From positions 1 through 64,000 of the forward strand of contig JAJQEU010000008.1 in NCBI GenBank assembly GCA_021201535.1: DNA of 64,000 bases, in the 5' to 3' direction. The notes beneath the pieces were generated by a model. It saw nothing but the letters and a program-made list of their open reading frames with translations. It was not told the DNA's origin and ran no database searches. The stretch comes from Clostridiales bacterium. Its GTDB lineage: Bacteria > Bacillota > Clostridia > Lachnospirales > Lachnospiraceae. The position numbers and the translations under genes were made by a program. Shown piece by piece: positions 1-64,000 of this stretch. Within the stretch, counting starts at the first letter, position 1. Every line of letters starts with the position of its first letter.

Positions 1-2
1 TT

Positions 3-200
3 GCGACAAAAGCCGACGAGAAAAAATATATTCAGGTCACTGAGAGCATGAACGCCCCGGACACACGGGAACGGGAGTTTTCACCGCTTCGCAAGATAAA
101 AGATAATTATGAAAAAATCGTGATCGCAATGGAGTGTGATATGCCTCAGCCGCAGGATGGAATTAAAGTGATCCGTGCGATGGATTTCCTGCTGGAATAA
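3..200 (+). CDS. ATP-binding protein, DUF4143 family, C-terminal part (5' end outside window)
   Basis: The reading frame enters from the left edge and stops with TAA at 198-200, giving about 65 residues. It contains YIQVTESM, then REFSPLRKIKDNYEKIVI, and ends in GIKVIRAMDFLLE. This is the usual end of AAA_14/DUF4143 ATPases, where a nuclease-like C-terminal domain ends with a 'GI..I...DFLL' strand. The ATPase part lies outside the window. Members of this family often sit in variable regions; their function is poorly known. A full-length relative is at 21505-22761 and a remnant at 40512-40706. The family call is from sequence recall, not a search. Confidence 0.7.
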   Translation, partial: ATKADEKKYIQVTESMNAPDTREREFSPLRKIKDNYEKIVIAMECDMPQPQDGIKVIRAMDFLLE

Positions 201-455
201 CTAAATCGTTAAAATGTGCAGCGCTGTCTTTCCCGTAATAATAATTGGGAAATGTGAAACGCGGCCCCGGAGGTGTTGTTTGCCTGTATGATTATTTGAT
301 TAGATTAAAAGGTGAGGATCGTGCGATCCCGATTCAGTATCTCTGAGAACAGAATAGGATAAATATCAGTATCGAAGATATGAAATGATGAGACAGATGG
401 ATGGCAGTCAGAGTAATGAAGATCGGCAATGATAATGTCAGGAGGACAGAACTTT
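201..455. other. Intergenic spacer with no recognised gene
   Basis: About 255 bases lie between the DUF4143 tail and the exporter remnant. I see no convincing protein-coding frame. A small GGATCG/CGATCC dyad lies near 316-329 and a strong ribosome site (AGGAGG near 440-445) precedes the ATG at 456. The promoter of the former exporter gene is probably here, but no clear -35/-10 pair stands out. Confidence 0.4.
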
Positions 456-590
456 ATGTCAGACAAATCACAGAACCCGGACGACATTGAGGAATTTTCC
501 AGACTCAACAGAATATTCAAATCAAAAGCGGTGCAGATGATCCTGGATAAGATCGGCGACGGCACCTTCGGCGAATTTCTGGACGACTAG
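456..590 (+). pseudogene. N-terminal fragment of ABC exporter pseudogene (44 residues before an in-frame TAG)
   Basis: ATG at 456 follows a good AGGAGG site. The frame encodes 44 residues ending GTFGEFLDD and then TAG at 588-590. Removing the IS630-type element (590-1872 plus one duplicated TA) makes the sequence run on as TAG-AAA-TGG-ATT, then, one base out of frame, GCG TTC AGC AGA AGG. That reads as D-D-(stop)-K-W-I, then A-F-S-R-R, the kind of linker that precedes the first membrane helix of some clostridial ABC exporters. I infer that this is the cytoplasmic N-terminus of the exporter at 1878-3194, cut off by a nonsense codon, a one-base loss and the insertion. It could instead be a genuine small protein, but no homologue comes to mind. 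Confidence 0.6.
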
Positions 591-1872
591 TACATCGTAA
601 ATTAAATAACTAGCCAAATAATAGACTTCGTGCTATACTTGATACCAGAAAGAGAGGTGTCAGGCATGGCAAATGCAAAAGCAATTATTTTAACTGATGA
701 AGATCATGAATATCTTCAATCTCTTATCCGCCAAAGGACAATACAAGCTCAGGTTGTAGAACGTGCAAAGATTTTGATATATAAGGCTCAAGGCGATGCA
801 AACCAAACGATTGCAAGTCGTCTTGATATCAACGTCAATACAGTAAAATTGTGCCTGAACAAATATAAGTCCGGAGGCATACAGGAAGCCCTTTTCGACA
901 GGCAGCGCAAAGGACGTCCTGTGGAGATTACGGACGATTCCGTTTCATGGATTATCAATATTGCTTGTCAACGTCCTGCGGATTTGGGATATTCCCAGGA
1001 ACTCTGGACGCTGAAAAACCTGCATGCCCATGTCCAAAGCCATGCGGCAGAAGCTGGTTTTCCCCGGCTTGCAACCATAACAAAACCGATGATACAGAAA
1101 ATACTCTCAAGGAACGAGTTGAAGCCATTTAAAATCAAATATTACTGCGAAAGGCGAGATCCTGATTTCGAACAGAAAATGCACGATGTGCTTCTTGTTT
1201 ATAAACAGGTATCCATGCAATTTGACGAAAATGGCAACATCATTATCCCTGAAAACGAGCCGATGGTTCATACTGTCTCCTGTGATGAAAAACCTGGTAT
1301 ACAGGCTATAGCCACTACAGGTGCAGATCTTCGTCCGACAACGGAAACCAGCTGCGTATATCGTGATGCAGAGTACAAACGACTTGGAACGCTTTCCTTG
1401 TTGGCAGGAATTGATCTTCTGACCGGAATTGCAATCCCAGTTGTAAGCGAAACCCATAAAAGTTCTGATTTTATATTGCTATTAAAAAAGCTTGACGGAA
1501 TGTATCCCAAAGGAGACATCATACGTATAGTATGCGATAACCATTCTGCACATAAATCAAAGGAAACACGCAACTATTTATCTACTCTTCCGGAAGGGCG
1601 ATTTGTATTTGTGTTCACTCCCAAGCACGGTTCATGGTTGAATCTGGTTGAAAGCTTTTTCAGCAAGATGACAAAACAAATGCTGAAAGGCATTCGGGTT
1701 CAGTCCAAACAAGAACTTGAAGAGAGAATATATCTGTATTTTGATGAGGTCAACAAGGAGCCAGTAGTTTATCATTGGACATACAAGCTCGATGAAATAA
1801 GTCAGGAAGAAGCTGTAACAGCTGGCATAAAATCAAACGAGGGTATAGCCAGTTAATTATTATTCGATGTAC
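590..1872 (+). mobile_element. IS630-family insertion sequence, apparently intact
   Basis: The element begins GTACATCG (590-597) and ends CGATGTAC (1865-1872), perfect 8-bp ends that continue as an imperfect inverted repeat of about 26 bp (left TAACTAGCC, right GGCTATACC region). It is flanked by TA at 588-589 and 1873-1874, so the target was CTAG with a TA duplication, the classic IS630 target. It carries one full-length transposase gene. The ends and target duplication look fresh and no lesion is seen, so it may still be mobile. Its internal base composition is more AT-rich than the neighbouring genes, consistent with horizontal arrival. Confidence 0.9.
666..1856 (+). CDS. IS630 family transposase
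   Basis: This 396-residue DDE transposase cuts and joins the ends of the surrounding element. The N-terminal third has a helix-turn-helix of the IS630 type (near 'QTIASRLDINVNTVKLCLN'), and the C-terminal part is the RNase H-like catalytic core. The catalytic residues are visible in CDEKPGIQ (first Asp), IVCDNHSAHKS (second Asp) and GSWLNLVESFFS (Glu). The start was placed at ATG 666 (MANAKAII), with an upstream AGAGAGGTG; a longer frame opens at GTG 630 but lacks a ribosome site. The length is near that expected for single-ORF IS630 transposases. Confidence 0.93.
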   Translation: MANAKAIILTDEDHEYLQSLIRQRTIQAQVVERAKILIYKAQGDANQTIASRLDINVNTVKLCLNKYKSGGIQEALFDRQRKGRPVEITDDSVSWIINIACQRPADLGYSQELWTLKNLHAHVQSHAAEAGFPRLATITKPMIQKILSRNELKPFKIKYYCERRDPDFEQKMHDVLLVYKQVSMQFDENGNIIIPENEPMVHTVSCDEKPGIQAIATTGADLRPTTETSCVYRDAEYKRLGTLSLLAGIDLLTGIAIPVVSETHKSSDFILLLKKLDGMYPKGDIIRIVCDNHSAHKSKETRNYLSTLPEGRFVFVFTPKHGSWLNLVESFFSKMTKQMLKGIRVQSKQELEERIYLYFDEVNKEPVVYHWTYKLDEISQEEAVTAGIKSNEGIAS

Positions 1873-1877
1873 TAGAA

Positions 1878-3194
1878 ATGGATTTTGCGTTCAGCAGAAG
1901 GTATGCGCGGATGATTATTTTTTATACCATTCTGGGCGTCTTAAGTTCCACGCTGAGCCTGGTGTCCTCCGTCGCGAGCAAGTACATGATTGATATTATT
2001 ACCGGATTTGAGTTCAGCAGGCTCTGGTTTCTGGCGTTGGTGATGGTCGGCAGCATGGTGATCAGTCTGGTGTTTTCCAGTCTGGTCAGCCGTATCTCTA
2101 CCAGGATCAGCATTCATGTAAACAATGATATCCAGGCCGAAGTGTTTGACCAGATCGTCGACGCGGACTGGCTGGAGTTGAGCAGATTTGCAAACGGCGA
2201 CCTGCTGAACCGGCTTAACAACGATATCAGCACGGTTTCGTCGAATGCGGTCAGCTGGCTCCCGAATATCATTTCGCCGTCTATAATTTTATCGCGACAT
2301 TCTGCGTGATTTTTTATTATGATGCGACCATGGCCTGGATCGCGCTGTCGTCGGCGCCGTTTCTGCTGATCGCCAGCCGCTTTCTGATGCGGAAGAATAA
2401 GGAGTACCGTAAACGTGTGCTGGAGATCAACAGCGGCATGATGGGGTTTGAGTCGGAGGCGTTTTACAATATGGATACGATCAAATCCTTCGGCGTGGCG
2501 GGGTATTACAGCCGGGGACTCCGCCGGTGGCAGGAGAAATATAAAAAGTATAATCTGGACTACAATCTGTTCTCCATAAAAACGAATATCGGCATGTCGA
2601 CCCTTGGTATGGTCGTCTCCGTTGTGGCGTTCGGTTACTGCCTGTTCCGGCTGTGGACCGGCTCGATTACATATGGAACGATGACGCTGTTTCTGACACA
2701 GCGCTCCCGTCTGACGACGCAGTTTAACTCCATAGTGAATATCATACCCGGCATGCTTAACAGCGCCATCTCCGCGCACCGGATCCGGGAGCTGATCGAG
2801 CTTCCGCGGGAAAAGCATATCCCGAAGGAGTCGAAGGAGATGGCGAAGACTGCGCGTCTCGGCTTTGAGGTGCGGATGAGGGGCGTGAATTTTGCCTATG
2901 TGGAGAACAATCAGGTGCTGCGGGATTCTGATTTTACCGCGAAGCCCAACGAGATCGTGGCGCTGATCGGCCCGTCCGGCGAGGGCAAGACGACGCTAAT
3001 CCGGCTGATGCTCGGGCTGACGCATCCCGGGGACGGCGCGGTGTCTCTGGTGGATAGCAACGGAAATCAGGTGGAGATCAATGCCGACACGCGGCGGTAT
3101 TTTTCCTATGTGCCGCAGGGTGTACCGCGTCATGGATGCAAAGCTGACGGAGCTTGGCGAGGAGGAGTCGCAGGCGATGGTGAAGGATTTCTGA
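1878..3194 (+). pseudogene. ABC exporter (permease-ATPase fusion) pseudogene: frameshift plus internal deletion in the ATPase domain
   Basis: The first frame (1878-2309) covers the first membrane helices and intracellular loop (MIIFYTILGVLSS, SKYMIDII). Near 2271-2273 one base is missing and the correct sequence continues in another frame as FAVYNFIATFCVIFYY. The nucleotide-binding domain then starts normally, with Walker A GPSGEGKTT and the Q-loop FSYVPQG ending near 3120. Directly after it the sequence jumps to a C-terminal tail in a third frame, VYRVMDAKLTELGEEE, ending TGA 3192-3194. The signature motif, Walker B and H-loop are absent, which implies a deletion of roughly 100 codons. The product cannot be a working transporter. 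The N-terminal fragment lies beyond the insertion sequence at 456-590. Confidence 0.85.
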
Positions 3195-3260
3195 TGCGAT
3201 CTGTGTGTGATGAAAAAATGAACATTATAAATTTCAAAGTGATATCACAGAAGGAGAATG

Positions 3261-3764
3261 ATGGACAGCAGTATCGAGCGGAGGGAGAGTGTCCGTACGG
3301 TAGATAATCAGGCATACCTGGGCATGCTGAAAGACCTGATTCTGGACGGGAAGGAGGTTTCCCTCACGGTGAGCGGAAACAGCATGAGTCCGTTTATCGT
3401 ACATCAGCGGGACTCTGTGCTTCTGGCTCCGGTCGTCAGGCCGCTGAGAAAGGGAGATATCGTCTTCTATCAGAGGTGCAATGCGGCGTATGTCCTGCAC
3501 CGGATCTGCCGAGTCAATGCGGACGGTACGTATGATATTGTCGGGGACGCACAGGTGGAGATCGAAAAACGGGTGACGCGCGGTCAGATTTTCGCTGCCG
3601 TCGCGATGGTGCGCCGAAAGGGGCGCGATATACGTCCCGGCAACTTCCGGTGGTTTTTCTTCGCGCGTGTCTGGATACGGATCATACCGCTTCGGCCATT
3701 CCTGATGCGCGTCTTAACAGCCGCAAAAGCCGCAAAGTGCGGCTGGTTTTCAGAGAATTTTTGA
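3261..3764 (+). CDS. S24/S26-like signal-peptidase family protein
   Basis: A protein of 167 residues with the S26 core: the Ser nucleophile motif SGNSMSP (Ser about 41), then LRKGDIVFY and VLHRI (His about 80). A His in place of the bacterial Lys resembles the Ser-His type of ER and archaeal signal peptidases. There is no clear N-terminal membrane anchor; a hydrophobic or amphipathic stretch follows near 130-155 (WFFFARVWIRIIPLRPFLM). ATG 3261 was preferred over 3258 because the AAGGAG site ends at 3256. It lies 66 bp after the exporter pseudogene. S26-like proteins next to peptide exporters occur in peptide-maturation clusters, so it may be the survivor of a decayed export locus. That link is inference. 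Confidence 0.7.
   Translation: MDSSIERRESVRTVDNQAYLGMLKDLILDGKEVSLTVSGNSMSPFIVHQRDSVLLAPVVRPLRKGDIVFYQRCNAAYVLHRICRVNADGTYDIVGDAQVEIEKRVTRGQIFAAVAMVRRKGRDIRPGNFRWFFFARVWIRIIPLRPFLMRVLTAAKAAKCGWFSENF
3728..3750 (+). terminator. Possible rho-independent terminator overlapping the end of the S26-like gene
   Basis: A 7-bp perfect stem AGCCGCA/TGCGGCT with an AAG loop is followed by GGTTTT. It lies inside the last codons of the preceding gene, so it may be fortuitous. Confidence 0.4.
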
Positions 3765-3805
3765 AAAATGAATAAAGGCTTTTCGTAAAATCCATGGTTT
3801 TGGAT

Positions 3806-5389
3806 TTATTGATATGTCTCAATGACGCATGTATGCTTTTTTCCTTTATCGTTTTTGTTATAACTGATACCGACAAGCAGCAGATTGTCCGTATATTTTT
3901 GAAGGACGCCGTCATATCGCCTGTCCCTGATCTGCCGGATGGCGCTGTCCGCCGTCTGATCATATTTCAGCTCAATCAGCAACGCGGGCTTATTTACATG
4001 AGGCGCAGGGATAAAGGCCAGATCAGCAAAACCCTTCCCTGATGGAAGCTCACGGATGATTGTATAATCATTGCGTGCTGTATAATAGGCGAGTGTGACC
4101 GCGCAGCTCAGTGAATTCTCATCGTTATACTGCAAAACAGAAACATTTAAATCGTGAATATGTTCCAGCGCTGTTTCTACGGCAACACAATCTCTGTTGA
4201 TCGTTGCCTTCAAAAGTTCTTCGGAAGATGCGAGAGCTGACGCGATTTCTTCCCATCCATTTCCCTCGACCGCATTCTGGAAAGCTCCTGCGATTTCCAG
4301 GTTGGGAATATATACCTGTCCTGCAGCTTCGTTGTAGGCGAGATAACCCAGATGAATCAGGAGTGTCAGCACATCATCCTTACTCTTGAAGGATGTAATG
4401 TCATTTTGGAATCGTGCGGTCTCGATTTTGATTTTATCGCCTCCGAGCATGGCTATGATGGAATCTTTTAATCCGTCGAAGTTCATGCTGATATAGTTTT
4501 TCAGAGATTCATAAGTCTCCGAACCGGTCCAGTAGTTGCGAAAGCGTTTTCTTTTCACTGCTGACATCACAGAATCAGGACTGTACACAGAACCCGGCTC
4601 TTCAAAAGAATATCCGTCATACCACCGTTTCATTTCCTCAAAATCTACGGTATGTTCGCGGCATAAATCTCTGACTTCCTCTTCAGTAAAACCGACGTAT
4701 TCAGAAAGCATATCCGGACTGGTCATCGTATATTCTTCAAAATCAGTCAGCGCAGACTCGGTTCCGTATTTCTTGATCGGTAAAATACCGGTCATATAGG
4801 CACCCGCGAGCGCAGACTTCATGGCCGGCCCGCCTTTAAAAAGTCCTCTTAAAAAGCGGAGATATGATTTTTGCAGGGTCTCATGATTCTTTGCTTCCCG
4901 AAAGAGGGCATCCCATTCATCAATAATAAGGAAGAACTTTTCGTTTGTTTTCCGGCAGACATTCAGAATGGCATTAGCAAGGATCGTTTCATCCGGTTTT
5001 ATATAATCAGGGAATGCCTCCAGGAGCTCTTCAATCACAGATCTCTGGATGACGGAAAGGACATCGCGGATATCGTCCGTCACAGAGATAAACCATGTGA
5101 TATCCAGATAAATCACATTCAATGTATTCAGGTATTTCTTATAAGAAGGAAGATGTGAGATCTCCAGACCGTCAAATAGTTCACCGGAATCGCAGCTTTT
5201 GTCATAATACGCCGCCAGCATGGCTGCTGCGAATGATTTGCCGAAACGTCTGGGACGACTGAAGCAGGTAAGGCTGCGGGCGGTATCAATGGTCTGGTTG
5301 ATATAATCAATCAGACCGGTTTTGTCGATGTAAACGCCGTTTCGAATCTGGCGGAATGCCCCGTTTCCACAATTGAGATACATGCCCAT
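3806..5389 (-). CDS. AAA-ATPase-like protein with C-terminal PD-(D/E)XK nuclease-like domain (DUF1703-type)
   Basis: A 527-residue protein starting MGMYLNCGNGAFRQI, then VYIDKTGLIDYIN, the standard opening of the 'AAA-ATPase-like/PD-(D/E)XK nuclease superfamily' group. The P-loop variant is FSRPRRFGKS (about 45-55), and a Walker B-like strand is FFLIIDEWDALF. Near the end FADLAFIP followed by ALLIELKYD gives the nuclease-fold D...E.K pattern. The start is at 5389, where AGGAGG lies about 8 nt upstream, although the frame is open to 5434. The cellular role of this common family is not established; it is often called a selfish or defence-associated gene. A second member starts at 63930. It is transcribed away from ruvA. 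Confidence 0.85.
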   Translation of the reverse strand: MGMYLNCGNGAFRQIRNGVYIDKTGLIDYINQTIDTARSLTCFSRPRRFGKSFAAAMLAAYYDKSCDSGELFDGLEISHLPSYKKYLNTLNVIYLDITWFISVTDDIRDVLSVIQRSVIEELLEAFPDYIKPDETILANAILNVCRKTNEKFFLIIDEWDALFREAKNHETLQKSYLRFLRGLFKGGPAMKSALAGAYMTGILPIKKYGTESALTDFEEYTMTSPDMLSEYVGFTEEEVRDLCREHTVDFEEMKRWYDGYSFEEPGSVYSPDSVMSAVKRKRFRNYWTGSETYESLKNYISMNFDGLKDSIIAMLGGDKIKIETARFQNDITSFKSKDDVLTLLIHLGYLAYNEAAGQVYIPNLEIAGAFQNAVEGNGWEEIASALASSEELLKATINRDCVAVETALEHIHDLNVSVLQYNDENSLSCAVTLAYYTARNDYTIIRELPSGKGFADLAFIPAPHVNKPALLIELKYDQTADSAIRQIRDRRYDGVLQKYTDNLLLVGISYNKNDKGKKHTCVIETYQ

Positions 5390-5415
5390 GTGTCGAATGC
5401 CTCCTGTGGTTCTTT

Positions 5416-5781
5416 TTGGAAAATATTTTATCATGTAGTGCCTGTGTTCGCAAGATTCAATTCAATGATAATCCGCCTCATCCGGAGATATGGATTCATT
5501 ATTTTCTGAGAATGGTTGAATTATACTCAAATAAAGTGTGTGAAATATCAAAAACATCAGAAAATAGTGATCTTGCCGGCAGTATATCGTATTTGAATCA
5601 AAAAGACAAAGAGTTACTGCAGCTCTTAATAAAAAAACATCTGTATGAATTTACTCCTATCCCGACTCAGAACTGTGAAATCCTGAAAAAATCAAAATCA
5701 TTTTACAAATCTCTGTCTTTGGCATATAATAAATACATTCACGCAAAGAAACAGGGAGAATGGCTATGTATTCCTATATAA
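5416..5781 (+). CDS. AT-rich open frame of unknown status upstream of ruvA
   Basis: The frame could encode up to 121 residues and overlaps the ruvA start. Its base composition is clearly more AT-rich than the genes on either side. It overlaps the promoter region of the divergent AAA-ATPase gene and has no convincing ribosome site at its first ATG. A lysine-rich segment around 45-115 (YLNQKDKELLQLLIKKHLY) could be a remnant of a decayed gene. I do not recognise it and regard it as doubtful. Confidence 0.2.
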   Translation: MENILSCSACVRKIQFNDNPPHPEIWIHYFLRMVELYSNKVCEISKTSENSDLAGSISYLNQKDKELLQLLIKKHLYEFTPIPTQNCEILKKSKSFYKSLSLAYNKYIHAKKQGEWLCIPI

Positions 5782-6374
5782 AGGGAACTCTGGAAGAAAT
5801 CAGTGAAGATTTTATTGTAATAGAAAACGGCGGGATCGGCTATCAGATCCGTGTCCCGATGCGGAGCATGGACAGACTTCCCGGGCGGGGCGAGCAGGTG
5901 AAGGTCTTTACTTATCTGTACGTGCGGGAGGATGCATTCTCCCTGTTTGGTTTTTTCACGCGGGACGAGCTGGCCATGTTTCAGCTTTTTCTCAATGTTT
6001 CCGGGATTGGTCCGCGCGGCGCGCTGGCGCTTTTGTCGGCGCTCTCGGTCAATGAGATCCGTTTTGCCGTGGTGAGCGACGATGTGAAGACGATCTCAAA
6101 GGCACCCGGCATCGGAAAAAAGACGGCGCAGCGGCTGATCATAGAACTGAAAGACAGGATCAGCCTGGAGGATGCGCTTGATGTGCCGCAGGATTCATCT
6201 GCCGTTTCACCGGAGGATAATCATATCGTAAGAAAAGAAGCGATGGAGGCCCTGACGGCACTCGGTTACAGTGCGGCGGACGCCGCCCGGACTTTGTCCG
6301 GCATTGAGATCACGGACGATTCCGATGTGGAGTCCGTGTTAAAACAGGCTCTGAAAAATATGGCGCTGTTGTGA
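5766..6374 (+). CDS. ruvA: Holliday junction branch migration protein RuvA
   Basis: RuvA (202 residues) binds Holliday junctions as a tetramer and loads the RuvB motors. The OB-fold opening MYSYIKGTLEEIS, the helix-hairpin-helix segments NVSGIGPRGALALL and KAPGIGKKTAQRLIIELKD, and the C-terminal RuvB-binding domain (YSAADAARTL) are all present in the usual order and length. The start is placed at ATG 5766, eight bases after GGGAG, because family members begin M(Y/I)SYIxG; an in-frame ATG two codons earlier is possible. ruvB follows after 178 bp that hold a structured repeat. Confidence 0.96.
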   Translation: MYSYIKGTLEEISEDFIVIENGGIGYQIRVPMRSMDRLPGRGEQVKVFTYLYVREDAFSLFGFFTRDELAMFQLFLNVSGIGPRGALALLSALSVNEIRFAVVSDDVKTISKAPGIGKKTAQRLIIELKDRISLEDALDVPQDSSAVSPEDNHIVRKEAMEALTALGYSAADAARTLSGIEITDDSDVESVLKQALKNMALL

Positions 6375-6397
6375 GCGTTGGCAATGAGCCGTGCAGC

Positions 6398-6527
6398 GGA
6401 TTAAAGAAAGTCAGACACGTCATGCTTGCATGTAAGGGGCTGGCTTTCTGTAATCCGATATAGGGCGAAGCCCGGACAGTTCGCGAGCCGTAGGCTCGCG
6501 AACTGAGCACGGTGAAGTCTATGATGA
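6398..6527 (+). repeat. Structured intergenic element between ruvA and ruvB, diverged relative of the 165-bp repeat
   Basis: Three stacked hairpins: GGATT...AGAAAG paired with CTTTCT...AATCC around an apical CATGCTTGCATG (6421-6432); GGGC-gaa-GCCC (6463-6473); and a perfect 12-bp stem AGTTCGCGAGCC/GGCTCGCGAACT (6478-6504). The same order (CATGCTTGCATG, a GGGC/GCCC hairpin, a long hairpin) is found in the repeats at 28222 and 58795, though the primary sequence differs. It lies in the ruvA-ruvB message and lacks a U-run, so it is not an ordinary terminator. Confidence 0.6.
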
Positions 6528-6552
6528 TAAAAATACAGGGAACAGATTTTAC

Positions 6553-7548
6553 ATGGAAAAACGTATGATTTCGACGCAGGTTCAGGAGGAGGATATCCGG
6601 ACGGAGCCTACGCTGCGCCCGATGACTCTGGATGAGTATATCGGACAGGATCAGATTAAAAATACCCTTCGGGTTTATATTGAGGCGGCGAAACAGAGGC
6701 ATGAGGCGCTGGATCATGTGCTTTTTTACGGACCGCCCGGTCTCGGAAAGACGACCCTGTCCGGCATTATTGCCAATGAGATGGGTGTACACATGAAGGT
6801 GACCTCCGGTCCGGCGATTGCGAAGCCGGGTGAGATGGCGGCGATTCTGAGCAATCTGCAGGAGAATGACCTCCTGTTTGTGGATGAGATTCACCGGCTG
6901 AACCGTCAGGTCGAGGAGGTGTTATACCCGGCGATGGAGGATTACGCGATCGATATTATGATCGGGAAGGGCGCCGGCGCCCGCTCCATCCGTCTGGATC
7001 TGCCGAAGTTTACGCTGGTCGGGGCGACGACGCGGGCGGGGCTTCTGACCGCGCCTTTGCGGGACCGGTTCGGCGTGATTCAGCATCTGGAGTTTTATTC
7101 GCCGGAGGAGCTTCAGACGATCATTCTGCAGTCGGCGCGAAAGCTCGATGTGGAGATTGAGACAGCCGGAGCTGAGGAGCTGGCCAGACGATCCAGGGGG
7201 ACGCCGCGTCTGGCGAACCGTCTGCTGAAGCGTGTGCGGGATTTTGCCCAGGTGAAATATGACGGTGTGATCACGGAGGAGGTCGCTTCCTTTGCGCTGG
7301 ATCTGCTGGAAGTGGATACCTGCGGACTGGATAAGAATGACCGGGCATTGCTTCTGACGATCATACAGAAGTTCGCGGGCGGTCCCGTGGGACTGGAGAC
7401 ACTGGCGGCGTCGATCGGCGAGGATGCCGGGACGATTGAGGATGTCTATGAGCCGTTTCTGGTAAAGAACGGATTTATCAACCGGACCCCGAAGGGGCGG
7501 GTGGCGACGGATCTTGCCTATACTCATTTCGGCCTGCCGCGGGACTGA
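6553..7548 (+). CDS. ruvB: Holliday junction helicase RuvB
   Basis: RuvB (331 residues) is the hexameric AAA+ motor that drives branch migration with RuvA. Walker [10 protein letters not shown] lies at about 60-68, Walker [11 protein letters not shown] near 105-114, sensor 1 LVGATTRAG near 155-163, and the C-terminal winged helix has [13 protein letters not shown]. It also has the family's N-terminal [13 protein letters not shown]. Length is typical. No strong Shine-Dalgarno is visible before ATG 6553, so expression may depend on ruvA translation or on the structured spacer. Confidence 0.97.
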
Positions 7549-7609
7549 TCCCGGCTATTGTCGAGTATTTTTGAGGCGTGCAATCGGGAAAACCGACAAG
7601 TAAGTACAA

Positions 7610-7696
7610 AGTTCCGTTCATTCGAGGACGCTACTGAAGGACCGCACGCCGGAGGACAGCGATATGAATACAGTTCCGTTCATTCGAGGACGCTAC
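7610..7696 (+). repeat. Two exact 25-bp direct repeats upstream of zapA
   Basis: The same 25 bases, starting AGTTCCGTTCATTCGAGG and ending CGCTAC, occur at 7610-7634 and 7672-7696, 62 bp start to start. They lie 38 bp or more before the zapA ATG in a 185-bp spacer. They may be binding sites or the scar of a duplication. Confidence 0.7.
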
Positions 7697-7733
7697 ACTG
7701 GAATCATGAAGAATAAAAGGAGAGGAGAACAGT

Positions 7734-8069
7734 ATGTCGCAGAATAACACCATTGAGGTGGTTATCGGAGGAAAGGTGCTGGCGATGAGCGGCGCGGAGG
7801 ACGAGGAGGTCATCCACAGGATGGCGTCTTACGTCAACGGTATGATCCGCAGGCTGGAGAGCACACAGGTCTATCGCTCGCTTCCGACCGATCTGAAGCC
7901 GATTCTCATCGAGCTGAATATTGCGGAAGAGCTGATGCAGGCGCAGGAGACGATCCGGCAGCTGGAGGCAGATCTGCGGATGAAGGAGAATGAGCTTTCC
8001 GAGGTGAAGCAGAGTCTGGTTGAGGCACAGCTGAAGCTGGAGCATTCGGAAGGAAAGAAGAGACGATGA
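7734..8069 (+). CDS. zapA: Cell division protein ZapA
   Basis: A 111-residue protein that bundles FtsZ filaments at midcell. The N-terminal globular domain has NTIEVVIGGKVLAMSG and VIHRMASYVNGMI, the ZapA pattern; residues about 60-105 form a long heptad-rich coiled coil (LQAQETIRQLEADLRMKE-type) that makes the tetramer. A strong GGAGAGGAG site lies just before ATG 7734. Its TGA overlaps the ATG of the following U32 peptidase gene by 4 nt (ATGA), so the two are translationally coupled, as is common in Firmicutes. Confidence 0.9.
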   Translation: MSQNNTIEVVIGGKVLAMSGAEDEEVIHRMASYVNGMIRRLESTQVYRSLPTDLKPILIELNIAEELMQAQETIRQLEADLRMKENELSEVKQSLVEAQLKLEHSEGKKRR

Positions 8070-10525
8070 GACATGAGTTGCTGGCTCCTGCGGGTTCCCC
8101 GGAGATCTGCAGAGCGGTGATCGCCGCGGGGGCGGATGCGGTGTATCTGGGCGGTGAGAAATACGGCGCCCGGGCTTTTGCGCAGAATTTTTCCGAAGAG
8201 GAGATTCTGTCTGCGCTGGATCATGCTCATCTGCACGGACGGAAAATTTTCCTCACGGTGAATACGCTTTTGAAAAACAGGGAGATGGGTAAGGAACTGT
8301 TCGATTACCTGAATCCCTTTTATGAGCATGGATTGGACGCCATTATCGTACAGGATTTTGGCGTATTTCAATTTGTGCGGACGTATTTTCCGGAACTTCC
8401 GGTGCATGTGAGTACGCAGATGTCGGTTTCAAATGTGTATGGCGCGTCTCTCCTGCAGAAATGCGGGGCTGCGCGCATTGTCACGGCGCGGGAACTTTCG
8501 CTCGGGGAGATTCGCCGGATCCGTGAGCAGACCGGAGTCGAGATCGAGAGCTTCATACACGGGGCGCTCTGCTATTGCTACTCGGGTCAGTGTCTGATGA
8601 GCAGCCTGATCGGAGGCAGAAGCGGCAACCGCGGCCGCTGTGCCCAGCCCTGCCGTCTGCCTTATCAGGTGGAGGATGAGGAGGGCGCCTGTCTCCATAA
8701 AAAAGAGTCTTATCCGCTGAGCATGAAGGATCTGTGCGCGCTGGACCGGATACCGCAGCTGTGTGAGGCCGGCATTTATTCGTTTAAGATCGAGGGACGC
8801 ATGAAGTCGCTGGAATATGCCGCGGGAGTCACGCAGGTGTATCGGAAATATCTTGATCTGTATGAGGCTTCGCCGGATCGGTTTTGCGTAAATGATGAGG
8901 ATTACCGGTATCTGCTCGCGCTGGGGAACCGCAATGGCTTCACGCGCGGATATTATGAGATGCGAAACGGGCGGTCGATGGTGACATTGACCGACTCCTC
9001 CCATGCCAGTGTTGATGCGAAGGGGGTATACCGCCCCGTGACTCCGGAGAAAATCCCGATTGCCGGGAGGCTCACGGTGCGGCAGGGGGATCCGCTTTCG
9101 CTGACGGTTCGGACGGTTCCGGGTGCGCGATGTGGGTCGATGACAGAAACTGCCGTATCGAGGGAGACGACGGTGTCGGGTGAGATCGTATCCGCGGCTC
9201 AGAAGCGGCCGCTTTCTCATGCAGAGGTGTATGAAAGAATCTGCAAAACCGGCGAAACGCCCTTTGTTTTTATATCTCTGGAAGTGAATCTGGCGGAAAA
9301 CTGTTTTGTGCCGGTCAGGCAGCTGAATGAATTGAGAAGAAACGCTCTTTGCCAATTAGAGCAGAGTATGTTACACTCTCACAGGAGAACGCTGTCAGAA
9401 CAATACGGACCGAAAGCGCTGAAAGAACAGAAAACAGCATCCTGCGACGATGTCAGAGACGGCGGAAATCCTGGCAGGAGCAGCGGAGAGCCTGGCAGAA
9501 GCAGCGAACATCCTGGAAGGAGCAGCGAACATCCTGGCAGAAGCCGCGGAGATTCTGACAGGATAAACAGACAGAACGGCAGGGATCAATCATATGTTCT
9601 GAATGTTCAGGTTTCATCCCATGAACAGATGGAGGAAGCTCTCCGGTATCCTTTTGTGGACATGATTTCACTGGATTTTTGTTTTCTTCCCGAAAAAGGG
9701 GATGCGTTTGATCGGAATGATGCCTGCGGAGCCGGAAAGAAACTCCGTGAAACATGGTTCAGGAGTCTGGAACAGGCCAGGCGTCGGATCGTTTCTGCCG
9801 GAAAGCAGGCTGCGTTTTGTTTCCCTTATATTTTCCGGGAGAATACGTCCGTGTTCTTTGAAAAGCGTGAGATGCAGGAGCTGATTTGCCGTTTCGATAC
9901 TGTCTGGGTGCGCAGCTATGACAGCCTTGGCTTTTGCCTGCAGGCGCTGCGCCTGCGGCCGGAACAGATTTCTCTTGATGCACCGCTGTATATCTGTTCA
10001 GAGGAGGCGTATGCGGCGTTTTCCGATATTGTTCCGGATAAGGATGATACTGATTTTCGGAGCCGGTTCGGCTTTCGGCAGTATACGGCGTCCCCGGAGT
10101 TAAATAAAAGGGAGCTCGCGCACATGCCGAATGACAGGGCTCAGTTTTGCCTGTACGGCTCTGTGCCGGTGATGATTTCCGCGCAGTGCGTGTACAAAAA
10201 TTACAGACAGTGCATGAAAAACGGGGATTCCGGGGCGACGCTCTGTTTGTCGGATCGATACAATAAAAAGTTTCCGGTTTTCAGGGACTGTATGAACTGT
10301 TATAATCTGATATACAACAGTGTGCCGACATATCTGTTCCATCAGGCGGAGGCGGTGAAAAAATCCGGATTTGCGTCATATCGGATTTCTTTTGCCGCGG
10401 AGGACAGGGAGCAGGTCTGTAAAATTCTGGAGGATTACAGGCTGTCTTTCCCGGAAGGAAAACCGGTCCTGCCGCCCGACAGCGGCGCTTTTACGAACGG
10501 ACATTTTCAGCGCGGCGTGGAGTGA
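8066..10525 (+). CDS. U32 family peptidase (RNA hydroxylation-type), two-domain form with a low-complexity linker
   Basis: This 819-residue protein begins MRHELLAPAGSPE and contains the U32 signature ESFIHGALCYCYSGQCLMSS at about 165-185, with conserved Cys residues there and in CAQPCR. Characterised relatives (TrhP, RlhA) introduce 5-hydroxy groups into tRNA uridine or 23S rRNA cytidine; which applies here cannot be told. A second, DUF3656-like half follows (YVLNVQVSSHEQMEEAL onward). Between the halves lies a Gly/Arg/Ser repeat linker at about 466-500. It overlaps zapA by 4 nt. The length exceeds the usual ~650-700 residues, mostly through the linker. Confidence 0.85.
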   Translation: MRHELLAPAGSPEICRAVIAAGADAVYLGGEKYGARAFAQNFSEEEILSALDHAHLHGRKIFLTVNTLLKNREMGKELFDYLNPFYEHGLDAIIVQDFGVFQFVRTYFPELPVHVSTQMSVSNVYGASLLQKCGAARIVTARELSLGEIRRIREQTGVEIESFIHGALCYCYSGQCLMSSLIGGRSGNRGRCAQPCRLPYQVEDEEGACLHKKESYPLSMKDLCALDRIPQLCEAGIYSFKIEGRMKSLEYAAGVTQVYRKYLDLYEASPDRFCVNDEDYRYLLALGNRNGFTRGYYEMRNGRSMVTLTDSSHASVDAKGVYRPVTPEKIPIAGRLTVRQGDPLSLTVRTVPGARCGSMTETAVSRETTVSGEIVSAAQKRPLSHAEVYERICKTGETPFVFISLEVNLAENCFVPVRQLNELRRNALCQLEQSMLHSHRRTLSEQYGPKALKEQKTASCDDVRDGGNPGRSSGEPGRSSEHPGRSSEHPGRSRGDSDRINRQNGRDQSYVLNVQVSSHEQMEEALRYPFVDMISLDFCFLPEKGDAFDRNDACGAGKKLRETWFRSLEQARRRIVSAGKQAAFCFPYIFRENTSVFFEKREMQELICRFDTVWVRSYDSLGFCLQALRLRPEQISLDAPLYICSEEAYAAFSDIVPDKDDTDFRSRFGFRQYTASPELNKRELAHMPNDRAQFCLYGSVPVMISAQCVYKNYRQCMKNGDSGATLCLSDRYNKKFPVFRDCMNCYNLIYNSVPTYLFHQAEAVKKSGFASYRISFAAEDREQVCKILEDYRLSFPEGKPVLPPDSGAFTNGHFQRGVE
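9460..9560 (+). repeat. 24-bp tandem repeats inside the U32 peptidase gene
   Basis: Four imperfect 24-bp units built on CCTGGCAGAAGCAGCG encode the octapeptide PGRSS(G/E)(E/H)(P) several times in a row. The repeat is in frame, so it only lengthens the linker between the two domains. Confidence 0.75.
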
Positions 10526-10604
10526 TGTGCGGATGGAGCCGTGAATGGTTACAGCAGATTCTTACGATGTATTGGGAGCCGCTGTCAGTTGACAAGGAGA
10601 GTTT

Positions 10605-12122
10605 ATGCTGCATTTGATTACGGAATTATCAAAATATGTGATGATTTTTCTGTTTATGATCTATACATACTACAGCTTTGCCATCCTGGGCGTAAAAAAG
10701 GAAGCCCGGCAGCTTAGGATGTATAAGAGCCAGACATCCTGTATGATGATGATTCATCTGGACGCTTTCCTTGTCCTGTTTGCATCCCAGATGGAGATTC
10801 GATACCTGATCTTCTATGCGGCGCAGGTGGCTTTTGTCCTGTTTTTGTTTCTGATCTACCGGGTGATCTACAGAAAAGCGGCGCGCATGGTCGTCAATCA
10901 TATGTGCATGCTGATGCTGATCGGGTTTATCATCCTGGCGAGGCTCGATTTTTCGAGCGCGGTGAAGCAGTTTGAGATCGCGGTGATCGCTTCGGTCGTC
11001 ACGATTTTTATCCCGCAGCTGGTGCGAAAGCTGAAGGTGCTGCGGAAATTCACCTGGGTTTACTGCGCGGCCGGTATTCTTGCGCTGGGGGTCGTGCTGG
11101 TGCTCGGACAGATGTCGGGCGGCGCTTACCTGTCCTTCACGATCGCGGGTATTACGTTTCAGCCCTCCGAGTTCGTCAAGATCATCTTTGTGTTTTATGT
11201 GGCGTGTATGCTGTATCAGTCGACGGACTTCCGCCAGATCTGCATCACGACGGTCGCCGCTGCCGTGCACGTGCTGATACTGGTTGTCTCGACCGATCTG
11301 GGCGCGGCGCTGATTTTTTTCATTACTTATGTGATTATGCTCTATGCGGCGACGAAAAAACCGCTGTATCTCCTGGGCGGCCTCGGCGTCGGCTGTCTGG
11401 CGGCGCTGGCGGCGACCAGGATTTTCTCTCATGTCCGCGTCCGGGTGGAAGCCTGGCTGGATCCGTTTGCCAATATCAGCGGCAGCGGCTGGCAGGTGGC
11501 GCAGTCCCTGTTTGCCATCGGGACCGGCGGCTGGTTCGGGCTCGGCCTGTACCAGGGCATGCCGGAAAAGATTCCGGTCGGCACCTCGGATTTTGTGTTC
11601 GCCGCCATTGTGGAGGAGATGGGCGGCGCGTTCGGTATCTGTATCATACTGGTATGCCTGAGCTGCTTTCTGATGTTTTTGAATATTGCCATGCAGATCC
11701 GCGATCCGTTTTACAGACTGATCGCGCTGGGGCTCGGAAGCGTGTACGGGATTCAGGTTTTTTTAAATATCGGAGGCGTGATCAAATGCATTCCGTCGAC
11801 GGGACTTACCCTGCCGCTGGTAAGCTACGGCGGGAGTTCGATTTTATGTACCATTTTGATGTTTGCGATTATTCAGGGTCTGTATATTTTCAGGCAGGAT
11901 GAAGGAGAGTCAGATGCGCAAAATCAGTTCGAACAGAAAAAACAGAGAAGAGTGGGACGGCAAATGGACGAGGGACGGGATCGATCTGATCGATCTGGAC
12001 AGTCAGACAGACAGAGAAACGGAGCCGGGACGTCAAAAAAGAAGAGAAACGGCAGCGGACGCGGAACCGGCAAATCCGGATCACGTTACGAACAGGACGA
12101 CGAGATCGAGGAAATCTGGTAG
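10605..12122 (+). CDS. SEDS family peptidoglycan glycosyltransferase (FtsW/RodA/SpoVE-like)
   Basis: A polytopic membrane protein of 505 residues. SEDS proteins polymerise lipid II glycan strands and work with a class B penicillin-binding protein, which is exactly what follows. Visible SEDS features are STDLGAALIFFITY, the glycine-rich GSGWQVAQSLFAIGTGGWFGLGL and the C-terminal STGLTLPLVSYGGSS. The membrane part ends near residue 430; the last ~70 residues are a charged, low-complexity cytoplasmic tail (KKKRNGSGRGTG) that reads across the start of the next gene. A strong GGAGAG site precedes ATG 10605. Whether it serves elongation, division or sporulation cannot be decided from sequence. Confidence 0.93.
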   Translation: MLHLITELSKYVMIFLFMIYTYYSFAILGVKKEARQLRMYKSQTSCMMMIHLDAFLVLFASQMEIRYLIFYAAQVAFVLFLFLIYRVIYRKAARMVVNHMCMLMLIGFIILARLDFSSAVKQFEIAVIASVVTIFIPQLVRKLKVLRKFTWVYCAAGILALGVVLVLGQMSGGAYLSFTIAGITFQPSEFVKIIFVFYVACMLYQSTDFRQICITTVAAAVHVLILVVSTDLGAALIFFITYVIMLYAATKKPLYLLGGLGVGCLAALAATRIFSHVRVRVEAWLDPFANISGSGWQVAQSLFAIGTGGWFGLGLYQGMPEKIPVGTSDFVFAAIVEEMGGAFGICIILVCLSCFLMFLNIAMQIRDPFYRLIALGLGSVYGIQVFLNIGGVIKCIPSTGLTLPLVSYGGSSILCTILMFAIIQGLYIFRQDEGESDAQNQFEQKKQRRVGRQMDEGRDRSDRSGQSDRQRNGAGTSKKKRNGSGRGTGKSGSRYEQDDEIEEIW

Positions 12123-13518
12123 GAACCGCGAATTCCTGATCATCACGTACGTGTTTGTCGGACTTTTCTGCCTTCTGATCGCTTATCTGGCGTATTTTCA
12201 GGCATTCAAAAGCGAGAGTACGATCAACAGCTCGTACAATGCCCGGCTGGATCTCTATGCGGAGCGGGTGATCCGGGGAGATATTCTCTCTGCGGACGGA
12301 CAGGTGCTTGCCACCACGAATGTAGCGGAGGACGGGACGGAGACGAGATATTATCCGTACGGACGTATGTTTGCCCATTCCGTCGGATATTTCAACAACG
12401 GAAAATCCGGCATTGAGTCCACCTGTAATTTTAACCTGCTGCGCTCACACGCATTTTTCATCAAACAGATCATCAACGACCTGAAGGATGAGAAGAGTAT
12501 GGGCGACAGCGTGGTGACCACCCTGGATTATGATGTGCAGGCGGCGGCTTACAATGCGCTCGGCAGCAATGACGGCGCGGTGGTCGTCCTGGAAGCCTCC
12601 ACGGGGAAGGTGCTCGCCATGGTTTCCAAACCGGATTTTGATCCGAATACCCTGGCGGAGAACTGGGATTCCATTGTGAGCGATGAATCCAGCTCCGTGC
12701 TCTTAAACCGCGTCACCTCCGGTTCATATCCGCCGGGCTCTGTGTTTAAGATTTTTACCACGCTGGAATATATTCATGAGAATTCCGATTACAGCGCCTA
12801 TACCTTTGACTGTGAGGGGGAGATTACTGTGGACGGCGAGGAGATCCACTGTTACCACAACAGTGTCCATGGCGCGCAGGATCTGATCACCTCCTTTGCG
12901 AACTCCTGCAATACCTCTTACGCGTCGATCGGCCTGACGCTGAATATCAGTCAGTTTACGTCGCTGCTGGAGGATATGCTGTTTAACACCTCCCTGCCGG
13001 GCACGCTGTCCGGCGTGAAGAGCAGCTTTTCTCTGTCCTCCGATGCCGGCACGGGGAAAATCATGCAGACTGCCATCGGGCAGGGCGACACGACGGTATC
13101 TCCGCTTCATATGGCGATGATCGCGGCCGCTGTGAATCAGGACGGCGTGGTCTATACGCCGTATGTGGTCGATCACACGGAGAACGAGAACGGTGTGACG
13201 GTAAAACAATACAGCTCTTCGGCATATGGCTCTATCATGACGGAGTCGGACGCGGCCATCCTGCAGGAGTTTATGTCCGCGGTGGTTCAGTACGGAACCG
13301 GCTCCGCCCTGAGCGGGCAGAGCTACACGGCGGCCGGGAAGACCGGTTCGGCCGAATATGACAGTGCCGGAAACAGCCACGGATGGTTTGTCGGTTACGC
13401 TTCCAAAGACGGTTATGCTGATATTGCCATTGCGGTGATCGTGGAGGACGGCGGCAGCGGCAGCCAGTCGGCGGTTCCCGTGGCGAAGGCGGTTTTCGAC
13501 ACATACTTTAATCAGTAA
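11914..13518 (+). CDS. Penicillin-binding protein (class B transpeptidase)
   Basis: This 534-residue transpeptidase cross-links peptidoglycan and is the likely partner of the SEDS protein before it. Residues 1-70 are a charged cytoplasmic segment, followed by one membrane anchor (FLIITYVFVGLFCLLIAYLAY, about 72-92). The catalytic motifs are PPGSVFK (SxxK), SFANSCN (SxN) and AAGKTGS (KTG). The large dimerisation domain is short, as in the PbpA group that pairs with RodA. The start is at ATG 11914 with AAGGAGAG just upstream. Its first 209 nt overlap the SEDS gene in another frame, so both tails are encoded by the same DNA. Confidence 0.93.
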   Translation: MRKISSNRKNREEWDGKWTRDGIDLIDLDSQTDRETEPGRQKRRETAADAEPANPDHVTNRTTRSRKSGRNREFLIITYVFVGLFCLLIAYLAYFQAFKSESTINSSYNARLDLYAERVIRGDILSADGQVLATTNVAEDGTETRYYPYGRMFAHSVGYFNNGKSGIESTCNFNLLRSHAFFIKQIINDLKDEKSMGDSVVTTLDYDVQAAAYNALGSNDGAVVVLEASTGKVLAMVSKPDFDPNTLAENWDSIVSDESSSVLLNRVTSGSYPPGSVFKIFTTLEYIHENSDYSAYTFDCEGEITVDGEEIHCYHNSVHGAQDLITSFANSCNTSYASIGLTLNISQFTSLLEDMLFNTSLPGTLSGVKSSFSLSSDAGTGKIMQTAIGQGDTTVSPLHMAMIAAAVNQDGVVYTPYVVDHTENENGVTVKQYSSSAYGSIMTESDAAILQEFMSAVVQYGTGSALSGQSYTAAGKTGSAEYDSAGNSHGWFVGYASKDGYADIAIAVIVEDGGSGSQSAVPVAKAVFDTYFNQ

Positions 13519-13535
13519 TAAGTCCGCGTTTTTTC

Positions 13536-13564
13536 TTGCATGTTTTCTGTAAAAAGCGTATACT
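13536..13564 (+). promoter_or_regulatory. Sigma-A type promoter for the NUDIX gene
   Basis: TTGCAT and TATACT are separated by exactly 17 bases and lie about 64 bp before the NUDIX start codon. Confidence 0.7.
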
Positions 13565-13627
13565 TAAAATAGTTTTCAGACGGCCGCTCATGCGCTGCCT
13601 GTACGACCACATCAGGGAGGGAATGCA

Positions 13628-14083
13628 ATGATTGAGGCAACCAGCTGCGGTGGTGTGGTTATATTCCGGGGAAAGATTTTGCTGTTATACAAGAACTATC
13701 GTAATAAGTACGAAGGATGGGTTCTTCCAAAAGGAACGGTCGAACAGGGCGAGGGGTATAAGGATACTGCCGCAAGAGAAGTAAAAGAAGAGACAGGCGT
13801 TACGGCTGCGATCATACGTTATATCGGGAAGACCAGCTATTCGTTTACCGTATCGGACGATATGGTGAACAAGCAGGTGCACTGGTATCTGATGATGGCG
13901 GACAGCTATTACAGCAAGCCGCAGAGGGAAGAGTATTTTATGGACTCCGGATATTATAAATATCATGAGGCTTTCCATCTGCTGAAGTTTGCGAACGAGA
14001 AGCAGATTCTGGAAAAGGCATATCATGAATATCTGGAGATGAAGCGGGACAGGCTCTGGGGCAGCAGAAGATATTTTCAGTGA
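13628..14083 (+). CDS. NUDIX hydrolase
   Basis: A 151-residue hydrolase of nucleoside-diphosphate-linked compounds. The NUDIX box spans about residues 39-61: GTVEQGEGYKDTA, then AREVKEETGV, with the REVKEE catalytic core that binds Mg2+. The start MIEATSCGGVVIF follows a good AGGGAGG site. The C-terminal half (QVHWYLMMADSYYSKPQREEYF) gives no clear substrate. It has its own promoter, so it is probably transcribed separately from the cell-wall genes. Confidence 0.9.
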   Translation: MIEATSCGGVVIFRGKILLLYKNYRNKYEGWVLPKGTVEQGEGYKDTAAREVKEETGVTAAIIRYIGKTSYSFTVSDDMVNKQVHWYLMMADSYYSKPQREEYFMDSGYYKYHEAFHLLKFANEKQILEKAYHEYLEMKRDRLWGSRRYFQ

Positions 14084-14153
14084 GACATGGATGTTCAGTT
14101 TTATGCAGAATCAATGAATATATATCTGAAAACACGGAAAAATAGGAACAGGT

Positions 14154-14468
14154 ATGATATGGAATGATCCGTTTTATCTCGGGAAAAACTGTACGAAAAA
14201 CTATAAAAAGCTGAAATACCGGATTTCAAACCGGATGGTTCACCCCGGCGTTTATCTGCTGACCTTTCCACGGAGCGGCCAGGGGATCCTGGAGATTATC
14301 CCCAGTCTGATTTTGCTGCAGGAGCATTATCCGACGGATGATCTCACGATCGTCGGGATGGGAGCGACGCGGAGAGAAGCGATCTCGATCGTGGAGCAGA
14401 TTGTGTCGGAGACGGTTCGGGCCCGCGGCGATGCGGATGTCGCGGCTTATATGAGTGAGATGGAATAG
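14154..14468 (+). CDS. Hypothetical protein, 104 residues
   Basis: The protein begins MIWNDPFYLGKNC and includes HPGVYLLTFPRSGQGILEIIPS and DDLTIVGMGATRREAISIVEQIV. It has no signal peptide or membrane helix. It sits between the NUDIX gene and the DUF2953-gerW pair, on the same strand with short gaps. I recall similar short proteins beside gerW in Lachnospiraceae but know of no function. Codon use matches the neighbours, so it is likely real. Confidence 0.7.
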   Translation: MIWNDPFYLGKNCTKNYKKLKYRISNRMVHPGVYLLTFPRSGQGILEIIPSLILLQEHYPTDDLTIVGMGATRREAISIVEQIVSETVRARGDADVAAYMSEME

Positions 14469-14491
14469 TCTCTCCGGAGGATGTCATCAGT

Positions 14492-15226
14492 ATGGTTATG
14501 GTATTATTTGTTTGCAGGATCATAGGGATTGTGCTGCTGGTCCTTGCAGCTGCCGTGGCCGCCGTTCTCTTTCTTCCGGTTCGATACGAGCTGGATCTGG
14601 ATATCGACCGACGGCGCTGCAGCTTCCGGGTGAACTGGCTGTTTCACCTGATTCGGTTTCGCTTTTTGTTTGAAGAGCGTGTACAGCTGGTTTTGTCCGT
14701 TCTTTTTTTCAAACTGGATTTCACGGACGAGGAGCAGAAGCGGAAGCGTCAGGAGCGCAGACAGCGAAAAGCCGCCGGAAAGGCGGCGAAAAAGAAAAAG
14801 CAGGCCGGAAGTGAGGAGACGGAAGAATCCTCCGGAAAAGAAAGACACCGCGTGCTCTCTTTTATAAGGAATGCTGTGCGCATCCTGTCTCTTGTGGGAC
14901 AGTATGACGTCGTCGACGCTGTATGGCCGGGCCTGCAGATTTTTTTATTCCGGATTCGGCCCCGGCGGCTGACCGGGCGCGTGGCGTTTGGCCTGGAGGA
15001 TCCCTCGCGGACGGGACAGATCGTCGGAGGACTGGCGCTGATTCCGCTGTTCTATCAGACGGATCTGAGGATTGAACCGGATTTTGAGACAGAGCAGTCC
15101 TATATCAGAGGGAGTATTTATGCAAAAGGGCGCATGCGGATGATTCACGCAGTCATTTTTGCGGTCGGATTGATTCGAAAAAAGGATATCCGGATGTTTA
15201 TCGGCAGGCTGAGAAATAAAAACTAG
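14492..15226 (+). CDS. DUF2953 domain protein (YtfI-like)
   Basis: A 244-residue protein with one N-terminal membrane helix (FVCRIIGIVLLVLAAAVAAV) and a DUF2953 region ending GSIYAKGRMRMIHAVIFAVG. A lysine-rich insert of about 40 residues (RKAAGKAAKKKKQAG) follows the first third. In Bacillus the homologue ytfI precedes the germination gene ytfJ/gerW, and the same order is seen here, 17 nt apart. This supports a sporulation or germination role, by analogy only. Confidence 0.8.
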   Translation: MVMVLFVCRIIGIVLLVLAAAVAAVLFLPVRYELDLDIDRRRCSFRVNWLFHLIRFRFLFEERVQLVLSVLFFKLDFTDEEQKRKRQERRQRKAAGKAAKKKKQAGSEETEESSGKERHRVLSFIRNAVRILSLVGQYDVVDAVWPGLQIFLFRIRPRRLTGRVAFGLEDPSRTGQIVGGLALIPLFYQTDLRIEPDFETEQSYIRGSIYAKGRMRMIHAVIFAVGLIRKKDIRMFIGRLRNKN

Positions 15227-15243
15227 CAGGAGGTTGCTTGATT

Positions 15244-15690
15244 ATGGCAGATACGAATGGAAACGGGAACAGTACCTTTCAGAAAACAGTGGATTCTCTG
15301 ATGCAGGGGATGGATGGTTTTGTTTCTACCAGGACGGTGGTCGGAGATCCGATCTATATCGACGATACGATTCTCCTCCCTCTGGTGGATGTATCCTTCG
15401 GCATGGCCGCGGGAGCTTTTATCGGAGAAAAAAAGAAAAACAGCGGCGGCGGCATGGGCGGCAAGATATCGCCCAGCGCGGTGCTGGTGATCCGGGACGG
15501 CGTGACCCGCATGGTCAGCGTCAAAAATCAGGACAGCATCTCAAAGATTCTCGATATGATTCCGGATTTCGTCAATAAGTTCATGAAAAAGATGGATGAG
15601 CGGAAGCATCCGGAGGAAGCGGCTGCCCGCGAGAAGGCCCGTGAGGAGGCTGCAAAGGATTTAAAGGAAAAGTTAAATATGGATGAATAA
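15244..15690 (+). CDS. gerW: Sporulation protein GerW/YtfJ
   Basis: A protein of 148 residues with the GerW core: RTVVGDPIYIDDTILLPL, then DVSFGMAAGAF and GGKISPSAVLVI. In Bacillus this protein is made in the developing spore and is needed for normal germination. The C-terminus is charged and helical (ARE KAREEAAKDLKEKL). ATG 15244 is chosen because AGGAGG lies 8 nt upstream; a TTG start two codons earlier is possible. Together with ylbJ it marks the organism as a spore former. Confidence 0.92.
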   Translation: MADTNGNGNSTFQKTVDSLMQGMDGFVSTRTVVGDPIYIDDTILLPLVDVSFGMAAGAFIGEKKKNSGGGMGGKISPSAVLVIRDGVTRMVSVKNQDSISKILDMIPDFVNKFMKKMDERKHPEEAAAREKAREEAAKDLKEKLNMDE

Positions 15691-15693
15691 CTA

Positions 15694-15720
15694 AGGAACT
15701 GTTATTTTGTGACAGTTCCT
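15694..15720 (+). terminator. Hairpin after gerW
   Basis: A perfect 9-bp stem AGGAACTGT/ACAGTTCCT with a 9-base loop starts 4 nt after the gerW stop. There is no long U-run, so it may be a weak terminator or a 3' stabilising hairpin. Confidence 0.4.
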
Positions 15721-15796
15721 GAGTCCGCGGTATGCTCAAATCTCCCTTTTGTGCATAGAATATATCAGGAGTGATTGCAATGCAGCAGGGGATGAT

Positions 15797-15949
15797 ATGA
15801 TGAGCCGTGATTTCAGACAATTGCTCGGATTTATGATGTTCTGGATTGGCGTGGGCATGCTGTTTATGATGTTTGTCCCCAATAATTTTGCCGGCGTGCT
15901 TCTGGCAGGCGCATTTCTGCTGATCGGGTATCATCTGTTCAGCAGATGA
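15797..15949 (+). CDS. Small two-helix membrane protein, 50 residues
   Basis: The protein MMSRDFRQLLGFMMFWIGVG... has two hydrophobic segments (about 9-28 and 31-47) joined by VPNN, and ends LIGYHLFSR. A purine-rich GCAGGGGATG precedes the double ATG. Such hairpin proteins are common near sporulation genes in Clostridia, but I do not recognise this one. A strong bidirectional terminator follows. Confidence 0.6.
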   Translation: MMSRDFRQLLGFMMFWIGVGMLFMMFVPNNFAGVLLAGAFLLIGYHLFSR

Positions 15950-15990
15950 CAGGCGGGTCATATGTCTGACGCTGCGCTGCGGCAGGTCAG

Positions 15991-16021
15991 AAAAAAAGGA
16001 TCCGTTGTGCGGATCCTTTTG
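15991..16021. terminator. Bidirectional rho-independent terminator between convergent genes
   Basis: A perfect 10-bp stem AAAAGGATCC/GGATCCTTTT with a 7-base loop has A-run and T-run flanks on both sides. It would end the small membrane gene on the plus strand and rpmB on the minus strand. Confidence 0.85.
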
Positions 16022-16044
16022 GTTGCAAAATCAAAAACGAGGAA

Positions 16045-16230
16045 CTAAATGCGCTCTACTTTGTTGCCCTTCAGGCAGCTGGTACATACGTACAATCTCT
16101 TGTGTGTGCCATTCACATTACATCTGACCTTTTTCAGGTTGGGTTTCCACATTTTATTTGATCTTCTATGAGAATGGCTCACTTGCTTTCCGAAATGAAC
16201 ACTTTTTCCGCATACACTGCACTTTGCCAT
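16045..16230 (-). CDS. rpmB: 50S ribosomal protein L28
   Basis: A 61-residue protein, MAKCSVCGKSVHFGKQVSHS, with the two CxxC pairs (CSVCGK, CTSCLK) of the zinc-binding form of L28, which belongs to the large ribosomal subunit. It ends KGNKVERI. An AAGGAGG site lies just upstream on the minus strand. The gene stands alone, as is common for rpmB in Firmicutes. Confidence 0.97.
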   Translation of the reverse strand: MAKCSVCGKSVHFGKQVSHSHRRSNKMWKPNLKKVRCNVNGTHKRLYVCTSCLKGNKVERI

Positions 16231-16465
16231 GACTGCACCTCCTTAGCAATTACTAAGCCCGGATCTGTTTCCGGACTCACAACATGAACATTCTATCAGA
16301 AGAAAAAAGGAAATGCAACAATTATTTCAAAAAAGTATAAATTTTTTCAACAAAACCGTTCCATTTCTCTGAAAAATCGTTATACTGAGCGTAGGCAGTG
16401 AACGAGCCGGACGGTTTGCGGACGAAGCACAGTGAAGCTTCTGGTCAGATAAAACGGAGTACAGA

Positions 16466-18634
16466 ATGAAACAGGATTCCCTGATCAAAGCCCTGAAAGG
16501 GATCGGACCGAAAACAGAAAAATTGTTTCAGACGCTGGGTGTATATACCGTGGGCGACCTGCTTCTGTATTTCCCGCGTGACTATGAGCGCTGTCCGGCG
16601 ATCTGCGGGATCGGCGATCTTATACCGGAACGCAAAAACGCAGTTTACATCCGGGCGCCGGGGACACCGGCGGTGAATCAGCATTCCGGAATGCAGACTA
16701 CGGTTCTGGATGTGGGCGGCGGCGGCCGGACGCTCCGTATCATATGGTTTCGCTCTCCTTACATTCGTTCTGTGGTCAAAGCGGGCGGCATGTATGTTTT
16801 TTACGGTCGTGTATCGGTGAAAAACGGTCTGTTTTATATGGAACAGCCGGAGATCCTGTCGCCGGATCAGTACCGGGAGAGACTAAGAACGCTGCAGCCG
16901 GTATACAGCCTGACCAGAGGACTGACGAATCGTCAGATTCAGAAGACTGTGCGGCTGGCGCTCGACGACCTGCCGGCAGAGATGGAATACCTGCCGGAGG
17001 ATATTCGCGCCCGTCATCACCTGAGCGAATATTCTTTCGCGTTGGAGCATATACACATGCCCGCGGATGAGCAGAGCTGCATCCGGGCGAGAGAGCGGTT
17101 TGTGTTTGACGAGTTTTTCCTTTTTCTGCTGTGTATGCAGCTGACAAAGGATCGGTCGGCGGCGCTGAAGAATGAATATCACTTTGTGCAGCCGGGGATG
17201 TGCGGGGAAAAGGATTTTTCCGATAATGAAGATCGGTCTTTCGGATACCGGGAAATGGATGCGGACCGTTCAGGCGCACAGAATAACGGCCTGAATGACA
17301 GCGGGAGTTTTGTATCAGACATCATACGGCAGCTTCCGTACAAACTGACCGGGGCACAGCGCCGGACGGCCGCGCAGATTCAGACGGATATGCGTTCTGA
17401 CCGCGTGATGCAGCGTCTGATCCAGGGCGATGTGGGATCCGGCAAGACGATCCTGGCGTTTCTGGCGATGCTGGACTGTGCGAACAGCGGTTATCAGTCC
17501 GCGATCATGGCGCCGACCGATGTGCTGGCCAGACAGCATGCCGGAAAGCTGCGACATCTCTGCGGGGAGCTTGGCCTGTCTTTTCCCGTGGTGCTTCTGA
17601 CCGGCTCGCTGGGGGCGGCGCAGCGCCGGGAGGCCTATGCGGCGATCGAACGCGAGCCGGATGCCCTGATCGTGGGCACGCATGCGTTGATTCAGGAGAA
17701 AGTGAATTATCGCAGTCTTGCGCTGGTCATCACGGATGAACAGCATCGGTTTGGCGTGAAGCAGAGGGAGAGCTTTGCTTTCAAGGGGAGACATCCGCAT
17801 ATCCTGGTGATGAGCGCGACGCCGATTCCGCGGACGCTGGCCATCATCCTGTATGGCGATCTGGACATCTCTGTACTGGATGAGGTGCCCGCTGCGCGAA
17901 AACCGGTCAAAAACTGTGTGGTGGACATATCCTTCCGCGAGAAAGCGTACCGTTTTATGGAAAGTCAGATTCGGGAGGGACATCAGGTCTATGTCATCTG
18001 CCCTCTGGTAGAACCGTCTGAATACACGGAGGGGGAGAATGTCCTGGAGTATACGGAGCGTCTGAAGCGGGTTTTCCCGGAAGAGATACACATTTCCTGT
18101 CTGCACGGGAAAATGAAGCCGGAAGAGAAAAACCGGCTGATGGAGGATTTCCTCGCAAACCGGATTCAGATTCTTGTCTCCACGACGGTCATCGAGGTCG
18201 GGGTGGATGTGCCGAACGCGACCGTGATGATGATCGAGAACGCGGAGAGGTTCGGTCTGGCGCAGCTTCACCAGCTGCGGGGCCGTGTGGGGCGGGGAGA
18301 CGCCCAGTCCTACTGTATTTTCATGCAGGGGAACGGGGAAGGTACGGAAAACCGCAGACTGGCGGTTCTGAACCGGTCCAACGACGGATTTTTTATTGCA
18401 GGTGAAGACCTGAAGCTGCGCGGTCCGGGTGATTTCTTCGGGATACGGCAGAGCGGAGATTTCCGCTTCCGGCTGGCGGATATTTATCAGGATGCCGATG
18501 TGATGAGCAGGGCTTCCGATGAGGTGTCGCGGCTGCTGCGGGAGGATCCGGGTCTGGAGCGCGAGGAGCATCGGGCGCTGCGGCAGAGACTGCGCATGTA
18601 CGCCGGAGAGGATTTTTCTCTCCTGAATCTGTAG
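16466..18634 (+). CDS. recG: ATP-dependent DNA helicase RecG
   Basis: RecG (722 residues) remodels stalled replication forks and branched DNA. The N-terminal wedge/OB domain is followed by the helicase core: Walker A GDVGSGKT (about residue 322), the DExH-type box DEQHRFG, SATPIPRTL, and the C-terminal QLRGRVGRGD with the GPGDFFGIRQSG (TRG-like) segment. It is slightly longer than the usual ~680 residues because of an acidic insert near 250-275 (NEDRSFGYREMDADRSGAQN). A purine-rich site precedes ATG 16466. It is probably the first gene of a run that continues into the nitrilase-family gene and rqcH. Confidence 0.96.
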   Translation: MKQDSLIKALKGIGPKTEKLFQTLGVYTVGDLLLYFPRDYERCPAICGIGDLIPERKNAVYIRAPGTPAVNQHSGMQTTVLDVGGGGRTLRIIWFRSPYIRSVVKAGGMYVFYGRVSVKNGLFYMEQPEILSPDQYRERLRTLQPVYSLTRGLTNRQIQKTVRLALDDLPAEMEYLPEDIRARHHLSEYSFALEHIHMPADEQSCIRARERFVFDEFFLFLLCMQLTKDRSAALKNEYHFVQPGMCGEKDFSDNEDRSFGYREMDADRSGAQNNGLNDSGSFVSDIIRQLPYKLTGAQRRTAAQIQTDMRSDRVMQRLIQGDVGSGKTILAFLAMLDCANSGYQSAIMAPTDVLARQHAGKLRHLCGELGLSFPVVLLTGSLGAAQRREAYAAIEREPDALIVGTHALIQEKVNYRSLALVITDEQHRFGVKQRESFAFKGRHPHILVMSATPIPRTLAIILYGDLDISVLDEVPAARKPVKNCVVDISFREKAYRFMESQIREGHQVYVICPLVEPSEYTEGENVLEYTERLKRVFPEEIHISCLHGKMKPEEKNRLMEDFLANRIQILVSTTVIEVGVDVPNATVMMIENAERFGLAQLHQLRGRVGRGDAQSYCIFMQGNGEGTENRRLAVLNRSNDGFFIAGEDLKLRGPGDFFGIRQSGDFRFRLADIYQDADVMSRASDEVSRLLREDPGLEREEHRALRQRLRMYAGEDFSLLNL

Positions 18635-18750
18635 CTGCGGGTTGTGTGTCATTTCCTGCCGGCGCAGGGTTTACTCCGGCGAAACGAGTGCACTTGCCAG
18701 GCCGGTCGGCAGGGAGACAGGACTGCCCGGTTGAAAGGGAAAGCCAATAT

Positions 18751-19593
18751 ATGAAAATTACAGGTGTACAGTCAGGAGTACGTGAATCAAAAGAAAAAAC
18801 ATTAGCATATATTCAGACTCTTTTCGCGGGCGATGAGTTTCATGATACGGATCTTGTGGCGCTTCCGGAGATGTTTCAGTGTCCTTATGAGAACGCGCAG
18901 TTTCCTTCTTATGCCGAGCCGGAGGGCGGCGAGACATGGCAGTTCTGTTCCGGACTGGCGAGACAGAACGGCGTATATCTCTCGGCCGGCACAATCCCTG
19001 AGGTCGCGGATGGCCGGATTTATAACACGGCTTATGTATTTGACCGGGCGGGGAGGCAGATCGCAAAGTACAGAAAAACACATCTGTTTGATATCGATAT
19101 CCGCGGCGGGCAGCATTTCAGGGAGTCGGATACGCTGACCGCGGGGGATGAGATGGTCGTTTTTGACACGGAGTTCGGAAAGATGGGGATCTGCATCTGC
19201 TACGATCTGCGTTTTCCGGAGCTGTCACGGCTGATGACGGACGCAGGCGCACGCCTGATCCTCTGCCCGGCGGCGTTTAATATGACGACCGGTCCGATGC
19301 ACTGGGAGCTTTTGTTTCGGCAGCGCGCGGTGGACAATCAGGTGTTTCTGATTGGCACTTCTCCGGCGCGGGATAAACGTGCCTCTTATCAGGCATGGGG
19401 GCATTCCATCGTTGTCGACCCGTGGGGCAGGGTGCTGACGGAGATGGATGAGACTGAACAGGTAAAGGTAACGGAGATTGATCTGAGCGTGGTCGATGAG
19501 GTGAGGGAGCAACTGCCGCTCCTGAAGCATCGGCGGTCGGATCTGTATGAACTGCGGGTCCGGAAGAAACAAATTTTTCAAAACAATGATTGA
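18751..19593 (+). CDS. Carbon-nitrogen hydrolase (nitrilase superfamily, omega-amidase-like)
   Basis: A 280-residue enzyme with the Glu-Lys-Cys triad: Glu in VALPEMFQCPYE, Lys in KYRKTHLFDID and Cys in GICICYDLRFPE. The pattern KTHLFDIDIRGG is typical of omega-amidases and related deaminated-glutathione/glutaramate hydrolases, which clear 2-oxoglutaramate-type by-products. Substrate is not certain. The start at ATG 18751 (MKITGVQSG) has an AAAGGGA site 10 nt upstream; the frame is open earlier but without a ribosome site. It lies 12 nt before rqcH. Confidence 0.9.
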   Translation: MKITGVQSGVRESKEKTLAYIQTLFAGDEFHDTDLVALPEMFQCPYENAQFPSYAEPEGGETWQFCSGLARQNGVYLSAGTIPEVADGRIYNTAYVFDRAGRQIAKYRKTHLFDIDIRGGQHFRESDTLTAGDEMVVFDTEFGKMGICICYDLRFPELSRLMTDAGARLILCPAAFNMTTGPMHWELLFRQRAVDNQVFLIGTSPARDKRASYQAWGHSIVVDPWGRVLTEMDETEQVKVTEIDLSVVDEVREQLPLLKHRRSDLYELRVRKKQIFQNND

Positions 19594-19605
19594 TGGAGGG
19601 ACGAT

Positions 19606-21348
19606 ATGGCACTGGACGGAATGGTCGTCGCCAATCTGGCTTATGACCTGAATAAAGAGCTCTCCGGCGCGCGCATCAGCAAGATCGCGCAGCCGGAGGC
19701 GGATGAACTGCTGCTCACGCTGAAAGGACAAAACGGCCAGAGGCGGCTCCTGCTGTCCGCCAGCGCTTCCTGGCCGCTGGTCTATCTGACGGAACAGAAT
19801 AAACCGAGTCCCATGACGGCGCCCAATTTCTGCATGCTTCTTCGCAAGCATATCGCGAACGGGCGTATTCTCTCGGTGACCCAGCCGTCCATGGAACGGA
19901 TCCTGATATTTAAGGTGGAGCATCTGGATGATCTGGGAGACCTGTGTGTAAAAAAACTGATCGTGGAGCTGATGGGAAAGCACAGTAATATTATATTCAC
20001 CGATGACCGGGACAAAATTCTGGACAGTATCAAACATATCTCCGCACAGGTCAGCTCCGTGCGGGAGGTTTTGCCCGGCCGTGAATATTTTATTCCGGCT
20101 CAGGAAGGGAAAAAATCACCGCTGGAGGAGAGTCCGGATGCATTTGTAATGACAGTCTCACATAAACCGGCTGCGGTTTCAAAGGCGGTCTATACCTCCT
20201 ACACCGGCATCAGTCCGCTGATGGCGAACGAGCTGTGCTACCGTGCCGGTATTGACGGACATGCGCCCTGTGCTTCGGTTTCGGATCCGCAGTGGTCAGA
20301 GCTCGCGTCTTCGTTTTGCGCCGTCATGACTCAGATCCGGGAGGGCAGGTTTGAACCGCATATCTACAGAAAAGGGGAGGAGCCGGCCGAGTTTTCCTCG
20401 TTTCCGCTGTTTTCCTATGCGGACTGTACTGACGCTTCCTGCGCGTCCGTATCCGCTGTTCTGGAAAGCTTCTACGCGGAAAAAAGCGCTTACACGCGGA
20501 TTCGTCAGAAATCCGCCGATCTGCGCCATGTGGTCTCCACTCATCTGGAGCGGAACCGCAAAAAATATGACCTTCAGGCCAGGCAGCTGAAGGACACCGA
20601 AAAAAGAGAAAAATACCGGATCTACGGAGAACTGATCCACACATACGGTTATCAGGTGCCGGAAGGAGCCAGAAGCTTTGAGGCACTCAATTACTATACG
20701 AATGAAATGATGCGGATCCCTCTCGATCCGGATTTCACGCCGCAGGAGAACGCGAAGAAGTATTTTGATCGCTATGGGAAACTGAAACGCACATATGAGG
20801 CGCTGACCGATCTGATTGAGGATACCCGTATGGAGATCGGACATCTGGACTCTGTTGCCGCAGCTCTGGATATCGCCGGCTCGGAAGCCGATCTCGCCCA
20901 GATTCGGGAGGAGCTGGTGCAAAGCGGCTATATCCGTCAGAAATCCGGCCGCAAAAAACAGCAGCAGATAAAAAGCCGTCCCTGGCATTACCGGAGTACA
21001 GACGGGTTTGATATCTATGTCGGGAAAAATAATCTGCAAAATGATGAGCTCACCTTTCGTTTTTCCGAAGGAAACGACTGGTGGTTCCACGCGAAACAGA
21101 TGCCGGGCTCCCATGTCCTGGTGAAGACAAAGACCGGCGAAATGCCGGACCGCACCTTTGAGGAGGCCGCCGCGCTGGCCGCTTACTATTCCAGGGGGCG
21201 GGGAAGTGAAAAGGTGGAGATTGATTATCTTCAGAAAAAAAATGTAAAAAAACCGAACAAAAGCAAGCCGGGGTTTGTTGTCTACTATACGAATTATTCC
21301 ATGGTCGCCGCGCCGGATATTTCCGGCATTGAACTGATTTCCGGGTGA
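19606..21348 (+). CDS. rqcH: Ribosome quality control protein RqcH (NFACT family)
   Basis: A protein of 580 residues. RqcH binds stalled 50S-peptidyl-tRNA complexes and directs addition of C-terminal alanine tails that mark the nascent chain for degradation. The N-terminal NFACT-N domain opens MALDGMVVANLAYDLNKEL, a coiled-coil middle spans about 285-430, and the C-terminal NFACT-R domain has GFDIYVGKNNLQND, then NDWWFHAKQMPGSHVLV. Older annotations call this a fibronectin-binding protein. Length is normal. A GAGGGACG site precedes ATG 19606. Confidence 0.94.
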   Translation: MALDGMVVANLAYDLNKELSGARISKIAQPEADELLLTLKGQNGQRRLLLSASASWPLVYLTEQNKPSPMTAPNFCMLLRKHIANGRILSVTQPSMERILIFKVEHLDDLGDLCVKKLIVELMGKHSNIIFTDDRDKILDSIKHISAQVSSVREVLPGREYFIPAQEGKKSPLEESPDAFVMTVSHKPAAVSKAVYTSYTGISPLMANELCYRAGIDGHAPCASVSDPQWSELASSFCAVMTQIREGRFEPHIYRKGEEPAEFSSFPLFSYADCTDASCASVSAVLESFYAEKSAYTRIRQKSADLRHVVSTHLERNRKKYDLQARQLKDTEKREKYRIYGELIHTYGYQVPEGARSFEALNYYTNEMMRIPLDPDFTPQENAKKYFDRYGKLKRTYEALTDLIEDTRMEIGHLDSVAAALDIAGSEADLAQIREELVQSGYIRQKSGRKKQQQIKSRPWHYRSTDGFDIYVGKNNLQNDELTFRFSEGNDWWFHAKQMPGSHVLVKTKTGEMPDRTFEEAAALAAYYSRGRGSEKVEIDYLQKKNVKKPNKSKPGFVVYYTNYSMVAAPDISGIELISG

Positions 21349-21443
21349 GGAAAAAGATAGTGATATCTAACCTTCTTTTTGGTTCACAAAGTATCTGCGG
21401 CTGCTGCCGGGAAAATAGTTTTTATGTTGTTTATATAAAGTTC

Positions 21444-21472
21444 TTGCCATTATAGTGCGTCTGATTTATAAT
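21444..21472 (+). promoter_or_regulatory. Sigma-A type promoter for the DUF4143 ATPase gene
   Basis: TTGCCA and TATAAT are separated by exactly 17 bases, 33 bp before the start codon. This shows the gene is an independent unit after rqcH. Confidence 0.75.
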
Positions 21473-21504
21473 CAGAATGCAAATCAGCCGCAGGAGGAAA
21501 AGGC

Positions 21505-22761
21505 ATGTATAAAAAACGGGCAATCGAAGACTTAATTAAAAGAACAGAGAAGGGATTCAAGGGTGTACTTGTCACCGGCCCGAGACAGGTGGGAAAGTCA
21601 ACGGTGCTGCGGCATCTGTATGAGGATAGAAAATATATAACCTTTGATGATCCGGTTTTGCTGGCCGAGACAAAATCAGAGCCCGGATTGTTTTTCAGGA
21701 ATAACAGGCCGCCGATCGTGCTGGATGAGGTACAATACATTTCAGAACTGTTTCCCTATATTAAAATGGAGTGTGACAGGAGTGATGAAAAGGGACGTTT
21801 TCTGCTTACCGGTTCACAGCAGTATCACCTGATGAAGAATATTTCCGAATCATTGGCGGGAAGAATTGCGATTCTGGAACTGGCAGGGTTTTCCATGAGA
21901 GAACTTATGGGGAGTTCTTTTCATCAACCGTTTATTCCTTCTGAAACATATATAGAGCAGAGGGAGAAGGATTGCCGCGGCATTGAGAATATCTGGAAAA
22001 TCATCCACAGAGGCGGATATCCGGCGCTGATCGATGAAAATGTAGACTGGCAGACATTTTTTTCCTCGTATATTCAGACATATATTGATCGTGATATCAA
22101 TGCGCTCGGTCATGTGAAGGATAAGCTGAAGTTTACGCAGTTCCTGACAGCCATGGCGGCCAGAACCGGACAGATGCTGAATTATTCCAATGTTGCGGAT
22201 CAGATTGAGGTTTCTGTGAACACTGTTAAGGAGTGGACTTCGCTTTTGGAAGCTTCCGGAATTATTTATATTCTGCAGCCATTTTCCAATTCTGCGTTAA
22301 AACGGGCGATACGGACACCGAAGCTGTATTTTCGAGATACCGGCCTGGTCTGTTTCCTGACGAAATACCAGACTCCCGAAACAGCCTTGAACGGAGCGAT
22401 GGCGGGGGAATTGTTTGAGACATTTGTTGTGTCTGAGATTTTGAAATCTTTCTCTAACGCGGGTCTGGATTACCGAATGTATGTGAGTTATTACAGGGGA
22501 AAGGATAAACGAAAAACGACGAAAGATGGACAGAAAAATGAGCGCGAGTCAGAGATTGACCTGCTGATAGAACAGGATGATGTGATATATCCGGTAGAAA
22601 TAAAGATGTCTGCGAACCCGAAACTGTCCATGACAAACGCGTTTGATGTTCTGGACCGTATACCGGAAAAAAAGCGCGGCACAGGTGTGATCGTGTGTAT
22701 GTATGATAAGGTGCTTTGGCTGAAAGAAAATATTGCGGCTGTTCCGGTAGAGTATATCTGA
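21505..22761 (+). CDS. ATP-binding protein, AAA_14/DUF4143 family
   Basis: A 418-residue protein with an N-terminal P-loop ATPase (VTGPRQVGKST, about 24-34; IVLDEVQYI, about 72-80; LLTGSQQYHLM) and a C-terminal DUF4143 domain with a nuclease-like ESEIDLLIEQDD and IYPVEIKM pattern. Function is unknown; these genes are very numerous in some gut Firmicutes and may be mobile or defence-related. It has its own promoter and a perfect AGGAGG site. Low GC in places suggests it arrived separately from rqcH and yicC. Confidence 0.9.
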   Translation: MYKKRAIEDLIKRTEKGFKGVLVTGPRQVGKSTVLRHLYEDRKYITFDDPVLLAETKSEPGLFFRNNRPPIVLDEVQYISELFPYIKMECDRSDEKGRFLLTGSQQYHLMKNISESLAGRIAILELAGFSMRELMGSSFHQPFIPSETYIEQREKDCRGIENIWKIIHRGGYPALIDENVDWQTFFSSYIQTYIDRDINALGHVKDKLKFTQFLTAMAARTGQMLNYSNVADQIEVSVNTVKEWTSLLEASGIIYILQPFSNSALKRAIRTPKLYFRDTGLVCFLTKYQTPETALNGAMAGELFETFVVSEILKSFSNAGLDYRMYVSYYRGKDKRKTTKDGQKNERESEIDLLIEQDDVIYPVEIKMSANPKLSMTNAFDVLDRIPEKKRGTGVIVCMYDKVLWLKENIAAVPVEYI

Positions 22762-22853
22762 AAATCTGTTTGCAAAAAAGGGGAGCTGGCGTGAACTTGT
22801 CTCAGGAGACAATTGCTTACTGGTTATATAAACGAAGTTTCTTTATTTTGAAA

Positions 22854-22882
22854 TTGACTTCAAAGTGAAAAAAACGTATAAT
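22854..22882 (+). promoter_or_regulatory. Strong sigma-A promoter for the yicC-remA-gmk-rpoZ operon
   Basis: TTGACT and TATAAT with a 17-base spacer lie 55 bp before the yicC start. A hairpin repeat (22902-22928) lies between this promoter and the start codon. Confidence 0.85.
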
Positions 22883-22901
22883 AGATTGAATTGCAATTAA
22901 T

Positions 22902-22928
22902 ACAGGAAACGATTTAAGTCATTTCAGG
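22902..22928 (+). repeat. GGAAACGA-type hairpin repeat, copy 1 (in the yicC leader)
   Basis: ACAGGAAACGA followed by TTTAA and then GTCATTTC forms an imperfect hairpin, the most diverged of five copies. Its 3' arm runs into the yicC ribosome site (AGGAG 22925-22929), so folding could affect translation. Confidence 0.55.
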
Positions 22929-22936
22929 AGCAGATC

Positions 22937-23815
22937 ATGATAAAAAGCATGACAGGATTCGGACGATGTGAGAATTCCGATGCATACCGCAGGATCACGG
23001 TGGAGATAAAGTCCGTGAATCACAGATATTTTGACGTAAATGTCCGGATGCCGAGAAAACTGAATTTTTTTGACACGGCGATCCGCGCGCTGCTGAAGCA
23101 GTATGTGGAACGCGGCAAGGTGGATGTGTTTCTTACATACGAAGAACTCTCCGGACATGATATCGCGGTGACATACAATCACGCGCTTGCGGCGGAGTAT
23201 CTTTCTTATATGAGGGAGATGGTGTCGAGCTTCGGCCTGGCAGATGATATCAGCGTCAGCACGCTGTCACGCTGTCCGGAGGTTTTTTCCATGGAAGAGC
23301 ATCCTCTGGATGAGGAGGAGATCTGGACGCTTCTGGAGCGGACGCTGCGCGCGGCTCTGGATCAGTTCGTGGAGGGGCGTCTCCGCGAGGGAGAGCGTCT
23401 GAAGCAGGATCTTGAGGCAAAGCTTCAGAAGATGCTGCTCGAGGTAGATAAAATAGAATCGCGGGCGCCGGAGATTCTGGCCGAATACCGCAGCAGACTG
23501 GAGATAAAGGTGCAGGAACTGCTCGGTGATGTCCAGATGGACGAATCAAGGCTCTCTGCGGAAGTGGTGATATTTGCGGATAAGATCTGTACGGATGAGG
23601 AGACAGTTCGTCTGCGCGCACACATACATTCCATGCTGGATACGCTCGAAAGCGGAGGCGGCATCGGCCGTAAGCTGGATTTCATCGCGCAGGAGATGAA
23701 TCGGGAGGCGAATACGATCCTTTCCAAGGCAAACGATCTGGAGACCTCGAACATCGCCATCGAGTTAAAAACAGAGATCGAGAAGGTCCGCGAACAGATA
23801 CAAAACATAGAGTGA
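22937..23815 (+). CDS. YicC family endoribonuclease-like protein
   Basis: A 292-residue protein that opens MIKSMTGFGR, has VEIKSVNHRYFDVNVRMPR and ends EIEKVREQIQNIE, all standard for the YicC/YloC family. The E. coli and B. subtilis members have reported endoribonuclease activity. Residues about 150-280 are largely helical. It is the first gene of a conserved Firmicute cluster (yicC, remA, gmk, rpoZ). Its AGGAG site overlaps the arm of a hairpin repeat. Confidence 0.93.
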   Translation: MIKSMTGFGRCENSDAYRRITVEIKSVNHRYFDVNVRMPRKLNFFDTAIRALLKQYVERGKVDVFLTYEELSGHDIAVTYNHALAAEYLSYMREMVSSFGLADDISVSTLSRCPEVFSMEEHPLDEEEIWTLLERTLRAALDQFVEGRLREGERLKQDLEAKLQKMLLEVDKIESRAPEILAEYRSRLEIKVQELLGDVQMDESRLSAEVVIFADKICTDEETVRLRAHIHSMLDTLESGGGIGRKLDFIAQEMNREANTILSKANDLETSNIAIELKTEIEKVREQIQNIE

Positions 23816-23827
23816 TACAAGGGGCTA

Positions 23828-23868
23828 AAAGTCATACGACGGATGCTTGCATCCGATCGGATGACTTT
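23828..23868 (+). other. Hairpin between yicC and remA
   Basis: An outer AAAGTCAT/ATGACTTT stem encloses an inner CGGATG-CTTG-CATCCG hairpin. The inner loop core ATGCTTGCAT is the same as in the apical hairpin of the 165-bp repeats, so this may be a minimal relative. There is no U-run. Confidence 0.6.
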
Positions 23869-23896
23869 GAGACCCGGACAGATATGAGGGGAATAT

Positions 23897-24148
23897 ATGT
23901 CAGCATTTATCAATATCGGATTCGGCAATGTACTCAATACAGACAAGGTGGTTTCCATTATCAATCCGGATTCCGCGCCGGCCAAGCGGATGGTTCAGAG
24001 AGCGAGGGAAAACGAGACGCTGATCGATGCGACACAGGGGCGCAGGACGAAGAGTGTGATTGCCACGGATACAAAATACATTGTTTTGTCCGCGCTGCAG
24101 CCGGAGACACTGGCCGGGCGCTGTCAGGACAGAGAGGTGGAATCATGA
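23897..24148 (+). CDS. remA: RemA family regulator (DUF370)
   Basis: An 83-residue protein, MSAFINIGFGNVLNTDKVVS, with SAPAKRMVQRAREN, the RemA/RemB pattern. In Bacillus RemA is a ring-forming DNA-binding protein that activates matrix and osmoprotection genes; many Clostridia keep it upstream of gmk. The GAGGGGA site lies just before ATG 23897. The stop overlaps the gmk ATG by 4 nt, so the two are coupled. Confidence 0.93.
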   Translation: MSAFINIGFGNVLNTDKVVSIINPDSAPAKRMVQRARENETLIDATQGRRTKSVIATDTKYIVLSALQPETLAGRCQDREVES

Positions 24149-24786
24149 AGGATACAGGATTTCTGATTGTCCTTTCCGGATTTGCGGGATCGGGAAAGGG
24201 CACGATCATGAAGGAGCTTTTATCACGCTATCCGGACGAATACGCGCTGTCAGTATCAGCGACGACGCGGCAGCCCAGACCGGGCGAGGCGGAGGGCAGG
24301 GAGTATTTCTTTAAGACGACAGAAGCGTTTGAACAGATGATCGCTGATGATGAGCTGCTGGAATATGCCCGGTATGTGGATCATTATTACGGCACGCCCA
24401 GGTCTTATGTGACAGAACAGCTGGCGGCCTGTAAGAATGTCATCCTGGAGATCGAGATACAGGGGGCGCTCCAGATCCGGGAACGGTTTCCGGAGACGCT
24501 GCTTTTGTTTGTCACGCCGCCGTCGGCGCAGATTCTGAGAGACAGACTGGTCGGCCGGGGCACAGAGACGCCGGAGGTGATTCATTCGCGCCTGGCCCGC
24601 GCGGTTGAGGAGGCGGACGGCTGTGAGGTTTATGATTATCTGATAATCAATGATGATCTCGACGCGTGTGTGGAGGAGGTTCACCACATTATCCGCAGCG
24701 AGCGTTGCCGTATGAGGCACAGGCTGAGCAGGATAGAAGCCATCAAACAGGATTTAAAGAAATATGTGAAGGGAGAACAGATATGA
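24145..24786 (+). CDS. gmk: Guanylate kinase
   Basis: A 213-residue enzyme that converts GMP and ATP to GDP and ADP. The P-loop is SGFAGSGKGT (the usual GPSGAGKGT with Phe at the second place), and the guanylate-binding part has SATTRQPRPGE, EGREYFF and EYARYVDHYYGTP. The C-terminus is typical of the family. ATG 24145 overlaps the remA stop by 4 nt, and the TGA overlaps the rpoZ ATG by 4 nt. Confidence 0.96.
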   Translation: MKDTGFLIVLSGFAGSGKGTIMKELLSRYPDEYALSVSATTRQPRPGEAEGREYFFKTTEAFEQMIADDELLEYARYVDHYYGTPRSYVTEQLAACKNVILEIEIQGALQIRERFPETLLLFVTPPSAQILRDRLVGRGTETPEVIHSRLARAVEEADGCEVYDYLIINDDLDACVEEVHHIIRSERCRMRHRLSRIEAIKQDLKKYVKGEQI

Positions 24787-25034
24787 TACACCCGTCTTAC
24801 GTAGAATTAATGAAGGTTGTAAATAAGGGAGCAGAAAATATCGGGGAGATGCCGGTTGTGAACAGCCGTTACTCCATTGTGATCGCATCGGCGAAGCGCG
24901 CACGGCAGATCATTGGCGGCGCCGAGACGAATGTAAAAAACGCCGAAAATAAAAAACCCTTATCGATCGCCGTTGAGGAGCTCTATCATGAAGATGTACG
25001 TATCCTCGGCGAGGACGACGAAGAAGACGTATAA
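24783..25034 (+). CDS. rpoZ: DNA-directed RNA polymerase omega subunit
   Basis: An 83-residue protein, MIHPSYVELMKVVN, with SRYSIVIASAKRARQI, which is the omega-subunit signature, and an acidic tail (GEDDEEDV). It helps assembly of RNA polymerase. The gene overlaps gmk by 4 nt and is followed 20 nt later by rimO. Confidence 0.94.
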   Translation: MIHPSYVELMKVVNKGAENIGEMPVVNSRYSIVIASAKRARQIIGGAETNVKNAENKKPLSIAVEELYHEDVRILGEDDEEDV

Positions 25035-25054
25035 TCATCACCCGGGGAGCGAAC

Positions 25055-26377
25055 ATGAAAATATTATTTATTTCCCTTGGATGTGATAAGAATCTGGTGG
25101 ATTCCGAATATATGCTCGGGAAGCTGGTAGAGCATCATTATACGATCACGGATGATGAAGCGGAGGCGGATATCATTGTGATCAACAGCTGCTGCTTTAT
25201 CCGCGACGCGAAGGAAGAGAGCATCCGGACGATTCTGGATATGGCGGCCTACCGGACGCAGGGGTCCTGCATGGCGCTGATCGTCTGCGGATGTCTGGCG
25301 CAGCGTTACCGGGAGGAGATCCTGACGGAGATTCCGGAGGTTGACGCGGTTCTGGGCACCAATTCTACCGAACACATCCTGAACGCGGTCACGCGTGTGC
25401 TGGCGGGACAGAAGTACCAGGCTTATGAGGATCTGGCGGGTGTTGAGAAGCATACGGCAAAGCGGAGTGTTTCCACCGGCGGCCACTATGCGCACCTGAA
25501 GATTGCCGAAGGCTGCGATAAGCGCTGTACGTACTGTATCATCCCATCCATCCGCGGTCCGTATCGGAGCGTTCCGATGCACACGCTGCTCACAGAGGCG
25601 AGGGAGCTGGCGGCGCAGGGCGTGAAGGAGCTGATTCTTGTCGCACAGGAGACGACGCTTTACGGTGTGGACCTGTATGGGAAGAAATCACTGCATCTGC
25701 TTTTGAATGAACTGAATAAGATACCCGGACTGTACTGGATCCGTCTGATGTACTGTTATCCGGAGGAGATATATGATGAGCTGATCGAGGCGATCCGGGA
25801 TAATGAAAAGGTCTGTCATTATATCGACATGCCGATGCAGCATATCAATACGTCCATTCTGAAGAAAATGGGACGTCGTACCAGCCGGGAGACACTGGAG
25901 GAGCGGATCACAGCACTCCGAACGGCCATTCCCGACATCGCTCTGCGGACGACGCTGATCTGCGGGTTTCCCGGAGAGACGAAAGAGCAGCATGAGGAGC
26001 TGATGGAGTTCATCAACCGGACTGAATTTGACCGGCTCGGCGCCTTTGAGTTTTCTCCGGAGGAGAATACGCCGGCTGCGGATTATCCGGATCAGGTCGA
26101 CGAGACGACCCGGGCAGAGTGGCAGGCGGATGTCATGGAGCTGCAGGAGGAGATCATCATGGATAAGAATGCCGATATGATCGGCTGTGAACTCCTCGTG
26201 ATGATCGAAGGCAGGGTGGCGGACGAGAGTGCCTATATCGGCAGAAGCTACCGGGACGCGCCGGATATCGACGGATATGTATTTATCAATACCGATCAGG
26301 AGCTGATGAGCGGAGATTTTGCGAAGGTGAAGATCACGGGAGCGTACGAATACGATCTGATCGGGGAACTGATCTGA
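25055..26377 (+). CDS. rimO: Ribosomal protein S12 methylthiotransferase RimO
   Basis: A 440-residue radical-SAM enzyme that adds a methylthio group to the conserved Asp of ribosomal protein S12. The UPF0004 domain has LGCDKNLVDSEYM, NSCCFIRDAKEE and VCGCLAQRY; the radical-SAM cluster is in CDKRCTYCIIPSIRG; the C-terminal TRAM domain follows GRSYRDAPDIDG. Length matches the family. The stop codon sits just inside the first unit of a 42-bp tandem duplication. Confidence 0.96.
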   Translation: MKILFISLGCDKNLVDSEYMLGKLVEHHYTITDDEAEADIIVINSCCFIRDAKEESIRTILDMAAYRTQGSCMALIVCGCLAQRYREEILTEIPEVDAVLGTNSTEHILNAVTRVLAGQKYQAYEDLAGVEKHTAKRSVSTGGHYAHLKIAEGCDKRCTYCIIPSIRGPYRSVPMHTLLTEARELAAQGVKELILVAQETTLYGVDLYGKKSLHLLLNELNKIPGLYWIRLMYCYPEEIYDELIEAIRDNEKVCHYIDMPMQHINTSILKKMGRRTSRETLEERITALRTAIPDIALRTTLICGFPGETKEQHEELMEFINRTEFDRLGAFEFSPEENTPAADYPDQVDETTRAEWQADVMELQEEIIMDKNADMIGCELLVMIEGRVADESAYIGRSYRDAPDIDGYVFINTDQELMSGDFAKVKITGAYEYDLIGELI

Positions 26378-26456
26378 ATGACACCGAAGCCGGACACGGT
26401 CGGTCCCGCCGTCATCTGAAGGATACCGGATCCGGATATGGTCGGTTCCGCTGTCA
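26373..26456 (+). repeat. Two imperfect 42-bp tandem units starting at the rimO stop codon
   Basis: Unit 1 (26373-26414) begins TCTGAATGACACCG and unit 2 (26415-26456) begins TCTGAAGGATACCG; both end GTCGGT(C/T)CCGC(C/T)GTCA. The rimO TGA (26375-26377) is part of unit 1. It fills most of the rimO-pgsA spacer. Confidence 0.75.
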
Positions 26457-26474
26457 TCCGAATGGGAGATAATT

Positions 26475-27041
26475 ATGAATTTACCGAATAAATTAACGAT
26501 GTTTCGTGTGATACTGATTCCGTTTTTTGTGTTTTTCCTTCTGGCGGATATCGGACTCGGAGCGGTGGCTCCGATACTGGCACTGATTATTTTCATCGTT
26601 GCCAGTCTGACGGATATGCTGGACGGAAAGATTGCCCGGAAATATAATCTGGTCACAAATTTCGGAAAGTTTATGGATCCGCTGGCAGATAAGCTGCTGG
26701 TATGCTCCGCACTGATCTGTCTGGTCGAGCTCGAGAAGGTTCCTTCCTGGATCGTGATCATCATTATCGCACGGGAGTTTATTATCAGCGGATTCCGCCT
26801 GATCGCGGCAGACCATCAGATTGTGATCGCTGCAAGCATGTGGGGCAAGTTTAAGACGACCTTCCAGATGGCGGCGATTATTCTGCTGATCCTGGACTGC
26901 GCATGGGCGCTTTCGGTCGGCGGGATCAATATCATCCATGTTCTGGCGGAGATCGCCCTGTATATCGCTCTGGTACTGACGGTGATTTCCCTGATCGACT
27001 ATCTCGCGAAAAACAGAGATGTACTGAAAGAACAGGATTGA
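26475..27041 (+). CDS. pgsA: CDP-diacylglycerol-glycerol-3-phosphate 3-phosphatidyltransferase
   Basis: A 188-residue membrane enzyme that makes phosphatidylglycerophosphate, the first step to phosphatidylglycerol. The CDP-alcohol phosphotransferase motif is clear: DMLDGKIAR, then GKFMDPLADK with the downstream Asp residues. Several hydrophobic helices surround it (VILIPFFVFFLLADIGLG; IVIIIIAREFIISGF). It begins MNLPNKLTMFRV, the usual opening. Confidence 0.95.
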   Translation: MNLPNKLTMFRVILIPFFVFFLLADIGLGAVAPILALIIFIVASLTDMLDGKIARKYNLVTNFGKFMDPLADKLLVCSALICLVELEKVPSWIVIIIIAREFIISGFRLIAADHQIVIAASMWGKFKTTFQMAAIILLILDCAWALSVGGINIIHVLAEIALYIALVLTVISLIDYLAKNRDVLKEQD

Positions 27042-27060
27042 TGATAACAGGAGTATCAGT

Positions 27061-27633
27061 ATGAGGATCATCGGAGGTACGGCCCGCAGCATGCCGCTGA
27101 AGACGGTAAAAGGCACGGATACGAGACCGACGACGGACCGGATCAAGGAAACGCTGTTTAATATGATTCAGAATGAGGTGCCCGGCGCTGTCTTTCTGGA
27201 TCTGTTTGCGGGATCCGGCGGCATCGGACTGGAAGCACTCAGCCGCGGAGCCCGAAAGGCTGTTTTTGTTGACAGCAGCCGGAAAGCGGCGGCCTGTATC
27301 CGGGAGAATATTGCGTTTACAAAATTTCAGGAGCAATCTGAGCTGAAATGCATGGATTTTCTGGCGGCCATGCGTTCGCTTGAGGGGAAATACGTATTTG
27401 ATATAATCTTTGCGGATCCGCCTTACGGGCGCGGTATGGCCGGTGAAGTGCTTTCCTGTCTTAAGGATTCTTCCCTGTATCATGAGGACACGCTGATCAT
27501 TGTGGAGGAATCCCTGGATTTTTCTCCGGAGGATTTATCCGGGAAAGGATTTGAAATTTCCCGGATAAAAATATATAAAACCAATCAGCATATTTTTTTA
27601 AAAAGGGGGACTGGCGTTTACGTCAGACAATAG
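27061..27633 (+). CDS. rsmD: 16S rRNA (guanine(966)-N2)-methyltransferase RsmD
   Basis: A 190-residue methyltransferase. It has [20 protein letters not shown], the SAM site [19 protein letters not shown] and the catalytic motif FADPPYG. The gene is 2 nt from coaD, and rsmD-coaD is a conserved pair in Firmicutes (ylbH-coaD in Bacillus), here followed within about 3 kb by ylbJ. Confidence 0.95.
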
Positions 27634-27635
27634 AA

Positions 27636-28118
27636 ATGAAAAGAGCAATCTATCCGGGAAGCTTTGACCCGCCGACCTTCGGTCATCTGGATATTATTGA
27701 GAGATCATCCAGAATGGTGGACGAGCTGAATGTCGCCGTGTTAAAAAACAATGCAAAAAATCCGTTGTTTTCTGTCGAAGAACGTGTTAGTATGATTAAG
27801 GAACTGACGGCGCATCTTCCGAATGTGACGGTGAGCTCATTTGACGGATTGACGGCTGATTATGCGAGGAGTATCGGTGCGACCATTGTTGTCCGCGGAC
27901 TGCGGGCGGTCACGGATTTTGAGTACGAGCTCCAGATTGCGCAGACCAATCACGTGGTTAACGATCAGGTAGATACGATTTTCCTGACGACCAGTTTGCT
28001 CTATTCCTATCTGAGTTCCACGATTGTGAAGGAAGTGGCTTCCTACGGAGGCGATATTTCCAGGTTTGTACCGGCGTCGGTGATTGATAAGGTTTACCGG
28101 AAGTTTCACATTGAATGA
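27636..28118 (+). CDS. coaD: Phosphopantetheine adenylyltransferase
   Basis: A 160-residue nucleotidyltransferase that joins ATP and 4'-phosphopantetheine to dephospho-CoA. The motif [16 protein letters not shown] includes the T/HxGH signature (TFGH), and the second motif is [13 protein letters not shown]. Start codon ATG 27636 follows the rsmD stop closely, with only a weak ribosome site, so translation is probably coupled. Confidence 0.97.
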
Positions 28119-28130
28119 TGATAACGATCC

Positions 28131-28171
28131 GGGACGGTACTTTGCACCTGCTGCGAAGTCCGCATGATGAC
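28131..28171 (+). repeat. GGACAG-type hairpin repeat, copy 1 (after coaD)
   Basis: GGGACGGTACTTTGCAC, a CTG turn and GCGAAGTCCGC form an imperfect hairpin followed by ATGATGAC. The same layout follows recU's neighbour (33777), hisG (36719) and hisD (38231). Confidence 0.6.
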
Positions 28172-28221
28172 GCTTTGTTCCGGTGCAGCCGTGGAACCGT
28201 AAAAAAGACAGCTATCATTTG

Positions 28222-28386
28222 CTATGAAAGTGTCGTGAATAGACAGACAGATGGGCATGCTTGCATGACCAGATGGCTGGATATTCGACGACCAGGACGG
28301 TATGAGCAAGTAGGGCGATTAGCCCGGATTGCGAATACCGGCGACGATTGCGGGAGCACGAAGTGCGGAGCAATCGACTTTCATAG
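28222..28386 (+). repeat. 165-bp structured repeat, copy 1 (coaD to coiled-coil gene spacer)
   Basis: It begins CTATGAAAGTGTCGT and ends CAATCGACTTTCATAG, so the ends pair (CTATGAAAGT with ACTTTCATAG). Inside are three hairpins: GTCGT..AATA with TATTCGACGAC around CATGCTTGCATG; GCAA...GGGC-gatta-GCCC...TTGC; and CGATTGC..CAC-gaa-GTG..GCAATCG. The copy at 58795-58958 is about 90% identical, and several differences fall on both sides of a stem and keep pairing. No protein frame is shared between copies. It is best read as a structured RNA or DNA element. Confidence 0.8.
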
Positions 28387-28461
28387 ATGTTGGCGCGCTG
28401 CGACAGCAGCGCATGGAAGTTTTATATATAGACAGATTGCGAAGAGAAAGGAGTTTTTCAT

Positions 28462-29070
28462 ATGAACAGCCGTTTAGAACAGATCATTGCGGAGATCGAG
28501 GAATACATAGACAACTGCAAGCCGCAGGCTCTCTCGAAGGGGAAGATCGTGGTCGACAGAGAAGAGATTATGGAGCTCTTGACGGAGCTGCGTCTGAAGA
28601 CGCCGGAGGAGATCAAGCGCTATCAGAAGATCATCGCAAACAAGGATGCGATTCTCTCGGACGCGCAGACGAAAGCGGACGAGATCCTCGCACAGGCAAA
28701 GATTCAGACGAGTGAGCTGATCAGTGAGCATCAGATCATGCAGCAGGCGTATGCGCAGGCAAATGAGGTTGTCTCCATAGCGACGAACCAGGCACAGGAG
28801 ATTCTGGACAAGGCGACCGAGGATGCCAACGCGATCCGTACCGCTTCCATTGAGTATACAGACAATCTCCTGAGCAATATGGAGAATATCATGGTCCATG
28901 CGATCGATTCCTCCAGGGAAAAATACGACGGTCTGTTGTCCTCGCTTCAGAATTGTTATGAAATCGTAAAGGCGAACCGGAATGAACTGTCTCCTTCCAC
29001 GGAGGATGCGGCGGATGACACCGAGACATCTTCGCAGGAGTCGAAGCCGGAGGAGATCGATCTGATCTGA
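28462..29070 (+). CDS. Coiled-coil protein (ATP synthase subunit H/DivIVA-like), function unknown
   Basis: A 202-residue, soluble, almost wholly helical protein. Residues about 60-130 form a long coiled coil rich in Ala, Gln and Glu (ADEILAQAKIQTSEL; TNQAQEILDKATEDANAI), and the last 30 residues are acidic and Ser/Thr rich. Similar proteins downstream of coaD in Lachnospiraceae are annotated as vacuolar-type ATPase subunit H-like or cell-division proteins by coiled-coil similarity only. AGGAG precedes ATG 28462. The 343-bp spacer before it holds two structured repeats and a further GCGCTG/CAGCGC hairpin near 28392-28413. Confidence 0.75.
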   Translation: MNSRLEQIIAEIEEYIDNCKPQALSKGKIVVDREEIMELLTELRLKTPEEIKRYQKIIANKDAILSDAQTKADEILAQAKIQTSELISEHQIMQQAYAQANEVVSIATNQAQEILDKATEDANAIRTASIEYTDNLLSNMENIMVHAIDSSREKYDGLLSSLQNCYEIVKANRNELSPSTEDAADDTETSSQESKPEEIDLI

Positions 29071-29092
29071 CGCCCTGCAGTTTTTCTCAGTT

Positions 29093-29241
29093 ATGGCGGA
29101 TACGGGACAGTTCTGTCGTTATGCAGTCTGTCTCTTTTGTGGCGGACATGTGACAGTTCCTTATGCAGTCCTTCCCTTTTATAGCGGACATGTGACAGTT
29201 CCTTATGCAGTCCTTCCCTCTTGTGGCAGACACAGGACAGC
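29093..29241 (+). repeat. 42-bp tandem repeat, about 3.5 units, between convergent genes
   Basis: Units starting (G/A)T(G/A)GCGGACAT followed by GTGACAGTTCCTTATGCAG begin at 29139 and 29181, with a diverged unit at 29093 and a partial one at 29223. Two units are nearly identical. They lie between the coiled-coil gene and the end of ylbJ and could vary in number between strains. Confidence 0.8.
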
Positions 29242-29260
29242 GATTTTTCCAGAGGAGCCG

Positions 29261-30268
29261 TTACGAGACAGAGATCGCTATCAGAAAAAGGAACGCCATG
29301 CCGCACAGACTGCAGAGCAGTTTGAAACAGATATAGTTTTTCATACATATGCCGGTGGATCGCATCATGGACCGGGTCTGGCTCAGTCCGGACAGCCCGC
29401 CGAAGTTGACAATGCCCACGGCGAGAACGGCCCGGACTGCGGTGTCGGCCGGCAGCAGGCGGATCTGCTGTATGCCGTTTGTGATCTCGATGGCGCCGAT
29501 GCAGATACAGTGAAGGATATCATCGGACAGCGGCAGCTGCCGGATCATATCCGCGAGCAGCGCGGACAGCATGATATATCCCGCGAGTTTTATCATGGTT
29601 GAAAAACCGTCCATAATACCGGCATCCATGATCTCCATATTTATTTGAGATCCGGGTGCCTTTTTTGTGTTTTCGGGGATAGTCTGTATGCCGCCTGATA
29701 CAGATGTTTTTCCGGGTTTTATATAGTTTCTCTTCCCGCCTGAGCAGCTTTCGAGAGCCTTTTCTTCAGAGGGAAAACGCATCAGCCACAGCCGCCCGAG
29801 GAGAATCGGCGGCAGATAACAGGCCGCAAAGAAATACACAGCCGGAAGCTGTCCGTCGAATGCAGTCTGATACAGGAAGTTATAAATAAAAGCCGGTCCG
29901 AAATTGTTGCTGATCGAGCTGGCGATCTCCGCTTCCTTCGGTGAAATCTTACCTTCCCGGCAGAGATCGGCGCAGATCTTGCTCCCGAGAGGAAATCCGA
30001 ACAGAAATCCGGCGAGGAGCGGATAGATCAGGGGACTGCGGACCGGATAGATCCGCCGGAAAGCCGGATGCAGCCATGCAAAGAAGCGGTCGTAGATACC
30101 GGTTCGGATGATGATATTTGAAAAGATGCTGAAGGGCAGCAGAGTGGGCAGGATGGAGCGATACCAGAGTGTCAGGCCATCTGAGACAGACGCAGCCATA
30201 TCGGCCGGGAACAGCAGGCAGTACAGGATGATCAATGCAAGCAGAAGAGGAATGATTTTCTTTTTCAT
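29261..30268 (-). CDS. ylbJ: Sporulation integral membrane protein YlbJ
   Basis: A 335-residue polytopic protein with a nucleoside-recognition (Gate) type fold. It opens MKKKIIPLLLALIILYCLLFP and has LTLWYRSILPTLLPFSIFSN, FLFGFPLGSKICADL and SSISNNFGPAFIYNF, all typical of YlbJ. In Bacillus it is made in the mother cell and is needed for heat-resistant spores. Here it is on the minus strand, opposite to rsmD-coaD, whereas in Bacillus they run together. Between about 180 and 215 is a variable linker (KTSVSGGIQTIPENT). Confidence 0.9.
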   Translation of the reverse strand: MKKKIIPLLLALIILYCLLFPADMAASVSDGLTLWYRSILPTLLPFSIFSNIIIRTGIYDRFFAWLHPAFRRIYPVRSPLIYPLLAGFLFGFPLGSKICADLCREGKISPKEAEIASSISNNFGPAFIYNFLYQTAFDGQLPAVYFFAACYLPPILLGRLWLMRFPSEEKALESCSGGKRNYIKPGKTSVSGGIQTIPENTKKAPGSQINMEIMDAGIMDGFSTMIKLAGYIMLSALLADMIRQLPLSDDILHCICIGAIEITNGIQQIRLLPADTAVRAVLAVGIVNFGGLSGLSQTRSMMRSTGICMKNYICFKLLCSLCGMAFLFLIAISVS

Positions 30269-30320
30269 ACTGAATTATATTTTGCGTAAAATAAATTGAT
30301 GCAGGATTGATGGAAAAAGC

Positions 30321-30962
30321 ATGAAAAAGAAATGTGTTCATATCTGTCTGCTCGCCCTGATTCCGGTTATCCTGACCGACTGGTTTCTTCTTGCGCGGAT
30401 GGAACGATCTTCGGCGGGCGAAAAGACAGCCGGCATCGGAAATGAGATGCTGATTACGGATGAGGTGCGGTGTTTCCCGATCGCCGTCAGCTCAGATGAT
30501 GCGCTCTCTTTTGATTTTGCGGATTCCTGGATGGCGGAGCGCACCTACGGCGGAGAACGCAGCCATGAGGGGTGTGATATTATCACGTCAGCGGACGTCC
30601 GGGGCATCTATCCGGTCGTCAGTATGACGGACGGCGTGGTCGAATCGATTGGCTGGCTTTCGCTCGGCGGCTACCGGATCGGGATCCGCTCGCCGGGAGG
30701 TATCTAATATTATTATGCACACATGGAATCCTATGCGGCGGATCTGACGGAGGGTCAGCAGGTTCTCGCGGGACAGTTTCTCGGATTTGTCGGTGACAGC
30801 GGCTATGGGGATGAGGGGACCGTCGGGCAGTTTGCGGTGCATCTTCATATCGGGATCTATGTGCCGGACGCGGACGGGGAGGATACCGCGGTCAACCCTT
30901 TTCCTTATCTGGAAGAAGTGCGGGACTCTGTGGTACACGCGGATTATGCCGGTCTGTACTGA
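30321..30962 (+). pseudogene. M23 family metallopeptidase interrupted by one in-frame TAA
   Basis: The first part (30321-30704) encodes a membrane-anchored protein: a hydrophobic N-terminus (CLLALIPVILTDWFLLA), then ERSHEGCDI, the HxxxD zinc ligand motif. TAA at 30705-30707 interrupts the frame after SPGGI; the same frame resumes as YYYAHMESYAADLTEGQQV and ends with the HLHIG (HxH) motif. Family members read through here as a tyrosine-rich strand, so TAA replaces a sense codon, probably Tyr. LytM-type proteins of this layout act in cell wall remodelling or at the forespore membrane. Sequencing error cannot be excluded. Confidence 0.8.
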
Positions 30963-30996
30963 TATGAAATGACACAGCAGATAAAAGGTCAGGGAT

Positions 30997-31698
30997 ATGA
31001 TAACTATGAATTTACAGAACGATTGTTTGCGTAACAACCATTTGCTGGAGCATATGCTGGAAAACACAGAGGCTGTGATTTTTGATCTTGACGGGACGCT
31101 GGCAGACTCCATGTGGGTCTGGTCGGAGATCGACCGTGATTTTTTCCGCAGTCATCAGATCGACTTCCCGGATTACTTAAACAGTGAGATCGAGGGAATG
31201 GGATTCACGGAGACTGCACAGTTTTTTGTGGATCATTTTCCGCTGGAAGAGAGCGTGGAGGAGATCAAACAGCTTTGGAACGATATGGCGCTGGAAAAAT
31301 ACCGGACAAAGGTTCCCTTAAAGCCGGGAGCGGGGGAGTTTCTCAAAGAGCTGAAGCTGAGAGACATTCGGACCGGGATCGCGACCAGCAATTCCCTGCT
31401 TCTGGTGGAGACTTTTCTGGAATCAAAGGGGATTCGGGCCTCGTTTGACGCGATCACAACGGTCTGCGATGTGAGCAGAGGGAAGCCTGCGCCGGATGTG
31501 TATCTCGCCACGGCGGAAAAGCTGCACACGGATCCGTCACATTGTCTGGTGTTTGAGGACATTCCCATGGGTATTCTGGCCGGGATCAACGCAGGCATGC
31601 GGGTCTGTGCGCTGGAAGATGAGTATTCCGCTGCGCAGAGAGAAGAAAAACGGCGTCTGACACATTATTACATAGAGGATTTCAGGGAACTGCTGTGA
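30997..31698 (+). CDS. HAD family phosphatase (beta-phosphoglucomutase-like)
   Basis: A 233-residue hydrolase. Motif I is VIFDLDGTLADS, motif II IATSN, and motif III/IV is GKPAPDVYL with VFEDIPMGILAG. A four-helix cap is inserted after motif I, as in the HAD-IA subclass that includes beta-phosphoglucomutase and many small sugar phosphatases. The substrate cannot be named. The exact start is uncertain: the first 20 residues (MITMNLQNDCLRNNHLLEHM) are less conserved in style. Confidence 0.88.
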   Translation: MITMNLQNDCLRNNHLLEHMLENTEAVIFDLDGTLADSMWVWSEIDRDFFRSHQIDFPDYLNSEIEGMGFTETAQFFVDHFPLEESVEEIKQLWNDMALEKYRTKVPLKPGAGEFLKELKLRDIRTGIATSNSLLLVETFLESKGIRASFDAITTVCDVSRGKPAPDVYLATAEKLHTDPSHCLVFEDIPMGILAGINAGMRVCALEDEYSAAQREEKRRLTHYYIEDFRELL

Positions 31699-31763
31699 AA
31701 CTGCCGTCTCCCCGGCCTTCCTGTTTCCGGCAGCGGTGTGCCGGCATCGCACAGAGAATATAA

Positions 31764-32933
31764 ATGAAAGAATTTGTGATATCAGAAAAAGAATACGGAC
31801 AGCGGCTGGACAAATATCTGTTTAAGGTACTGGATCGGGCGCCGGCCGGTTTTATCTATAAAATGCTGCGAAAAAAGAATATCGTCCTGAATGACCGGAA
31901 GGCTACCGGGAAGGAGATCATACAGGATAGGGATCACGTCAGAATCTACCTCTCCGACGAAACCTTCGCAAAGTTTGCGTCGCTTCTGCCGGATGCTTCT
32001 GCCGGACATTCGGAGGCGGATTCTCCGCCGCGGAGTAAAAGCTATCCGGCTTTTTCTTCGGGTGATCCGGGAGCCCTGTCCGAAGGTGCGTCGGGAAGGT
32101 TGGCCGCGGGCAAAACTCCGGCGATTGATATCGTTTATGAGGATGCGGACATTCTTGTGATCAACAAGCCGGCCGGACTGCTTTCTCAGAAAGCGTCGCC
32201 CGGTGATGATTCCGCCAATGACCGCATTCTCTCGTATCTGCTTTCGAGCGGCCAGCTGACCGAAGCGGAGCTTCGCACCTTTCATCCGTCCATCTGCAAC
32301 CGCCTGGATCGGAACACGTCGGGCCTGCTGATTGCGGGGAAGACCGTGCGGGGACTGCAGCAGATGGGAGAACAGCTGAAAGACCGTTCTGTTCAGAAGT
32401 ATTATCGGGCGCTGGTGCGGGGGCGGGTGGCGGAGCCGCGGCATCTGTGCGGTTATCTGGTAAAGGATCACCGGACGAACCGGGTGGAAGTCACCCCCGT
32501 CGTCTCGTGCGCTGATGCCGCAAAGACAGAGTCATGCGCTGACGTCGGACAGACAGAGTCGCATTTCGATGTCAGTCAGACACTGCCGCCTTCGGATGAC
32601 GTTCAGACGGATTTGTTTCCGGTAGGCAGCCGGATTGAGACTGCGTACAGGCCGGTGGATTACTTTGGAAACGCGACTTTGCTGGAGGTGTATCTGATTA
32701 CCGGCAGATCCCATCAGATCCGGGCGCATCTGGCATCGGTCGGACATCCTGTTCTGGGCGATGCGAAGTATGGAGATGCTTCCGTCAACCGCAGACTGTA
32801 CCGTGCGACTGGGGTTCGCGGCCAGCTTTTGCACGCCTGCCGCATGGAACTGGCGGACGGACGGATTCTGGAGGCCGGTGAGCCGGATACATTCCGCAGG
32901 GCGGAACGGTGGCTGAGCAAAGCGTCAGATTGA
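31764..32933 (+). CDS. RluA family pseudouridine synthase with S4 domain
   Basis: A 389-residue enzyme that isomerises uridines in 23S rRNA or tRNA. The N-terminal S4 RNA-binding domain covers about 1-75 (YGQRLDKYLFKVL), and the catalytic Asp is in CNRLDRNTSGLLIAGK. Other motifs are VINKPAGLLSQ and GRSHQIRAHLASVGHPVLGD. Two low-complexity inserts are unusual: a Ser/Gly-rich one at about 88-125 and repeats of CAD(A/V)..TES near 250-285. Target site unknown. Confidence 0.92.
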   Translation: MKEFVISEKEYGQRLDKYLFKVLDRAPAGFIYKMLRKKNIVLNDRKATGKEIIQDRDHVRIYLSDETFAKFASLLPDASAGHSEADSPPRSKSYPAFSSGDPGALSEGASGRLAAGKTPAIDIVYEDADILVINKPAGLLSQKASPGDDSANDRILSYLLSSGQLTEAELRTFHPSICNRLDRNTSGLLIAGKTVRGLQQMGEQLKDRSVQKYYRALVRGRVAEPRHLCGYLVKDHRTNRVEVTPVVSCADAAKTESCADVGQTESHFDVSQTLPPSDDVQTDLFPVGSRIETAYRPVDYFGNATLLEVYLITGRSHQIRAHLASVGHPVLGDAKYGDASVNRRLYRATGVRGQLLHACRMELADGRILEAGEPDTFRRAERWLSKASD

Positions 32934-32999
32934 TGTGCTGAAATCCTTATAATCCGTAATCGAAACAGATGATGCGTGCGGACACACGGGGAATGATAT

Positions 33000-33027
33000 A
33001 CAGGAAATGACGTAAGTCGTTTTCTGT
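33000..33027 (+). repeat. GGAAACGA-type hairpin repeat, copy 2
   Basis: ACAGGAAATGAC, loop GTAA, GTCGTTTTCTGT. All 12 positions pair if two G-U pairs are allowed, which favours an RNA hairpin. It lies 29 nt before the phosphatase start codon. Confidence 0.75.
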
Positions 33028-33055
33028 ATATACCGTAGAAAACGGAGAGACGACA

Positions 33056-33721
33056 ATGTATATTTACATTATGAGACACGGAGAGACATTCTGGAATAAG
33101 GAAGGCCGGATACAGGGGTCGTCGGATATTGAGCTGACCGACTTCGGTGTGGAGCTGGCGGAGCTTTCCGCGGAGGGTTTTTATCGGGACGGGATCCGGT
33201 TTGACCGCATTTACACCAGCCCGTTTGTCCGCGCGAGGAAGACAGCGCGGCTGATTGCGGACAAAAACAGGAGCGGGACAGCGCCGGAGCCGTTTTTTAT
33301 GGTGGACGACCGTCTCCGGGAAATGTGTTTCGGAAAATACGAAGGTTTAAAGCTAGCCCTGCTGAAGGATTATGATGAGAATATCGTCAACTGTTTTTCG
33401 CACCCCGATCGCTACATACCGGATGAGACCGGCGAGAGTTATGAGGAGCTGTTCGCGCGCATCGATGACTTTATGACGCGGGAGCTGCTGCCGCTGGAGC
33501 AGCATCCGACGCTGCAAAACGTACTCGTCTTATGTCACGGGACCGTGATCCGGGCGTTTCTGCAGCGAATCGATCAGTTTGACATGGAGGATTTCTGGAA
33601 TGTCCGTCAGCCGAACTGTTCCATCAATAAAATCGAACTGCGGGACGGCACGTTTACGTCCATACAGAAACAGATTCTGTATTATGAATCCGAGGAACTG
33701 CTGCATCGCGGCATCTTATGA
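33056..33721 (+). CDS. Histidine phosphatase family protein (phosphoglycerate mutase-like)
   Basis: A 221-residue protein with the RHG motif at its start (YIMRHGETFWN) and the second His in VLCHGTVIRAF. Glu is in REMCFGKYEG. This fold removes phosphate from varied small molecules; the substrate is unknown. GGAGAG precedes ATG 33056, which lies just downstream of a hairpin repeat. Confidence 0.9.
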   Translation: MYIYIMRHGETFWNKEGRIQGSSDIELTDFGVELAELSAEGFYRDGIRFDRIYTSPFVRARKTARLIADKNRSGTAPEPFFMVDDRLREMCFGKYEGLKLALLKDYDENIVNCFSHPDRYIPDETGESYEELFARIDDFMTRELLPLEQHPTLQNVLVLCHGTVIRAFLQRIDQFDMEDFWNVRQPNCSINKIELRDGTFTSIQKQILYYESEELLHRGIL

Positions 33722-33776
33722 AGATGAGGAGGATTTCGCAGGTATCACAGGTCTCGGAGGATGACAGATGGACCGT

Positions 33777-33822
33777 AACTATTCAGGACAGTGCCTCGCT
33801 TTCGATGCGGAGTACTTATGAA
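33777..33822 (+). repeat. GGACAG-type hairpin repeat, copy 2
   Basis: TAACTATTCAGGACAGTGCC, then a CTCGC/GCGGAG hairpin and TACTTATGA. The flank ACTATTCAGGACAG is identical to that of the copy at 36719. It lies downstream of the histidine phosphatase gene. Confidence 0.65.
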
Positions 33823-33841
33823 AACGAAACTGTGATGGTCT

Positions 33842-33930
33842 TATAGTAAACGTCAAAAATATTTGCCGTTCACTATAAATGTTATGCACATGATCGCGCA
33901 AGGAATGGCTGCTTACGCAGCCCGCGATCG
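33842..33930 (+). other. Two further hairpins in the phosphatase-recU spacer
   Basis: TATAGTAAACG pairs with CGTTCACTATA (one mismatch, 33842-33879), and GATCGCG...GGCTGC pairs with GCAGCC..CGCGATC (33892-33929). Together with the repeats on either side, most of this 281-bp spacer is base-paired. No gene is seen. Confidence 0.55.
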
Positions 33931-33935
33931 GCGCA

Positions 33936-33963
33936 ACAGGAAACGACTTATGTCGTTTCCTGT
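33936..33963 (+). repeat. GGAAACGA-type hairpin repeat, copy 3 (perfect)
   Basis: ACAGGAAACGAC, loop TTAT, GTCGTTTCCTGT: a perfect 12-bp stem with a 4-base loop, 39 nt before the recU start. This is the best copy and sets the consensus. Confidence 0.85.
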
Positions 33964-34002
33964 AAATAGTTACGATGGATTGCCGAAAACGGGAGTCATT
34001 TT

Positions 34003-34536
34003 ATGCCGACATGGAATTCAAGAGGTCTCCGGGGCTCCACCCTGGAAGAGTTTATCAACCTCACAAATGAGAAATATCAGGAAAAAGGTCTGGCGCTGAT
34101 ACAGAAGATCCCGACGCCGATCACACCGGTGCAGATCGACTCTGCGAGCCGGCATATCACACTGGCCTATTTTGAGCAGAAGAGCACGGTGGATTATATC
34201 GGCGCGGTACAGGGGATTCCGGTCTGCTTTGACGCGAAAGAATGCAGGACGGATACGTTTCCCCTGCAGAACGTCCACGAGCATCAGGTAAGGTTTATGG
34301 GTGATTTTGAGAAACAGGGCGGTATGGCTTTCCTGATTATCTATTATCAGCACAGGGACATCTATTTTTATATGAGATATACGGAACTGCTGGCTTTCTG
34401 GAAGAGAAGCACGGCGGGCGGTCGGAAGAGCGTCCGCTTTGAGGAGCTGGATGAACGGTTTTTCTTTTCGATGCACGGCGGAGTTCTGGTGCCGTATCTC
34501 GAGCCGATGCAGCTGGATATTGATCTGCGCAGCTGA
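34003..34536 (+). CDS. recU: Holliday junction resolvase RecU
   Basis: A 177-residue nuclease, the Firmicute counterpart of RuvC. It opens MPTWNSRGLRGSTLEEFIN and contains KSTVDYIGAVQGIPVCFDAKE, the PD-(D/E)xK-type active site (Asp, ...FDAKE), and HQVRFMGDFEKQGGMAFLII. The pairing with RuvAB earlier in the window gives the full junction-resolving pathway. The leader carries several hairpins. Confidence 0.93.
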   Translation: MPTWNSRGLRGSTLEEFINLTNEKYQEKGLALIQKIPTPITPVQIDSASRHITLAYFEQKSTVDYIGAVQGIPVCFDAKECRTDTFPLQNVHEHQVRFMGDFEKQGGMAFLIIYYQHRDIYFYMRYTELLAFWKRSTAGGRKSVRFEELDERFFFSMHGGVLVPYLEPMQLDIDLRS

Positions 34537-34587
34537 AATGGTATGATGCCTGCGGGCTCCAAAGCGGCTCCAAAGTCATGATATTTC

Positions 34588-34616
34588 TTGACTTTCCATA
34601 TATAATGAAATATAAT
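34588..34616 (+). promoter_or_regulatory. Strong sigma-A promoter of the his operon, with repeats nearby
   Basis: TTGACT and TATAAT with a 17-base spacer lie 57 bp before hisZ. Just upstream GGCTCCAAA occurs twice, 13 bases apart, beside the -35 box, and just downstream GGTAGCAT occurs twice followed by the palindrome TAGCATGCTA. These could be operator sites. Confidence 0.8.
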
Positions 34617-34672
34617 AGCCGTGATTTTGTATGGTAGCATGGTAGCATGCTAAAGTGTAATAGGAGAAAAAT

Positions 34673-35860
34673 ATGTCAAATCAGTTATTGCATACACCGG
34701 AAGGTGTGAGGGATATTTACAGTGAGGAATGCGAACGAAAACATCTGTTGGAGGACAAAATACACCGGACGTTCAAATCGTACGGATATCATCCGATTCA
34801 GACCCCGACCTTTGAGTTCTTTGATATTTTCGGGAAAGAGATCGGCACGACGCCTTCGAAGGATCTGTACAAGTTTTTCGACCGGGAGGGCAATACGCTG
34901 GTGCTCCGGCCGGACATCACGCCGTCCATCGCGCGCTGTGCCTCAAAGTACTACATGGAGGATGCGATTCCGATCCGATTCTGTTATACCGGCAATACCT
35001 TTATCAACAACAGCAGCTATCAGGGTCTGTTGAAGGAGACGACACAGTCGGGCGCGGAGCTGATCGGAGACGGATCTGTGGAGGCGGATGCGGAGCTGAT
35101 CGCGCTGACCGTACAGGTTCTTCTGAACGCCGGTCTGAAGGAGTTTCAGGTGAGCGTGGGACACGCGGATTTCCTGAAGGGACTGTTTGAAAATGCTCAT
35201 CTGGGCGAAACGCTGGAAAACGAGATTCGGGAGCTTCTGCTGAACCGCAATTTTTACGGCGTGGAGGAGATTGTCAGTCAGGTCGGATTGAATGACGATC
35301 TTACTTACCTGTTCGGACTGCTGAAGGATGCGATGCTCACAAAGGAAAAGCTTCTGGAGGCAAAGGAAAAAGCCGGGAATTATCCGAAGATTTTCCACGC
35401 TCTGGAGCGGCTGGAGCAGCTGGAGGATCTGCTTCGGATCTACCGGGTGGAGCAGTATGTTTTCTATGAGATGGCGATGGTTTCCGAGCTGAATTACTAT
35501 ACAGGCGTTATATTTTCCACTTATACCTTCGGCAGCGGGAACGCCGTGGTAAAAGGCGGCCGCTATGACCAGCTGCTGGAATCCTTCGGGAAATCGGCTC
35601 CGGCGATCGGCTTTGCCATTGTGATCGACCAGCTGATGAATGCGCTTCGCCGTCAGAACATCTGCATTCCGTTTGAAAACAAGACAAAATGGTTTGTCTA
35701 TCGCGAGGAGAAACACGCGGAAGTCATCCGGGACGCGATTATTCTCCGAAATCGCGGCGAAAACGTGGAACTTATGCCGGTGACAGAGACAAACACGGTC
35801 GAGACATATGAGCGATACGCGCAGCAGTTCCATATACAGGATATCATCTATTATATTTAG
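34673..35860 (+). CDS. hisZ: ATP phosphoribosyltransferase regulatory subunit HisZ
   Basis: A 395-residue protein built like histidyl-tRNA synthetase but lacking aminoacylation function; it forms an octamer with short HisG and gives it histidine feedback control. It starts MSNQLLHTPEGVRDIYSEEC and has DITPSIARCASKYY, YTGNTFIN and AVVKGGRYDQLLESFG. It is the first gene of the his operon. AGGAG precedes ATG 34673. Its TAG is the first three bases of a 61-bp tandem repeat. Confidence 0.94.
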   Translation: MSNQLLHTPEGVRDIYSEECERKHLLEDKIHRTFKSYGYHPIQTPTFEFFDIFGKEIGTTPSKDLYKFFDREGNTLVLRPDITPSIARCASKYYMEDAIPIRFCYTGNTFINNSSYQGLLKETTQSGAELIGDGSVEADAELIALTVQVLLNAGLKEFQVSVGHADFLKGLFENAHLGETLENEIRELLLNRNFYGVEEIVSQVGLNDDLTYLFGLLKDAMLTKEKLLEAKEKAGNYPKIFHALERLEQLEDLLRIYRVEQYVFYEMAMVSELNYYTGVIFSTYTFGSGNAVVKGGRYDQLLESFGKSAPAIGFAIVIDQLMNALRRQNICIPFENKTKWFVYREEKHAEVIRDAIILRNRGENVELMPVTETNTVETYERYAQQFHIQDIIYYI

Positions 35861-35979
35861 GCGCTTATGAACGATTTTTTGCTCAAAATGGCAAAAATTC
35901 TATTCCGGTTTATCCGGTTAGGCGCTTACAAACGATTTTTTTGCGCAAAATGGCAAAATTCTGTTCCGGTTTATCCGGG
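35858..35979 (+). repeat. Two 61-bp tandem units starting at the hisZ stop codon
   Basis: TAGGCGCTTATGAACGATTT starts unit 1 at 35858, and TAGGCGCTTACAAACGATTT starts unit 2 at 35919. Both continue through AAAATGGCAAAA to TTCCGGTTTATCCGG. The units are about 90% alike. The repeat fills the hisZ-hisG spacer. Confidence 0.8.
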
Positions 35980-36050
35980 TTGGGGTTGAAAGACCGGATG
36001 GATAGTTTACGAAAATGAAAAACGATTTTCCTGATCATAAAGGAGTGAAC

Positions 36051-36701
36051 ATGAGATATTTGACTTTTGCACTCGGTAAGGGCCGGCTGGCGAAGACGAC
36101 GCTGAAGCTGTTTGAACAGATCGGCATTACCTGTGAGGAGATGAAGGATAAGGATACACGAAAACTGATTTTTGTCAATGAGGAACTGAAGCTGCGTTTT
36201 TTTCTTGCGAAGGGTCCGGACGTACCGACCTATGTAGAGTACGGCGCGGCCGATATCGGTATCGTCGGCAGGGACACGATACTGCAGGAGGGACGGAATA
36301 TTTACGAGGTTCTGGATCTCGGATTCGGGAAATGCCGCATGTGCGTCTGCGGATATGCCTCCGCGAAGGACCTGCTGGAACATCATGAACAGATCCGCGT
36401 GGCGACCAAATATCCGAAGATCGCGAAGGATTATTTCTATAATAAAAAGCATCAGACGGTGGAGATCATCAAACTGAACGGCTCCATCGAGCTGGCGCCG
36501 ATCGTGGGGCTGGCTGATGTGATTGTGGATATCGTGGAGACCGGTTCCACGCTGAAGGAAAACGGTCTGGTGGTTCTGGAGGAGATCTGTCAGCTGTCCG
36601 CGCGGATGGTGGTGAACCCGGTCAGCATGAAGCTGGAGCAGGAGCGTGTGAGCAGGCTGATCTCGGATCTGCGGAGTGTGATACCGGAGTCAGACAGATG
36701 A
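36051..36701 (+). CDS. hisG: ATP phosphoribosyltransferase, short form HisG
   Basis: A 216-residue enzyme that joins ATP and PRPP, the first committed step of histidine synthesis. It begins MRYLTFALGKGRLAK and has GAADIGIVGRDTI and the PRPP-binding ADVIVDIVETGSTLKENGL. It lacks the C-terminal regulatory domain, so it depends on HisZ upstream. The start is at ATG 36051 with AAAGGAG 8 nt before it; the frame is open 12 codons earlier. Confidence 0.96.
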   Translation: MRYLTFALGKGRLAKTTLKLFEQIGITCEEMKDKDTRKLIFVNEELKLRFFLAKGPDVPTYVEYGAADIGIVGRDTILQEGRNIYEVLDLGFGKCRMCVCGYASAKDLLEHHEQIRVATKYPKIAKDYFYNKKHQTVEIIKLNGSIELAPIVGLADVIVDIVETGSTLKENGLVVLEEICQLSARMVVNPVSMKLEQERVSRLISDLRSVIPESDR

Positions 36702-36718
36702 GACGGGGTTACTATTCA

Positions 36719-36757
36719 GGACAGTACTTCGCACTTGCTGCGAAGTACGTATGATGA
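36719..36757 (+). repeat. GGACAG-type hairpin repeat, copy 3 (after hisG, perfect stem)
   Basis: GGACA precedes a perfect 10-bp stem GTACTTCGCA/TGCGAAGTAC with a CTTGC loop, followed by GTATGATGAC. It starts 18 bp after the hisG stop. Confidence 0.8.
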
Positions 36758-36771
36758 CATAAATTATACAA

Positions 36772-36861
36772 GGAAAAGTCCCATCGCGGCAGCGGAGACG
36801 CGATTTTAAATGGACTTTTCCTCGTAACTGTGAAGGTACTGAGCAGTTACGAGACGGGGAA
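36772..36861 (+). other. Two more hairpins before hisD
   Basis: GGAAAAGTCC...ATCGCG pairs with CGCGAT...GGACTTTTCC (36772-36823), and CGTAACTG pairs with CAGTTACG (36825-36852). They lie between the GGACAG hairpin and the hisD ribosome site. Confidence 0.6.
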
Positions 36862-36894
36862 TATATCATCATTATGAGAAAAGAGGAGATACGG

Positions 36895-38199
36895 ATGCGT
36901 ACTTTGAAACTGACCAAAGAGACGACAAATAAAATTCTGACGGATCTGCTGAAGCGCAGCCCGAACAATTACGCGGGATACGAGGACCGCGTAAACGCGA
37001 TCATCGCGGACGTGCGTGAGCGCCGGGATCAGGCAGTTTTTGAATATACGGAGAAATTTGACGGCGCGAAGCTCACCGCGGCGAATATTGAGGTGACGGA
37101 GGATGAGATCCGGGAGGCCTATGATTGCGTATCGCCGGAGCTTCTGGAGGTGATCCGGAAGGCGAAAGAAAATATCCGCATCTATCACGAAAAACAGAGA
37201 CAGTACAGCTGGTTTGACAGTGTCATTCCGGGTACGATGCTCGGACAGAAGGTGACGCCAATCTCAAGAGCCGGCGTGTACGTGCCGGGCGGAAAGGCCG
37301 TCTACCCGTCCTCCGTGCTGATGAACATCATTCCCGCAAGGGTCGCGGGGGTGGAGGAGATCCTCATGACGACACCCTGCAGCCGTGAGGGAAAGGTGAA
37401 TCCCGCGACGCTTGTCGCCGCGAAGGAGGCCGGCGTCGGCCGGGTCTTCAAGGTGGGCGGCGCGCAGGCCATCGCCGCGATGGCGTTCGGTACGGAGAGC
37501 ATTCCGAAGGTGGACAAGATCGTCGGACCCGGGAATATCTATGTGGCGCTCGCCAAAAAGGCGGTATTCGGCCACGTCAGCATTGACTCGATCGCAGGGC
37601 CGAGCGAAATCCTGGTTCTGGCGGACGAGAGCGCGAATCCGCGCTATGTCGCGGCGGATCTGCTCTCGCAGGCGGAGCATGATGAGCTCGCCTCGGCGAT
37701 TCTGATTACAACCAGCGAGACACTTGCCGCTGAAGTCACAGTACAGATCGACCGGTTTTTAGAGGAATTATCCAGGCGGGAGATCATCGAAAAGTCACTG
37801 GATCATTACGGATATATTCTGATCGCTCCGGATCTGGACACGGCGATTGATACCGTAAATGAGATCGCTTCCGAGCATCTGGAAATCGTGACTGAGAATG
37901 CGTTTGAGGTGATGACAAAGATCAAAAACGCGGGCGCCATCTTCCTCGGCCCTTACAGCAGCGAGCCGCTGGGCGATTATTTCGCCGGACCGAATCATGT
38001 GCTGCCGACAAACGGAACCGCCAAATTCTTTTCCCCACTGTCGGTAGATGATTTTATAAAGAAATCCAGCATCATCTCATATTCCAGGGAGGCGCTGCAG
38101 GACGTCTATCAGGACATCGCGCAGTTCGCGCGGTGCGAGCAGCTGACGGCACACGCGAATTCCGTGCTGGTTCGATTTGAAGACGAGACGGAACATTAA
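36895..38199 (+). CDS. hisD: Histidinol dehydrogenase
   Basis: A 434-residue enzyme that oxidises histidinol to histidine in two NAD-dependent steps. It has GQKVTPISRAGVYVPGGKA, GAQAIAAMAFGTES, KIVGPGNIYVALAKK and the zinc-site region SLLSQAEHDE-type (LLSQAEHDELASA). The start at ATG 36895 (MRTLKLT) has AGAGGAG 7 nt upstream; an earlier ATG at 36874 has none. Length is typical. Confidence 0.96.
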   Translation: MRTLKLTKETTNKILTDLLKRSPNNYAGYEDRVNAIIADVRERRDQAVFEYTEKFDGAKLTAANIEVTEDEIREAYDCVSPELLEVIRKAKENIRIYHEKQRQYSWFDSVIPGTMLGQKVTPISRAGVYVPGGKAVYPSSVLMNIIPARVAGVEEILMTTPCSREGKVNPATLVAAKEAGVGRVFKVGGAQAIAAMAFGTESIPKVDKIVGPGNIYVALAKKAVFGHVSIDSIAGPSEILVLADESANPRYVAADLLSQAEHDELASAILITTSETLAAEVTVQIDRFLEELSRREIIEKSLDHYGYILIAPDLDTAIDTVNEIASEHLEIVTENAFEVMTKIKNAGAIFLGPYSSEPLGDYFAGPNHVLPTNGTAKFFSPLSVDDFIKKSSIISYSREALQDVYQDIAQFARCEQLTAHANSVLVRFEDETEH

Positions 38200-38230
38200 C
38201 CGCAGACAAATATGAAACATTGTAATTATG

Positions 38231-38273
38231 CAGGACAGTGCTTTGTGCTTGCTGCGAAGTGTGTCTGAGAACG
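38231..38273 (+). repeat. GGACAG-type hairpin repeat, copy 4 (after hisD)
   Basis: CAGGACAGTGCTTTGTGC, a TTGCT turn and GCGAAGTGTGTCTGAGAACG. The stem pairs with G-U and small mismatches. It occupies the hisD-hisB spacer as copy 3 occupies hisG-hisD. Confidence 0.6.
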
Positions 38274-38359
38274 TAAGGAAACATTACAAAAATAATACAG
38301 GAGCTATGCATCTGCCGCAGAATAACATGAGCAGATGGCGCCGGATCATGGAGGACAGA

Positions 38360-38953
38360 ATGCAGGAAAGCAGAATCGCAACCATCAATCGAAAGACAAA
38401 CGAGACCGATATCAGCCTGACTATCAATCTGGACGGGACCGGGAAACGGCAGATTCAGACCGGCATCGGATTTTTTGACCATATGCTGTCCGGCTTTGCC
38501 CGTCACGGATTTTTCGACCTGAATGTCAGTGCCCGGGGCGATCTGGATGTGGACTGCCACCACACGATCGAGGATACCGGCATTGTGCTGGGAACGGCGC
38601 TGCGGGAAGCTGTCGGCGACAAATGTGGGATCCGCCGTTTCGGCAGTATGATTCTCCCGATGGATGAGACGCTGGTGCTGTCGGCCATTGATCTGTCCGG
38701 AAGACCTTATCTGGTCATGGACGCCGTGTTTACGGCAGAACGTGTGGGCGATATGGATACGGAGATGGTTCGCGAGTTCTTTTACGCGGTATCCTATGCC
38801 GCCGGGATGAACCTGCATCTGAAGGTATTGTCCGGAACCAATAACCACCACATGATCGAAGCGCTGTTTAAAGCGTTCGGAAAGGCTCTGGATGAAGCGG
38901 TTTCCATGGACCCGCGTATCACGGACGTATTATCGACGAAAGGCAGTTTGTAA
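38360..38953 (+). CDS. hisB: Imidazoleglycerol-phosphate dehydratase
   Basis: A 197-residue enzyme acting at the sixth step of histidine synthesis. The two manganese-binding repeats are visible: DHMLSGFARHGFFDL and DCHHTIEDTGI in the first, and HLKVLSGTNNHHMIEALFKA in the second. The start at ATG 38360 (MQESRIATINRKT) follows GGAGG by 5-6 nt; the frame is open further upstream through a hairpin repeat, which is not coding. hisIE follows after 3 nt. Confidence 0.95.
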   Translation: MQESRIATINRKTNETDISLTINLDGTGKRQIQTGIGFFDHMLSGFARHGFFDLNVSARGDLDVDCHHTIEDTGIVLGTALREAVGDKCGIRRFGSMILPMDETLVLSAIDLSGRPYLVMDAVFTAERVGDMDTEMVREFFYAVSYAAGMNLHLKVLSGTNNHHMIEALFKAFGKALDEAVSMDPRITDVLSTKGSL

Positions 38954-38956
38954 GAG

Positions 38957-40255
38957 ATGAAATACGCACAGAAAGATATTATAACCACGGTATTTCTGAA
39001 GGACGGGACACCTGTAAAAGACTTTCATGATCATGCGCCCGCCGGGAATACCGCAGATGTGATCGAATCCTTTAATATCCATGGCATAGACAAGATCATT
39101 CTGTTCGACCTGTCTGACGACGAGAGAGAGCATGAGGATAATCTGCATGTCATGAAAAATATCTGTCATCTGGCGGAGATGCCCGTCTACGCGGGCGGAA
39201 ATATCAATTCCATGAATGATATCAAAAAGATTCTCTACGCGGGATGCAGCAAGGTGATATTAAATTCCCTGAAAAATGAGACATTGCAGCTGGCGCGCCA
39301 GGGCGAGCAGCGTTTCGGAAAAGAGCGCATGGCGCTGTCTATTTTTAATGTCGATCTGTTTTTCAAACAGAAGTCATCTGTGGAGGAATATATCAGTGAG
39401 CTTGTCGTGCTGGATGAGCGGCTTGCAGGTACGATGGACAATGTGACGGATATGCCGTATTCCATCCTGCTGCAGGAGGTGACGCCTGAAAAAATCAGGG
39501 ATACCCTGCAGGCAGATGAAAATATTATCGGTATTTCGGGCAGGGCATTCTGTGAAGAGCCGGAAAAAATACCGGAGCTGAAACAGTATCTGAAAAACAG
39601 CGGCATCAGCACCGCGCGTCTGGTGTCGTCCGTCAAATGGTCCTCCATGAAGCTGAATCCGGACGGACTGGTGCCTGTGGTCGTCCAGGATTATCTGACG
39701 AATGAGGTTCTGATGCTTGCTTACATGAATGAGGAATCGTTTCAGACGACCCTCGAGACCGGAAAAATGACCTATTACAGCCGCAGCCGCCGGGAGCTCT
39801 GGATCAAAGGACTGACATCCGGACATTACCAGTATGTCAAATCGCTCACGGCGGACTGCGACAGCGATACGATTCTTGCAAAGGTATCGCAGGTCGGCGC
39901 AGCCTGCCATACCGGGAGCCGGAGCTGCTTCTTTACAGACCTTGTGAAAACGGATACTCCGCAGAAAAATATGTACGGTGTTCTGACACATGTCTATGAG
40001 CTGATCAAAGACAGGAAGGAAAATCCGAAACAGGGATCCTACACGAGCTTTCTCTTTGAGGAGGGCATTGACCGGATTCTGAAAAAGGTGGGAGATGAAA
40101 CCCTGGATCTGATCTTTGCGGCAAAAAATCCGGACACCGAGGAACTGAAATACCAGACCACGGATCTGCTGTTTCACACGCTGGTGCTGATGGCCGAGAG
40201 GGGGATCACGCCGAATGAAGTGCTGGAGGAACTGATGATGAGGTCGGTTACCTGA
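38957..40255 (+). CDS. hisI: Phosphoribosyl-AMP cyclohydrolase/phosphoribosyl-ATP pyrophosphatase fused to an N-terminal HisF-like domain
   Basis: A 432-residue fusion. Residues 1-220 resemble HisF/His[30 protein letters not shown] and [14 protein letters not shown] match HisF strands, but both catalytic Asp positions are Phe (TVF-LKDG in place of CLD-VKDG, and LSIFNVD in place of VAIDAKR). The barrel is also shortened at its C-terminal half. HisI follows at about 230-335 ([44 protein letters not shown]), then HisE at about 340-430 ([18 protein letters not shown]). HisI-HisE carry steps 2 and 3 of the pathway. The N-terminal part is probably structural or regulatory. Confidence 0.92.
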
Positions 40256-40520
40256 CCGGTCAATCTGATTCAGAACAGATGTTTTTTCTGAATGATTGTA
40301 AATGAAATGGCTGTCAGTCTGCAGTATCGAGGGCTGTCAGTCTTTTTCATTTCCGAGAATCAAGATGCTCTTCAATGTCAGTAATAAGGATCACAGAATA
40401 AAGAATACAGCATTTTTCCTATGAAAAACGCAAAAATAATAGCAAAGTTCCTATGAAAAACGCAAATACCCATTGTTTTCTTTGTAAAATCATGCTACAT
40501 TACTCTTACAGATCATACCG
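40256..40520. other. Spacer after the his operon
   Basis: A small hairpin ATTCAGAA/TTCTGAAT lies at 40268-40293, and GGCTGTCAGTCT is directly repeated at 40309 and 40332. The sequence becomes AT-rich towards the DUF4143 remnant. No gene is seen except the remnant that starts near 40512. Confidence 0.4.
40416..40466 (+). repeat. 19-bp exact direct repeat upstream of the DUF4143 remnant
   Basis: TTCCTATGAAAAACGCAAA occurs at 40416-40434 and 40448-40466, a 32-bp period (three turns of the helix). The unit has a short internal dyad, TTTTC-cTAT-GAAAA, in the first copy. It may be an operator or a leftover of the lost gene's promoter region. Confidence 0.75.
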
Positions 40521-40706
40521 GTGGAGGCCAAAGCGGAAATCCATACGAGAGCGAAAAGCTATCAGCAATATTGCAAAACCTATTCTCCTGAGATCGGTCT
40601 GAAGTTTTCAATGAAAAATGCCGGGATGAATCAGACGGGAAACACAACCACATACAGCATACCTCTGTATCTGATCTGGATGCTGAGACAATATGATATT
40701 TTCTGA
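40512..40706 (+). pseudogene. C-terminal remnant of a DUF4143 family ATPase
   Basis: The frame reads IIPVEAKAEIHTRAKSYQQY, then SPEIGLKFSMKNAG and YSIPLYLIWMLRQ before TGA. The '(I/V)PVE.KA' strand with a Lys/Arg-rich follow-up is the end of the nuclease-like domain of DUF4143 proteins, as in the gene at 21505-22761. The ATPase and the start of the domain are missing, and no ribosome site precedes it. Confidence 0.65.
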
Positions 40707-40832
40707 TTCCGGTGAATTTCGAAGACGCTGCACCAGTCTCGTGTGTCGTCTCAATCATGATGATTGAGACGACACAATCGCTTTCATTGTCATATTCCGC
40801 AGTAGAATATCATATAGTAGGAGAAGGAGGGT

Positions 40833-41168
40833 ATGATGATGGATCAACAGCAGTATTCTGACCGTCGAAGCTATGTGGAACAGGTGAGAAGCAGTTTCGG
40901 AGAACCTTCGGAACAGTCAAAGCCGGTCTCTTATGAGAGGGATGGCGAAGTGCCGGAGAGACGAAGCCGGGGTTTTTTTAAGGTGAGATTTGTGCTTGCG
41001 GTGCTGCTGTTTCTAGGATTCCTTCTTCTCAGGCAGACAGGGTGGAGTTTTCAGGAGATTGACGCGGAAGCTATTCAGGAGGAGATCAGTCGGAGTATCA
41101 CACTGCCGGATTCTTTTCCGGGCGTGTCAGATCTGATTAACGTGACGGAGGACGAGTCAGCAGAATAA
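40833..41168 (+). CDS. Single-pass membrane protein of unknown function, 111 residues
   Basis: It has a charged cytoplasmic N-terminus of about 50 residues (YSDRRSYVEQVRSSFGEPSE), one membrane helix (VRFVLAVLLFLGFLLL, about 53-70) and an acidic outer tail. Three ATG codons in a row (40833, 40836, 40839) follow AAGGAGG; the third has the best spacing. I do not recognise the family. A GGAAACGA-type hairpin follows the stop. Confidence 0.6.
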   Translation: MMMDQQQYSDRRSYVEQVRSSFGEPSEQSKPVSYERDGEVPERRSRGFFKVRFVLAVLLFLGFLLLRQTGWSFQEIDAEAIQEEISRSITLPDSFPGVSDLINVTEDESAE

Positions 41169-41176
41169 GGAACTGT

Positions 41177-41203
41177 CGGAAAACGACTTAAGTCGTTTCC
41201 TGT
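41177..41203 (+). repeat. GGAAACGA-type hairpin repeat, copy 4
   Basis: CGGAAAACGAC, loop TTAA, GTCGTTTCCTGT, with one extra A in the left arm. It lies between the small membrane gene and the end of the convergent TauE-like gene. Confidence 0.75.
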
Positions 41204-41249
41204 AACTTATGAAGATTGTGCCGAATAATGTGTGAAGCGCAGGCCCTGA

Positions 41250-42044
41250 TTACAGAAGAATCTTCATCAGGATCATAATAACGCCGAGCGCGGTCAGCAC
41301 GGCGCCGGTTACGAGACCGACCGTCCGGCCGTTGACCCGGTTCGCGAACTGTGCGGACGCAATCGAAGCGGCGGACTCGGTCGCCATGCACAGAATGAGG
41401 ATTTTCCAGTCGTCAAAGAGTATGGCCGGATCGATGAGAGAGTGGCTGACAAATGCGATGATGGCGGTAAACGTCATGATGAAGGTGCTTGTCCCGACGG
41501 CGATCTTCCGGTTCATGCCGAGAAAAGCAGTAAAGACCACAAGCATCATCATTCCGCCGCCGGAGCCGACGAAGCCGGTGCCGAATCCGATCGTCAGGCC
41601 GTAGAAGAGGGAGGTGGCAACGGCTCTCCGGTTCAGATCAGCGCCTTTTGCGACCGTATTTTCCCGCTGCGTATCCGGTTTTAAGAGAAAGCGGATGCCG
41701 ATACCCACGCAGAGAATGAGCGAAAAGCTGCCCAGCACCACATTCCCGACCAGGAAGGCGGCGAAGCTGCCCGCCACACACATGCAGATAATGCAGATCA
41801 TCATGATCCGCCCCCGTTTCAGGTCGATGTTTCTGTGCCGGATATAGATCCCGGCGGTAAACGCGGAACCCAGAATATCCGACGCGAGGGCGATCGCGGT
41901 CGCGTGATATGCGCCGGTCTCTCCGGCGAATGAAGGACATAATACGATTAAGATCGGAACCATCACCGTCGCGGCGGAGAGCCCCGCCAGACCGGTTCCG
42001 ACGCCCGCTCCGAGAGCGGCGATAAAGCACCAGAAATATTCCAT
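41250..42044 (-). CDS. Sulfite exporter TauE/SafE family permease
   Basis: A 264-residue protein with about eight hydrophobic segments and the internal duplication of this family: GLAGLSAATVMVPIL near the start and GTGFVGSGGGMMMLVVF in the second half. Members move small sulfur or carboxylate anions, but the substrate here is unknown. It ends GVIMILMKILL. GAGGAGA lies just before the start on the minus strand. Confidence 0.88.
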   Translation of the reverse strand: MEYFWCFIAALGAGVGTGLAGLSAATVMVPILIVLCPSFAGETGAYHATAIALASDILGSAFTAGIYIRHRNIDLKRGRIMMICIICMCVAGSFAAFLVGNVVLGSFSLILCVGIGIRFLLKPDTQRENTVAKGADLNRRAVATSLFYGLTIGFGTGFVGSGGGMMMLVVFTAFLGMNRKIAVGTSTFIMTFTAIIAFVSHSLIDPAILFDDWKILILCMATESAASIASAQFANRVNGRTVGLVTGAVLTALGVIMILMKILL

Positions 42045-42192
42045 GTCTTCTCCTCACCGGATTAACCGGTATGGAAAGTTTGTTATTTTGCGAAAAAATG
42101 TATATAAGTGAACTGACCCGGATCAAGCGGAACCGGAATCTTGCCATATTGTGCAAAAAATCGTATTGTGCAAAAAAAACGTTTATAAACGT

Positions 42193-43146
42193 TCAATAAG
42201 GCCGGAGCTGCTCCAGAAGCGTGGCGGCCCGGATGCTGATATCCAGAAGCTCAGCGGCCCGCTCTGTGTCGTTCTCCCGGATGATCCTTTCAAGCTCTGT
42301 AAACTCGCTGTAAAGGCGATGCCTGTCCTCATGAAAATCATAAACCTGTACCCGCCCGTTGTGGTCGGAGATCTCATACCTGTCAATCTGATTCATGGGC
42401 ATGCGGATGGTAAGGCAGGCATTCTCCCCCTGAATGGTGGAGGCGACCGGAGCCTGGCAGTCCTTGGCCGCCAGCGAGGCAGCCTGAAATGTTTTATAAT
42501 CGAGCACCGCTATACCGCTGGTGTCAATGCCCCGCTGCATATTTGGGAAATAGCGGGCGCTCTGCGGTGTTCCGAAAAGTGCCAGAATCGCGTGAAGATT
42601 ATAGACGTTCAGATCCATCAACGCTCCGCCCATGCACGCCGGATCAAAGGACGGCGCTGTTATTCCCTTCCGAAAATCATCGTAGCGGGAGGAATACTGG
42701 CAGAACTGGAAACTGACCAGGCGAATCGGACCGAGCGCAGGGATATGTTCCCGGATAGAGCGAAAATCCGGTGTATAGTGAAGGCTCATGGCTTCCAGTA
42801 AAAACAAAGAATGATTTTTCGCATCCTCTGCCAGTTCGGTCAGTTCCGCGGCAGTCACAGTGGCGGGTTTCTCCAGAATGACGTGTTTTCCGGCGGCGAG
42901 AGCATTTTTCGCAAAAGAAAAATGCAGGCTGTTGGGCAGAGCGAGATATACCGTGTCTATATCCGCGGCCAGCAGTTCCTCCGCGGTGAGAAAATATCCG
43001 TCCAGATGATATTTCTGACAAAGCTGCCGTGTTCGGTCGGCAGAATGCTCTCTTCCCATCAGGTAGCACCGCTCCGGTTTCAGAGAAACGATCAGCGGTA
43101 ATACCTCCTGTACGATTTTTCCGGTTCCCATGATTCCAAGTTTCAT
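42193..43146 (-). CDS. Gfo/Idh/MocA family oxidoreductase
   Basis: A 317-residue NAD(P)-dependent dehydrogenase. The Rossmann start is MKLGIMGTGKIVQEV, the conserved Lys is in VILEKPATV (about 91-99) and the C-terminal sheet domain includes GGALMDLNVYNLHAI. This subgroup acts on sugars or related polyols; substrate unknown. A recognisable promoter lies about 50-75 bp upstream on the minus strand. It is divergent from the AraC/GH39-like regulator and may be controlled by it. Confidence 0.88.
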   Translation of the reverse strand: MKLGIMGTGKIVQEVLPLIVSLKPERCYLMGREHSADRTRQLCQKYHLDGYFLTAEELLAADIDTVYLALPNSLHFSFAKNALAAGKHVILEKPATVTAAELTELAEDAKNHSLFLLEAMSLHYTPDFRSIREHIPALGPIRLVSFQFCQYSSRYDDFRKGITAPSFDPACMGGALMDLNVYNLHAILALFGTPQSARYFPNMQRGIDTSGIAVLDYKTFQAASLAAKDCQAPVASTIQGENACLTIRMPMNQIDRYEISDHNGRVQVYDFHEDRHRLYSEFTELERIIRENDTERAAELLDISIRAATLLEQLRPY

Positions 43147-43192
43147 TGTCTGTCCTGTCTTTCCTCCATCTGCAGCATTTTATTTTTACCAC

Positions 43193-43222
43193 ATTATAAT
43201 TCTTGCCTCACAGTTTTGTCTA
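43193..43222 (-). promoter_or_regulatory. Promoter of the minus-strand Gfo/Idh/MocA gene
   Basis: On the minus strand TAGACA and TATAAT are separated by 18 bases, about 47 bp before the start codon. Confidence 0.6.
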
Positions 43223-43307
43223 TGATAAACTAAAACAAATAATAATTTTTTCCTGAACCGGAAAAAACGGCAGATATTTTAGCCGCAGCTATGAGAGGAG
43301 AAAATTT

Positions 43308-43397
43308 ATGTCTGATATGACGAATACGGATCAAACGCAGGCAAACAGGGATTTGATTCTGAAGTTTCTAAGGTATGTACTCATAAAAATACAGTAA
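43308..43397 (+). CDS. Possible 29-residue small protein or leader upstream of the AraC/GH39-like regulator
   Basis: ATG 43308 follows a strong GAGAGGAG. The frame starts MSDMTNTDQTQANRDL and ends in a hydrophobic and basic segment (YVLIKIQ). The stop is 14 nt before the regulator start. It could be a leader peptide or the stub of a lost gene. Confidence 0.35.
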   Translation: MSDMTNTDQTQANRDLILKFLRYVLIKIQ

Positions 43398-43411
43398 AAA
43401 AGGGAACTGAG

Positions 43412-45811
43412 ATGTACAGAGACATGGAAATCCAATTATACAGGGAAATGAACGAGAAACCGCATTTCCATTCAGAAATCGAGCTGATTGCTGTTGTTGA
43501 CGGATCGGTCACGGTGTCGATAAAGGAGCATTCTTATCTTTTGAATAAGGAAGATGTTATTCTGGTCAATTCCGGCCTGACACATGGCTGCTCCGGCGCT
43601 GCCGGTTCCATTACCTGTGTGATACATTTTCCGTTAGCACTGGTGACGGATCTGCTGAAAAACGGAAATTGTATTTTCAAATGCAATACGGTTGAGGAGC
43701 CCGGGAGAGACAACCGGGAGCTGCATACCGTGCTGCATGAGCTGATCCTTTCATATATCTGGCAGAATCATCGGTCAGACAGCCTGCTGATCAGTTTGTT
43801 ATTCCGTCTGCTGGACTGTCTGGTGGAGAACTACCGGATCTCATCATCCATGCTTTCCGTGTATGAAAATCAGGATGATGTCCGTCTGCAGGAGATTTTT
43901 CAGTATGTGAACCGGAATTATCAGAACAGTATCAGTCTGGCGGAGATCGCGGAGCATTTTTATGTATCCACGTCTACGCTGTCCAGGTTTTTCAAAAAGC
44001 AGACGGGTATTTATTTTTCGGAATATGTGAATCAGATCAAATGTCTGCAGGCTTCGCATGAGCTGATCAGCACAGACAAAAATATTACCAGGCTGGCGAT
44101 GGACTGCGGTTTTTCGGGATTGTCGGCGTTTAATAAGGTTTTTCGGGATATCTACGGCATGTCGCCGTCTGATTACCGGAAAACATATCAGGGAAAATTG
44201 CGCAGCTGTGATAAGGAACAGCGCCGGATCGAGGAGATTCGTGAGAACCTGCTGGATAAACAGCCGGAATATCTGAAAAAGATATCAGGCGGTTATCCGG
44301 CTGACTGTCTGACGGTTGATATACGGACGGGAACAGATTATAAGAAAATCTGGAACAGGGTCATCAATGTCGGATCTCTTTACGGACTGACAATGGCGAA
44401 TATACAGTTTCATACCCTGCAGCTGGTGGAACAGCTCGGTTTTCAGTATGTCCGGGTCTGGAGTGTCTTTTCTGAAAAGCTGATGATTACGGATGGAATT
44501 CATATCGGTAATTATAATTATGATATCATGGATATTGTGCTTGATTTTCTGGTGGAGCATCATATCCGTCTGTTCTTTGACTTTGGGAGACGCCCCGATA
44601 CGATCATTCGTTCTGAGACGCAGCCGGTTTTTTATGGGGCGGAATATATTCATTTTCAGTCCCGACGGGCGTGGGAAGCCATGTTTACGGATTTTATCCG
44701 GCATATTGTAAAGCGTTATGGAAGGGATACAGTCGGGCAGTGGATTTTTGAATTGTCTTTCGATTCGTTTCATCTGGATAACAGTCAGTATTATGAAAGC
44801 GAAAATTATGACATGACGGATGTATATTTCCATGCCTGGAAAACAATAAAATCCGTTTGTCCCGAAGCGCAGGTCGGCGGTATCGGTTGTGTACCCGGCA
44901 CACGGGATGAAATACTCCGGAGCTTTGCGATGAGTTGTCTTGAGCATCAGATGAAGCCGGATTTTATGTCTTATATTATGTTTCCTTATGATGAGACTCT
45001 TGAAAATGACCAGATTGTGCGTTTCCGCAGTGCCAGAGAAAATTTTGAACGGGATTCGGCTGAGAGGATGCGGCAGACGCTGAACCAGATCGGGTTGAAA
45101 GACTGCAAGCTGTATCTGACGGAATGGAACAATACAGTTTCCATGCGGAATTTTATGAATGACAGTTGTTTTCGAGCCGCTTATATTGCGAAACTGGTAA
45201 CGGATATAGGTGACAATGCAGATATGATTATTCCCTGGATTGGTTCCGACTGGGTGACCGGATATTATGATACAATGGGTATCGCAAATGGGGGTAACGG
45301 TTATCTGACAAAAGATACCATTCGAAAGCCTGCGTATTTTGCTCTGGTGTTTTTGAATTATCTTGGAGACACGCTGGTCATGAAAAATGATTATTGTATC
45401 GTGACCAGAACAGGAGCGGAGTACTATATGCTTTGCTGGAACTTCAAAAAATATGCGGTCAATTATTATATGGGCAGGGAAGCGTTTGACAGGCCGGAAA
45501 AGCTGAATGGCATTTTTGAAAACGAAAATCCGCGTACGATTGAGGTAACACTGGAACATCTCGCCGAAGATTTTTCCTATACGATTAAGAGACGGACCGT
45601 GAATCCGGAGCATGGAAGTTTACTGAATGAATGGAAGAAGTTTCAGTATGATACAAACCTGACCAGCCAGGATGTCAAATATCTGAGGGCGAGCTGTTTC
45701 CCGGAGATGAGTATGGAACGGCGCAGGGCTGACGGCGGGAGACTGACGCTGAGGCGAACGATGCTCGCCCATGAGATTTCTGTATTTCATATATATGAGA
45801 GTGACCATTAG
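43412..45811 (+). CDS. AraC family transcriptional regulator fused to a GH39-like domain
   Basis: A 799-residue protein. Residues 1-90 form a cupin-like sensor (HFHSEIELIAVVDGSVTVSI). An AraC-type double helix-turn-helix spans about 155-258 (ISLAEIAEHFYVSTSTLSRF; ITRLAMDCGFSGLSAFNKVF). Residues 300-790 resemble a GH39 beta-xylosidase barrel. The expected nucleophile Glu is kept in LYLTEWNN (Glu 571), but the acid/base site, normally WNEP, reads WIFELSFDS (444-452). The domain may therefore bind rather than cut sugars. It most likely controls the flanking sugar genes: the divergent oxidoreductase and the operon from 46049. A clear terminator follows. Confidence 0.85.
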   Translation: MYRDMEIQLYREMNEKPHFHSEIELIAVVDGSVTVSIKEHSYLLNKEDVILVNSGLTHGCSGAAGSITCVIHFPLALVTDLLKNGNCIFKCNTVEEPGRDNRELHTVLHELILSYIWQNHRSDSLLISLLFRLLDCLVENYRISSSMLSVYENQDDVRLQEIFQYVNRNYQNSISLAEIAEHFYVSTSTLSRFFKKQTGIYFSEYVNQIKCLQASHELISTDKNITRLAMDCGFSGLSAFNKVFRDIYGMSPSDYRKTYQGKLRSCDKEQRRIEEIRENLLDKQPEYLKKISGGYPADCLTVDIRTGTDYKKIWNRVINVGSLYGLTMANIQFHTLQLVEQLGFQYVRVWSVFSEKLMITDGIHIGNYNYDIMDIVLDFLVEHHIRLFFDFGRRPDTIIRSETQPVFYGAEYIHFQSRRAWEAMFTDFIRHIVKRYGRDTVGQWIFELSFDSFHLDNSQYYESENYDMTDVYFHAWKTIKSVCPEAQVGGIGCVPGTRDEILRSFAMSCLEHQMKPDFMSYIMFPYDETLENDQIVRFRSARENFERDSAERMRQTLNQIGLKDCKLYLTEWNNTVSMRNFMNDSCFRAAYIAKLVTDIGDNADMIIPWIGSDWVTGYYDTMGIANGGNGYLTKDTIRKPAYFALVFLNYLGDTLVMKNDYCIVTRTGAEYYMLCWNFKKYAVNYYMGREAFDRPEKLNGIFENENPRTIEVTLEHLAEDFSYTIKRRTVNPEHGSLLNEWKKFQYDTNLTSQDVKYLRASCFPEMSMERRRADGGRLTLRRTMLAHEISVFHIYESDH

Positions 45812-45844
45812 AAAATTATGTAAAGAAAATGAATGCTGATGAAA

Positions 45845-45892
45845 CGGCGCGCAACAAATACCTGTTATTTGTTGCACGCCGCTTTTTCTTTT
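45845..45892 (+). terminator. Rho-independent terminator after the regulator gene
   Basis: CGGCGCGCAACAAATA pairs with TATTTGTTGCACGCCG, followed by CTTTTTCTTTTTT. The long stem and T-run are convincing. The operon from 46049 therefore has its own promoter in the following ~150 bp, which I could not pin down. Confidence 0.9.
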
Positions 45893-46048
45893 TTGTCTGT
45901 TTTGCAATATTTCAGTCAAAATCAGGAAAAGAAAAGATGCGGAACCACTAAAATCAGGGTAAAGTATAGATACATGAAAGGAAGACGTTTTCCGGATCCC
46001 GATAGCCGGCAGTTCGGGATTACATCGAAAGAAAAGGAGAATGAAACT

Positions 46049-47419
46049 ATGGAAAACAAGAAAATGGCGTCCAAAGCCGCTGTTATATGCTATAGCTTCG
46101 GCGATCTGGCATCGCAGTTTGTATGGACGTTCGTGGGTTCCTATCTGACCATCTTTTATACGGATATAGTCGGTCTTGCTCCGATTGCCATATCCGCCAT
46201 CATGCTGATCGCCCGAATCTGGGACGCTGTGAATGACCCGATGATGGGAGCGTTTGCGGAGCGCACCCGGACCAGGTGGGGACGGTTTCGCCCGTTTATC
46301 GCGTTCGGCTGTCCGCTGCTCGTTATTTTTTCCATCCTGACATTTACGAATCCGGCGCATGGAACAGCAGGCGTGCTGTGGGCTGCCTTCACTTACATTA
46401 TCTGCGGAATGCTGTATACGCTGGTGAATATTCCCTACGCGGCATTGTCCGGCGTTATGACAGAGGATGCGGATCAGAGAAACAAGATCAATACATCCAG
46501 AAGTATCGGTATGAATGTCGGTATGACAATTGTAAACGCTTTGTCCGCGATTTTGATGCTGCGTTTCTCCGGAGAGGGTGCTGAGGTGGCAAACGGACAC
46601 GGTTATCTGATGACTGCAGTCATTTACGGCATCATATCTATCCCGCTTTTTCTCATTGTCTTTGCGACAGCCAAAGAGCATGTGGCGCCTGTTGCCGGTG
46701 CACAGACAAAATTCTCATTCAAAGATACGTTCGGCAACCTTGTGAAAAACAAATATCTGCTTATCGTTATGCTGGTCATGGCAATTCAGATGACAGCGTT
46801 TATGGGCAGAGTCGGAGTGACTGCTTTTTATGTAACTTACTGTCTCGGATCGTTTGCCATGATCTCGGTTATCATGACAATCCCGACCATCGGCGGTATT
46901 ATCGGTTCCTTCTTTGTACCGTTTTTTGCAAAGAAGATCGGAAAGAGAAATGTTCTGATGGGGTCTATGATCATCCAGGGATGCGCACTGATCATGATGT
47001 ATCTGTCACCGTTTGACAATCTTAAGATGGTTATTGCCGCGGATGTTATTTTCGGTCTGTTTAATGTCGGATTCCCGATGACGCTTTCCATGGTGGCGGA
47101 TTCCGTGGATTACATGGAATTAAAAACCGGTATCCGTACAGATGGCAGCGCGTATGCTACATATGGCCTGGCTACAAAGCTCGGAAACGCGATCGGTTCC
47201 TCCGTCGGTATTCTGATCATAACTGCATTCGGTTATGTGGCGAACCAGGAACAGACTGCTTCCGCACTGAAAGGTATCAATTTCACCGTGAATCTGCTTC
47301 CCGCGATTCTCTTTATTGTCGGCGGACTCTGCTGTCTGCTCTGGAATATGACAGACAAGGACGCGGACGATATCCGTGCACAGCTGAAAGCAAGACGTGA
47401 GGGCAGTCAGACCGAGTAG
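46049..47419 (+). CDS. GPH-type glycoside/sugar transporter (MFS)
   Basis: A 456-residue permease with about 12 membrane helices. The N-terminal MASKAAVICYSFGDLASQFVW and RIWDAVNDPMMGAFAERTRT, then RWGRFRPFI, are the hallmark of the glycoside-pentoside-hexuronide:cation symporter family (MelB-like). It would import a sugar or glycoside with a cation. The start at ATG 46049 has AAAGGAGA about 9 nt upstream. It is the first gene of the putative glycoside-cleaving operon. Confidence 0.9.
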   Translation: MENKKMASKAAVICYSFGDLASQFVWTFVGSYLTIFYTDIVGLAPIAISAIMLIARIWDAVNDPMMGAFAERTRTRWGRFRPFIAFGCPLLVIFSILTFTNPAHGTAGVLWAAFTYIICGMLYTLVNIPYAALSGVMTEDADQRNKINTSRSIGMNVGMTIVNALSAILMLRFSGEGAEVANGHGYLMTAVIYGIISIPLFLIVFATAKEHVAPVAGAQTKFSFKDTFGNLVKNKYLLIVMLVMAIQMTAFMGRVGVTAFYVTYCLGSFAMISVIMTIPTIGGIIGSFFVPFFAKKIGKRNVLMGSMIIQGCALIMMYLSPFDNLKMVIAADVIFGLFNVGFPMTLSMVADSVDYMELKTGIRTDGSAYATYGLATKLGNAIGSSVGILIITAFGYVANQEQTASALKGINFTVNLLPAILFIVGGLCCLLWNMTDKDADDIRAQLKARREGSQTE

Positions 47420-47540
47420 AAACGGATCAGAAGCATTCCTGCTGAAAAGTTGGAAAATATCAAAAACATTATTGTTCAGAAACAGTTAGAATCTGCTGAA
47501 AAAAATACAGTTGGGCGGCAGGCCCGGAAAGGATCAGAAA

Positions 47541-48659
47541 ATGAAAAACGGAAAATTACAGGTCGCAGTGGTAGGCTGCGGCGGAATCGCAAACCAGAAG
47601 CACTTCCCCGCGCTGACTTCACAGTCAGATAAATGTGAGATCGTGGCATTCTGCGATATCATTCTCGAGAGGGCTGAGACAGCTGCAAAGAAATACGGTA
47701 CAGCTGACGCAAAGGTATATGAGGACTATAAAGAACTGCTGAAGGACAAAGAGATCGATGTCGTTCATGTATGCACGCCGAATGTGGCGCATTGCCCGAT
47801 CACGGTTGCCGCTTTTAAAGCAGGCAAGCATGTTCTCTGTGAGAAACCTATGGCAGCGACCACGGAGGATGCGCAGAAGATGATGGATGCCTGGAAGAAA
47901 TCCGGCAAAAAGTTTACCATCGGATACCAGAACCGTTTCCGTACGGATGCACAGGCATTAAAGCGGGCCTGCGAGGAAGGCAAGCTGGGTGAGATTTACT
48001 TTGCGAAGGCGCACGCGGTTCGCCGGAGAGCGGTTCCGACCTGGGGCGTGTTCCCGGACAAATCGAAACAGGGCGGCGGTCCGCTGATCGACATCGGTAC
48101 ACATGCGCTGGATATCACGCTCTGGTGTATGGATAACTACAAACCGGCTACCGTTACCGGTTCCGTTTTCGAAAAACTGGGGCATCTCCCGGAGGCGACC
48201 GAGGGCAACATGTTCGGACCATGGGATCCGGAGACTTATGAAGTGGAGGATTCCGCGTTCGGATATATCAAGATGGAAAACGGAGCAACGATTTTCCTTG
48301 AGTCTGCATGGGCGCTGAATGTCAAGGATTCACGGGAAGCGGCCACCACGCTCTGCGGTACAAAGGCCGGAGCGGAGATGGTCGGCGGTATGAGCCAGAC
48401 CGGCTATGATCTGGTCTTCAACGAGACGACCGGCGGTATTCTGACCGAGGAACACATCTCTGATACGGGAGCCATCGCGTTCTTTGAAGGCAGCAACGGC
48501 GGCGGCCCCGAAGTAAAAGAGTGCAAGCAGTGGCTGGAAGCGATTCTGAATGATACGGAGCCTCTCGTAAAACCAGAACAGGCTTTCGTGGTGACACAGA
48601 TTCTGGATACAATCTATAAATCCGCAGCGGAAGGCAAAGAGATCAGACTGGATCAATAA
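47541..48659 (+). CDS. Gfo/Idh/MocA family oxidoreductase (first of two in the operon)
   Basis: A 372-residue dehydrogenase. It has the Rossmann motif QVAVVGCGGIANQKH, the active Lys in VLCEKPMA (about 98-105) and GGGPLIDIGTHALDITLW with the His/Asp pair. It is longer than its partner at 49651 and has extra residues near 225-245. In known C-glycoside and 3-keto-glycoside pathways such enzymes oxidise the C3 hydroxyl of the sugar or reduce the released 3-keto sugar. Which step this one does is unknown. ATG 47541 follows AAAGGA. Confidence 0.88.
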   Translation: MKNGKLQVAVVGCGGIANQKHFPALTSQSDKCEIVAFCDIILERAETAAKKYGTADAKVYEDYKELLKDKEIDVVHVCTPNVAHCPITVAAFKAGKHVLCEKPMAATTEDAQKMMDAWKKSGKKFTIGYQNRFRTDAQALKRACEEGKLGEIYFAKAHAVRRRAVPTWGVFPDKSKQGGGPLIDIGTHALDITLWCMDNYKPATVTGSVFEKLGHLPEATEGNMFGPWDPETYEVEDSAFGYIKMENGATIFLESAWALNVKDSREAATTLCGTKAGAEMVGGMSQTGYDLVFNETTGGILTEEHISDTGAIAFFEGSNGGGPEVKECKQWLEAILNDTEPLVKPEQAFVVTQILDTIYKSAAEGKEIRLDQ

Positions 48660-48671
48660 CAGGAGGAAATG

Positions 48672-49592
48672 ATGAAATTAGGATTTGTCAGTGCGATTCT
48701 GGATCAGTGCAGCTACGAGGAGATGATGGATATTGCTTCTGAACTGGGGTTTGAGTGTGTGGAAGTGGCATGCTGGCCCCAGGGAAAAGCGGAGCGCCGC
48801 TATGCCGGCGTCAGCCACATCGACGCGGAGCGCGTACTGACGGACGACGCTTATACCAGACATATTATAGATTACGCGGCGGAGAAAAAGGTGGAGATCT
48901 CCTCCCTGGCTTACTATCCGAACACGATGGATGCTGACCCTGAGAAGCGAGGCACAGCAGTGGAGCATCTGAAAGCTCTGATTCAGGCCAGCGCAAAGCT
49001 GGGGATCCATATGGTCACCACCTTCATCGGCCGCGACCAGAACAAATCGGTGGAGGAAAACCTGGAGCTGGTGAAAGAAATCTGGCCTCCGATCCTGGAA
49101 CTGGCGGAGAAAAACGACGTGAGGATCGGCATCGAGAACTGTCCGATGCTCTTCGGCAGGGATCAGTGGCCGGGCGGACAGAACCTGATGACGACTCCGG
49201 CGAACTGGAGAAGGGTCTTTGAGATCCTTCCCAGTGACAACCTGGGTATTAACTATGATCCATCCCATTTTGTATGGCAGATGATCGATTACATCAAACC
49301 GATCTATGAGTTTCAGGATAAGATTTTCCATGTACATTACAAGGATATTAAGATTTATCCGGACCGTCTGCAGCAGGTGGGTATCATGGGCTATCCGCTG
49401 GATTTTATGTCCCCAAAGCTGCCCGGCTATGGAGATGTGGACTGGGGCAGATACGTTTCGGCCCTGACCGACATCGGATACGACGGTTATACCTGTATCG
49501 AGGTGGAGGACAAATTTTTCGAGGGAAGCCGGGAGAAGGTTCTGGACAGCCTGCGTTTAAGTAAGAGATATATGAGTCAGTTTGTGATATAG
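48672..49592 (+). CDS. Sugar phosphate isomerase/epimerase family TIM barrel
   Basis: A 306-residue xylose-isomerase-like barrel. The metal ligands can be placed: Glu in IGIENCPM, Asp in GINYDPSHFVW, His in FHVHYKDIK and Glu in CIEVEDKF. Family enzymes isomerise, epimerise or eliminate at keto-sugars. The position between two oxidoreductases suggests it handles an oxidised sugar. ATG 48672 was preferred to 48669 because AGGAGG ends at 48666. Its AGGAGG starts just after the preceding gene's stop. Confidence 0.87.
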   Translation: MKLGFVSAILDQCSYEEMMDIASELGFECVEVACWPQGKAERRYAGVSHIDAERVLTDDAYTRHIIDYAAEKKVEISSLAYYPNTMDADPEKRGTAVEHLKALIQASAKLGIHMVTTFIGRDQNKSVEENLELVKEIWPPILELAEKNDVRIGIENCPMLFGRDQWPGGQNLMTTPANWRRVFEILPSDNLGINYDPSHFVWQMIDYIKPIYEFQDKIFHVHYKDIKIYPDRLQQVGIMGYPLDFMSPKLPGYGDVDWGRYVSALTDIGYDGYTCIEVEDKFFEGSREKVLDSLRLSKRYMSQFVI

Positions 49593-49650
49593 CAAAAAGC
49601 GTAGCTTTTGAGCTGGCACGGCGGTACAGTGCAAATCTAAGGAGGCAAAA

Positions 49651-50709
49651 ATGAGTATTAAATTCGGCATCATCGGTTATGGTTTTATGGGACATGAGCA
49701 TATGACCATGCTGTCCGGTTTTGACGGCATCGACGTTGTGGCCATCTGTGATATCGAAGCAGACCAGATGGACGACGCGCCGGAAGGGGTAGCAAAATAT
49801 GAAAACGCAGCGGATCTGATCGCCAGGGACGATATCGACGTGGTTCTGATCTCAGCGAATAACAACCAGCATCTGAAACTGGTAAAGATGGCAGCGGAAG
49901 CCAAAAAGGATATTATCTGTGAGAAACCGATCGCCCTGTCCATTCCGGATCTGGAGGAGATGGAGCGCGTGGTCGCCGAGAACGGCGTAAAGTTTACCGT
50001 TCATCAGCAGAGACGGTTTGATCCGGATTACCGCACCATCAAAGAAGTGTTCGATTCCGGCGAACTGGGCGATATCTTTACGGTACAGACCGGTCTCTAC
50101 GGTTATAACGGAAATATGCATGACTGGCATATTTACCCGGAGCAGGGCGGCGGCATGATGTATGACTGGGGCGTTCATCTCATCGATCAGATGCTCTGGA
50201 TGATCCCCGGAAAGATCACATCCGTGTTCGCGGACGTGCGCAATGTGATTAATGAGCAGGTCGACGATTATTTTAAAGTTCTGCTGATGTTTGAGAACGG
50301 CATCACCGCGGAGGTGGAGCTGGGCACGTATTTCCTGAAGGATGAGAAAAAGTGGTTTGAACGTCACTGGTTTGTCGGCGGCAACAAAGGATCTGCGTAT
50401 GTGGATGGTTTTGAGCCGGTCGGCAAGGTGGTTCACACGGCAACATTATTAAAGAATGCCGGAACCGGGAGAACCATGACGGCGGCCGGTCCCACCCGTT
50501 CCTTCGGACCGCCGCGCGAGGGCCTGATCCTGAGCGAAGACCTGAAGCCGGCGCAGACCACCCATCGGATGTATTTTGAAAACTATGTGAAGGCTTATCA
50601 CGGAGAAGAGGATTTCCTTGTAAAGATTCCGGAAGTGAAGCGCGTGCTTAAGGTCATGGATGCGGCGCGGCTTTCGGCGAAGACCAGAAAATCCGTCGAT
50701 TTTGAATAA
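49651..50709 (+). CDS. Gfo/Idh/MocA family oxidoreductase (candidate glycoside C3 oxidase, DgpA-like)
   Basis: A 352-residue enzyme starting MSIKFGIIGYGFMGHEHM, with the active Lys in ICEKPIALS (about 89-97) and MYDWGVHLIDQML (His 176, Asp 179). In Lachnospiraceae strain PUE the related DgpA oxidises puerarin at C3 before C-C cleavage; this resemblance is by family and context, not by alignment. It precedes the TIM-barrel/DUF6379 pair after a hairpin repeat. AAGGAGG precedes the start. Confidence 0.87.
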   Translation: MSIKFGIIGYGFMGHEHMTMLSGFDGIDVVAICDIEADQMDDAPEGVAKYENAADLIARDDIDVVLISANNNQHLKLVKMAAEAKKDIICEKPIALSIPDLEEMERVVAENGVKFTVHQQRRFDPDYRTIKEVFDSGELGDIFTVQTGLYGYNGNMHDWHIYPEQGGGMMYDWGVHLIDQMLWMIPGKITSVFADVRNVINEQVDDYFKVLLMFENGITAEVELGTYFLKDEKKWFERHWFVGGNKGSAYVDGFEPVGKVVHTATLLKNAGTGRTMTAAGPTRSFGPPREGLILSEDLKPAQTTHRMYFENYVKAYHGEEDFLVKIPEVKRVLKVMDAARLSAKTRKSVDFE

Positions 50710-50738
50710 GAATCGTTACATGTCGAGTGTCTGGCGCA

Positions 50739-50766
50739 AAGGAAGCGACTTCATGTCGTTTCCTGT
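50739..50766 (+). repeat. GGAAACGA-type hairpin repeat, copy 5
   Basis: AAGGAAGCGAC, loop TTCAT, GTCGTTTCCTG. One position is a G-T pair. It lies inside the catabolic operon, 30 nt after the oxidoreductase stop and 72 nt before the next gene. Confidence 0.7.
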
Positions 50767-50837
50767 AACTGAGAATCACATCGTGTCGCAGCTCCGTGAC
50801 ACAGCGGGGCTGCAAGATAAAAGACAAGGAGGAAGTT

Positions 50838-51845
50838 ATGTCAAGGATTAAAACCTGTGTCAGCTTATACAGCTTACAGGATGAATACTTAAATAAACGA
50901 ATGACGTTGAGAGAAATTGTGAAGTTTTTAAAAGATAACGGAGTGGAAGGTATCGAGATCCTGCCGGATCAGATGATCCACGGCGCGCCGGATCCTTCCG
51001 AGGATACATTTGCGGAGTGGGATTCGATTCTGGAGGAGACAGGCATGACTCCGGTAATCGCGGACGTATTCTTAAACACGAATCTTTATGATAACCGCAT
51101 ACTGACGAAAAAAGAATGTGTGGATCTGCTGACCCGTGAAATCAGGATGACAAGCCGTCTTGGGATCAAACTGATCCGCCTGGTGTCGATGACACCGGCC
51201 TGGGTGCTGGAGCCGCTGGTTCCGGTGTTGGAAAAGTATGAGATGACTATCACGCTCGAAATCCATGCCGGCATGGCCTTTGATATTCCGCAGACACAGG
51301 CGTTTATCGAGGAGATGAAACGTCTGAACTGTCCGTACATCGGTCTGACGATCGACACCGGTATTTTCTGTCGGAAGCTGCCTCGTGTTGTCGCGAATTA
51401 TAATATCTCCATCGGAAGCAACCCGGCGCTCTATGATTATGTAAATGAGCGGTTTGCCGAGGGCACGGACATGAAACAGTATTTTGCCGCAAAGGGTGGC
51501 TGGCCGGATGATTTCAAAGCCCTCGTAAAAAATGAGCCGGACAATTTCTTTGCGCACACGTCGGACGGATATGAGAATCTTCCGTACTCAGTGCTGGATG
51601 AATATATGCCATATATAAAACATTTTCACTTTAAACTCTTTGAGATGACCGAGGAAGGCGTCGAGTATTCCATGGATTACAGAGGATTGCTCGAATATCT
51701 CCACGAAAAAGAGTATGACGGCTATGTTTCCACCGAATATGAGGGAAATCGTTTTACGATCGCCGGTCAGCCCATGCGGGAGAAGGAGCAGGTGCTGGCT
51801 CACCAGGCATATATTCGCAAGTGCTTAAAAGAGATTCAGGGATAG
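50838..51845 (+). CDS. Sugar isomerase-like TIM barrel, candidate C-glycoside deglycosidase alpha subunit
   Basis: A 335-residue barrel starting MSRIKTCVSLYSLQDEYL. Candidate metal and catalytic residues are Glu141 and His143 (TLEIHAGMA), Asp173 (LTIDTGIF), His262/His264 (KHFHFKLF) and Glu300 (YVSTEYEG). In C-glycoside deglycosidases the alpha subunit is such a barrel and pairs with a small beta subunit; the next gene, 12 nt on, encodes a protein of the beta type. The pair would cleave the C1 bond of a 3-keto glycoside. ATG 50838 follows GGAGGAAG. A plain sugar epimerase remains possible if the partner is not a true beta subunit. Confidence 0.82.
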   Translation: MSRIKTCVSLYSLQDEYLNKRMTLREIVKFLKDNGVEGIEILPDQMIHGAPDPSEDTFAEWDSILEETGMTPVIADVFLNTNLYDNRILTKKECVDLLTREIRMTSRLGIKLIRLVSMTPAWVLEPLVPVLEKYEMTITLEIHAGMAFDIPQTQAFIEEMKRLNCPYIGLTIDTGIFCRKLPRVVANYNISIGSNPALYDYVNERFAEGTDMKQYFAAKGGWPDDFKALVKNEPDNFFAHTSDGYENLPYSVLDEYMPYIKHFHFKLFEMTEEGVEYSMDYRGLLEYLHEKEYDGYVSTEYEGNRFTIAGQPMREKEQVLAHQAYIRKCLKEIQG

Positions 51846-51857
51846 GAGGTTCGCAGG

Positions 51858-52247
51858 ATGTTTGACAATAATGTATATATTGATAACACTTTAAAAAATG
51901 TAGTTGAAAACGATCAGACAGTCGGTTATGAGATGCAGACGAATATTACCTATTACCGCGGCATCCCCATGTCCATGATCGTGAAGGTGGAAGTGAAGGA
52001 AGACGGACAGGATGTACCCCGCGATGATATCCGCATTTCGGTGGATTACGATGACTGGTTTACACTGGAGGAGGCGAGAACGGCCGTCAACCATAAATGG
52101 GAGTACGGAGAACCGCTTTACGTCCGCGTGCTGAAGGACGGCGGTCTGGCCGCGGGAACACATGAGATGGTTCTGACGGAGGCGATCCGGACTGCGTATA
52201 TTCCGACTCCGCTGGAGGGAGTTAAGGCTTTTACGGTAACCATCTGA
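51858..52247 (+). CDS. DUF6379 protein, candidate C-glycoside deglycosidase beta subunit
   Basis: A 129-residue, all-beta-looking protein: MFDNNVYIDNTLKNVVEN, then YEMQTNITYYRGIPMSMI, VDYDDWFTLEEA, LYVRVLKDGGL and TAYIPTPLEGV. I recall this pattern as the C-glycoside deglycosidase beta-subunit family (DUF6379). The known beta subunits have a similar size and are encoded next to the alpha subunit, as here (12-nt gap). It has no signal peptide, so cleavage would be cytoplasmic after import. AGGAGG precedes ATG 51858. Confidence 0.8.
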   Translation: MFDNNVYIDNTLKNVVENDQTVGYEMQTNITYYRGIPMSMIVKVEVKEDGQDVPRDDIRISVDYDDWFTLEEARTAVNHKWEYGEPLYVRVLKDGGLAAGTHEMVLTEAIRTAYIPTPLEGVKAFTVTI

Positions 52248-52351
52248 GGATGAAAACATGAAAAATTTGAGAACAGTGGCAATGATGGAAAAAAGAATGT
52301 GCCTGGCAATATGCCGGTCACGGATCGTATGACCAGGATGGGAGAAAGATC

Positions 52352-53299
52352 ATGAAAAAATATGCGTTTGGCGTAGATATCGGCGGCACCACCGTAAAGA
52401 TGGGGCTGTTCGAGACGGACGGAACTCTCTGTGATACCTGGGAGATCAAAACCAGAACCGAAAACGGCGGCGCTGAGATTCCGGGAGATATCGCTGCCAG
52501 TATCATGGAAAAGCTGGAAACGGCAGGCATTGCGCCGAGTCAGGTCGAAGGAGTCGGCATGGGTGTCCCCGGACCGGTAGGTGCGGACGGAACGGTCTTC
52601 AAATGTGTGAATCTGGGCTGGGATGTTTTCAACGTGGAACAGACGATGCAGACTCTGACCGGATTCCGCACAAAAGCGGGAAACGACGCGAATGTGGCAG
52701 CCCTCGGTGAAATGTGGATGGGCGGCGGCAAGGGATATGAAAATCTTGTCATGGTTACGCTTGGGACCGGCGTCGGCGGCGGTGTGATCTTAAACGGAAA
52801 AATCGTCCCGGGATTCAACGGCGCGGCCGGCGAGATCGGTCATATGCATGCCAGAGATGACGAACCGGAAACCTGCGGCTGCGGAAACCACGGCTGTCTC
52901 GAACAGTATGCCTCCGCCAACGGCGTGGCGCGCATGGCAAAGATATACCTGAAAGAACACCGGGAGAAAAGCGTGCTGCGCAGCCTGAACAGGGACGCGA
53001 TCACATCGAAGGATGTCTTCGACGCGGCAAAGGATCGCGACGCGGCGGCATTGGAGATTGTGGACGAGTTTGGCAGAACTCTCGGGAAAGCTCTGGCCCA
53101 GATTTCCTGTGTGATGAATCCGCAGGCCTTTGTGATCGGCGGCGGCATGGCCAAAGCAGGCGATATCGTGATCGAAGTGGTACGCAGGTATTTCGTGGAA
53201 TACGCGTTTCACGCGGCCCGGGGCACTCTGTTTACGCTGGCCACACTCGGCAATAACGCCGGTATCTACGGCGGAGTCCGGATGATACTGGATGACTGA
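52352..53299 (+). CDS. ROK family sugar kinase (glucokinase-like)
   Basis: A 315-residue kinase. It has the phosphate motif GVDIGGTTVKMGL, the sugar/catalytic region VTLGTGVGGGVILNGK, the ROK motif EIGHMHARDD and the zinc site CGCGNHGCLEQYAS. It probably phosphorylates glucose or a close sugar released by the operon. No DNA-binding domain is present. GGGAGAAAG precedes ATG 52352, and a strong terminator ends the operon. Confidence 0.93.
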   Translation: MKKYAFGVDIGGTTVKMGLFETDGTLCDTWEIKTRTENGGAEIPGDIAASIMEKLETAGIAPSQVEGVGMGVPGPVGADGTVFKCVNLGWDVFNVEQTMQTLTGFRTKAGNDANVAALGEMWMGGGKGYENLVMVTLGTGVGGGVILNGKIVPGFNGAAGEIGHMHARDDEPETCGCGNHGCLEQYASANGVARMAKIYLKEHREKSVLRSLNRDAITSKDVFDAAKDRDAAALEIVDEFGRTLGKALAQISCVMNPQAFVIGGGMAKAGDIVIEVVRRYFVEYAFHAARGTLFTLATLGNNAGIYGGVRMILDD

Positions 53300-53347
53300 T
53301 TTTATACAGCTAATCTCTTTTATTGAAAACCCTTTATTTACGCGCAA

Positions 53348-53380
53348 CCCCTCTTTTTTCAGAGGGGCTGTTCGTTTTTG
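53348..53380 (+). terminator. Rho-independent terminator after the ROK kinase gene
   Basis: CCCCTC-TTTTTTCA-GAGGGG followed by CTGTTCGTTTTT. It closes the catabolic operon. Confidence 0.85.
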
Positions 53381-53385
53381 ACTAG

Positions 53386-53553
53386 GCAGACATGCCCCGC
53401 AAGGGTGTGTCTGTCTGATCGTTACTGTTCACAGGCAGCCTGCCTGTGAACGTAACGCGCTCCGCGGGATGCACACAAAATGCTAAAAACCAGCATTTTG
53501 GCGCTGGCTCGCAGCCACTCAGCGGTGTGAGTGGCTGACGAGTGAACTGTAAC
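53386..53553 (+). other. Highly structured spacer upstream of larE with alternative pairings
   Basis: In order: AGACATGCCC/GGGTGTGTCT (53388-53412); GTTACTGTTCACAGGCA with TGCCTGTGAACGTAAC (53421-53456); AAAATGCT/AGCATTTT (53477-53499); CAGCCACTC/GAGTGGCTG (53512-53537). The segment GTTACTGTTCAC can also pair with the distant GTGAACTGTAAC (53542-53553), which excludes the local hairpin. It does not match a riboswitch class I know. Confidence 0.55.
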
Positions 53554-53692
53554 TCTGACCTCGTTTTTAGAACAGGAGTGTTTTATAGTGGATTGCAGAT
53601 GTAGTCTTCCGTATGGTATACTACGTGCGTGGACAGAGGATATTCACGATTATTTGTGCTGTCAACTGAAGGGCGGCGGAATGGAGATTTTT

Positions 53693-54502
53693 ATGGAAAT
53701 TAATTTACAGATGAAATATCAGAATTTACGGAACTACATCCGGCAGGCCGGCAGCGTGGCCGTCGCCTTTTCCGGCGGCGTGGACTCCACGTTTCTGCTG
53801 CGCGTCGCACATGATGTGCTGGGGGACCGCGTTGTTGCCGTCACTGCGCAATCCTGTTCCTTCCCGGAGCGCGAGATGAGTGAAGCCGTGGATTTCTGCG
53901 CGAAACATGAGATTGCGCACGTCATATGTGAGTCGGAGGAACTGGAGATCGAGGGCTTCCGTCAGAACCCGACAAACCGCTGTTACCTGTGCAAGCATGA
54001 ACTGTTTGAGAAAATATGGGCGATTGCGCGGGACCGGGGGCTTCGCACGGTGATGGAGGGCTCCAATCTGGATGATGACGGCGACTACCGTCCGGGTCTG
54101 CAGGCTGTAAAGGAACTGGGAGTCTTAAGTCCCCTGCGTTATGCCGGACTGTCAAAGGCAGAGATCCGGGGGCTTTCAAAAGAACTGGGACTTCCCACCT
54201 GGGACAAACCGTCCTTTGCCTGTCTGTCCTCCCGTTTCGTGTACGGGGAGACGATCACTGAGGAAAAACTGGGAATGGTGGACCGGGCGGAGCAGCTTCT
54301 GCTCGATCTGGGCTTTCATCAGGTGCGTGTCCGGATTCACGGGACGATCGCGCGGATTGAGATTGAACCGGCAGAGTTTGAAAAGCTGATGGCAGAGGAT
54401 ATCCGGGAAACAGTTTACCGTCAGTTGCAATCGTTTGGATTTTCCTATGTCACCATGGATCTGATGGGATATCGGACGGGGAGTATGAATGAGATATTAT
54501 AA
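53693..54502 (+). CDS. larE: ATP-dependent sacrificial sulfur transferase LarE
   Basis: A 269-residue PP-loop protein that donates sulfur from its own Cys to make the nickel-pincer cofactor of LarA-type racemases and epimerases. The PP-loop is VAVAFSGGVDSTFLL (about 21-35), CYLCKHELFE follows, and the candidate sacrificial Cys is in FACLSSRFVYGE. LarB and LarC are not in the window. The start at ATG 53693 has GGAG six bases upstream; ATG 53681 is an alternative. It is preceded by an unusually structured spacer. Confidence 0.93.
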   Translation: MEINLQMKYQNLRNYIRQAGSVAVAFSGGVDSTFLLRVAHDVLGDRVVAVTAQSCSFPEREMSEAVDFCAKHEIAHVICESEELEIEGFRQNPTNRCYLCKHELFEKIWAIARDRGLRTVMEGSNLDDDGDYRPGLQAVKELGVLSPLRYAGLSKAEIRGLSKELGLPTWDKPSFACLSSRFVYGETITEEKLGMVDRAEQLLLDLGFHQVRVRIHGTIARIEIEPAEFEKLMAEDIRETVYRQLQSFGFSYVTMDLMGYRTGSMNEIL

Positions 54503-54655
54503 AAACAGAATAAAAATTGAAGCTGTCCGTCTGTATATAGAGCCGGGAGGTTGACGGTAAAAGTAAATTTTGTGTGTCAAATCGCTGGTTTAGCATATTC
54601 CTTGAATCGTATCTTATCTTTTTGGACTGAAATCGTATTTTAATTCTTTTCATAC

Positions 54656-54684
54656 TTTACTTTCATGCTTCATTTATTTATAAT
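54656..54684 (+). promoter_or_regulatory. Probable promoter of the AbiE operon
   Basis: TTTACT and TATAAT with a 17-base spacer, 25 bp before the GTG start at 54709. AbiEi proteins usually repress their own promoter, so this is the likely target region. Confidence 0.6.
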
Positions 54685-54708
54685 AGTAGTGTGAAAGGAA
54701 GTGATTGC

Positions 54709-55302
54709 GTGACGCAGCATGAGTTATTGGATACCGCATTGGAAAAGTACAATGGTATCCTTCGGACTTCACAGGTTGTGGACATGGGGATTTCAAAGCC
54801 GGTTTTTTATGATTATGTGAAATTGAAAGAGTTAAGACAGGCGGCACATGGAATTTATGTTTCAGATGACAGTTGGACGGATACATTGTATCTGCTCCAT
54901 TTACGATATGGTCAGCTTGTTTTTTCCCATGAAACAGCCCTGTTCTTTCATGACCTGACAGACCGGGAACCGTTCCCATATTCAGCCACGGTAAAAAGAG
55001 GTTATAATGCCAGCGGTCTGAAAGGAGAAGGCGTCTCGGTATATACGGTAAAAAAGGAATTGCATGGGATTGGGGTTACATCCCTGAAAACATCATTTGG
55101 GCATTCGGTTCCCGTTTACGATATGGAACGCACCATCTGTGACCTGGTCCGCAGCAGGAACCATATCGAAATTCAGACATACCAGGATGCGCTGAAGCAA
55201 TATGCCCGACGCAAAGATAAGAATCTTAGGGATTTAATGAATTATGCCCAGATGTTCCGGGTTGAAAAGATTTTAAGGCAGTATTTGGATGTGCTTCTAT
55301 GA
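54709..55302 (+). CDS. abiEi: Type IV toxin-antitoxin system antitoxin AbiEi
   Basis: A 197-residue protein with an N-terminal winged helix (ILRTSQVVDMGISKPVFYDY, then LRQAAHGIYV) and a C-terminal domain with YDMERTICDLVRSR. AbiEi antitoxins repress the operon and counter the AbiEii nucleotidyltransferase without binding it. GTG 54709 is chosen as start because AAAGGAAG lies about 8 nt upstream; GTG 54691 is an alternative. It overlaps the toxin gene by 4 nt. Confidence 0.88.
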   Translation: MTQHELLDTALEKYNGILRTSQVVDMGISKPVFYDYVKLKELRQAAHGIYVSDDSWTDTLYLLHLRYGQLVFSHETALFFHDLTDREPFPYSATVKRGYNASGLKGEGVSVYTVKKELHGIGVTSLKTSFGHSVPVYDMERTICDLVRSRNHIEIQTYQDALKQYARRKDKNLRDLMNYAQMFRVEKILRQYLDVLL

Positions 55303-56138
55303 TTAAGACATCAAAGCAGTTAAAAGACCTGATCCGCAACCTGTCAAAGAAGAAATCAGCAGATGCACAGGTTCTGATGAGAAATTATATGATGGAACGA
55401 TTCCTCGAACGGATTTTCCTTTCCGAGTACAGGGACAAATTCATTTTAAAAGGCGGGATGCTGGTCGCTGCCATGGTGGGTCTGGATGCACGTTCAACGA
55501 TGGATTTGGATGCAACCGTAAGAGGAGCAACTTTGAACAGGGAGACGATTGAGAAAATCATTGACGGGATTCTCCTGGCTCCGGTCGTTGACGGCGTGAG
55601 CTTTCAGGTAAAAAGTATTTCCGACATCATGGACGAAGCAGAATATCCCGGCGTGAGGGTAAGCATGTCTGCGGCTTTTGACGGGACAGTGACTCCGATT
55701 AAGATTGACATATCAACCGGGGATGTCATTACACCCGGAGCGGTTCAGTACCATTTTAAACTGATGCTAGAAGACCGCTCGATCTCATTGTGGGCGTACA
55801 ATCTGGAAACTGTCCTGGCTGAAAAGCTGGAAAGTGCCATTTCCAGGGCGACCACCAACACCCGCATGAGGGATTTCTATGATATTTACATATTGAGCAG
55901 GATGTATCAGGATACGTTGGACGCAGATACGATCCGGCAGGCATTAGCCGCTACAAGCCATAAGCGCCAGTCGGAACATATGCTTCTGGAGGGAGATGAA
56001 ATCCTGAAGGAAGTGGAAGCAAGCCCTGTCATGCAGAAATTATGGGAATCTTATCAGAAGAAATTTTCATACGCATCAGATATTAGATGGCCAGATGTGA
56101 TGTCGGCTGTCCGGAATTTGTACGGCATGACAAAGTGA
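55299..56138 (+). CDS. abiEii: AbiEii-type nucleotidyltransferase toxin
   Basis: A 279-residue nucleotidyltransferase. The fold's motifs are FILKGGMLVAAMVGL and STMDLDATVRG (the GG and DxD pair), with further residues in VTPIKIDISTGD and the helical part NLETVLAEKLESAISR. AbiEii toxins transfer nucleotides to RNA, probably tRNA, and arrest growth; the system was first described as phage abortive infection. Coupled to the antitoxin by ATGA overlap. No lesions are seen, so the system looks functional. Confidence 0.88.
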   Translation: MIKTSKQLKDLIRNLSKKKSADAQVLMRNYMMERFLERIFLSEYRDKFILKGGMLVAAMVGLDARSTMDLDATVRGATLNRETIEKIIDGILLAPVVDGVSFQVKSISDIMDEAEYPGVRVSMSAAFDGTVTPIKIDISTGDVITPGAVQYHFKLMLEDRSISLWAYNLETVLAEKLESAISRATTNTRMRDFYDIYILSRMYQDTLDADTIRQALAATSHKRQSEHMLLEGDEILKEVEASPVMQKLWESYQKKFSYASDIRWPDVMSAVRNLYGMTK

Positions 56139-56291
56139 CAGCTTGCGATTTCTTACCGTAATTTTGAATCTGCATCCCTGACTTAAAAGCGAAACAGACA
56201 AAAACGGGCAGGCACAGGGTGAATCCTTTGCCTGCCCTGATTTGGGATTTAGTTCCCTGATGTAGATTTAGATTTCTTATTTTGATAGTTT

Positions 56292-56333
56292 GGTCGAGTA
56301 GACAAACCCCGTAAGGGGTATGTCTACTCGACC
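56292..56333 (+). repeat. Long perfect hairpin after the AbiE operon
   Basis: GGTCGAGTAGACA, AA, CCCC, loop GTAA, GGGG, TA, TGTCTACTCGACC. The core AGACA..CCCC-GTAA-GGGG..TGTCT resembles the hairpin at 53388-53412 (AGACATGCCC-CGCAA-GGGTGTGTCT), so the two may be one repeat type. There is no T-run. Confidence 0.65.
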
Positions 56334-56373
56334 GATGGTTTATACCAGAATCTGATCGGCGTACAAAATCCTG

Positions 56374-56402
56374 TTGACATTCGAAATTGATAGTGTTAGT
56401 AT
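56374..56402 (+). promoter_or_regulatory. Promoter of the trp operon
   Basis: TTGACA is followed after 17 bases by TAGTAT (TAGTATAAAG). It lies just before the T-box leader, about 420 bp before trpE. Confidence 0.7.
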
Positions 56403-56590
56403 AAAGAACGTTATAAGACAAAATCATTGAGCAAAAAGAGTACTTTTATGTGCTGCGCCACAGAGAGCCGGAGCTGCTGAGATTCCGGCACGCAAGTATA
56501 AAAGGAATGGGTTTGTGAGATGCTTCCGCGAAATTACGGAGTAGCGGATGCCGTGTCCTCACGTTACAGAGGAAAGATATAGAAGCGGAT

Positions 56591-56672
56591 ATAATGTTTT
56601 CTGCATGACTCACCGGCGGATATTCTCGCTTTGCCGGGGCAGATCCTGCGTGGTCAGGGAATGACACATGAC
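56591..56672 (+). repeat. ~82-bp repeat inside the T-box leader
   Basis: It begins ATAATGTTTTCTGCATGAC and includes TCGCTTTGCCGGGGCAGA and GTGGTCAGGGAATGACA. A copy about 75% alike lies at 60541-60622, between trpF and trpB. Being in the Stem II/III part, it may replace or extend those stems. Confidence 0.7.
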
Positions 56673-56757
56673 GACTCCTTCTGTATCGGATGAGGTTGCA
56701 GGAATATTCTGCCGGATGATTCTGCAATGAACAAGGGTGGCACCACGATGATTCGTC

Positions 56758-56794
56758 CCTGACTGTGATTGATTTACAGTCAGGGCTTTTTTGT
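56758..56794 (+). terminator. T-box controlled terminator
   Basis: CCCTGACTGT pairs with ACAGTCAGGG (9-base loop), followed by CTTTTTTG. The left arm lies right after the T-box, so antiterminator and terminator exclude each other. Confidence 0.92.
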
Positions 56795-56821
56795 TTCATA
56801 TATACGGAAAGGACATAAACG

Positions 56822-58237
56822 ATGAAACGAATTCGAAGGGTATATAAAAAAACGGTCAGCATTGTCCGGGAGACGCCGATCGAGATGTATGAGAATATGG
56901 TCGGCGGCCGGAAAGGTTTTCTGCTGGAAAGCTATGACAAAAATTATGACACGTTCACGATTTTCGGGGCGGATCCGGAGGAGATCATTACTTCGAGGGG
57001 GCATGCGCTCGTCATCACGGGGGCGGACGGCTCTGTCGAAGTCCGGGAGGGGAATCCCCATGAGCGCCTGAAGGAATATTACGATGAGTTTGAGATACGT
57101 CAGGACAATCACGAGCTTTCCTTTACCGGCGGCCTGGTCGGAAACCTCGGTTATGATTACATCCGTTACACGGAGGTGCTCCCGGATGAGAATCCGGACG
57201 ACATCGGCATTGAGACGATCCAGATGATGCTGATGACGCGTTTTATCGTGGTGGATCATCTCTCGGAGACGATGACGGCGGTCGTCCTGGAAGAAGATTC
57301 CGAGGCGGGCAGGGAACGGGCGCTGGCCGAAGCCGCGCGGATGCTGGATGCGGCGCGGACGGATGTGCCGGAAAATCACAGAGACGGCGCGTTCATCCGG
57401 GATGGAAAGATTATCCACAAAACAGATACGCTTGAGGAGTATGGTGAAAAGGTGGAGCGGATCCGGCATTATATCCGTGAGGGACATATTTTCCAGACCG
57501 TGCTGTCACAGCGCTGGACGATCGAGACCGGTCAGGATGGATTTACGCTGTATAAGCATCTGCGCGAGATCAATCCGTCGCCGTATCTGTACTATTATAA
57601 TTACGGCGATTTCGAGGTGATCGGCAGCTCGCCGGAGATGATTGTGAAACAGCAGGGAGACCGTGTGTTTACCTGCCCGATCGCGGGGAGCCGTCCGCGC
57701 GGTAAATCGAAGGAGGAGGATCTGGCTCTGACGGAGGAGCTTCTGGCGGATGAGAAGGAACTGGCGGAGCATGTGATGCTGGTAGATCTCGCCCGCAATG
57801 ACATGGGGCGTATCTCGGAGTTCGGCACCGTGAAGCTCATGGAATTCATGAAGGTACAGTATTATTCTCATGTGATGCACATCGTCTCTCTGGTGGAGGG
57901 ACGGAAAAAGGGCGTATACCATCCGCTGGATCTGGTGGCTTCCTTCCTGCCGGCGGGAACCTTAAGCGGTGCGCCGAAGATCCGCGCGATGGAGATCATT
58001 GATGAGCTGGAGACCACCCGCCGCGGTCTGTACGGCGGCGCAACCGGGTATGTGGATTTCTCCGGAGACATGGATTTCTGCATCACCATACGCACGATGA
58101 TCAAACAGGGAAATAAGGTATATCTGCAGGCGGGCGCCGGTATTGTCGCTGATTCTGTTCCGGAGAAGGAATATCAGGAATGCTGCAACAAGGTGATGGC
58201 ACTCGCGAAAACGCTTGTGACGGAGGAAAACTTATGA
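56822..58237 (+). CDS. trpE: Anthranilate synthase component I
   Basis: A 471-residue chorismate-using enzyme that makes anthranilate with TrpG. Conserved parts are SPSPYLYYYNYGDFEVIGSS, FTCPIAGSRPRGKS, LVDLARNDMGRI, PAGTLSGAPKIRAMEII and GGATGYVDFSGDMDFCITIRT, ending QAGAGIVADSVPEKE. The N-terminal feedback region is present and slightly short. Its stop overlaps the trpG start by 4 nt (ATGA). It is the first gene of the T-box-controlled operon. Confidence 0.97.
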   Translation: MKRIRRVYKKTVSIVRETPIEMYENMVGGRKGFLLESYDKNYDTFTIFGADPEEIITSRGHALVITGADGSVEVREGNPHERLKEYYDEFEIRQDNHELSFTGGLVGNLGYDYIRYTEVLPDENPDDIGIETIQMMLMTRFIVVDHLSETMTAVVLEEDSEAGRERALAEAARMLDAARTDVPENHRDGAFIRDGKIIHKTDTLEEYGEKVERIRHYIREGHIFQTVLSQRWTIETGQDGFTLYKHLREINPSPYLYYYNYGDFEVIGSSPEMIVKQQGDRVFTCPIAGSRPRGKSKEEDLALTEELLADEKELAEHVMLVDLARNDMGRISEFGTVKLMEFMKVQYYSHVMHIVSLVEGRKKGVYHPLDLVASFLPAGTLSGAPKIRAMEIIDELETTRRGLYGGATGYVDFSGDMDFCITIRTMIKQGNKVYLQAGAGIVADSVPEKEYQECCNKVMALAKTLVTEENL

Positions 58238-58800
58238 TCTTACTGATTGATAATTACGACTCATTCACCTATAATCTATATCAGTTTATGGGGATATTTA
58301 CCGATGACATTACCGTCGTCCGGAATGATAAGATTACCGTTGAGGAGATTCGGCAGATGAAGCCGGAGCGGATCGTCCTCTCGCCGGGACCGAAGAGTCC
58401 GAAGGAGGCGGGCATCTGTCTGGATGTGATCCGGGAGTTTTATGACAGGCTGCCGATCCTCGGCATCTGCCTCGGCCATCAGAGCATCGGCGAGGCGCTG
58501 GGCGGAACGGTTTCCTACGCGAAGAAGATTTTTCACGGGAAACAGTCCACGATCCGGCATTCCGGCACGGGAATTTTTGAGGGCGTGCCATCGCCTCTGA
58601 AGGTGGCGAGATATCATTCACTTGCCGTGCAGAAGGAAGGGCTCCCGGACTGCCTGGAGATTCTGGCGGAGACGGATGACGGGGAGATCATGGCAATCAA
58701 ACACAGGGATTATCCGGTGTACGGGATGCAGTTTCACCCGGAGTCGATCTATACGGAGCACGGGAAGAAAATACTGGAGATGTTTCTAAACATACTATGA
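58234..58800 (+). CDS. trpG: Anthranilate synthase component II (glutamine amidotransferase)
   Basis: A 188-residue class I amidotransferase that supplies ammonia to TrpE. It opens MILLIDNYDSFTYNLYQ and has the nucleophile Cys in LGICLGHQSIGE and the His-Glu pair in GMQFHPESIYTEHG. It is not fused to TrpD, unlike in some relatives. The last codon and stop (CTATGA) form the start of the 164-bp structured repeat, so the element appears to have supplied or overlapped the gene end. Confidence 0.96.
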   Translation: MILLIDNYDSFTYNLYQFMGIFTDDITVVRNDKITVEEIRQMKPERIVLSPGPKSPKEAGICLDVIREFYDRLPILGICLGHQSIGEALGGTVSYAKKIFHGKQSTIRHSGTGIFEGVPSPLKVARYHSLAVQKEGLPDCLEILAETDDGEIMAIKHRDYPVYGMQFHPESIYTEHGKKILEMFLNIL

Positions 58801-58958
58801 AAGTGTCGTCAATAGACAGACAGATGGACATGCTTGCATGGCCAGATGGCTGGATATTCGACGACCAGGACGGTATGAGTATGTAGGCCGATAGGCCGGA
58901 ATACGAATACCGGCGGCGATTGCGGGAGTGCGTAGCACGGAGCAATCGACTTTCATAG
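58795..58958 (+). repeat. 165-bp structured repeat, copy 2 (trpG to trpC spacer)
   Basis: It begins CTATGAAAGTGTCGT and ends CAATCGACTTTCATAG, like the copy at 28222-28386. The middle hairpin is GTAT...GGCC-gata-GGCC...ATAC where copy 1 has GCAA...GGGC-gatta-GCCC...TTGC. The third hairpin has TGC-gta-GCA where copy 1 has CAC-gaa-GTG. Changes on both arms keep pairing. It lies within the trp operon message. Confidence 0.82.
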
Positions 58959-58989
58959 ATCGTAAAAAATAACAGGGAGAGTGCGAAAT

Positions 58990-59787
58990 ATGATACTTGA
59001 TAAAATCGTAGAAGACAAGAAAATCCGGCTGCCGCAGCACAAGGCGAATATTTCTCCGGCGGAAATACGTAGACTGGCGGAGGCTTACGACGGATCTTCG
59101 CCCGATTTCCTGGAAGCACTTCGCAAACCCGGGATTTCCATCATCGGCGAGTTTAAGAAGGCTTCGCCGAGCCTCGGGAATATTCATAGCAAGATCGACC
59201 TGACAGACCGGATTGACGAGTACAACGCGTCCGTGGACTGTATCTCCTGTCTGACGGAGGAGGATCATTTCCTCGGAAATGTTGATTTTCTGAAGCAGAT
59301 TCGCGGGATTTCCCCGCTGCCGATCCTGCGGAAGGACTTCATGATCGACGAATATCAGTTTTATGAGGCAAAGGCCATCGGCGCGAACGCCATCCTGCTG
59401 ATCACGGGGATCCTGGATGATGTGCAGCTGCGGGATTTTTATCAGCTGACATCAGAGCTCGGACTTGACGCCTTGTTTGAGGCGCATGACGAGGAACAGA
59501 TGGACCGCGCGCTGAACTGCGGCGCGAAGATCGTCGGGGTGAACAACCGCGATCTTCGGGATTTTACGATTCATCTGGAGACGACAAAGGTACTCTCAAA
59601 AATGGTGCCGGAAGACCGCGTCTTTGTGGCGGAGAGCGGTATCGTGGCAGATGCGGACGTGGAATTTCTCGCGGAATGCCGGGTGGACGCTTTCCTGATC
59701 GGCCGGGCGTTTATGGAGTCGGAGAATCCGAAGGCACTCGCGCAGCATTGGAAGGAAGTGTATGGCCGGCAGAAATTTCTAAGCTAA
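58990..59787 (+). CDS. trpC: Indole-3-glycerol phosphate synthase
   Basis: A 265-residue TIM-barrel enzyme. It starts MILDKIVEDKKIRL and has IIGEFKKASPSLGNI, CLTEEDHFLG, LRKDFMIDEYQFYEAKAIGA, VGVNNRDLRDF and FVAESGIVADAD. ATG 58990 is used, with AGGGAGAG about 10 nt upstream; GTG 58981 is less likely. Not fused to TrpF. Confidence 0.96.
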   Translation: MILDKIVEDKKIRLPQHKANISPAEIRRLAEAYDGSSPDFLEALRKPGISIIGEFKKASPSLGNIHSKIDLTDRIDEYNASVDCISCLTEEDHFLGNVDFLKQIRGISPLPILRKDFMIDEYQFYEAKAIGANAILLITGILDDVQLRDFYQLTSELGLDALFEAHDEEQMDRALNCGAKIVGVNNRDLRDFTIHLETTKVLSKMVPEDRVFVAESGIVADADVEFLAECRVDAFLIGRAFMESENPKALAQHWKEVYGRQKFLS

Positions 59788-59828
59788 TATGGTGCCGCTG
59801 GCATGAGCGGTGCGGAATGGAGATTACT

Positions 59829-60524
59829 ATGTCAGTACAAATTAAAATCTGCGGTCTGAGCCGTCCGGAGGATATCCGGGCCGTCAACGACCTGAAACCG
59901 GATTATGCCGGATTTGTCTTTTATAAAAAAAGTAAACGGAATATCCGCTTTATAACAGCCCGGGAGCTGCTTCGACTCCTGGATCCGCAGATCAGATCCG
60001 TCGCGGTCTGCGTGAGTCCGACCATGGAATTTATTCATGAACTATCCGGATTCGGTTTTGACCGGATTCAGATTCACGGTGAAATCACGCCGGAAATTCT
60101 GGATCAGATACAGACGTCGGTGTGGCAGGCGGTGAATTTAAAAAATATTCCGCACCCCGGCGGAACGTTTTCGGCGGGCCGACATGCAGCACCCGGCACG
60201 GTGCAGGCGGACGGGATCGGGGATCTCATCTGCCGTCATCCGAAGATCTGCGGCTATGTCATTGACGGCGCCGATTACGGCGGCGGAAAGACTTTCGGCT
60301 GGGAGAAGGAAAATGAGCTTGCATCATCGACGGCCGACGTGATCCGGGACGCCCTGCACGGGAAGCAGTTTATCCTGGCGGGCGGACTGAACGCTGAGAA
60401 TGTGCAGACCGGTATCCGCCTGTTCCGCCCCGACGTGGTGGACGTCAGCAGCGGTGTGGAGAAGGACAATCACAAGGACAGAGCTCTCATGAAGCAGTTT
60501 ATTAAAATGGCAAGAGAGCAGTAA
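59829..60524 (+). CDS. trpF: Phosphoribosylanthranilate isomerase
   Basis: A 231-residue barrel: MSVQIKICGLSRPEDIRAVN (catalytic Cys in KICGL), DYAGFVFYKKSKRNI, and late YVIDGADYGGGKTFGWE and ILAGGLNAENV. The catalytic Asp is in VIDGADYGG. An extra segment near 120-140 (GTFSAGRHAAPGTVQADG) makes it longer than the usual ~205 residues. A weak TGGAG site precedes ATG 59829. Confidence 0.94.
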   Translation: MSVQIKICGLSRPEDIRAVNDLKPDYAGFVFYKKSKRNIRFITARELLRLLDPQIRSVAVCVSPTMEFIHELSGFGFDRIQIHGEITPEILDQIQTSVWQAVNLKNIPHPGGTFSAGRHAAPGTVQADGIGDLICRHPKICGYVIDGADYGGGKTFGWEKENELASSTADVIRDALHGKQFILAGGLNAENVQTGIRLFRPDVVDVSSGVEKDNHKDRALMKQFIKMAREQ

Positions 60525-60540
60525 ATAAAAATGGAGAAGA

Positions 60541-60622
60541 ACAATGTTTTCAGCATGACCCCGCAGTAAATGCCCTCGCTTCGCCGGGACAGACCCCTGT
60601 GTGGTCGGGAAATGACATGTAA
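60541..60622 (+). repeat. ~82-bp repeat before trpB, relative of the T-box leader insert
   Basis: It begins ACAATGTTTTCAGCATGAC and includes TCGCTTCGCCGGGACAGA and GTGGTCGGGAAATGACA, matching 56591-56672 with about 75% identity. There is no T-box core or terminator here. Confidence 0.7.
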
Positions 60623-60668
60623 CGATATCTAAACCATAAATACATTGCAGTAGAAAGGTGAGAGTACG

Positions 60669-61859
60669 ATGAAAAATGAAAAAGCATATTACGGCGAATA
60701 CGGCGGACAGTTTGTCGCCGAATCCCTGATGTCTACACTGGAGGAGATCGACCGTGAGTTTGAGGCGGCGATCCGCGATCCTCAGTTTATGGCAGAGTAT
60801 CACTATTATCTGAAGCAGTATGTGGGCCGGGAGACGCCGCTCTACTATGCAGAGCGTCTCAGCGAAAAATACGGCACAAAGATTTATCTGAAACGGGAGG
60901 ATTTAAACCACACCGGCGCGCACAAGATTAACAATGTGCTCGGCCAGATCCTGCTGGCGCGGCGCATGGGCAAGAAAAAGATTATTGCCGAGACCGGCGC
61001 GGGGCAGCACGGCGTGGCGGCGGCGACCGGCGCGGCGCTGTTCGGCATGGAGTGTACGGTCTATATGGGACAGGAGGATGTGAAACGGCAGGCGCTGAAC
61101 GTGATGCGCATGGAGATGCTGGGCGCGAAGGTCGTATCTGTTGTGTCCGGCAGCAATACCTTAAAGGATGCGACGAACGAAGCGATCCGCACCTGGGCGA
61201 AGACGGCCGAGGATACCTTCTATATCATCGGTTCCGCGGTCGGCCCCTATCCCTATCCGAAGATGGTGAAGGAGTTTCAGTCGGTAATCAGCCGCGAGGC
61301 GAAGCGGCAGCACATCGAGGTCGAAGGCAGGCTGCCGGATGTCGTGATGGCCTGTGTCGGCGGCGGCTCCAATGCGATCGGTATGTTCGCGGATTTTATC
61401 GACGAGAAGGATGTGGAACTGATCGGCGTGGAGGCTGCCGGGAAGGGCATTGACACGAAGGAGCATGCGGCATCCATGGCCAGAGGCATCCCCGGCATCC
61501 TTCACGGAAGCCGTTCCTATCTGCTGCAGGATGAGGACGGAAATATCTGCCTGGCTCATTCCATCTCCGCCGGACTGGATTACCCGGGCGTCGGCCCGGA
61601 GCACGCGTATCTGCATGACACCGGCAGGGCGCAGTATGTACCGATCACGGACACGGAGGCGATGGACGCGCTGATGGAGCTGACGCAGATGGAGGGCATC
61701 ATCCCTGCGATCGAGAGTGCGCACGCCATGGCCTACGCGTTCAAAAAAGCGAAGGAGATGACCATGAATCAGTCCATGATCATCTGCCTGTCCGGACGGG
61801 GAGACAAAGATGTAAACACGATTTCCGACTATCTGGCCGGAAAGGGTTATCTGAATTAG
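60669..61859 (+). CDS. trpB: Tryptophan synthase beta chain
   Basis: A 396-residue PLP enzyme that joins indole and serine. It starts with [15 protein letters not shown] and has the PLP Lys in [15 protein letters not shown], then [11 protein letters not shown] and [15 protein letters not shown]. It is the TrpB1 form that pairs with TrpA, which follows 11 nt later. An AAAGGTGAG site precedes ATG 60669. Confidence 0.98.
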
Positions 61860-61870
61860 GAGGAACCGTG

Positions 61871-62656
61871 ATGAACAGAATCGAAGCAAAATTAGCACAG
61901 TTAAAAGAAAAAAATGAGAAAGCATTTATCACCTATATCACCGCCGGACTTCCGGATCTGCCGCGCTGCGGACAGCTGATCCACACGCTGGAGGAGGCGG
62001 GACTGGACATTCTGGAACTGGGAGTTCCCTTTTCGGATCCGATTGCGGACGGCCCCGTCATCCAGGACGCATCCTATCGCTCCATCCAGAAGGGCACCAC
62101 ATTGAAAAAGACCTTTGATCTGGTCGAACAGGTGCGCGGGGAGGGCGTTGCCATGCCGATCGTTTTCATGATGTATTACAATACCATCACCTATTACGGC
62201 GTGGAGGCGTTCATCGCGAAATGCGCCGAGGTCGGTGTGGACGGACTGATCGTACCGGATCTCCCCATGGAGGAGCAGAGTACGGTGAAGGAGCTCCTCG
62301 GCGATCGCGATGAGACGATCCTGCTGCAGTTGGTGGCGCCGGTTTCCGCAAAACGGATTCCCCAGATTCTGGACGGCGCGCGGGGATTTGTCTACTGCGT
62401 TTCCGCCATGGGCGTCACTGGACAGAGCGGTCAGTATCACAGGGAAATCCTCTCCTATCTGCAGGATGTAAAGGATCAGTCGCCGATCCCGGTTATGATG
62501 GGATTCGGAATCACCTCCGCGGAGGATGTGGCTCCCATGCGTGAGATCATCGACGGCGCAATCGTCGGCTCACATTTTATCAAACTGATGGAGGCCAATG
62601 ATTACGACCTGAATGTCGCCGGGGAGTACGTATCGACATTTAAGAAAAATTTTTAG
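61871..62656 (+). CDS. trpA: Tryptophan synthase alpha chain
   Basis: A 261-residue barrel that cleaves indole-3-glycerol phosphate. It has FITYITAGLPDLP, LELGVPFSDPIADGPVIQ (catalytic Glu and Asp), GLIVPDLPMEEQ and MGFGITSAEDV, with the loop YCVSAMGVTGQ. ATG 61871 follows AGGAGG by 7 nt. The TAG stop lies in the first unit of a short tandem duplication. Confidence 0.97.
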   Translation: MNRIEAKLAQLKEKNEKAFITYITAGLPDLPRCGQLIHTLEEAGLDILELGVPFSDPIADGPVIQDASYRSIQKGTTLKKTFDLVEQVRGEGVAMPIVFMMYYNTITYYGVEAFIAKCAEVGVDGLIVPDLPMEEQSTVKELLGDRDETILLQLVAPVSAKRIPQILDGARGFVYCVSAMGVTGQSGQYHREILSYLQDVKDQSPIPVMMGFGITSAEDVAPMREIIDGAIVGSHFIKLMEANDYDLNVAGEYVSTFKKNF

Positions 62657-62708
62657 GGGTCAGACCCCATGAATTTTTTGTGAACTTTTTAGGAACAGAC
62701 CCCATGGA
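62650..62708 (+). repeat. Short tandem duplication at the trpA stop codon
   Basis: TTTTTAGGGGTCAGACCCCA at 62650 recurs as TTTTTAGGAACAGACCCCA at 62686, a ~36-bp period. The first copy holds the palindrome GGGGTCAGACCCC and the trpA TAG. Confidence 0.7.
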
Positions 62709-62794
62709 ACACAGATCCCGGAAGCAGACTGAGGAAATACTGACGCCCGGGATCGATTTCCAGAAAATCAAAAATGTTAATGGAGGGAATCATC

Positions 62795-63817
62795 TTGATA
62801 AAAGAAGCAATTATCAAAATCGTTTGTAAAGAGGATCTCACCTATGACGAAGCATACGCCGTCATGAACGAGATCATGAGCGGAGAGACCACGCAGACAC
62901 AGAACGCCGCTTTTCTGGCGGCTCTCTCCACCAAGAGCACCACAATGGAGACGCAGGATGAGATCGCGGGCTGCGCGGCGGCCATGCGGGATCACGCGCT
63001 GCCCATCGACGGCGGAGACATGGACACCTTTGAGATCGTCGGTACCGGCGGGGACGGCGCGCAGAGCTTCAATATTTCCACGACCGCTGCTTTTGTCGCG
63101 GCGGCGGGGGGCATGAAGGTCGCCAAGCACGGCAACCGGGCGGCGTCCTCCAAATCCGGAGCTACAGAGTGCCTGGAAGGGCTCGGCGTGAATGTGAACC
63201 AGGAGCCGGAGAAGTGTCTGGAACTGCTGGATAAAACGGGCTTCTGCTATTTCTTCGCGCAGAAATATCACGCATCCATGAAATACGTGGGCGCGATCCG
63301 AAAGGAGCTCGGTTTCCGCACAGTGTTTAATGTCCTCGGCCCACTGACGAATCCGATCCATCCGAAGCGTCAGCTGACGGGCGTGTATGACATCGCCCTT
63401 GTGGAGCCGATCGCCAGAGTTCTCTACAGCCTCGGAGTGCGAAACGGCATGATCGTTCACGGCAGAGAACGGCTGGATGAGATTTCCGCCTGCGGTCCGA
63501 CGTTCGTGTGTGAGTTCCGTGACGGCACGTATAAGACCTATGATATCTGCCCGGAGGACTTCGGCCTGACATCCTGCAAACCGGAGGATCTGCGCGGCGG
63601 TACCGGGGAGGAGAACGCCCGCATCACCCGTGCGGTCTTAAGCGGAATCGATCGCGGCCCGAAGCGGACGACAGTGCTGCTGAACGCGGGCGCCGCCCTC
63701 TATGTCGGAGAGAAGGCCGCGACGCTTGCGGACGGCGTCGCGCTGGCCGCGGAGCTGATCGACAGCGGCAAAGCGATGGAGACGCTGGAGAAGGTGATCG
63801 AGATTTCGAATCAATAA
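62795..63817 (+). CDS. trpD: Anthranilate phosphoribosyltransferase
   Basis: A 340-residue enzyme that joins anthranilate and PRPP. It has [18 protein letters not shown], then [42 protein letters not shown] and [15 protein letters not shown] 62795 is the likely start (GGAGGG 7 nt upstream); ATG 62774 is in frame but overlaps that site. It is the last gene of the trp run instead of following trpG, so the order is E-G-C-F-B-A-D. Confidence 0.95.
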
Positions 63818-63929
63818 TATAAAATCTGTTTCATGAGTGCTTTTGAATTGACATTCGTAAAAGGCATATGCTATTGTCTTAGCAGAAGGATGACCTGCCG
63901 GACGCAAAAGGGAAAGGAGGAGACAGCTT

Positions 63930-64000
63930 GTGGGAATCTATTTAAATCCCGGATACACGGGTTTTGAGGAAATCAGAAGAGATGTTTATGTTGATAAAAC
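63930..64000 (+). CDS. AAA-ATPase-like protein (DUF1703-type), N-terminus only (cut by window end)
   Basis: GTG 63930, with AAAGGAGG about 9 nt upstream, opens a frame reading (M)GIYLNPGYTGFEEI, then VYVDK. This is the same start as the gene at 3806-5389 (MGMYLNCGNGAFRQI...VYIDK), so it is a second member of that family. The ATPase core lies outside the window. Confidence 0.8.
   Translation, partial: MGIYLNPGYTGFEEIRRDVYVDK

Follow-up and report, generated by a model that had tools for sequence, protein, structure and literature searches.

In a Lachnospiraceae genome, from a group of gut bacteria, the last 209 nt of a gene for a SEDS glycosyltransferase are also, one base out of phase, the beginning of a gene for a class B PBP, and this long overlap is conserved in every readable locus of the genus. 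The shared DNA makes up most of both cytoplasmic tails, which are predicted to be largely disordered, and holds a conserved element of one or the other protein near each of its ends. The interpretation that we favour, with moderate confidence, is that the overlap is a conserved dual-coding linker carrying one peptide hook for each partner. Its length and conservation would surprise a specialist; its translation in both frames and its function are proposed from sequence.

The gene pair and its shared DNA

The main features of the pair within the window (the whole stretch of DNA analysed, 64,000 nt) are the following.

10605-12122, + strand: SEDS glycosyltransferase gene (FtsW/RodA/SpoVE family), 505 aa; PF01098, 1.4e-61
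11914-13518, + strand: PBP gene, class B, PbpA type, 534 aa; PF00905, 9.9e-50, and PF21922 (PBP_dimer_2), 9.5e-11
11914-12122, + strand: dual-coding overlap, 209 nt, with the PBP in frame +1 relative to SEDS; covers 94% of the tail in SEDS and 97% in the PBP
11902-11907, + strand: Shine-Dalgarno (SD) sequence of the PBP gene, AAGGAG, 6 nt ahead of ATG 11914; lies in SEDS codons E-G-E

The SEDS protein matched PF01098 with 208.9 bits, above the cut-off of 26.4, and the PBP matched PF00905 with 169.9 bits (cut-off 22.1) and PF21922 with 42.3 bits (cut-off 27); the latter protein, having both the transpeptidase and the PbpA dimerisation domain, was assigned to the PbpA type of class B. As to the SEDS subfamily (FtsW, RodA or SpoVE), none of six NCBIfam matches exceeded its cut-off, the best being TIGR02614 at 192.9 of 337.5. 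The genome contains three SEDS genes, counting the one at 10605-12122, whose closest named match (98%) was in a Lachnospiraceae MAG (L034). The SEDS tail is identical in Eubacterium ramulus strain 21 (L044) and in the congeneric locus L020. The + strand neighbours are ruvB, zapA, a U32 peptidase gene, SEDS, PBP and NUDIX, with a YtfJ-like gene farther along. An SD sequence, AAGGAG, precedes the SEDS gene at 10594-10599. The U32 gene, upstream of SEDS, shows a promoter-like site at 10278-10306 with TG ahead of the second hexamer; promoter and terminator scans gave counts near the shuffle means.

An initial reading of the window from its letters and open reading frames (hereafter the sequence-only reading) had placed a coding overlap in two frames at 11914-12122, and this proved exact. 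No stop codon occurs in the SEDS frame before 12120. Start codons in the PBP frame lie at 11863 (TTG), 11899 (ATG), 11914 (ATG) and next at 12151 (GTG), there being no ATG, GTG or TTG between the last two. Since GTG 12151 is residue 80 of the PBP and falls within its predicted membrane helix (residues 70-104), a wrongly chosen PBP start cannot explain the overlap. A word-list scan detected no SD sequence for the in-frame ATG 11899, and the PBP is presumed to be translated from 11914. Given the PBP amino acids and the codon usage of the PBP gene, the probability of an open SEDS frame at this locus is 0.014. A 162-aa open frame lies opposite the overlap on the minus strand (11890-12378) and is probably a by-product of the overlap's composition.

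The same reading had described both tails as charged, low in complexity and adjacent to the membrane, a description that was mostly borne out. In AlphaFold models, built on shallow alignments (30 and 28 rows), pLDDT is below 50 in residues 458-505 of SEDS and in residues 1-54 and 56-68 of the PBP, as it also is in some core regions of SEDS, 292-329 among them. Where the description fits less well is in the overlap residues of SEDS before 456, modelled as a low-confidence prolongation of the last helix, which, with middling confidence, extends beyond the membrane (410-455). Over 18 loci, the shared DNA accounts for 92-96% of the tail in SEDS and 83-98% in the PBP, so that the two tails are largely one segment read twice. 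Their lengths co-vary (60-112 and 59-111 aa; r 0.98), a correlation largely built in by the overlap; in L016 the two tails are 10 residues apart in length.

Distribution in the genus and the family

The sample of the genus comprised 20 genomes. The PBP was present in 19 of them (G011 gave no match) and the locus was readable in 18, G014 having a run of N and G003 being read from a partial contig (L234). Seven of the 253 loci collected overall were left out for want of one of the two genes (L001, L023, L060, L092, L135, L244 and L248). With an SD-supported start, the genes overlap by 170-326 nt in all 18 readable congeneric loci. With the last possible ATG, GTG or TTG ahead of the PBP core taken instead, 13 of the 18 loci retain an overlap of 170 nt or more; the other five (L016, L017, L020, L021 and L022) have later start codons, none with an SD sequence. 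An SD of 6-7 nt precedes the PBP start in all 19 loci (the 18 congeneric ones and L114, from another genus), and the start codon is ATG throughout except for GTG in L019 and L234. Inspection of relatives, as the sequence-only reading had proposed, thus found both frames kept, with the SEDS frame open and the PBP SD and start retained in 18 of 18 congeneric loci. That reading had also named a SEDS stop near position 11910 in relatives as the sign of a recent stop loss. Such a stop is absent from the genus, where the shortest SEDS tail runs 183 nt beyond the core (n = 18), and is encountered in distant genera, the SEDS gene stopping within 30 nt of the core end, that is, almost without a tail, in 18 of 118 family loci. 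The long SEDS tail thus characterises certain lineages and does not reflect a stop lost in this genome; at the same time, the loci nearly devoid of it indicate that the putative SEDS hook is not universal.

One survey attributed overlaps of this kind to loss of a stop codon, an incorrect start or the like. In the accessible text of the survey by Palleja et al. 2008 (PMC2478687), which took length agreement with orthologues as its criterion, all 715 co-directional overlaps longer than 60 bp were so or similarly explained and none was held to be real. Here, with 18 congeneric loci and L114, from the neighbouring genus, sharing the overlap and with both ends forced in most, a recent SEDS stop loss or a wrong PBP start is so improbable that it can practically be set aside. 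Within the genus both genes have homologues of similar extent and the overlap is conserved (18 of 20 genomes), and the pair passes the orthologue-length test; a comparison over the whole family might flag it, as tail lengths vary widely there.

Two observations concern individual congeners. The 326-nt overlap of L018 and L047 has repeat-like runs in both frames, which suggests growth through in-frame duplication. An apparent SEDS-PBP fusion in L014/L041 was rejected, the frames being joined by a 10-N run in the contig.

A search of the family found the PBP at E 1e-70 or better in at least 179 of 200 genomes. Of 140 regions fetched, 123 were family loci outside the genus, 16 came from other families of the order and one from a congener (G003). 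The 123 family loci were taken among the matches listed and so favour better-scoring PBPs; 122 were analysed, L135 being cut at a contig end. Family loci L024-L033 and L048-L113 were inspected as well but enter these tallies only where a genome was fetched twice. An overlap of some length was seen in 110 of the 118 analysed family loci with two separate genes when the start was chosen by SD and in 64 when the latest possible start was used. It reached 20, 60, 100 and 150 nt in 96, 57, 29 and 12 loci, respectively, by the first rule and in 53, 30, 8 and 2 by the second. Some starts are uncertain: in the Dorea/Mordavella group, a 164-nt overlap depends on a TTG that could be a by-product of conserved SEDS codons. 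For this reason, counts with ATG and SD only were also made; the most downstream ATG with an SD of 4 or more is present in 60 of the 118 loci, with 43, 23, 9 and 3 attaining the same four lengths. The claim that so long a same-strand overlap is rare stands for its length, whereas an overlap of some extent in this gene pair is frequent in the family. The phase is identical in all 105 SD-chosen family overlaps longer than 8 nt, in line with the phase bias described for long overlaps in the available part of Sabath et al. 2008 (PMC2542354). Of the 16 loci from other families of the order, 14 were readable: 13 have an overlap shorter than 45 nt or none, and L238 has one of 182 nt.

In four loci from as many genera (L193, L210, L211 and L212), SEDS and PBP form natural fusions, single ORFs of 896-974 aa free of N. 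On a FastTree tree of 140 SEDS cores, with 48 of its 137 inner branches open for weak support, fusions account for at least 3 changes and the 60-nt overlap class for at least 26.

Selection on the shared DNA and its ends

The SEDS frame is open across the overlap in 18 of 18 congeneric loci, against 0.34 expected from the PBP amino acids under gene codon usage. The probability of an open frame per locus was 0.000-0.126 with gene usage, 0.001-0.052 with overlap usage and 0.000-0.157 with codons permuted. As the loci are related, these are not independent trials, and the product over ten chosen divergent representatives (about 1e-21) is a rough guide only. The third frame contains 1-5 stops per locus and is open in none of the 18. 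The converse test is weak, the PBP frame having a probability of 0.13-0.94 of being open given the SEDS amino acids, so that openness is often expected. In the family sample, the SEDS frame is open, by definition of an overlap, in the 57 overlaps of at least 60 nt, as compared with 6.8 expected, and the third frame in 7 of the 57.

Amino acid sequences between the two ends appear far less constrained. In the core genes flanking the overlap, five pairs of loci vary mainly at the third codon position (0.17-0.49 vs 0.01-0.13 at the others), whereas in the overlap of the same pairs all three positions vary alike (0.11-0.46). Non-synonymous counts in 12 pairs, which are not independent, were in either frame close to the expectation from the other frame alone, pointing to most of the overlap body as free linker. 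They were lower in five of six comparisons among the three L020-L022 pairs (z -2.1 to -2.8; 0.0 in the sixth) and slightly low for L008-L012 (z -1.0 and -1.8). Purifying selection on amino acids over the overlap body thus appears weak from these counts. Signals of selection reside in the open SEDS frame, the start, the stop and the motifs, and are weak in the body of the overlap. The elements near the ends are the following.

11980-12000, + strand: motif of the PBP N-terminal tail, I-D-L-I-D-L-D, residues 23-29; strict pattern in 14 of 18 congeneric tails
12102-12122, + strand: SEDS C-terminal tip E-I-E-E-I-W plus stop; in all 18 congeneric loci and L114 the last residue is Trp, preceded by I, V or L
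12115-12122, + strand: doubly constrained octet; PBP Ser-Gly TCT GGT is SEDS Trp-stop TGG TAG

The PBP encodes its Ser-Gly as TCT GGT in 19 of 19 loci even though these codons have shares of only 0-0.22 (Ser) and 0.03-0.41 (Gly) in the PBP; they are kept because the same letters spell the SEDS Trp and stop. Reciprocally, in all 19 loci the SEDS I, L or V codon preceding Trp has C as its last letter because the PBP Ser requires that C. The PBP motif, defined as [VILF][ED]x[ILMFV][DN][LFA][DNA], sits 21-82 residues ahead of the membrane helix. Its frequency in congeneric tails compares with a shuffle mean of 0.00 (maximum 1), a figure that flatters the motif since the pattern was framed after seeing the tails; it is degenerate in L012, L013 and L016 and absent from L017. 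Of 118 other genera, 6 have the motif (mean in shuffles 0.06, maximum 1, flattered in the same way), and of 64 loci among L048-L113 none does. In five of those six genera it lies outside any overlap, which marks it as an element of the PBP frame.

We considered, and do not claim, a shared motif that shifts from one tail to the other: in the family sample the loose pattern was weak (4 of 118 in SEDS tails against 0.62 in shuffles, 8 of 118 in PBP tails against 1.4) and, like the strict one, framed post hoc. Other tips were noted in passing. In a separate clade (L136, L155, L175 and L228) the SEDS tail ends in Q-T-E-[KN]-S-L-[NH]-W, another terminal Trp tip. In L053, L066, L071, L073, L084, L087 and L113, where the overlap is 44 nt, the tip reads H-G-T-K-[VI]-x-[DEN]-F-D, and in six of these seven loci the letters of the PBP SD, AAGGAGG, supply a K-G-G to the tail of SEDS.

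Could the overlap be a passive by-product, a T-poor charged stretch that happens to be open in two frames and serves no function beyond giving each protein a tail? The DNA is indeed only 8-13% T, its body is near neutral in amino acids and its length has changed often in the family, if the weakly supported tree is followed (see above). A by-product would leave unexplained why the SEDS frame is open beyond expectation in all 18 loci while the third is closed in every one, why the uncommon TCT GGT persists in all 19 and why motifs occur in both frames. We consider such an origin unlikely.

Coupling, precedents and possible role

The sequence-only reading had suggested that the overlap could couple the amounts of the two partners. 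Coupling would mean that translation of SEDS controls initiation on the PBP and that the overlap sets the SEDS:PBP ratio. In favour of this, the partners are in tandem, the PBP start lies inside the upstream gene, where passing ribosomes should affect it, and close or overlapping gene pairs are often coupled, according to the accessible portion of a review (PMC12548453). The same portion has coupling fall with overlap length and vanish at 25 nt, and here the overlap measures 209 nt, a configuration in which termination-reinitiation, with its need for a start near the upstream stop, is unlikely. No hairpin over the PBP SD was found in 16 loci: the SD is unpaired with a probability of 0.45-0.92 and local folding (z -0.9 to 1.4) is no stronger than in shuffled sequences. 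Several loci do show partial pairing of the start codon (unpaired probability 0.07-0.73), which would favour coupling. Against coupling, the PBP also has a strong SD of its own in 19 of 19 loci, and across the genus the overlap ranges in length from 170 to 326 nt. The reported absence of coupling at 25 nt and the failure to find an SD hairpin in these 16 loci lead us to read the overlap as a shared linker rather than a regulator of amounts; the suggestion of coupling is not supported, and we regard it as rather improbable. Programmed +1 frameshifting, which would yield some SEDS-PBP fusion protein, has in its favour that the PBP frame is +1 and that in-frame fusions in four genera indicate tolerance of the joined form. 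It would make the conserved SD and start codon of the PBP unnecessary, and we hold it to be very improbable.

In the conserved dual-coding linker that we favour, the T-poor DNA would be read as most of the SEDS C-terminal tail and, one base on, as most of the PBP N-terminal tail. The PBP most likely starts de novo at the SD inside the SEDS gene, to judge from the conservation of SD and start codon. Both tails are, by prediction, largely disordered linkers whose bodies change fast, the SEDS tail presenting a conserved acidic-hydrophobic-Trp peptide at its C-terminus and the PBP tail a conserved hydrophobic-Glu-x-hydrophobic-Asp-Leu-Asp peptide ahead of its membrane helix. The PBP start occupies the 5' end of the shared DNA and is followed by the motif; the 3' end holds the tip and stop of SEDS. 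The needed elements being at opposite ends, shortening either gene out of the overlap would lose that gene's own element; neither could be shortened, and the overlap would persist, its length changing in steps of three. We propose that the peptides hook cytoplasmic partners of the machinery for wall synthesis, with the linkers serving as tethers. More speculatively, the overlap might be a genetic ruler: two membrane-anchored tethers coded by a single piece of DNA would be forced to near-equal length, so that SEDS polymerase and PBP crosslinker meet one cytoplasmic scaffold on arms of matching reach. We find this idea doubtful. If it were true, almost every insertion or loss would alter both arms together, and the geometry would be kept while the sequence drifts freely.

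The partners are of the same kinds as in the RodA-PBP2 and FtsW-FtsI pairs; the difference is that here the tails share DNA, the natural fusions being found in four other genera. That cytoplasmic tails take part in the mycobacterial FtsW-FtsZ-PBP3 complex is reportedly the case. A title cited by PMC9939409 names a mycobacterial trimeric complex of FtsZ, FtsW and PBP3 and, as far as a title goes, shows that SEDS-PBP pairs are able to contact proteins of cell division. The accessible part of published work already uses the term "RodA-PBP2 fusion". Among the matches listed, with subscription papers outside the coverage, no title reported this overlap or natural SEDS-PBP fusions.

As an overlap, the pair resembles holD-rimI, a conserved co-directional overlap of two real genes and the longest real one identifiable in the accessible text of Palleja et al. 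2008 (PMC2478687), from which it differs in length (less than 60 bp for holD-rimI vs 209 nt). It also resembles phase-1 overlapping genes in being on the same strand and in +1 phase, the phase that is commoner among co-directional overlaps of at least 7 nt in what is available of Sabath et al. 2008 (PMC2542354) and Fonseca et al. 2013 (PMC3887535); in those same portions, selection against very long overlaps is assumed or inferred. The SEDS/PBP overlap differs from them in extending over 170-326 nt genus-wide, with a conserved element near each end. Its length is several times beyond what is usually accepted as real in bacteria. With its ends forced by sequence in most congeners, its genus-wide conservation and the family-wide trend, the pair is a strong candidate counter-example to a survey that, as far as its accessible text goes, calls every overlap longer than 60 bp in its co-directional set an artefact (PMC2478687). 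A gene caller with a penalty on long overlaps might cut one of the two proteins short. The pair is a natural setting in which to follow the evolution of two likely partner proteins from a single DNA segment, and its two short motifs, one per protein, may recruit partners to the cell-wall synthase.

Follow-up and report, generated by a model that had tools for sequence, protein, structure and literature searches.

Two copies of a repeat of about 165 bp lie in the window, the 64,000-nucleotide stretch of a Clostridiales (Lachnospiraceae) contig analysed here, and they raise the question of what kind of element is being maintained and how it came to occupy its sites. The original prediction had placed the copies at the coordinates given in Table 1, which we verified; both lie on the same strand, are 90% identical and thus differ at about 10% of positions. 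All three of the compensatory changes that had been pointed out are present (GCAA/TTGC to GTAT/ATAC, GGGC/GCCC to GGCC/GGCC, and CAC/GTG to TGC/GCA), and the proposed pairing of the repeat ends was found as well, extending over 10 bp. In the common fold of the two copies, this 10-bp closing stem encloses three hairpins. The folding z-scores are -8.4 for copy 1 including an additional 3' hairpin and -8.8 for copy 2, with equally good folds in none of 200 shuffles.

The layout had been thought to belong to no named RNA family. This has to be revised, since the repeat matches Rfam family RF01699 end to end: both window copies align to model positions 1-166 of 166 with the bit scores listed in Table 1, the curated cutoff of the Rfam covariance model being 48 bits. 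RF01699 is the Clostridiales-1 RNA, a family that originates from the work of Weinberg et al. (2010; PMC2864571), where it is described as a probable RNA from Clostridiales and the human gut that is neither cis-regulatory nor a switch; Rfam gives its type as Gene; sRNA. It is an orphan RNA family that has been in print since 2010 and was already named before this analysis. In the open-access literature that we searched, no statement on mobility of RF01699 was found. What is apparently new is that RF01699 is a transposable element with two types of ends.

Table 1. Element copies, their structural parts and the neighbouring genes of copy 1, in window coordinates.
Feature	Position	Strand	Evidence
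Strongly diverged copy upstream of putative ruvB	6388..6513	+	Rfam 45.0 bits, below cutoff
Degenerate half copy, type B-like 5' end (TGATACAAGGGG)	23813..23912	+	Rfam 41.4 bits, below cutoff
Gene 5' of copy 1 unit, cytidylyltransferase-like	27636-28118		Pfam
Copy 1, complete inserted unit (+/- 4 nt at each edge)	28218..28424	+	missing in relatives
Copy 1 of Clostridiales-1 RNA (RF01699), full length	28222..28386	+	Rfam 114.8 bits, fold, covariation
Copy 1 closing stem	28222-28231/28377-28386	+	fold
Copy 1 hairpin 1	28232-28292	+	fold
Copy 1 hairpin 2	28298-28340	+	fold
Copy 1 hairpin 3	28345-28376	+	fold
3' tail of inserted unit: extra hairpin, end AAGTTTTA	28387..28424	+	common 3' flank of type A copies
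Extra 3' hairpin stem of copy 1	28395-28401/28406-28412	+	
Gene 3' of copy 1 unit	starts 28462		
Copy 2 of Clostridiales-1 RNA (RF01699)	58795..58958	+	Rfam 115.6 bits, fold
Copy 2 closing stem	58795-58804/58949-58958	+	fold
Copy 2 hairpin 1	58805-58865	+	fold
Copy 2 hairpin 2	58871-58912	+	fold
Copy 2 hairpin 3	58917-58948	+	fold

That selection acts on a four-part fold rather than on a protein, as originally proposed, is strongly supported by covariation across the genus in combination with strand asymmetry. For this analysis, 50 copies were chosen from the 121 in the genus, mostly less than 85% identical to each other and including both window copies, and the Rfam structure was laid on a sequence-only alignment. 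The covariation score of 0.461, compared to 0.154 after shuffling, was matched in none of 500 shuffles. Changes on both sides occur at 55 of the 59 pairs, and 84.9% of cells are paired as opposed to 64.2% in shuffled alignments and 34-41% when partners are slid by 1-3 columns. Cells with two-sided changes number 583 (202 shuffled), and neither this count nor the paired-cell fraction was reached in 500 shuffles. The additional copies thus retain the stems rather than breaking them, hairpin 3 being kept paired in 98.6-99% of cells. In all 49 of 49 copies, folding is more stable for the forward strand than for the complementary one, with a mean difference of -12.1 kcal/mol. Counted on individual folds, there are 36 internal G-U pairs against 7 A-C mismatches, as compared to 13 against 18 on the complementary strand; the raw count on the sequence-only alignment (84 against 77) is uninformative because hairpin 1 misaligns there, which the count on individual folds resolved. 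The asymmetric stability together with the excess of G-U pairs indicates that the selected object is one strand, which would most simply be read as RNA, with single-stranded DNA as the alternative. The GCUUGC loop is conserved at 76 of 99 independent sites; an RNA-stabilising effect is known for CUUG-type loops as well as for G-A internal loops.

Covariance-model searches of the genome and its relatives yielded 23 copies above the Rfam cutoff and many fragments in the window's own genome (2.77 Mb), and the element is found in 19 of 20 genomes of the genus, at 0-58 copies per genome. Across a family sample of 150 genomes, one per genus, its occurrence is patchy (64 above cutoff); few genomes from the rest of the class score above cutoff (7 of 245), and none of 14 control genomes contains it. 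Named matches are mostly Lachnospiraceae or Clostridiales metagenome assemblies. The placement of RF01699 on small transposable elements would explain this high and patchy copy number. Two further, decayed copies in the window fall below the Rfam cutoff (Table 1) and were scored by our own covariance model at 46.4 bits (E 2e-10) for the half copy and 26 bits (E 5e-5) for the strongly diverged one. The gene downstream of the latter is labelled ruvB-like from the start of its protein alone. The gap upstream of this gene holds the decayed copy in the window and, in genome G007 (L305, G007:C52), two type B ends joined into a 34-bp unit with GTAATAT on both flanks, the gap having been hit separately.

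At copy 1, the boundaries of what was inserted can be read from relatives. The original prediction overlooked both the mobility of the element and the fact that the inserted unit exceeds the RNA in length. Copy 1 lies between a gene that we take to be coaD, encoding phosphopantetheine adenylyltransferase, and the gene starting at 28462. It is absent from all 17 relatives in which a single contig covers the two flanks, these being no more than 65 bp apart, and the sister genome G004 (about 96% identical) shows an empty site, GACAGATGTCACATTTTATATATAGACAG, without the element. Missing jointly from this empty site are the RNA and a further 3' hairpin, which together make up the inserted unit of about 200 bp. 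The 3' hairpin is common to most copies of this subfamily (type A) in the genome, and by eye its stem varies yet pairs (GCGCTGC/GCAGCGC, ATGACTGC/GCAGTCAT, GTGCTCAC/GTGAGCAT). The cleanest second pair of filled and empty sites, L006, reads gaaattatgttaaagg where empty in G004 and aaaatta[element]ttatgttaaagg where filled; a third site (L008) is nearly empty in G004. As a rule, type A copies have T(T)TA in front of them and GTTTA as their last bases; an automatic call, imperfect and wrong for several rows, put TTA immediately 5' of the element in 19 of 38 type A rows. No terminal inverted repeats are visible in type A by inspection, and the target duplication is at most 3-4 bp (TTA/TTTA). The T(T)TA seen at either edge is compatible with a duplication of 3-4 bp and with a fixed target. 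When type A was searched generically for duplications, consecutive copies and the constant TTTA dominated the outcome.

Copy 2, which is without the extra 3' hairpin, sits between trpG and trpC (GATase and IGPS by Pfam), where its start, CTATGA, provides the trpG stop codon (58798-58800), the open reading frame ending at 58800. The copy at this site is shared by G004, while a middle-deleted version is present in G008 and a remnant in G003; to judge from this distribution, copy 2 is older than copy 1. The trpG-trpC gap of G007 carries an unrelated insertion of the other subfamily (type B) with ATGTGAT on both flanks. Upstream of the trp operon that houses copy 2, a T-box leader (RF00230, 111 bits) spans 56418-56763, and it is followed at 56822 by a gene for an anthranilate synthase component.

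Type B copies share the RNA core of type A and begin with TGAT[A/G]CC. They carry imperfect, GATRCCAGGGTCAAAAGG-like terminal repeats over about 18 bp (GATACCAGGGTCAAAAGG against GATGTTGGGGTCAAAAGG), the right half of which lies about 20 nt past the end of the Rfam model. Immediately outside these repeats are 7-bp target duplications, often ATNNNAT, that are exact at 23 of 41 sites and match in at least 6 of 7 positions at 29 of 41, where 5.3 sites are expected by chance and 13 was the maximum in 2000 shuffles. Repeats and duplications were seen in several genera. Many type B units of G057 are exactly 183 bp long, and the same genome contains 69-bp perfect-hairpin derivatives without hairpins 2 and 3 that have their own 7-bp duplications, from which it follows that the RNA core may be dispensable for movement. 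Type B has the anatomy of MITEs that are mobilised by DDE-type transposases, and the terminal repeats and 7-bp duplications make such an enzyme acting in trans the most likely mover of the element.

The copies have themselves been targets of rearrangement. A hairpin repeat of about 45 bp (CGGCCCAGGCCGCC...CAATTCACCTTG) occurs at two different places within element copies (L011, L012, L013 and L015, on G000 C115, C86, C28 and C13), indicating that other small palindromic repeats nest in the element, and in L082 (G000:C118, ~41194-41353) hairpin 1 is interrupted by another repeat, about 160 bp long, whose ends are inverted (CTAGTACATCGAATAATTAAT...). Hairpins 2 and 3 are lost from the shortened copies L021, L022, L023, L086, L088 and L090; in several of them the lost segment lies between short repeats of TCGAC, which would fit slippage during replication. 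At the site of one shortened copy (L023), the sister genome G004 has a different, unrelated palindromic insertion (L167).

No autonomous relative or transposase was found among the matches listed when seven draft genomes were searched by terminal-repeat patterns; in these genomes, intervals bounded by element ends contain only the RNA unit or its deletion derivatives, or host genes when longer. Of the 20 genus genomes, 8 encode Y1_Tnp; no such gene was found in the genomes G003, G007 and G014, whose copy numbers are 28-58, and no element ends were found beside Y1 genes. We rejected a Y1 transposase as the mover on the grounds that its counts are unrelated to element copy number and its loci are without element ends. 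A phage or plasmid vehicle was likewise discarded, since plasmids and viral contigs gave no match and phages a single one, weak and partial.

The orientation of the element relative to its surroundings is biased. Between genes of the same direction, with the longest open frame serving as gene proxy, 39 independent sites are in sense and 12 in antisense (p 2e-4); for type A alone the numbers are 6 and 3. The bias fits a presumed co-transcription with the downstream gene, and it could alternatively arise if the element inserts into the lagging strand and the genes of the genome are co-oriented.

Taken as a whole, we consider a non-autonomous, MITE-like transposable element with a Clostridiales-1 structured RNA core to be the likely identity of the repeat, the role of the RNA being putative. 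Several other origins were weighed against this. The 90% identity of copies 1 and 2 could point to a local duplication of recent date, the stem differences being mutations or sequencing errors; this we regard as ruled out by the distribution of the two copies, since G004 has copy 2 and lacks the younger copy 1, and moreover the flanks of the two are unrelated, other genomic copies are nearer to copy 1 than copy 2 is, and the covariation spans the genus. A leader or riboswitch that benefits the host in cis and was spread by selection would account for the sense bias upstream of and between genes, but is very improbable, as neither its sites are conserved among close relatives nor its neighbours related to each other (trp genes, a cytidylyltransferase and others), and copies decay freely. 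A stand-alone, trans-acting small RNA gene amplified by ordinary duplication is what the Rfam type and the classification of 2010 would lead one to expect, and the covarying, strand-specific fold agrees with it; the scatter of tens of copies, their precise edges of insertion and their duplicated targets, insertions within operons such as between trpG and trpC, and the sense bias relative to adjacent genes argue against it, and we think it quite unlikely.

A closer competitor in kind is a structure that acts in DNA only, with single-stranded hairpins recognised by a transposase in the style of IS200/IS605, REP or PATE and the RNA without a role. The T(T)TA edges of type A, its hairpins at both ends and its lack of visible repeats or a long duplication would be in line with this, and both the selection on one strand and the bias in orientation towards genes could result from lagging-strand insertion. 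Type B, however, keeps the same one-strand fold despite imperfect terminal repeats and 7-bp duplications, the copy-rich genomes named above gave no Y1 transposase, and the CUUG-type loop and G-A internal loops are the RNA-stabilising features already mentioned; we see this reading as possible while leaning against it. Somewhat more doubtful still, in our view, is that one RNA core rides on two kinds of mobile element that differ in their ends and insertion chemistry (T(T)TA for type A, 7-bp duplications for type B) because the function of the RNA itself is selected, a role that could aid the element, by binding transposase or shielding the interrupted mRNA, or the host. Were this true, RF01699 would be a selfish RNA module and not simply a DNA parasite.

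For the MITE-like element with an RNA core that we favour, the following course can be proposed. The element is inserted as a unit into intergenic sites, most likely moved by a DDE-type transposase supplied in trans, with the type A subfamily inserting beside T(T)TA and carrying its extra 3' hairpin along. It would then be transcribed within neighbouring mRNAs, where its RNA would fold into the closing stem and three hairpins. The RNA segment might serve processing, stability or spacing, and the conserved G-A internal loops may be bound by a putative protein. The least certain step is the reason for the conservation of the RNA. Mobility corrects the expectation that RF01699 is an ordinary small RNA gene, and its function is now testable, insertion edges, target duplications and filled and empty pairs being defined. 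It also raises the sharper question of why a MITE retains a strand-specific, covarying RNA fold.

Several known systems share parts of this picture. With respect to MITEs in general, the element is short and non-coding, has many dispersed copies and shows filled and empty sites. ERIC, NEMIS, RUP and BOX are bacterial MITEs, and the element resembles them in being short, non-coding, intergenic, multicopy and, as they often are, co-transcribable, as well as in the terminal repeats and target duplication of type B; it differs in its conserved, multi-hairpin, covarying RNA core that is common to subfamilies with unlike ends. PATE are palindromic elements derived from IS200/IS605, and type A resembles these and REP in its hairpins at either end, its short constant T(T)TA edge and its lack of a visible terminal inverted repeat; in contrast to them, no Y1 transposase is linked, and the same RNA core recurs in type B with repeats and 7-bp duplications. 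HEARO RNA is a structured RNA that was first found by comparative genomics and later linked to mobile elements. No nuclease gene is linked to the element described here, and its sequence and fold are presumably unrelated to those of HEARO; the parallel lies in an orphan structured RNA that turned out to be part of a mobile element. The closest relation is to the Clostridiales-1 RNA itself, with which the repeat shares all 166 model positions, the closing stem and three hairpins, and the range in Clostridiales and the gut. As curated, RF01699 is a small RNA with no assigned function; the moved unit described here exceeds it in length, type A adding a 3' hairpin and type B a 3' terminal repeat about 20 nt past the RNA end, and it behaves as a mobile element.
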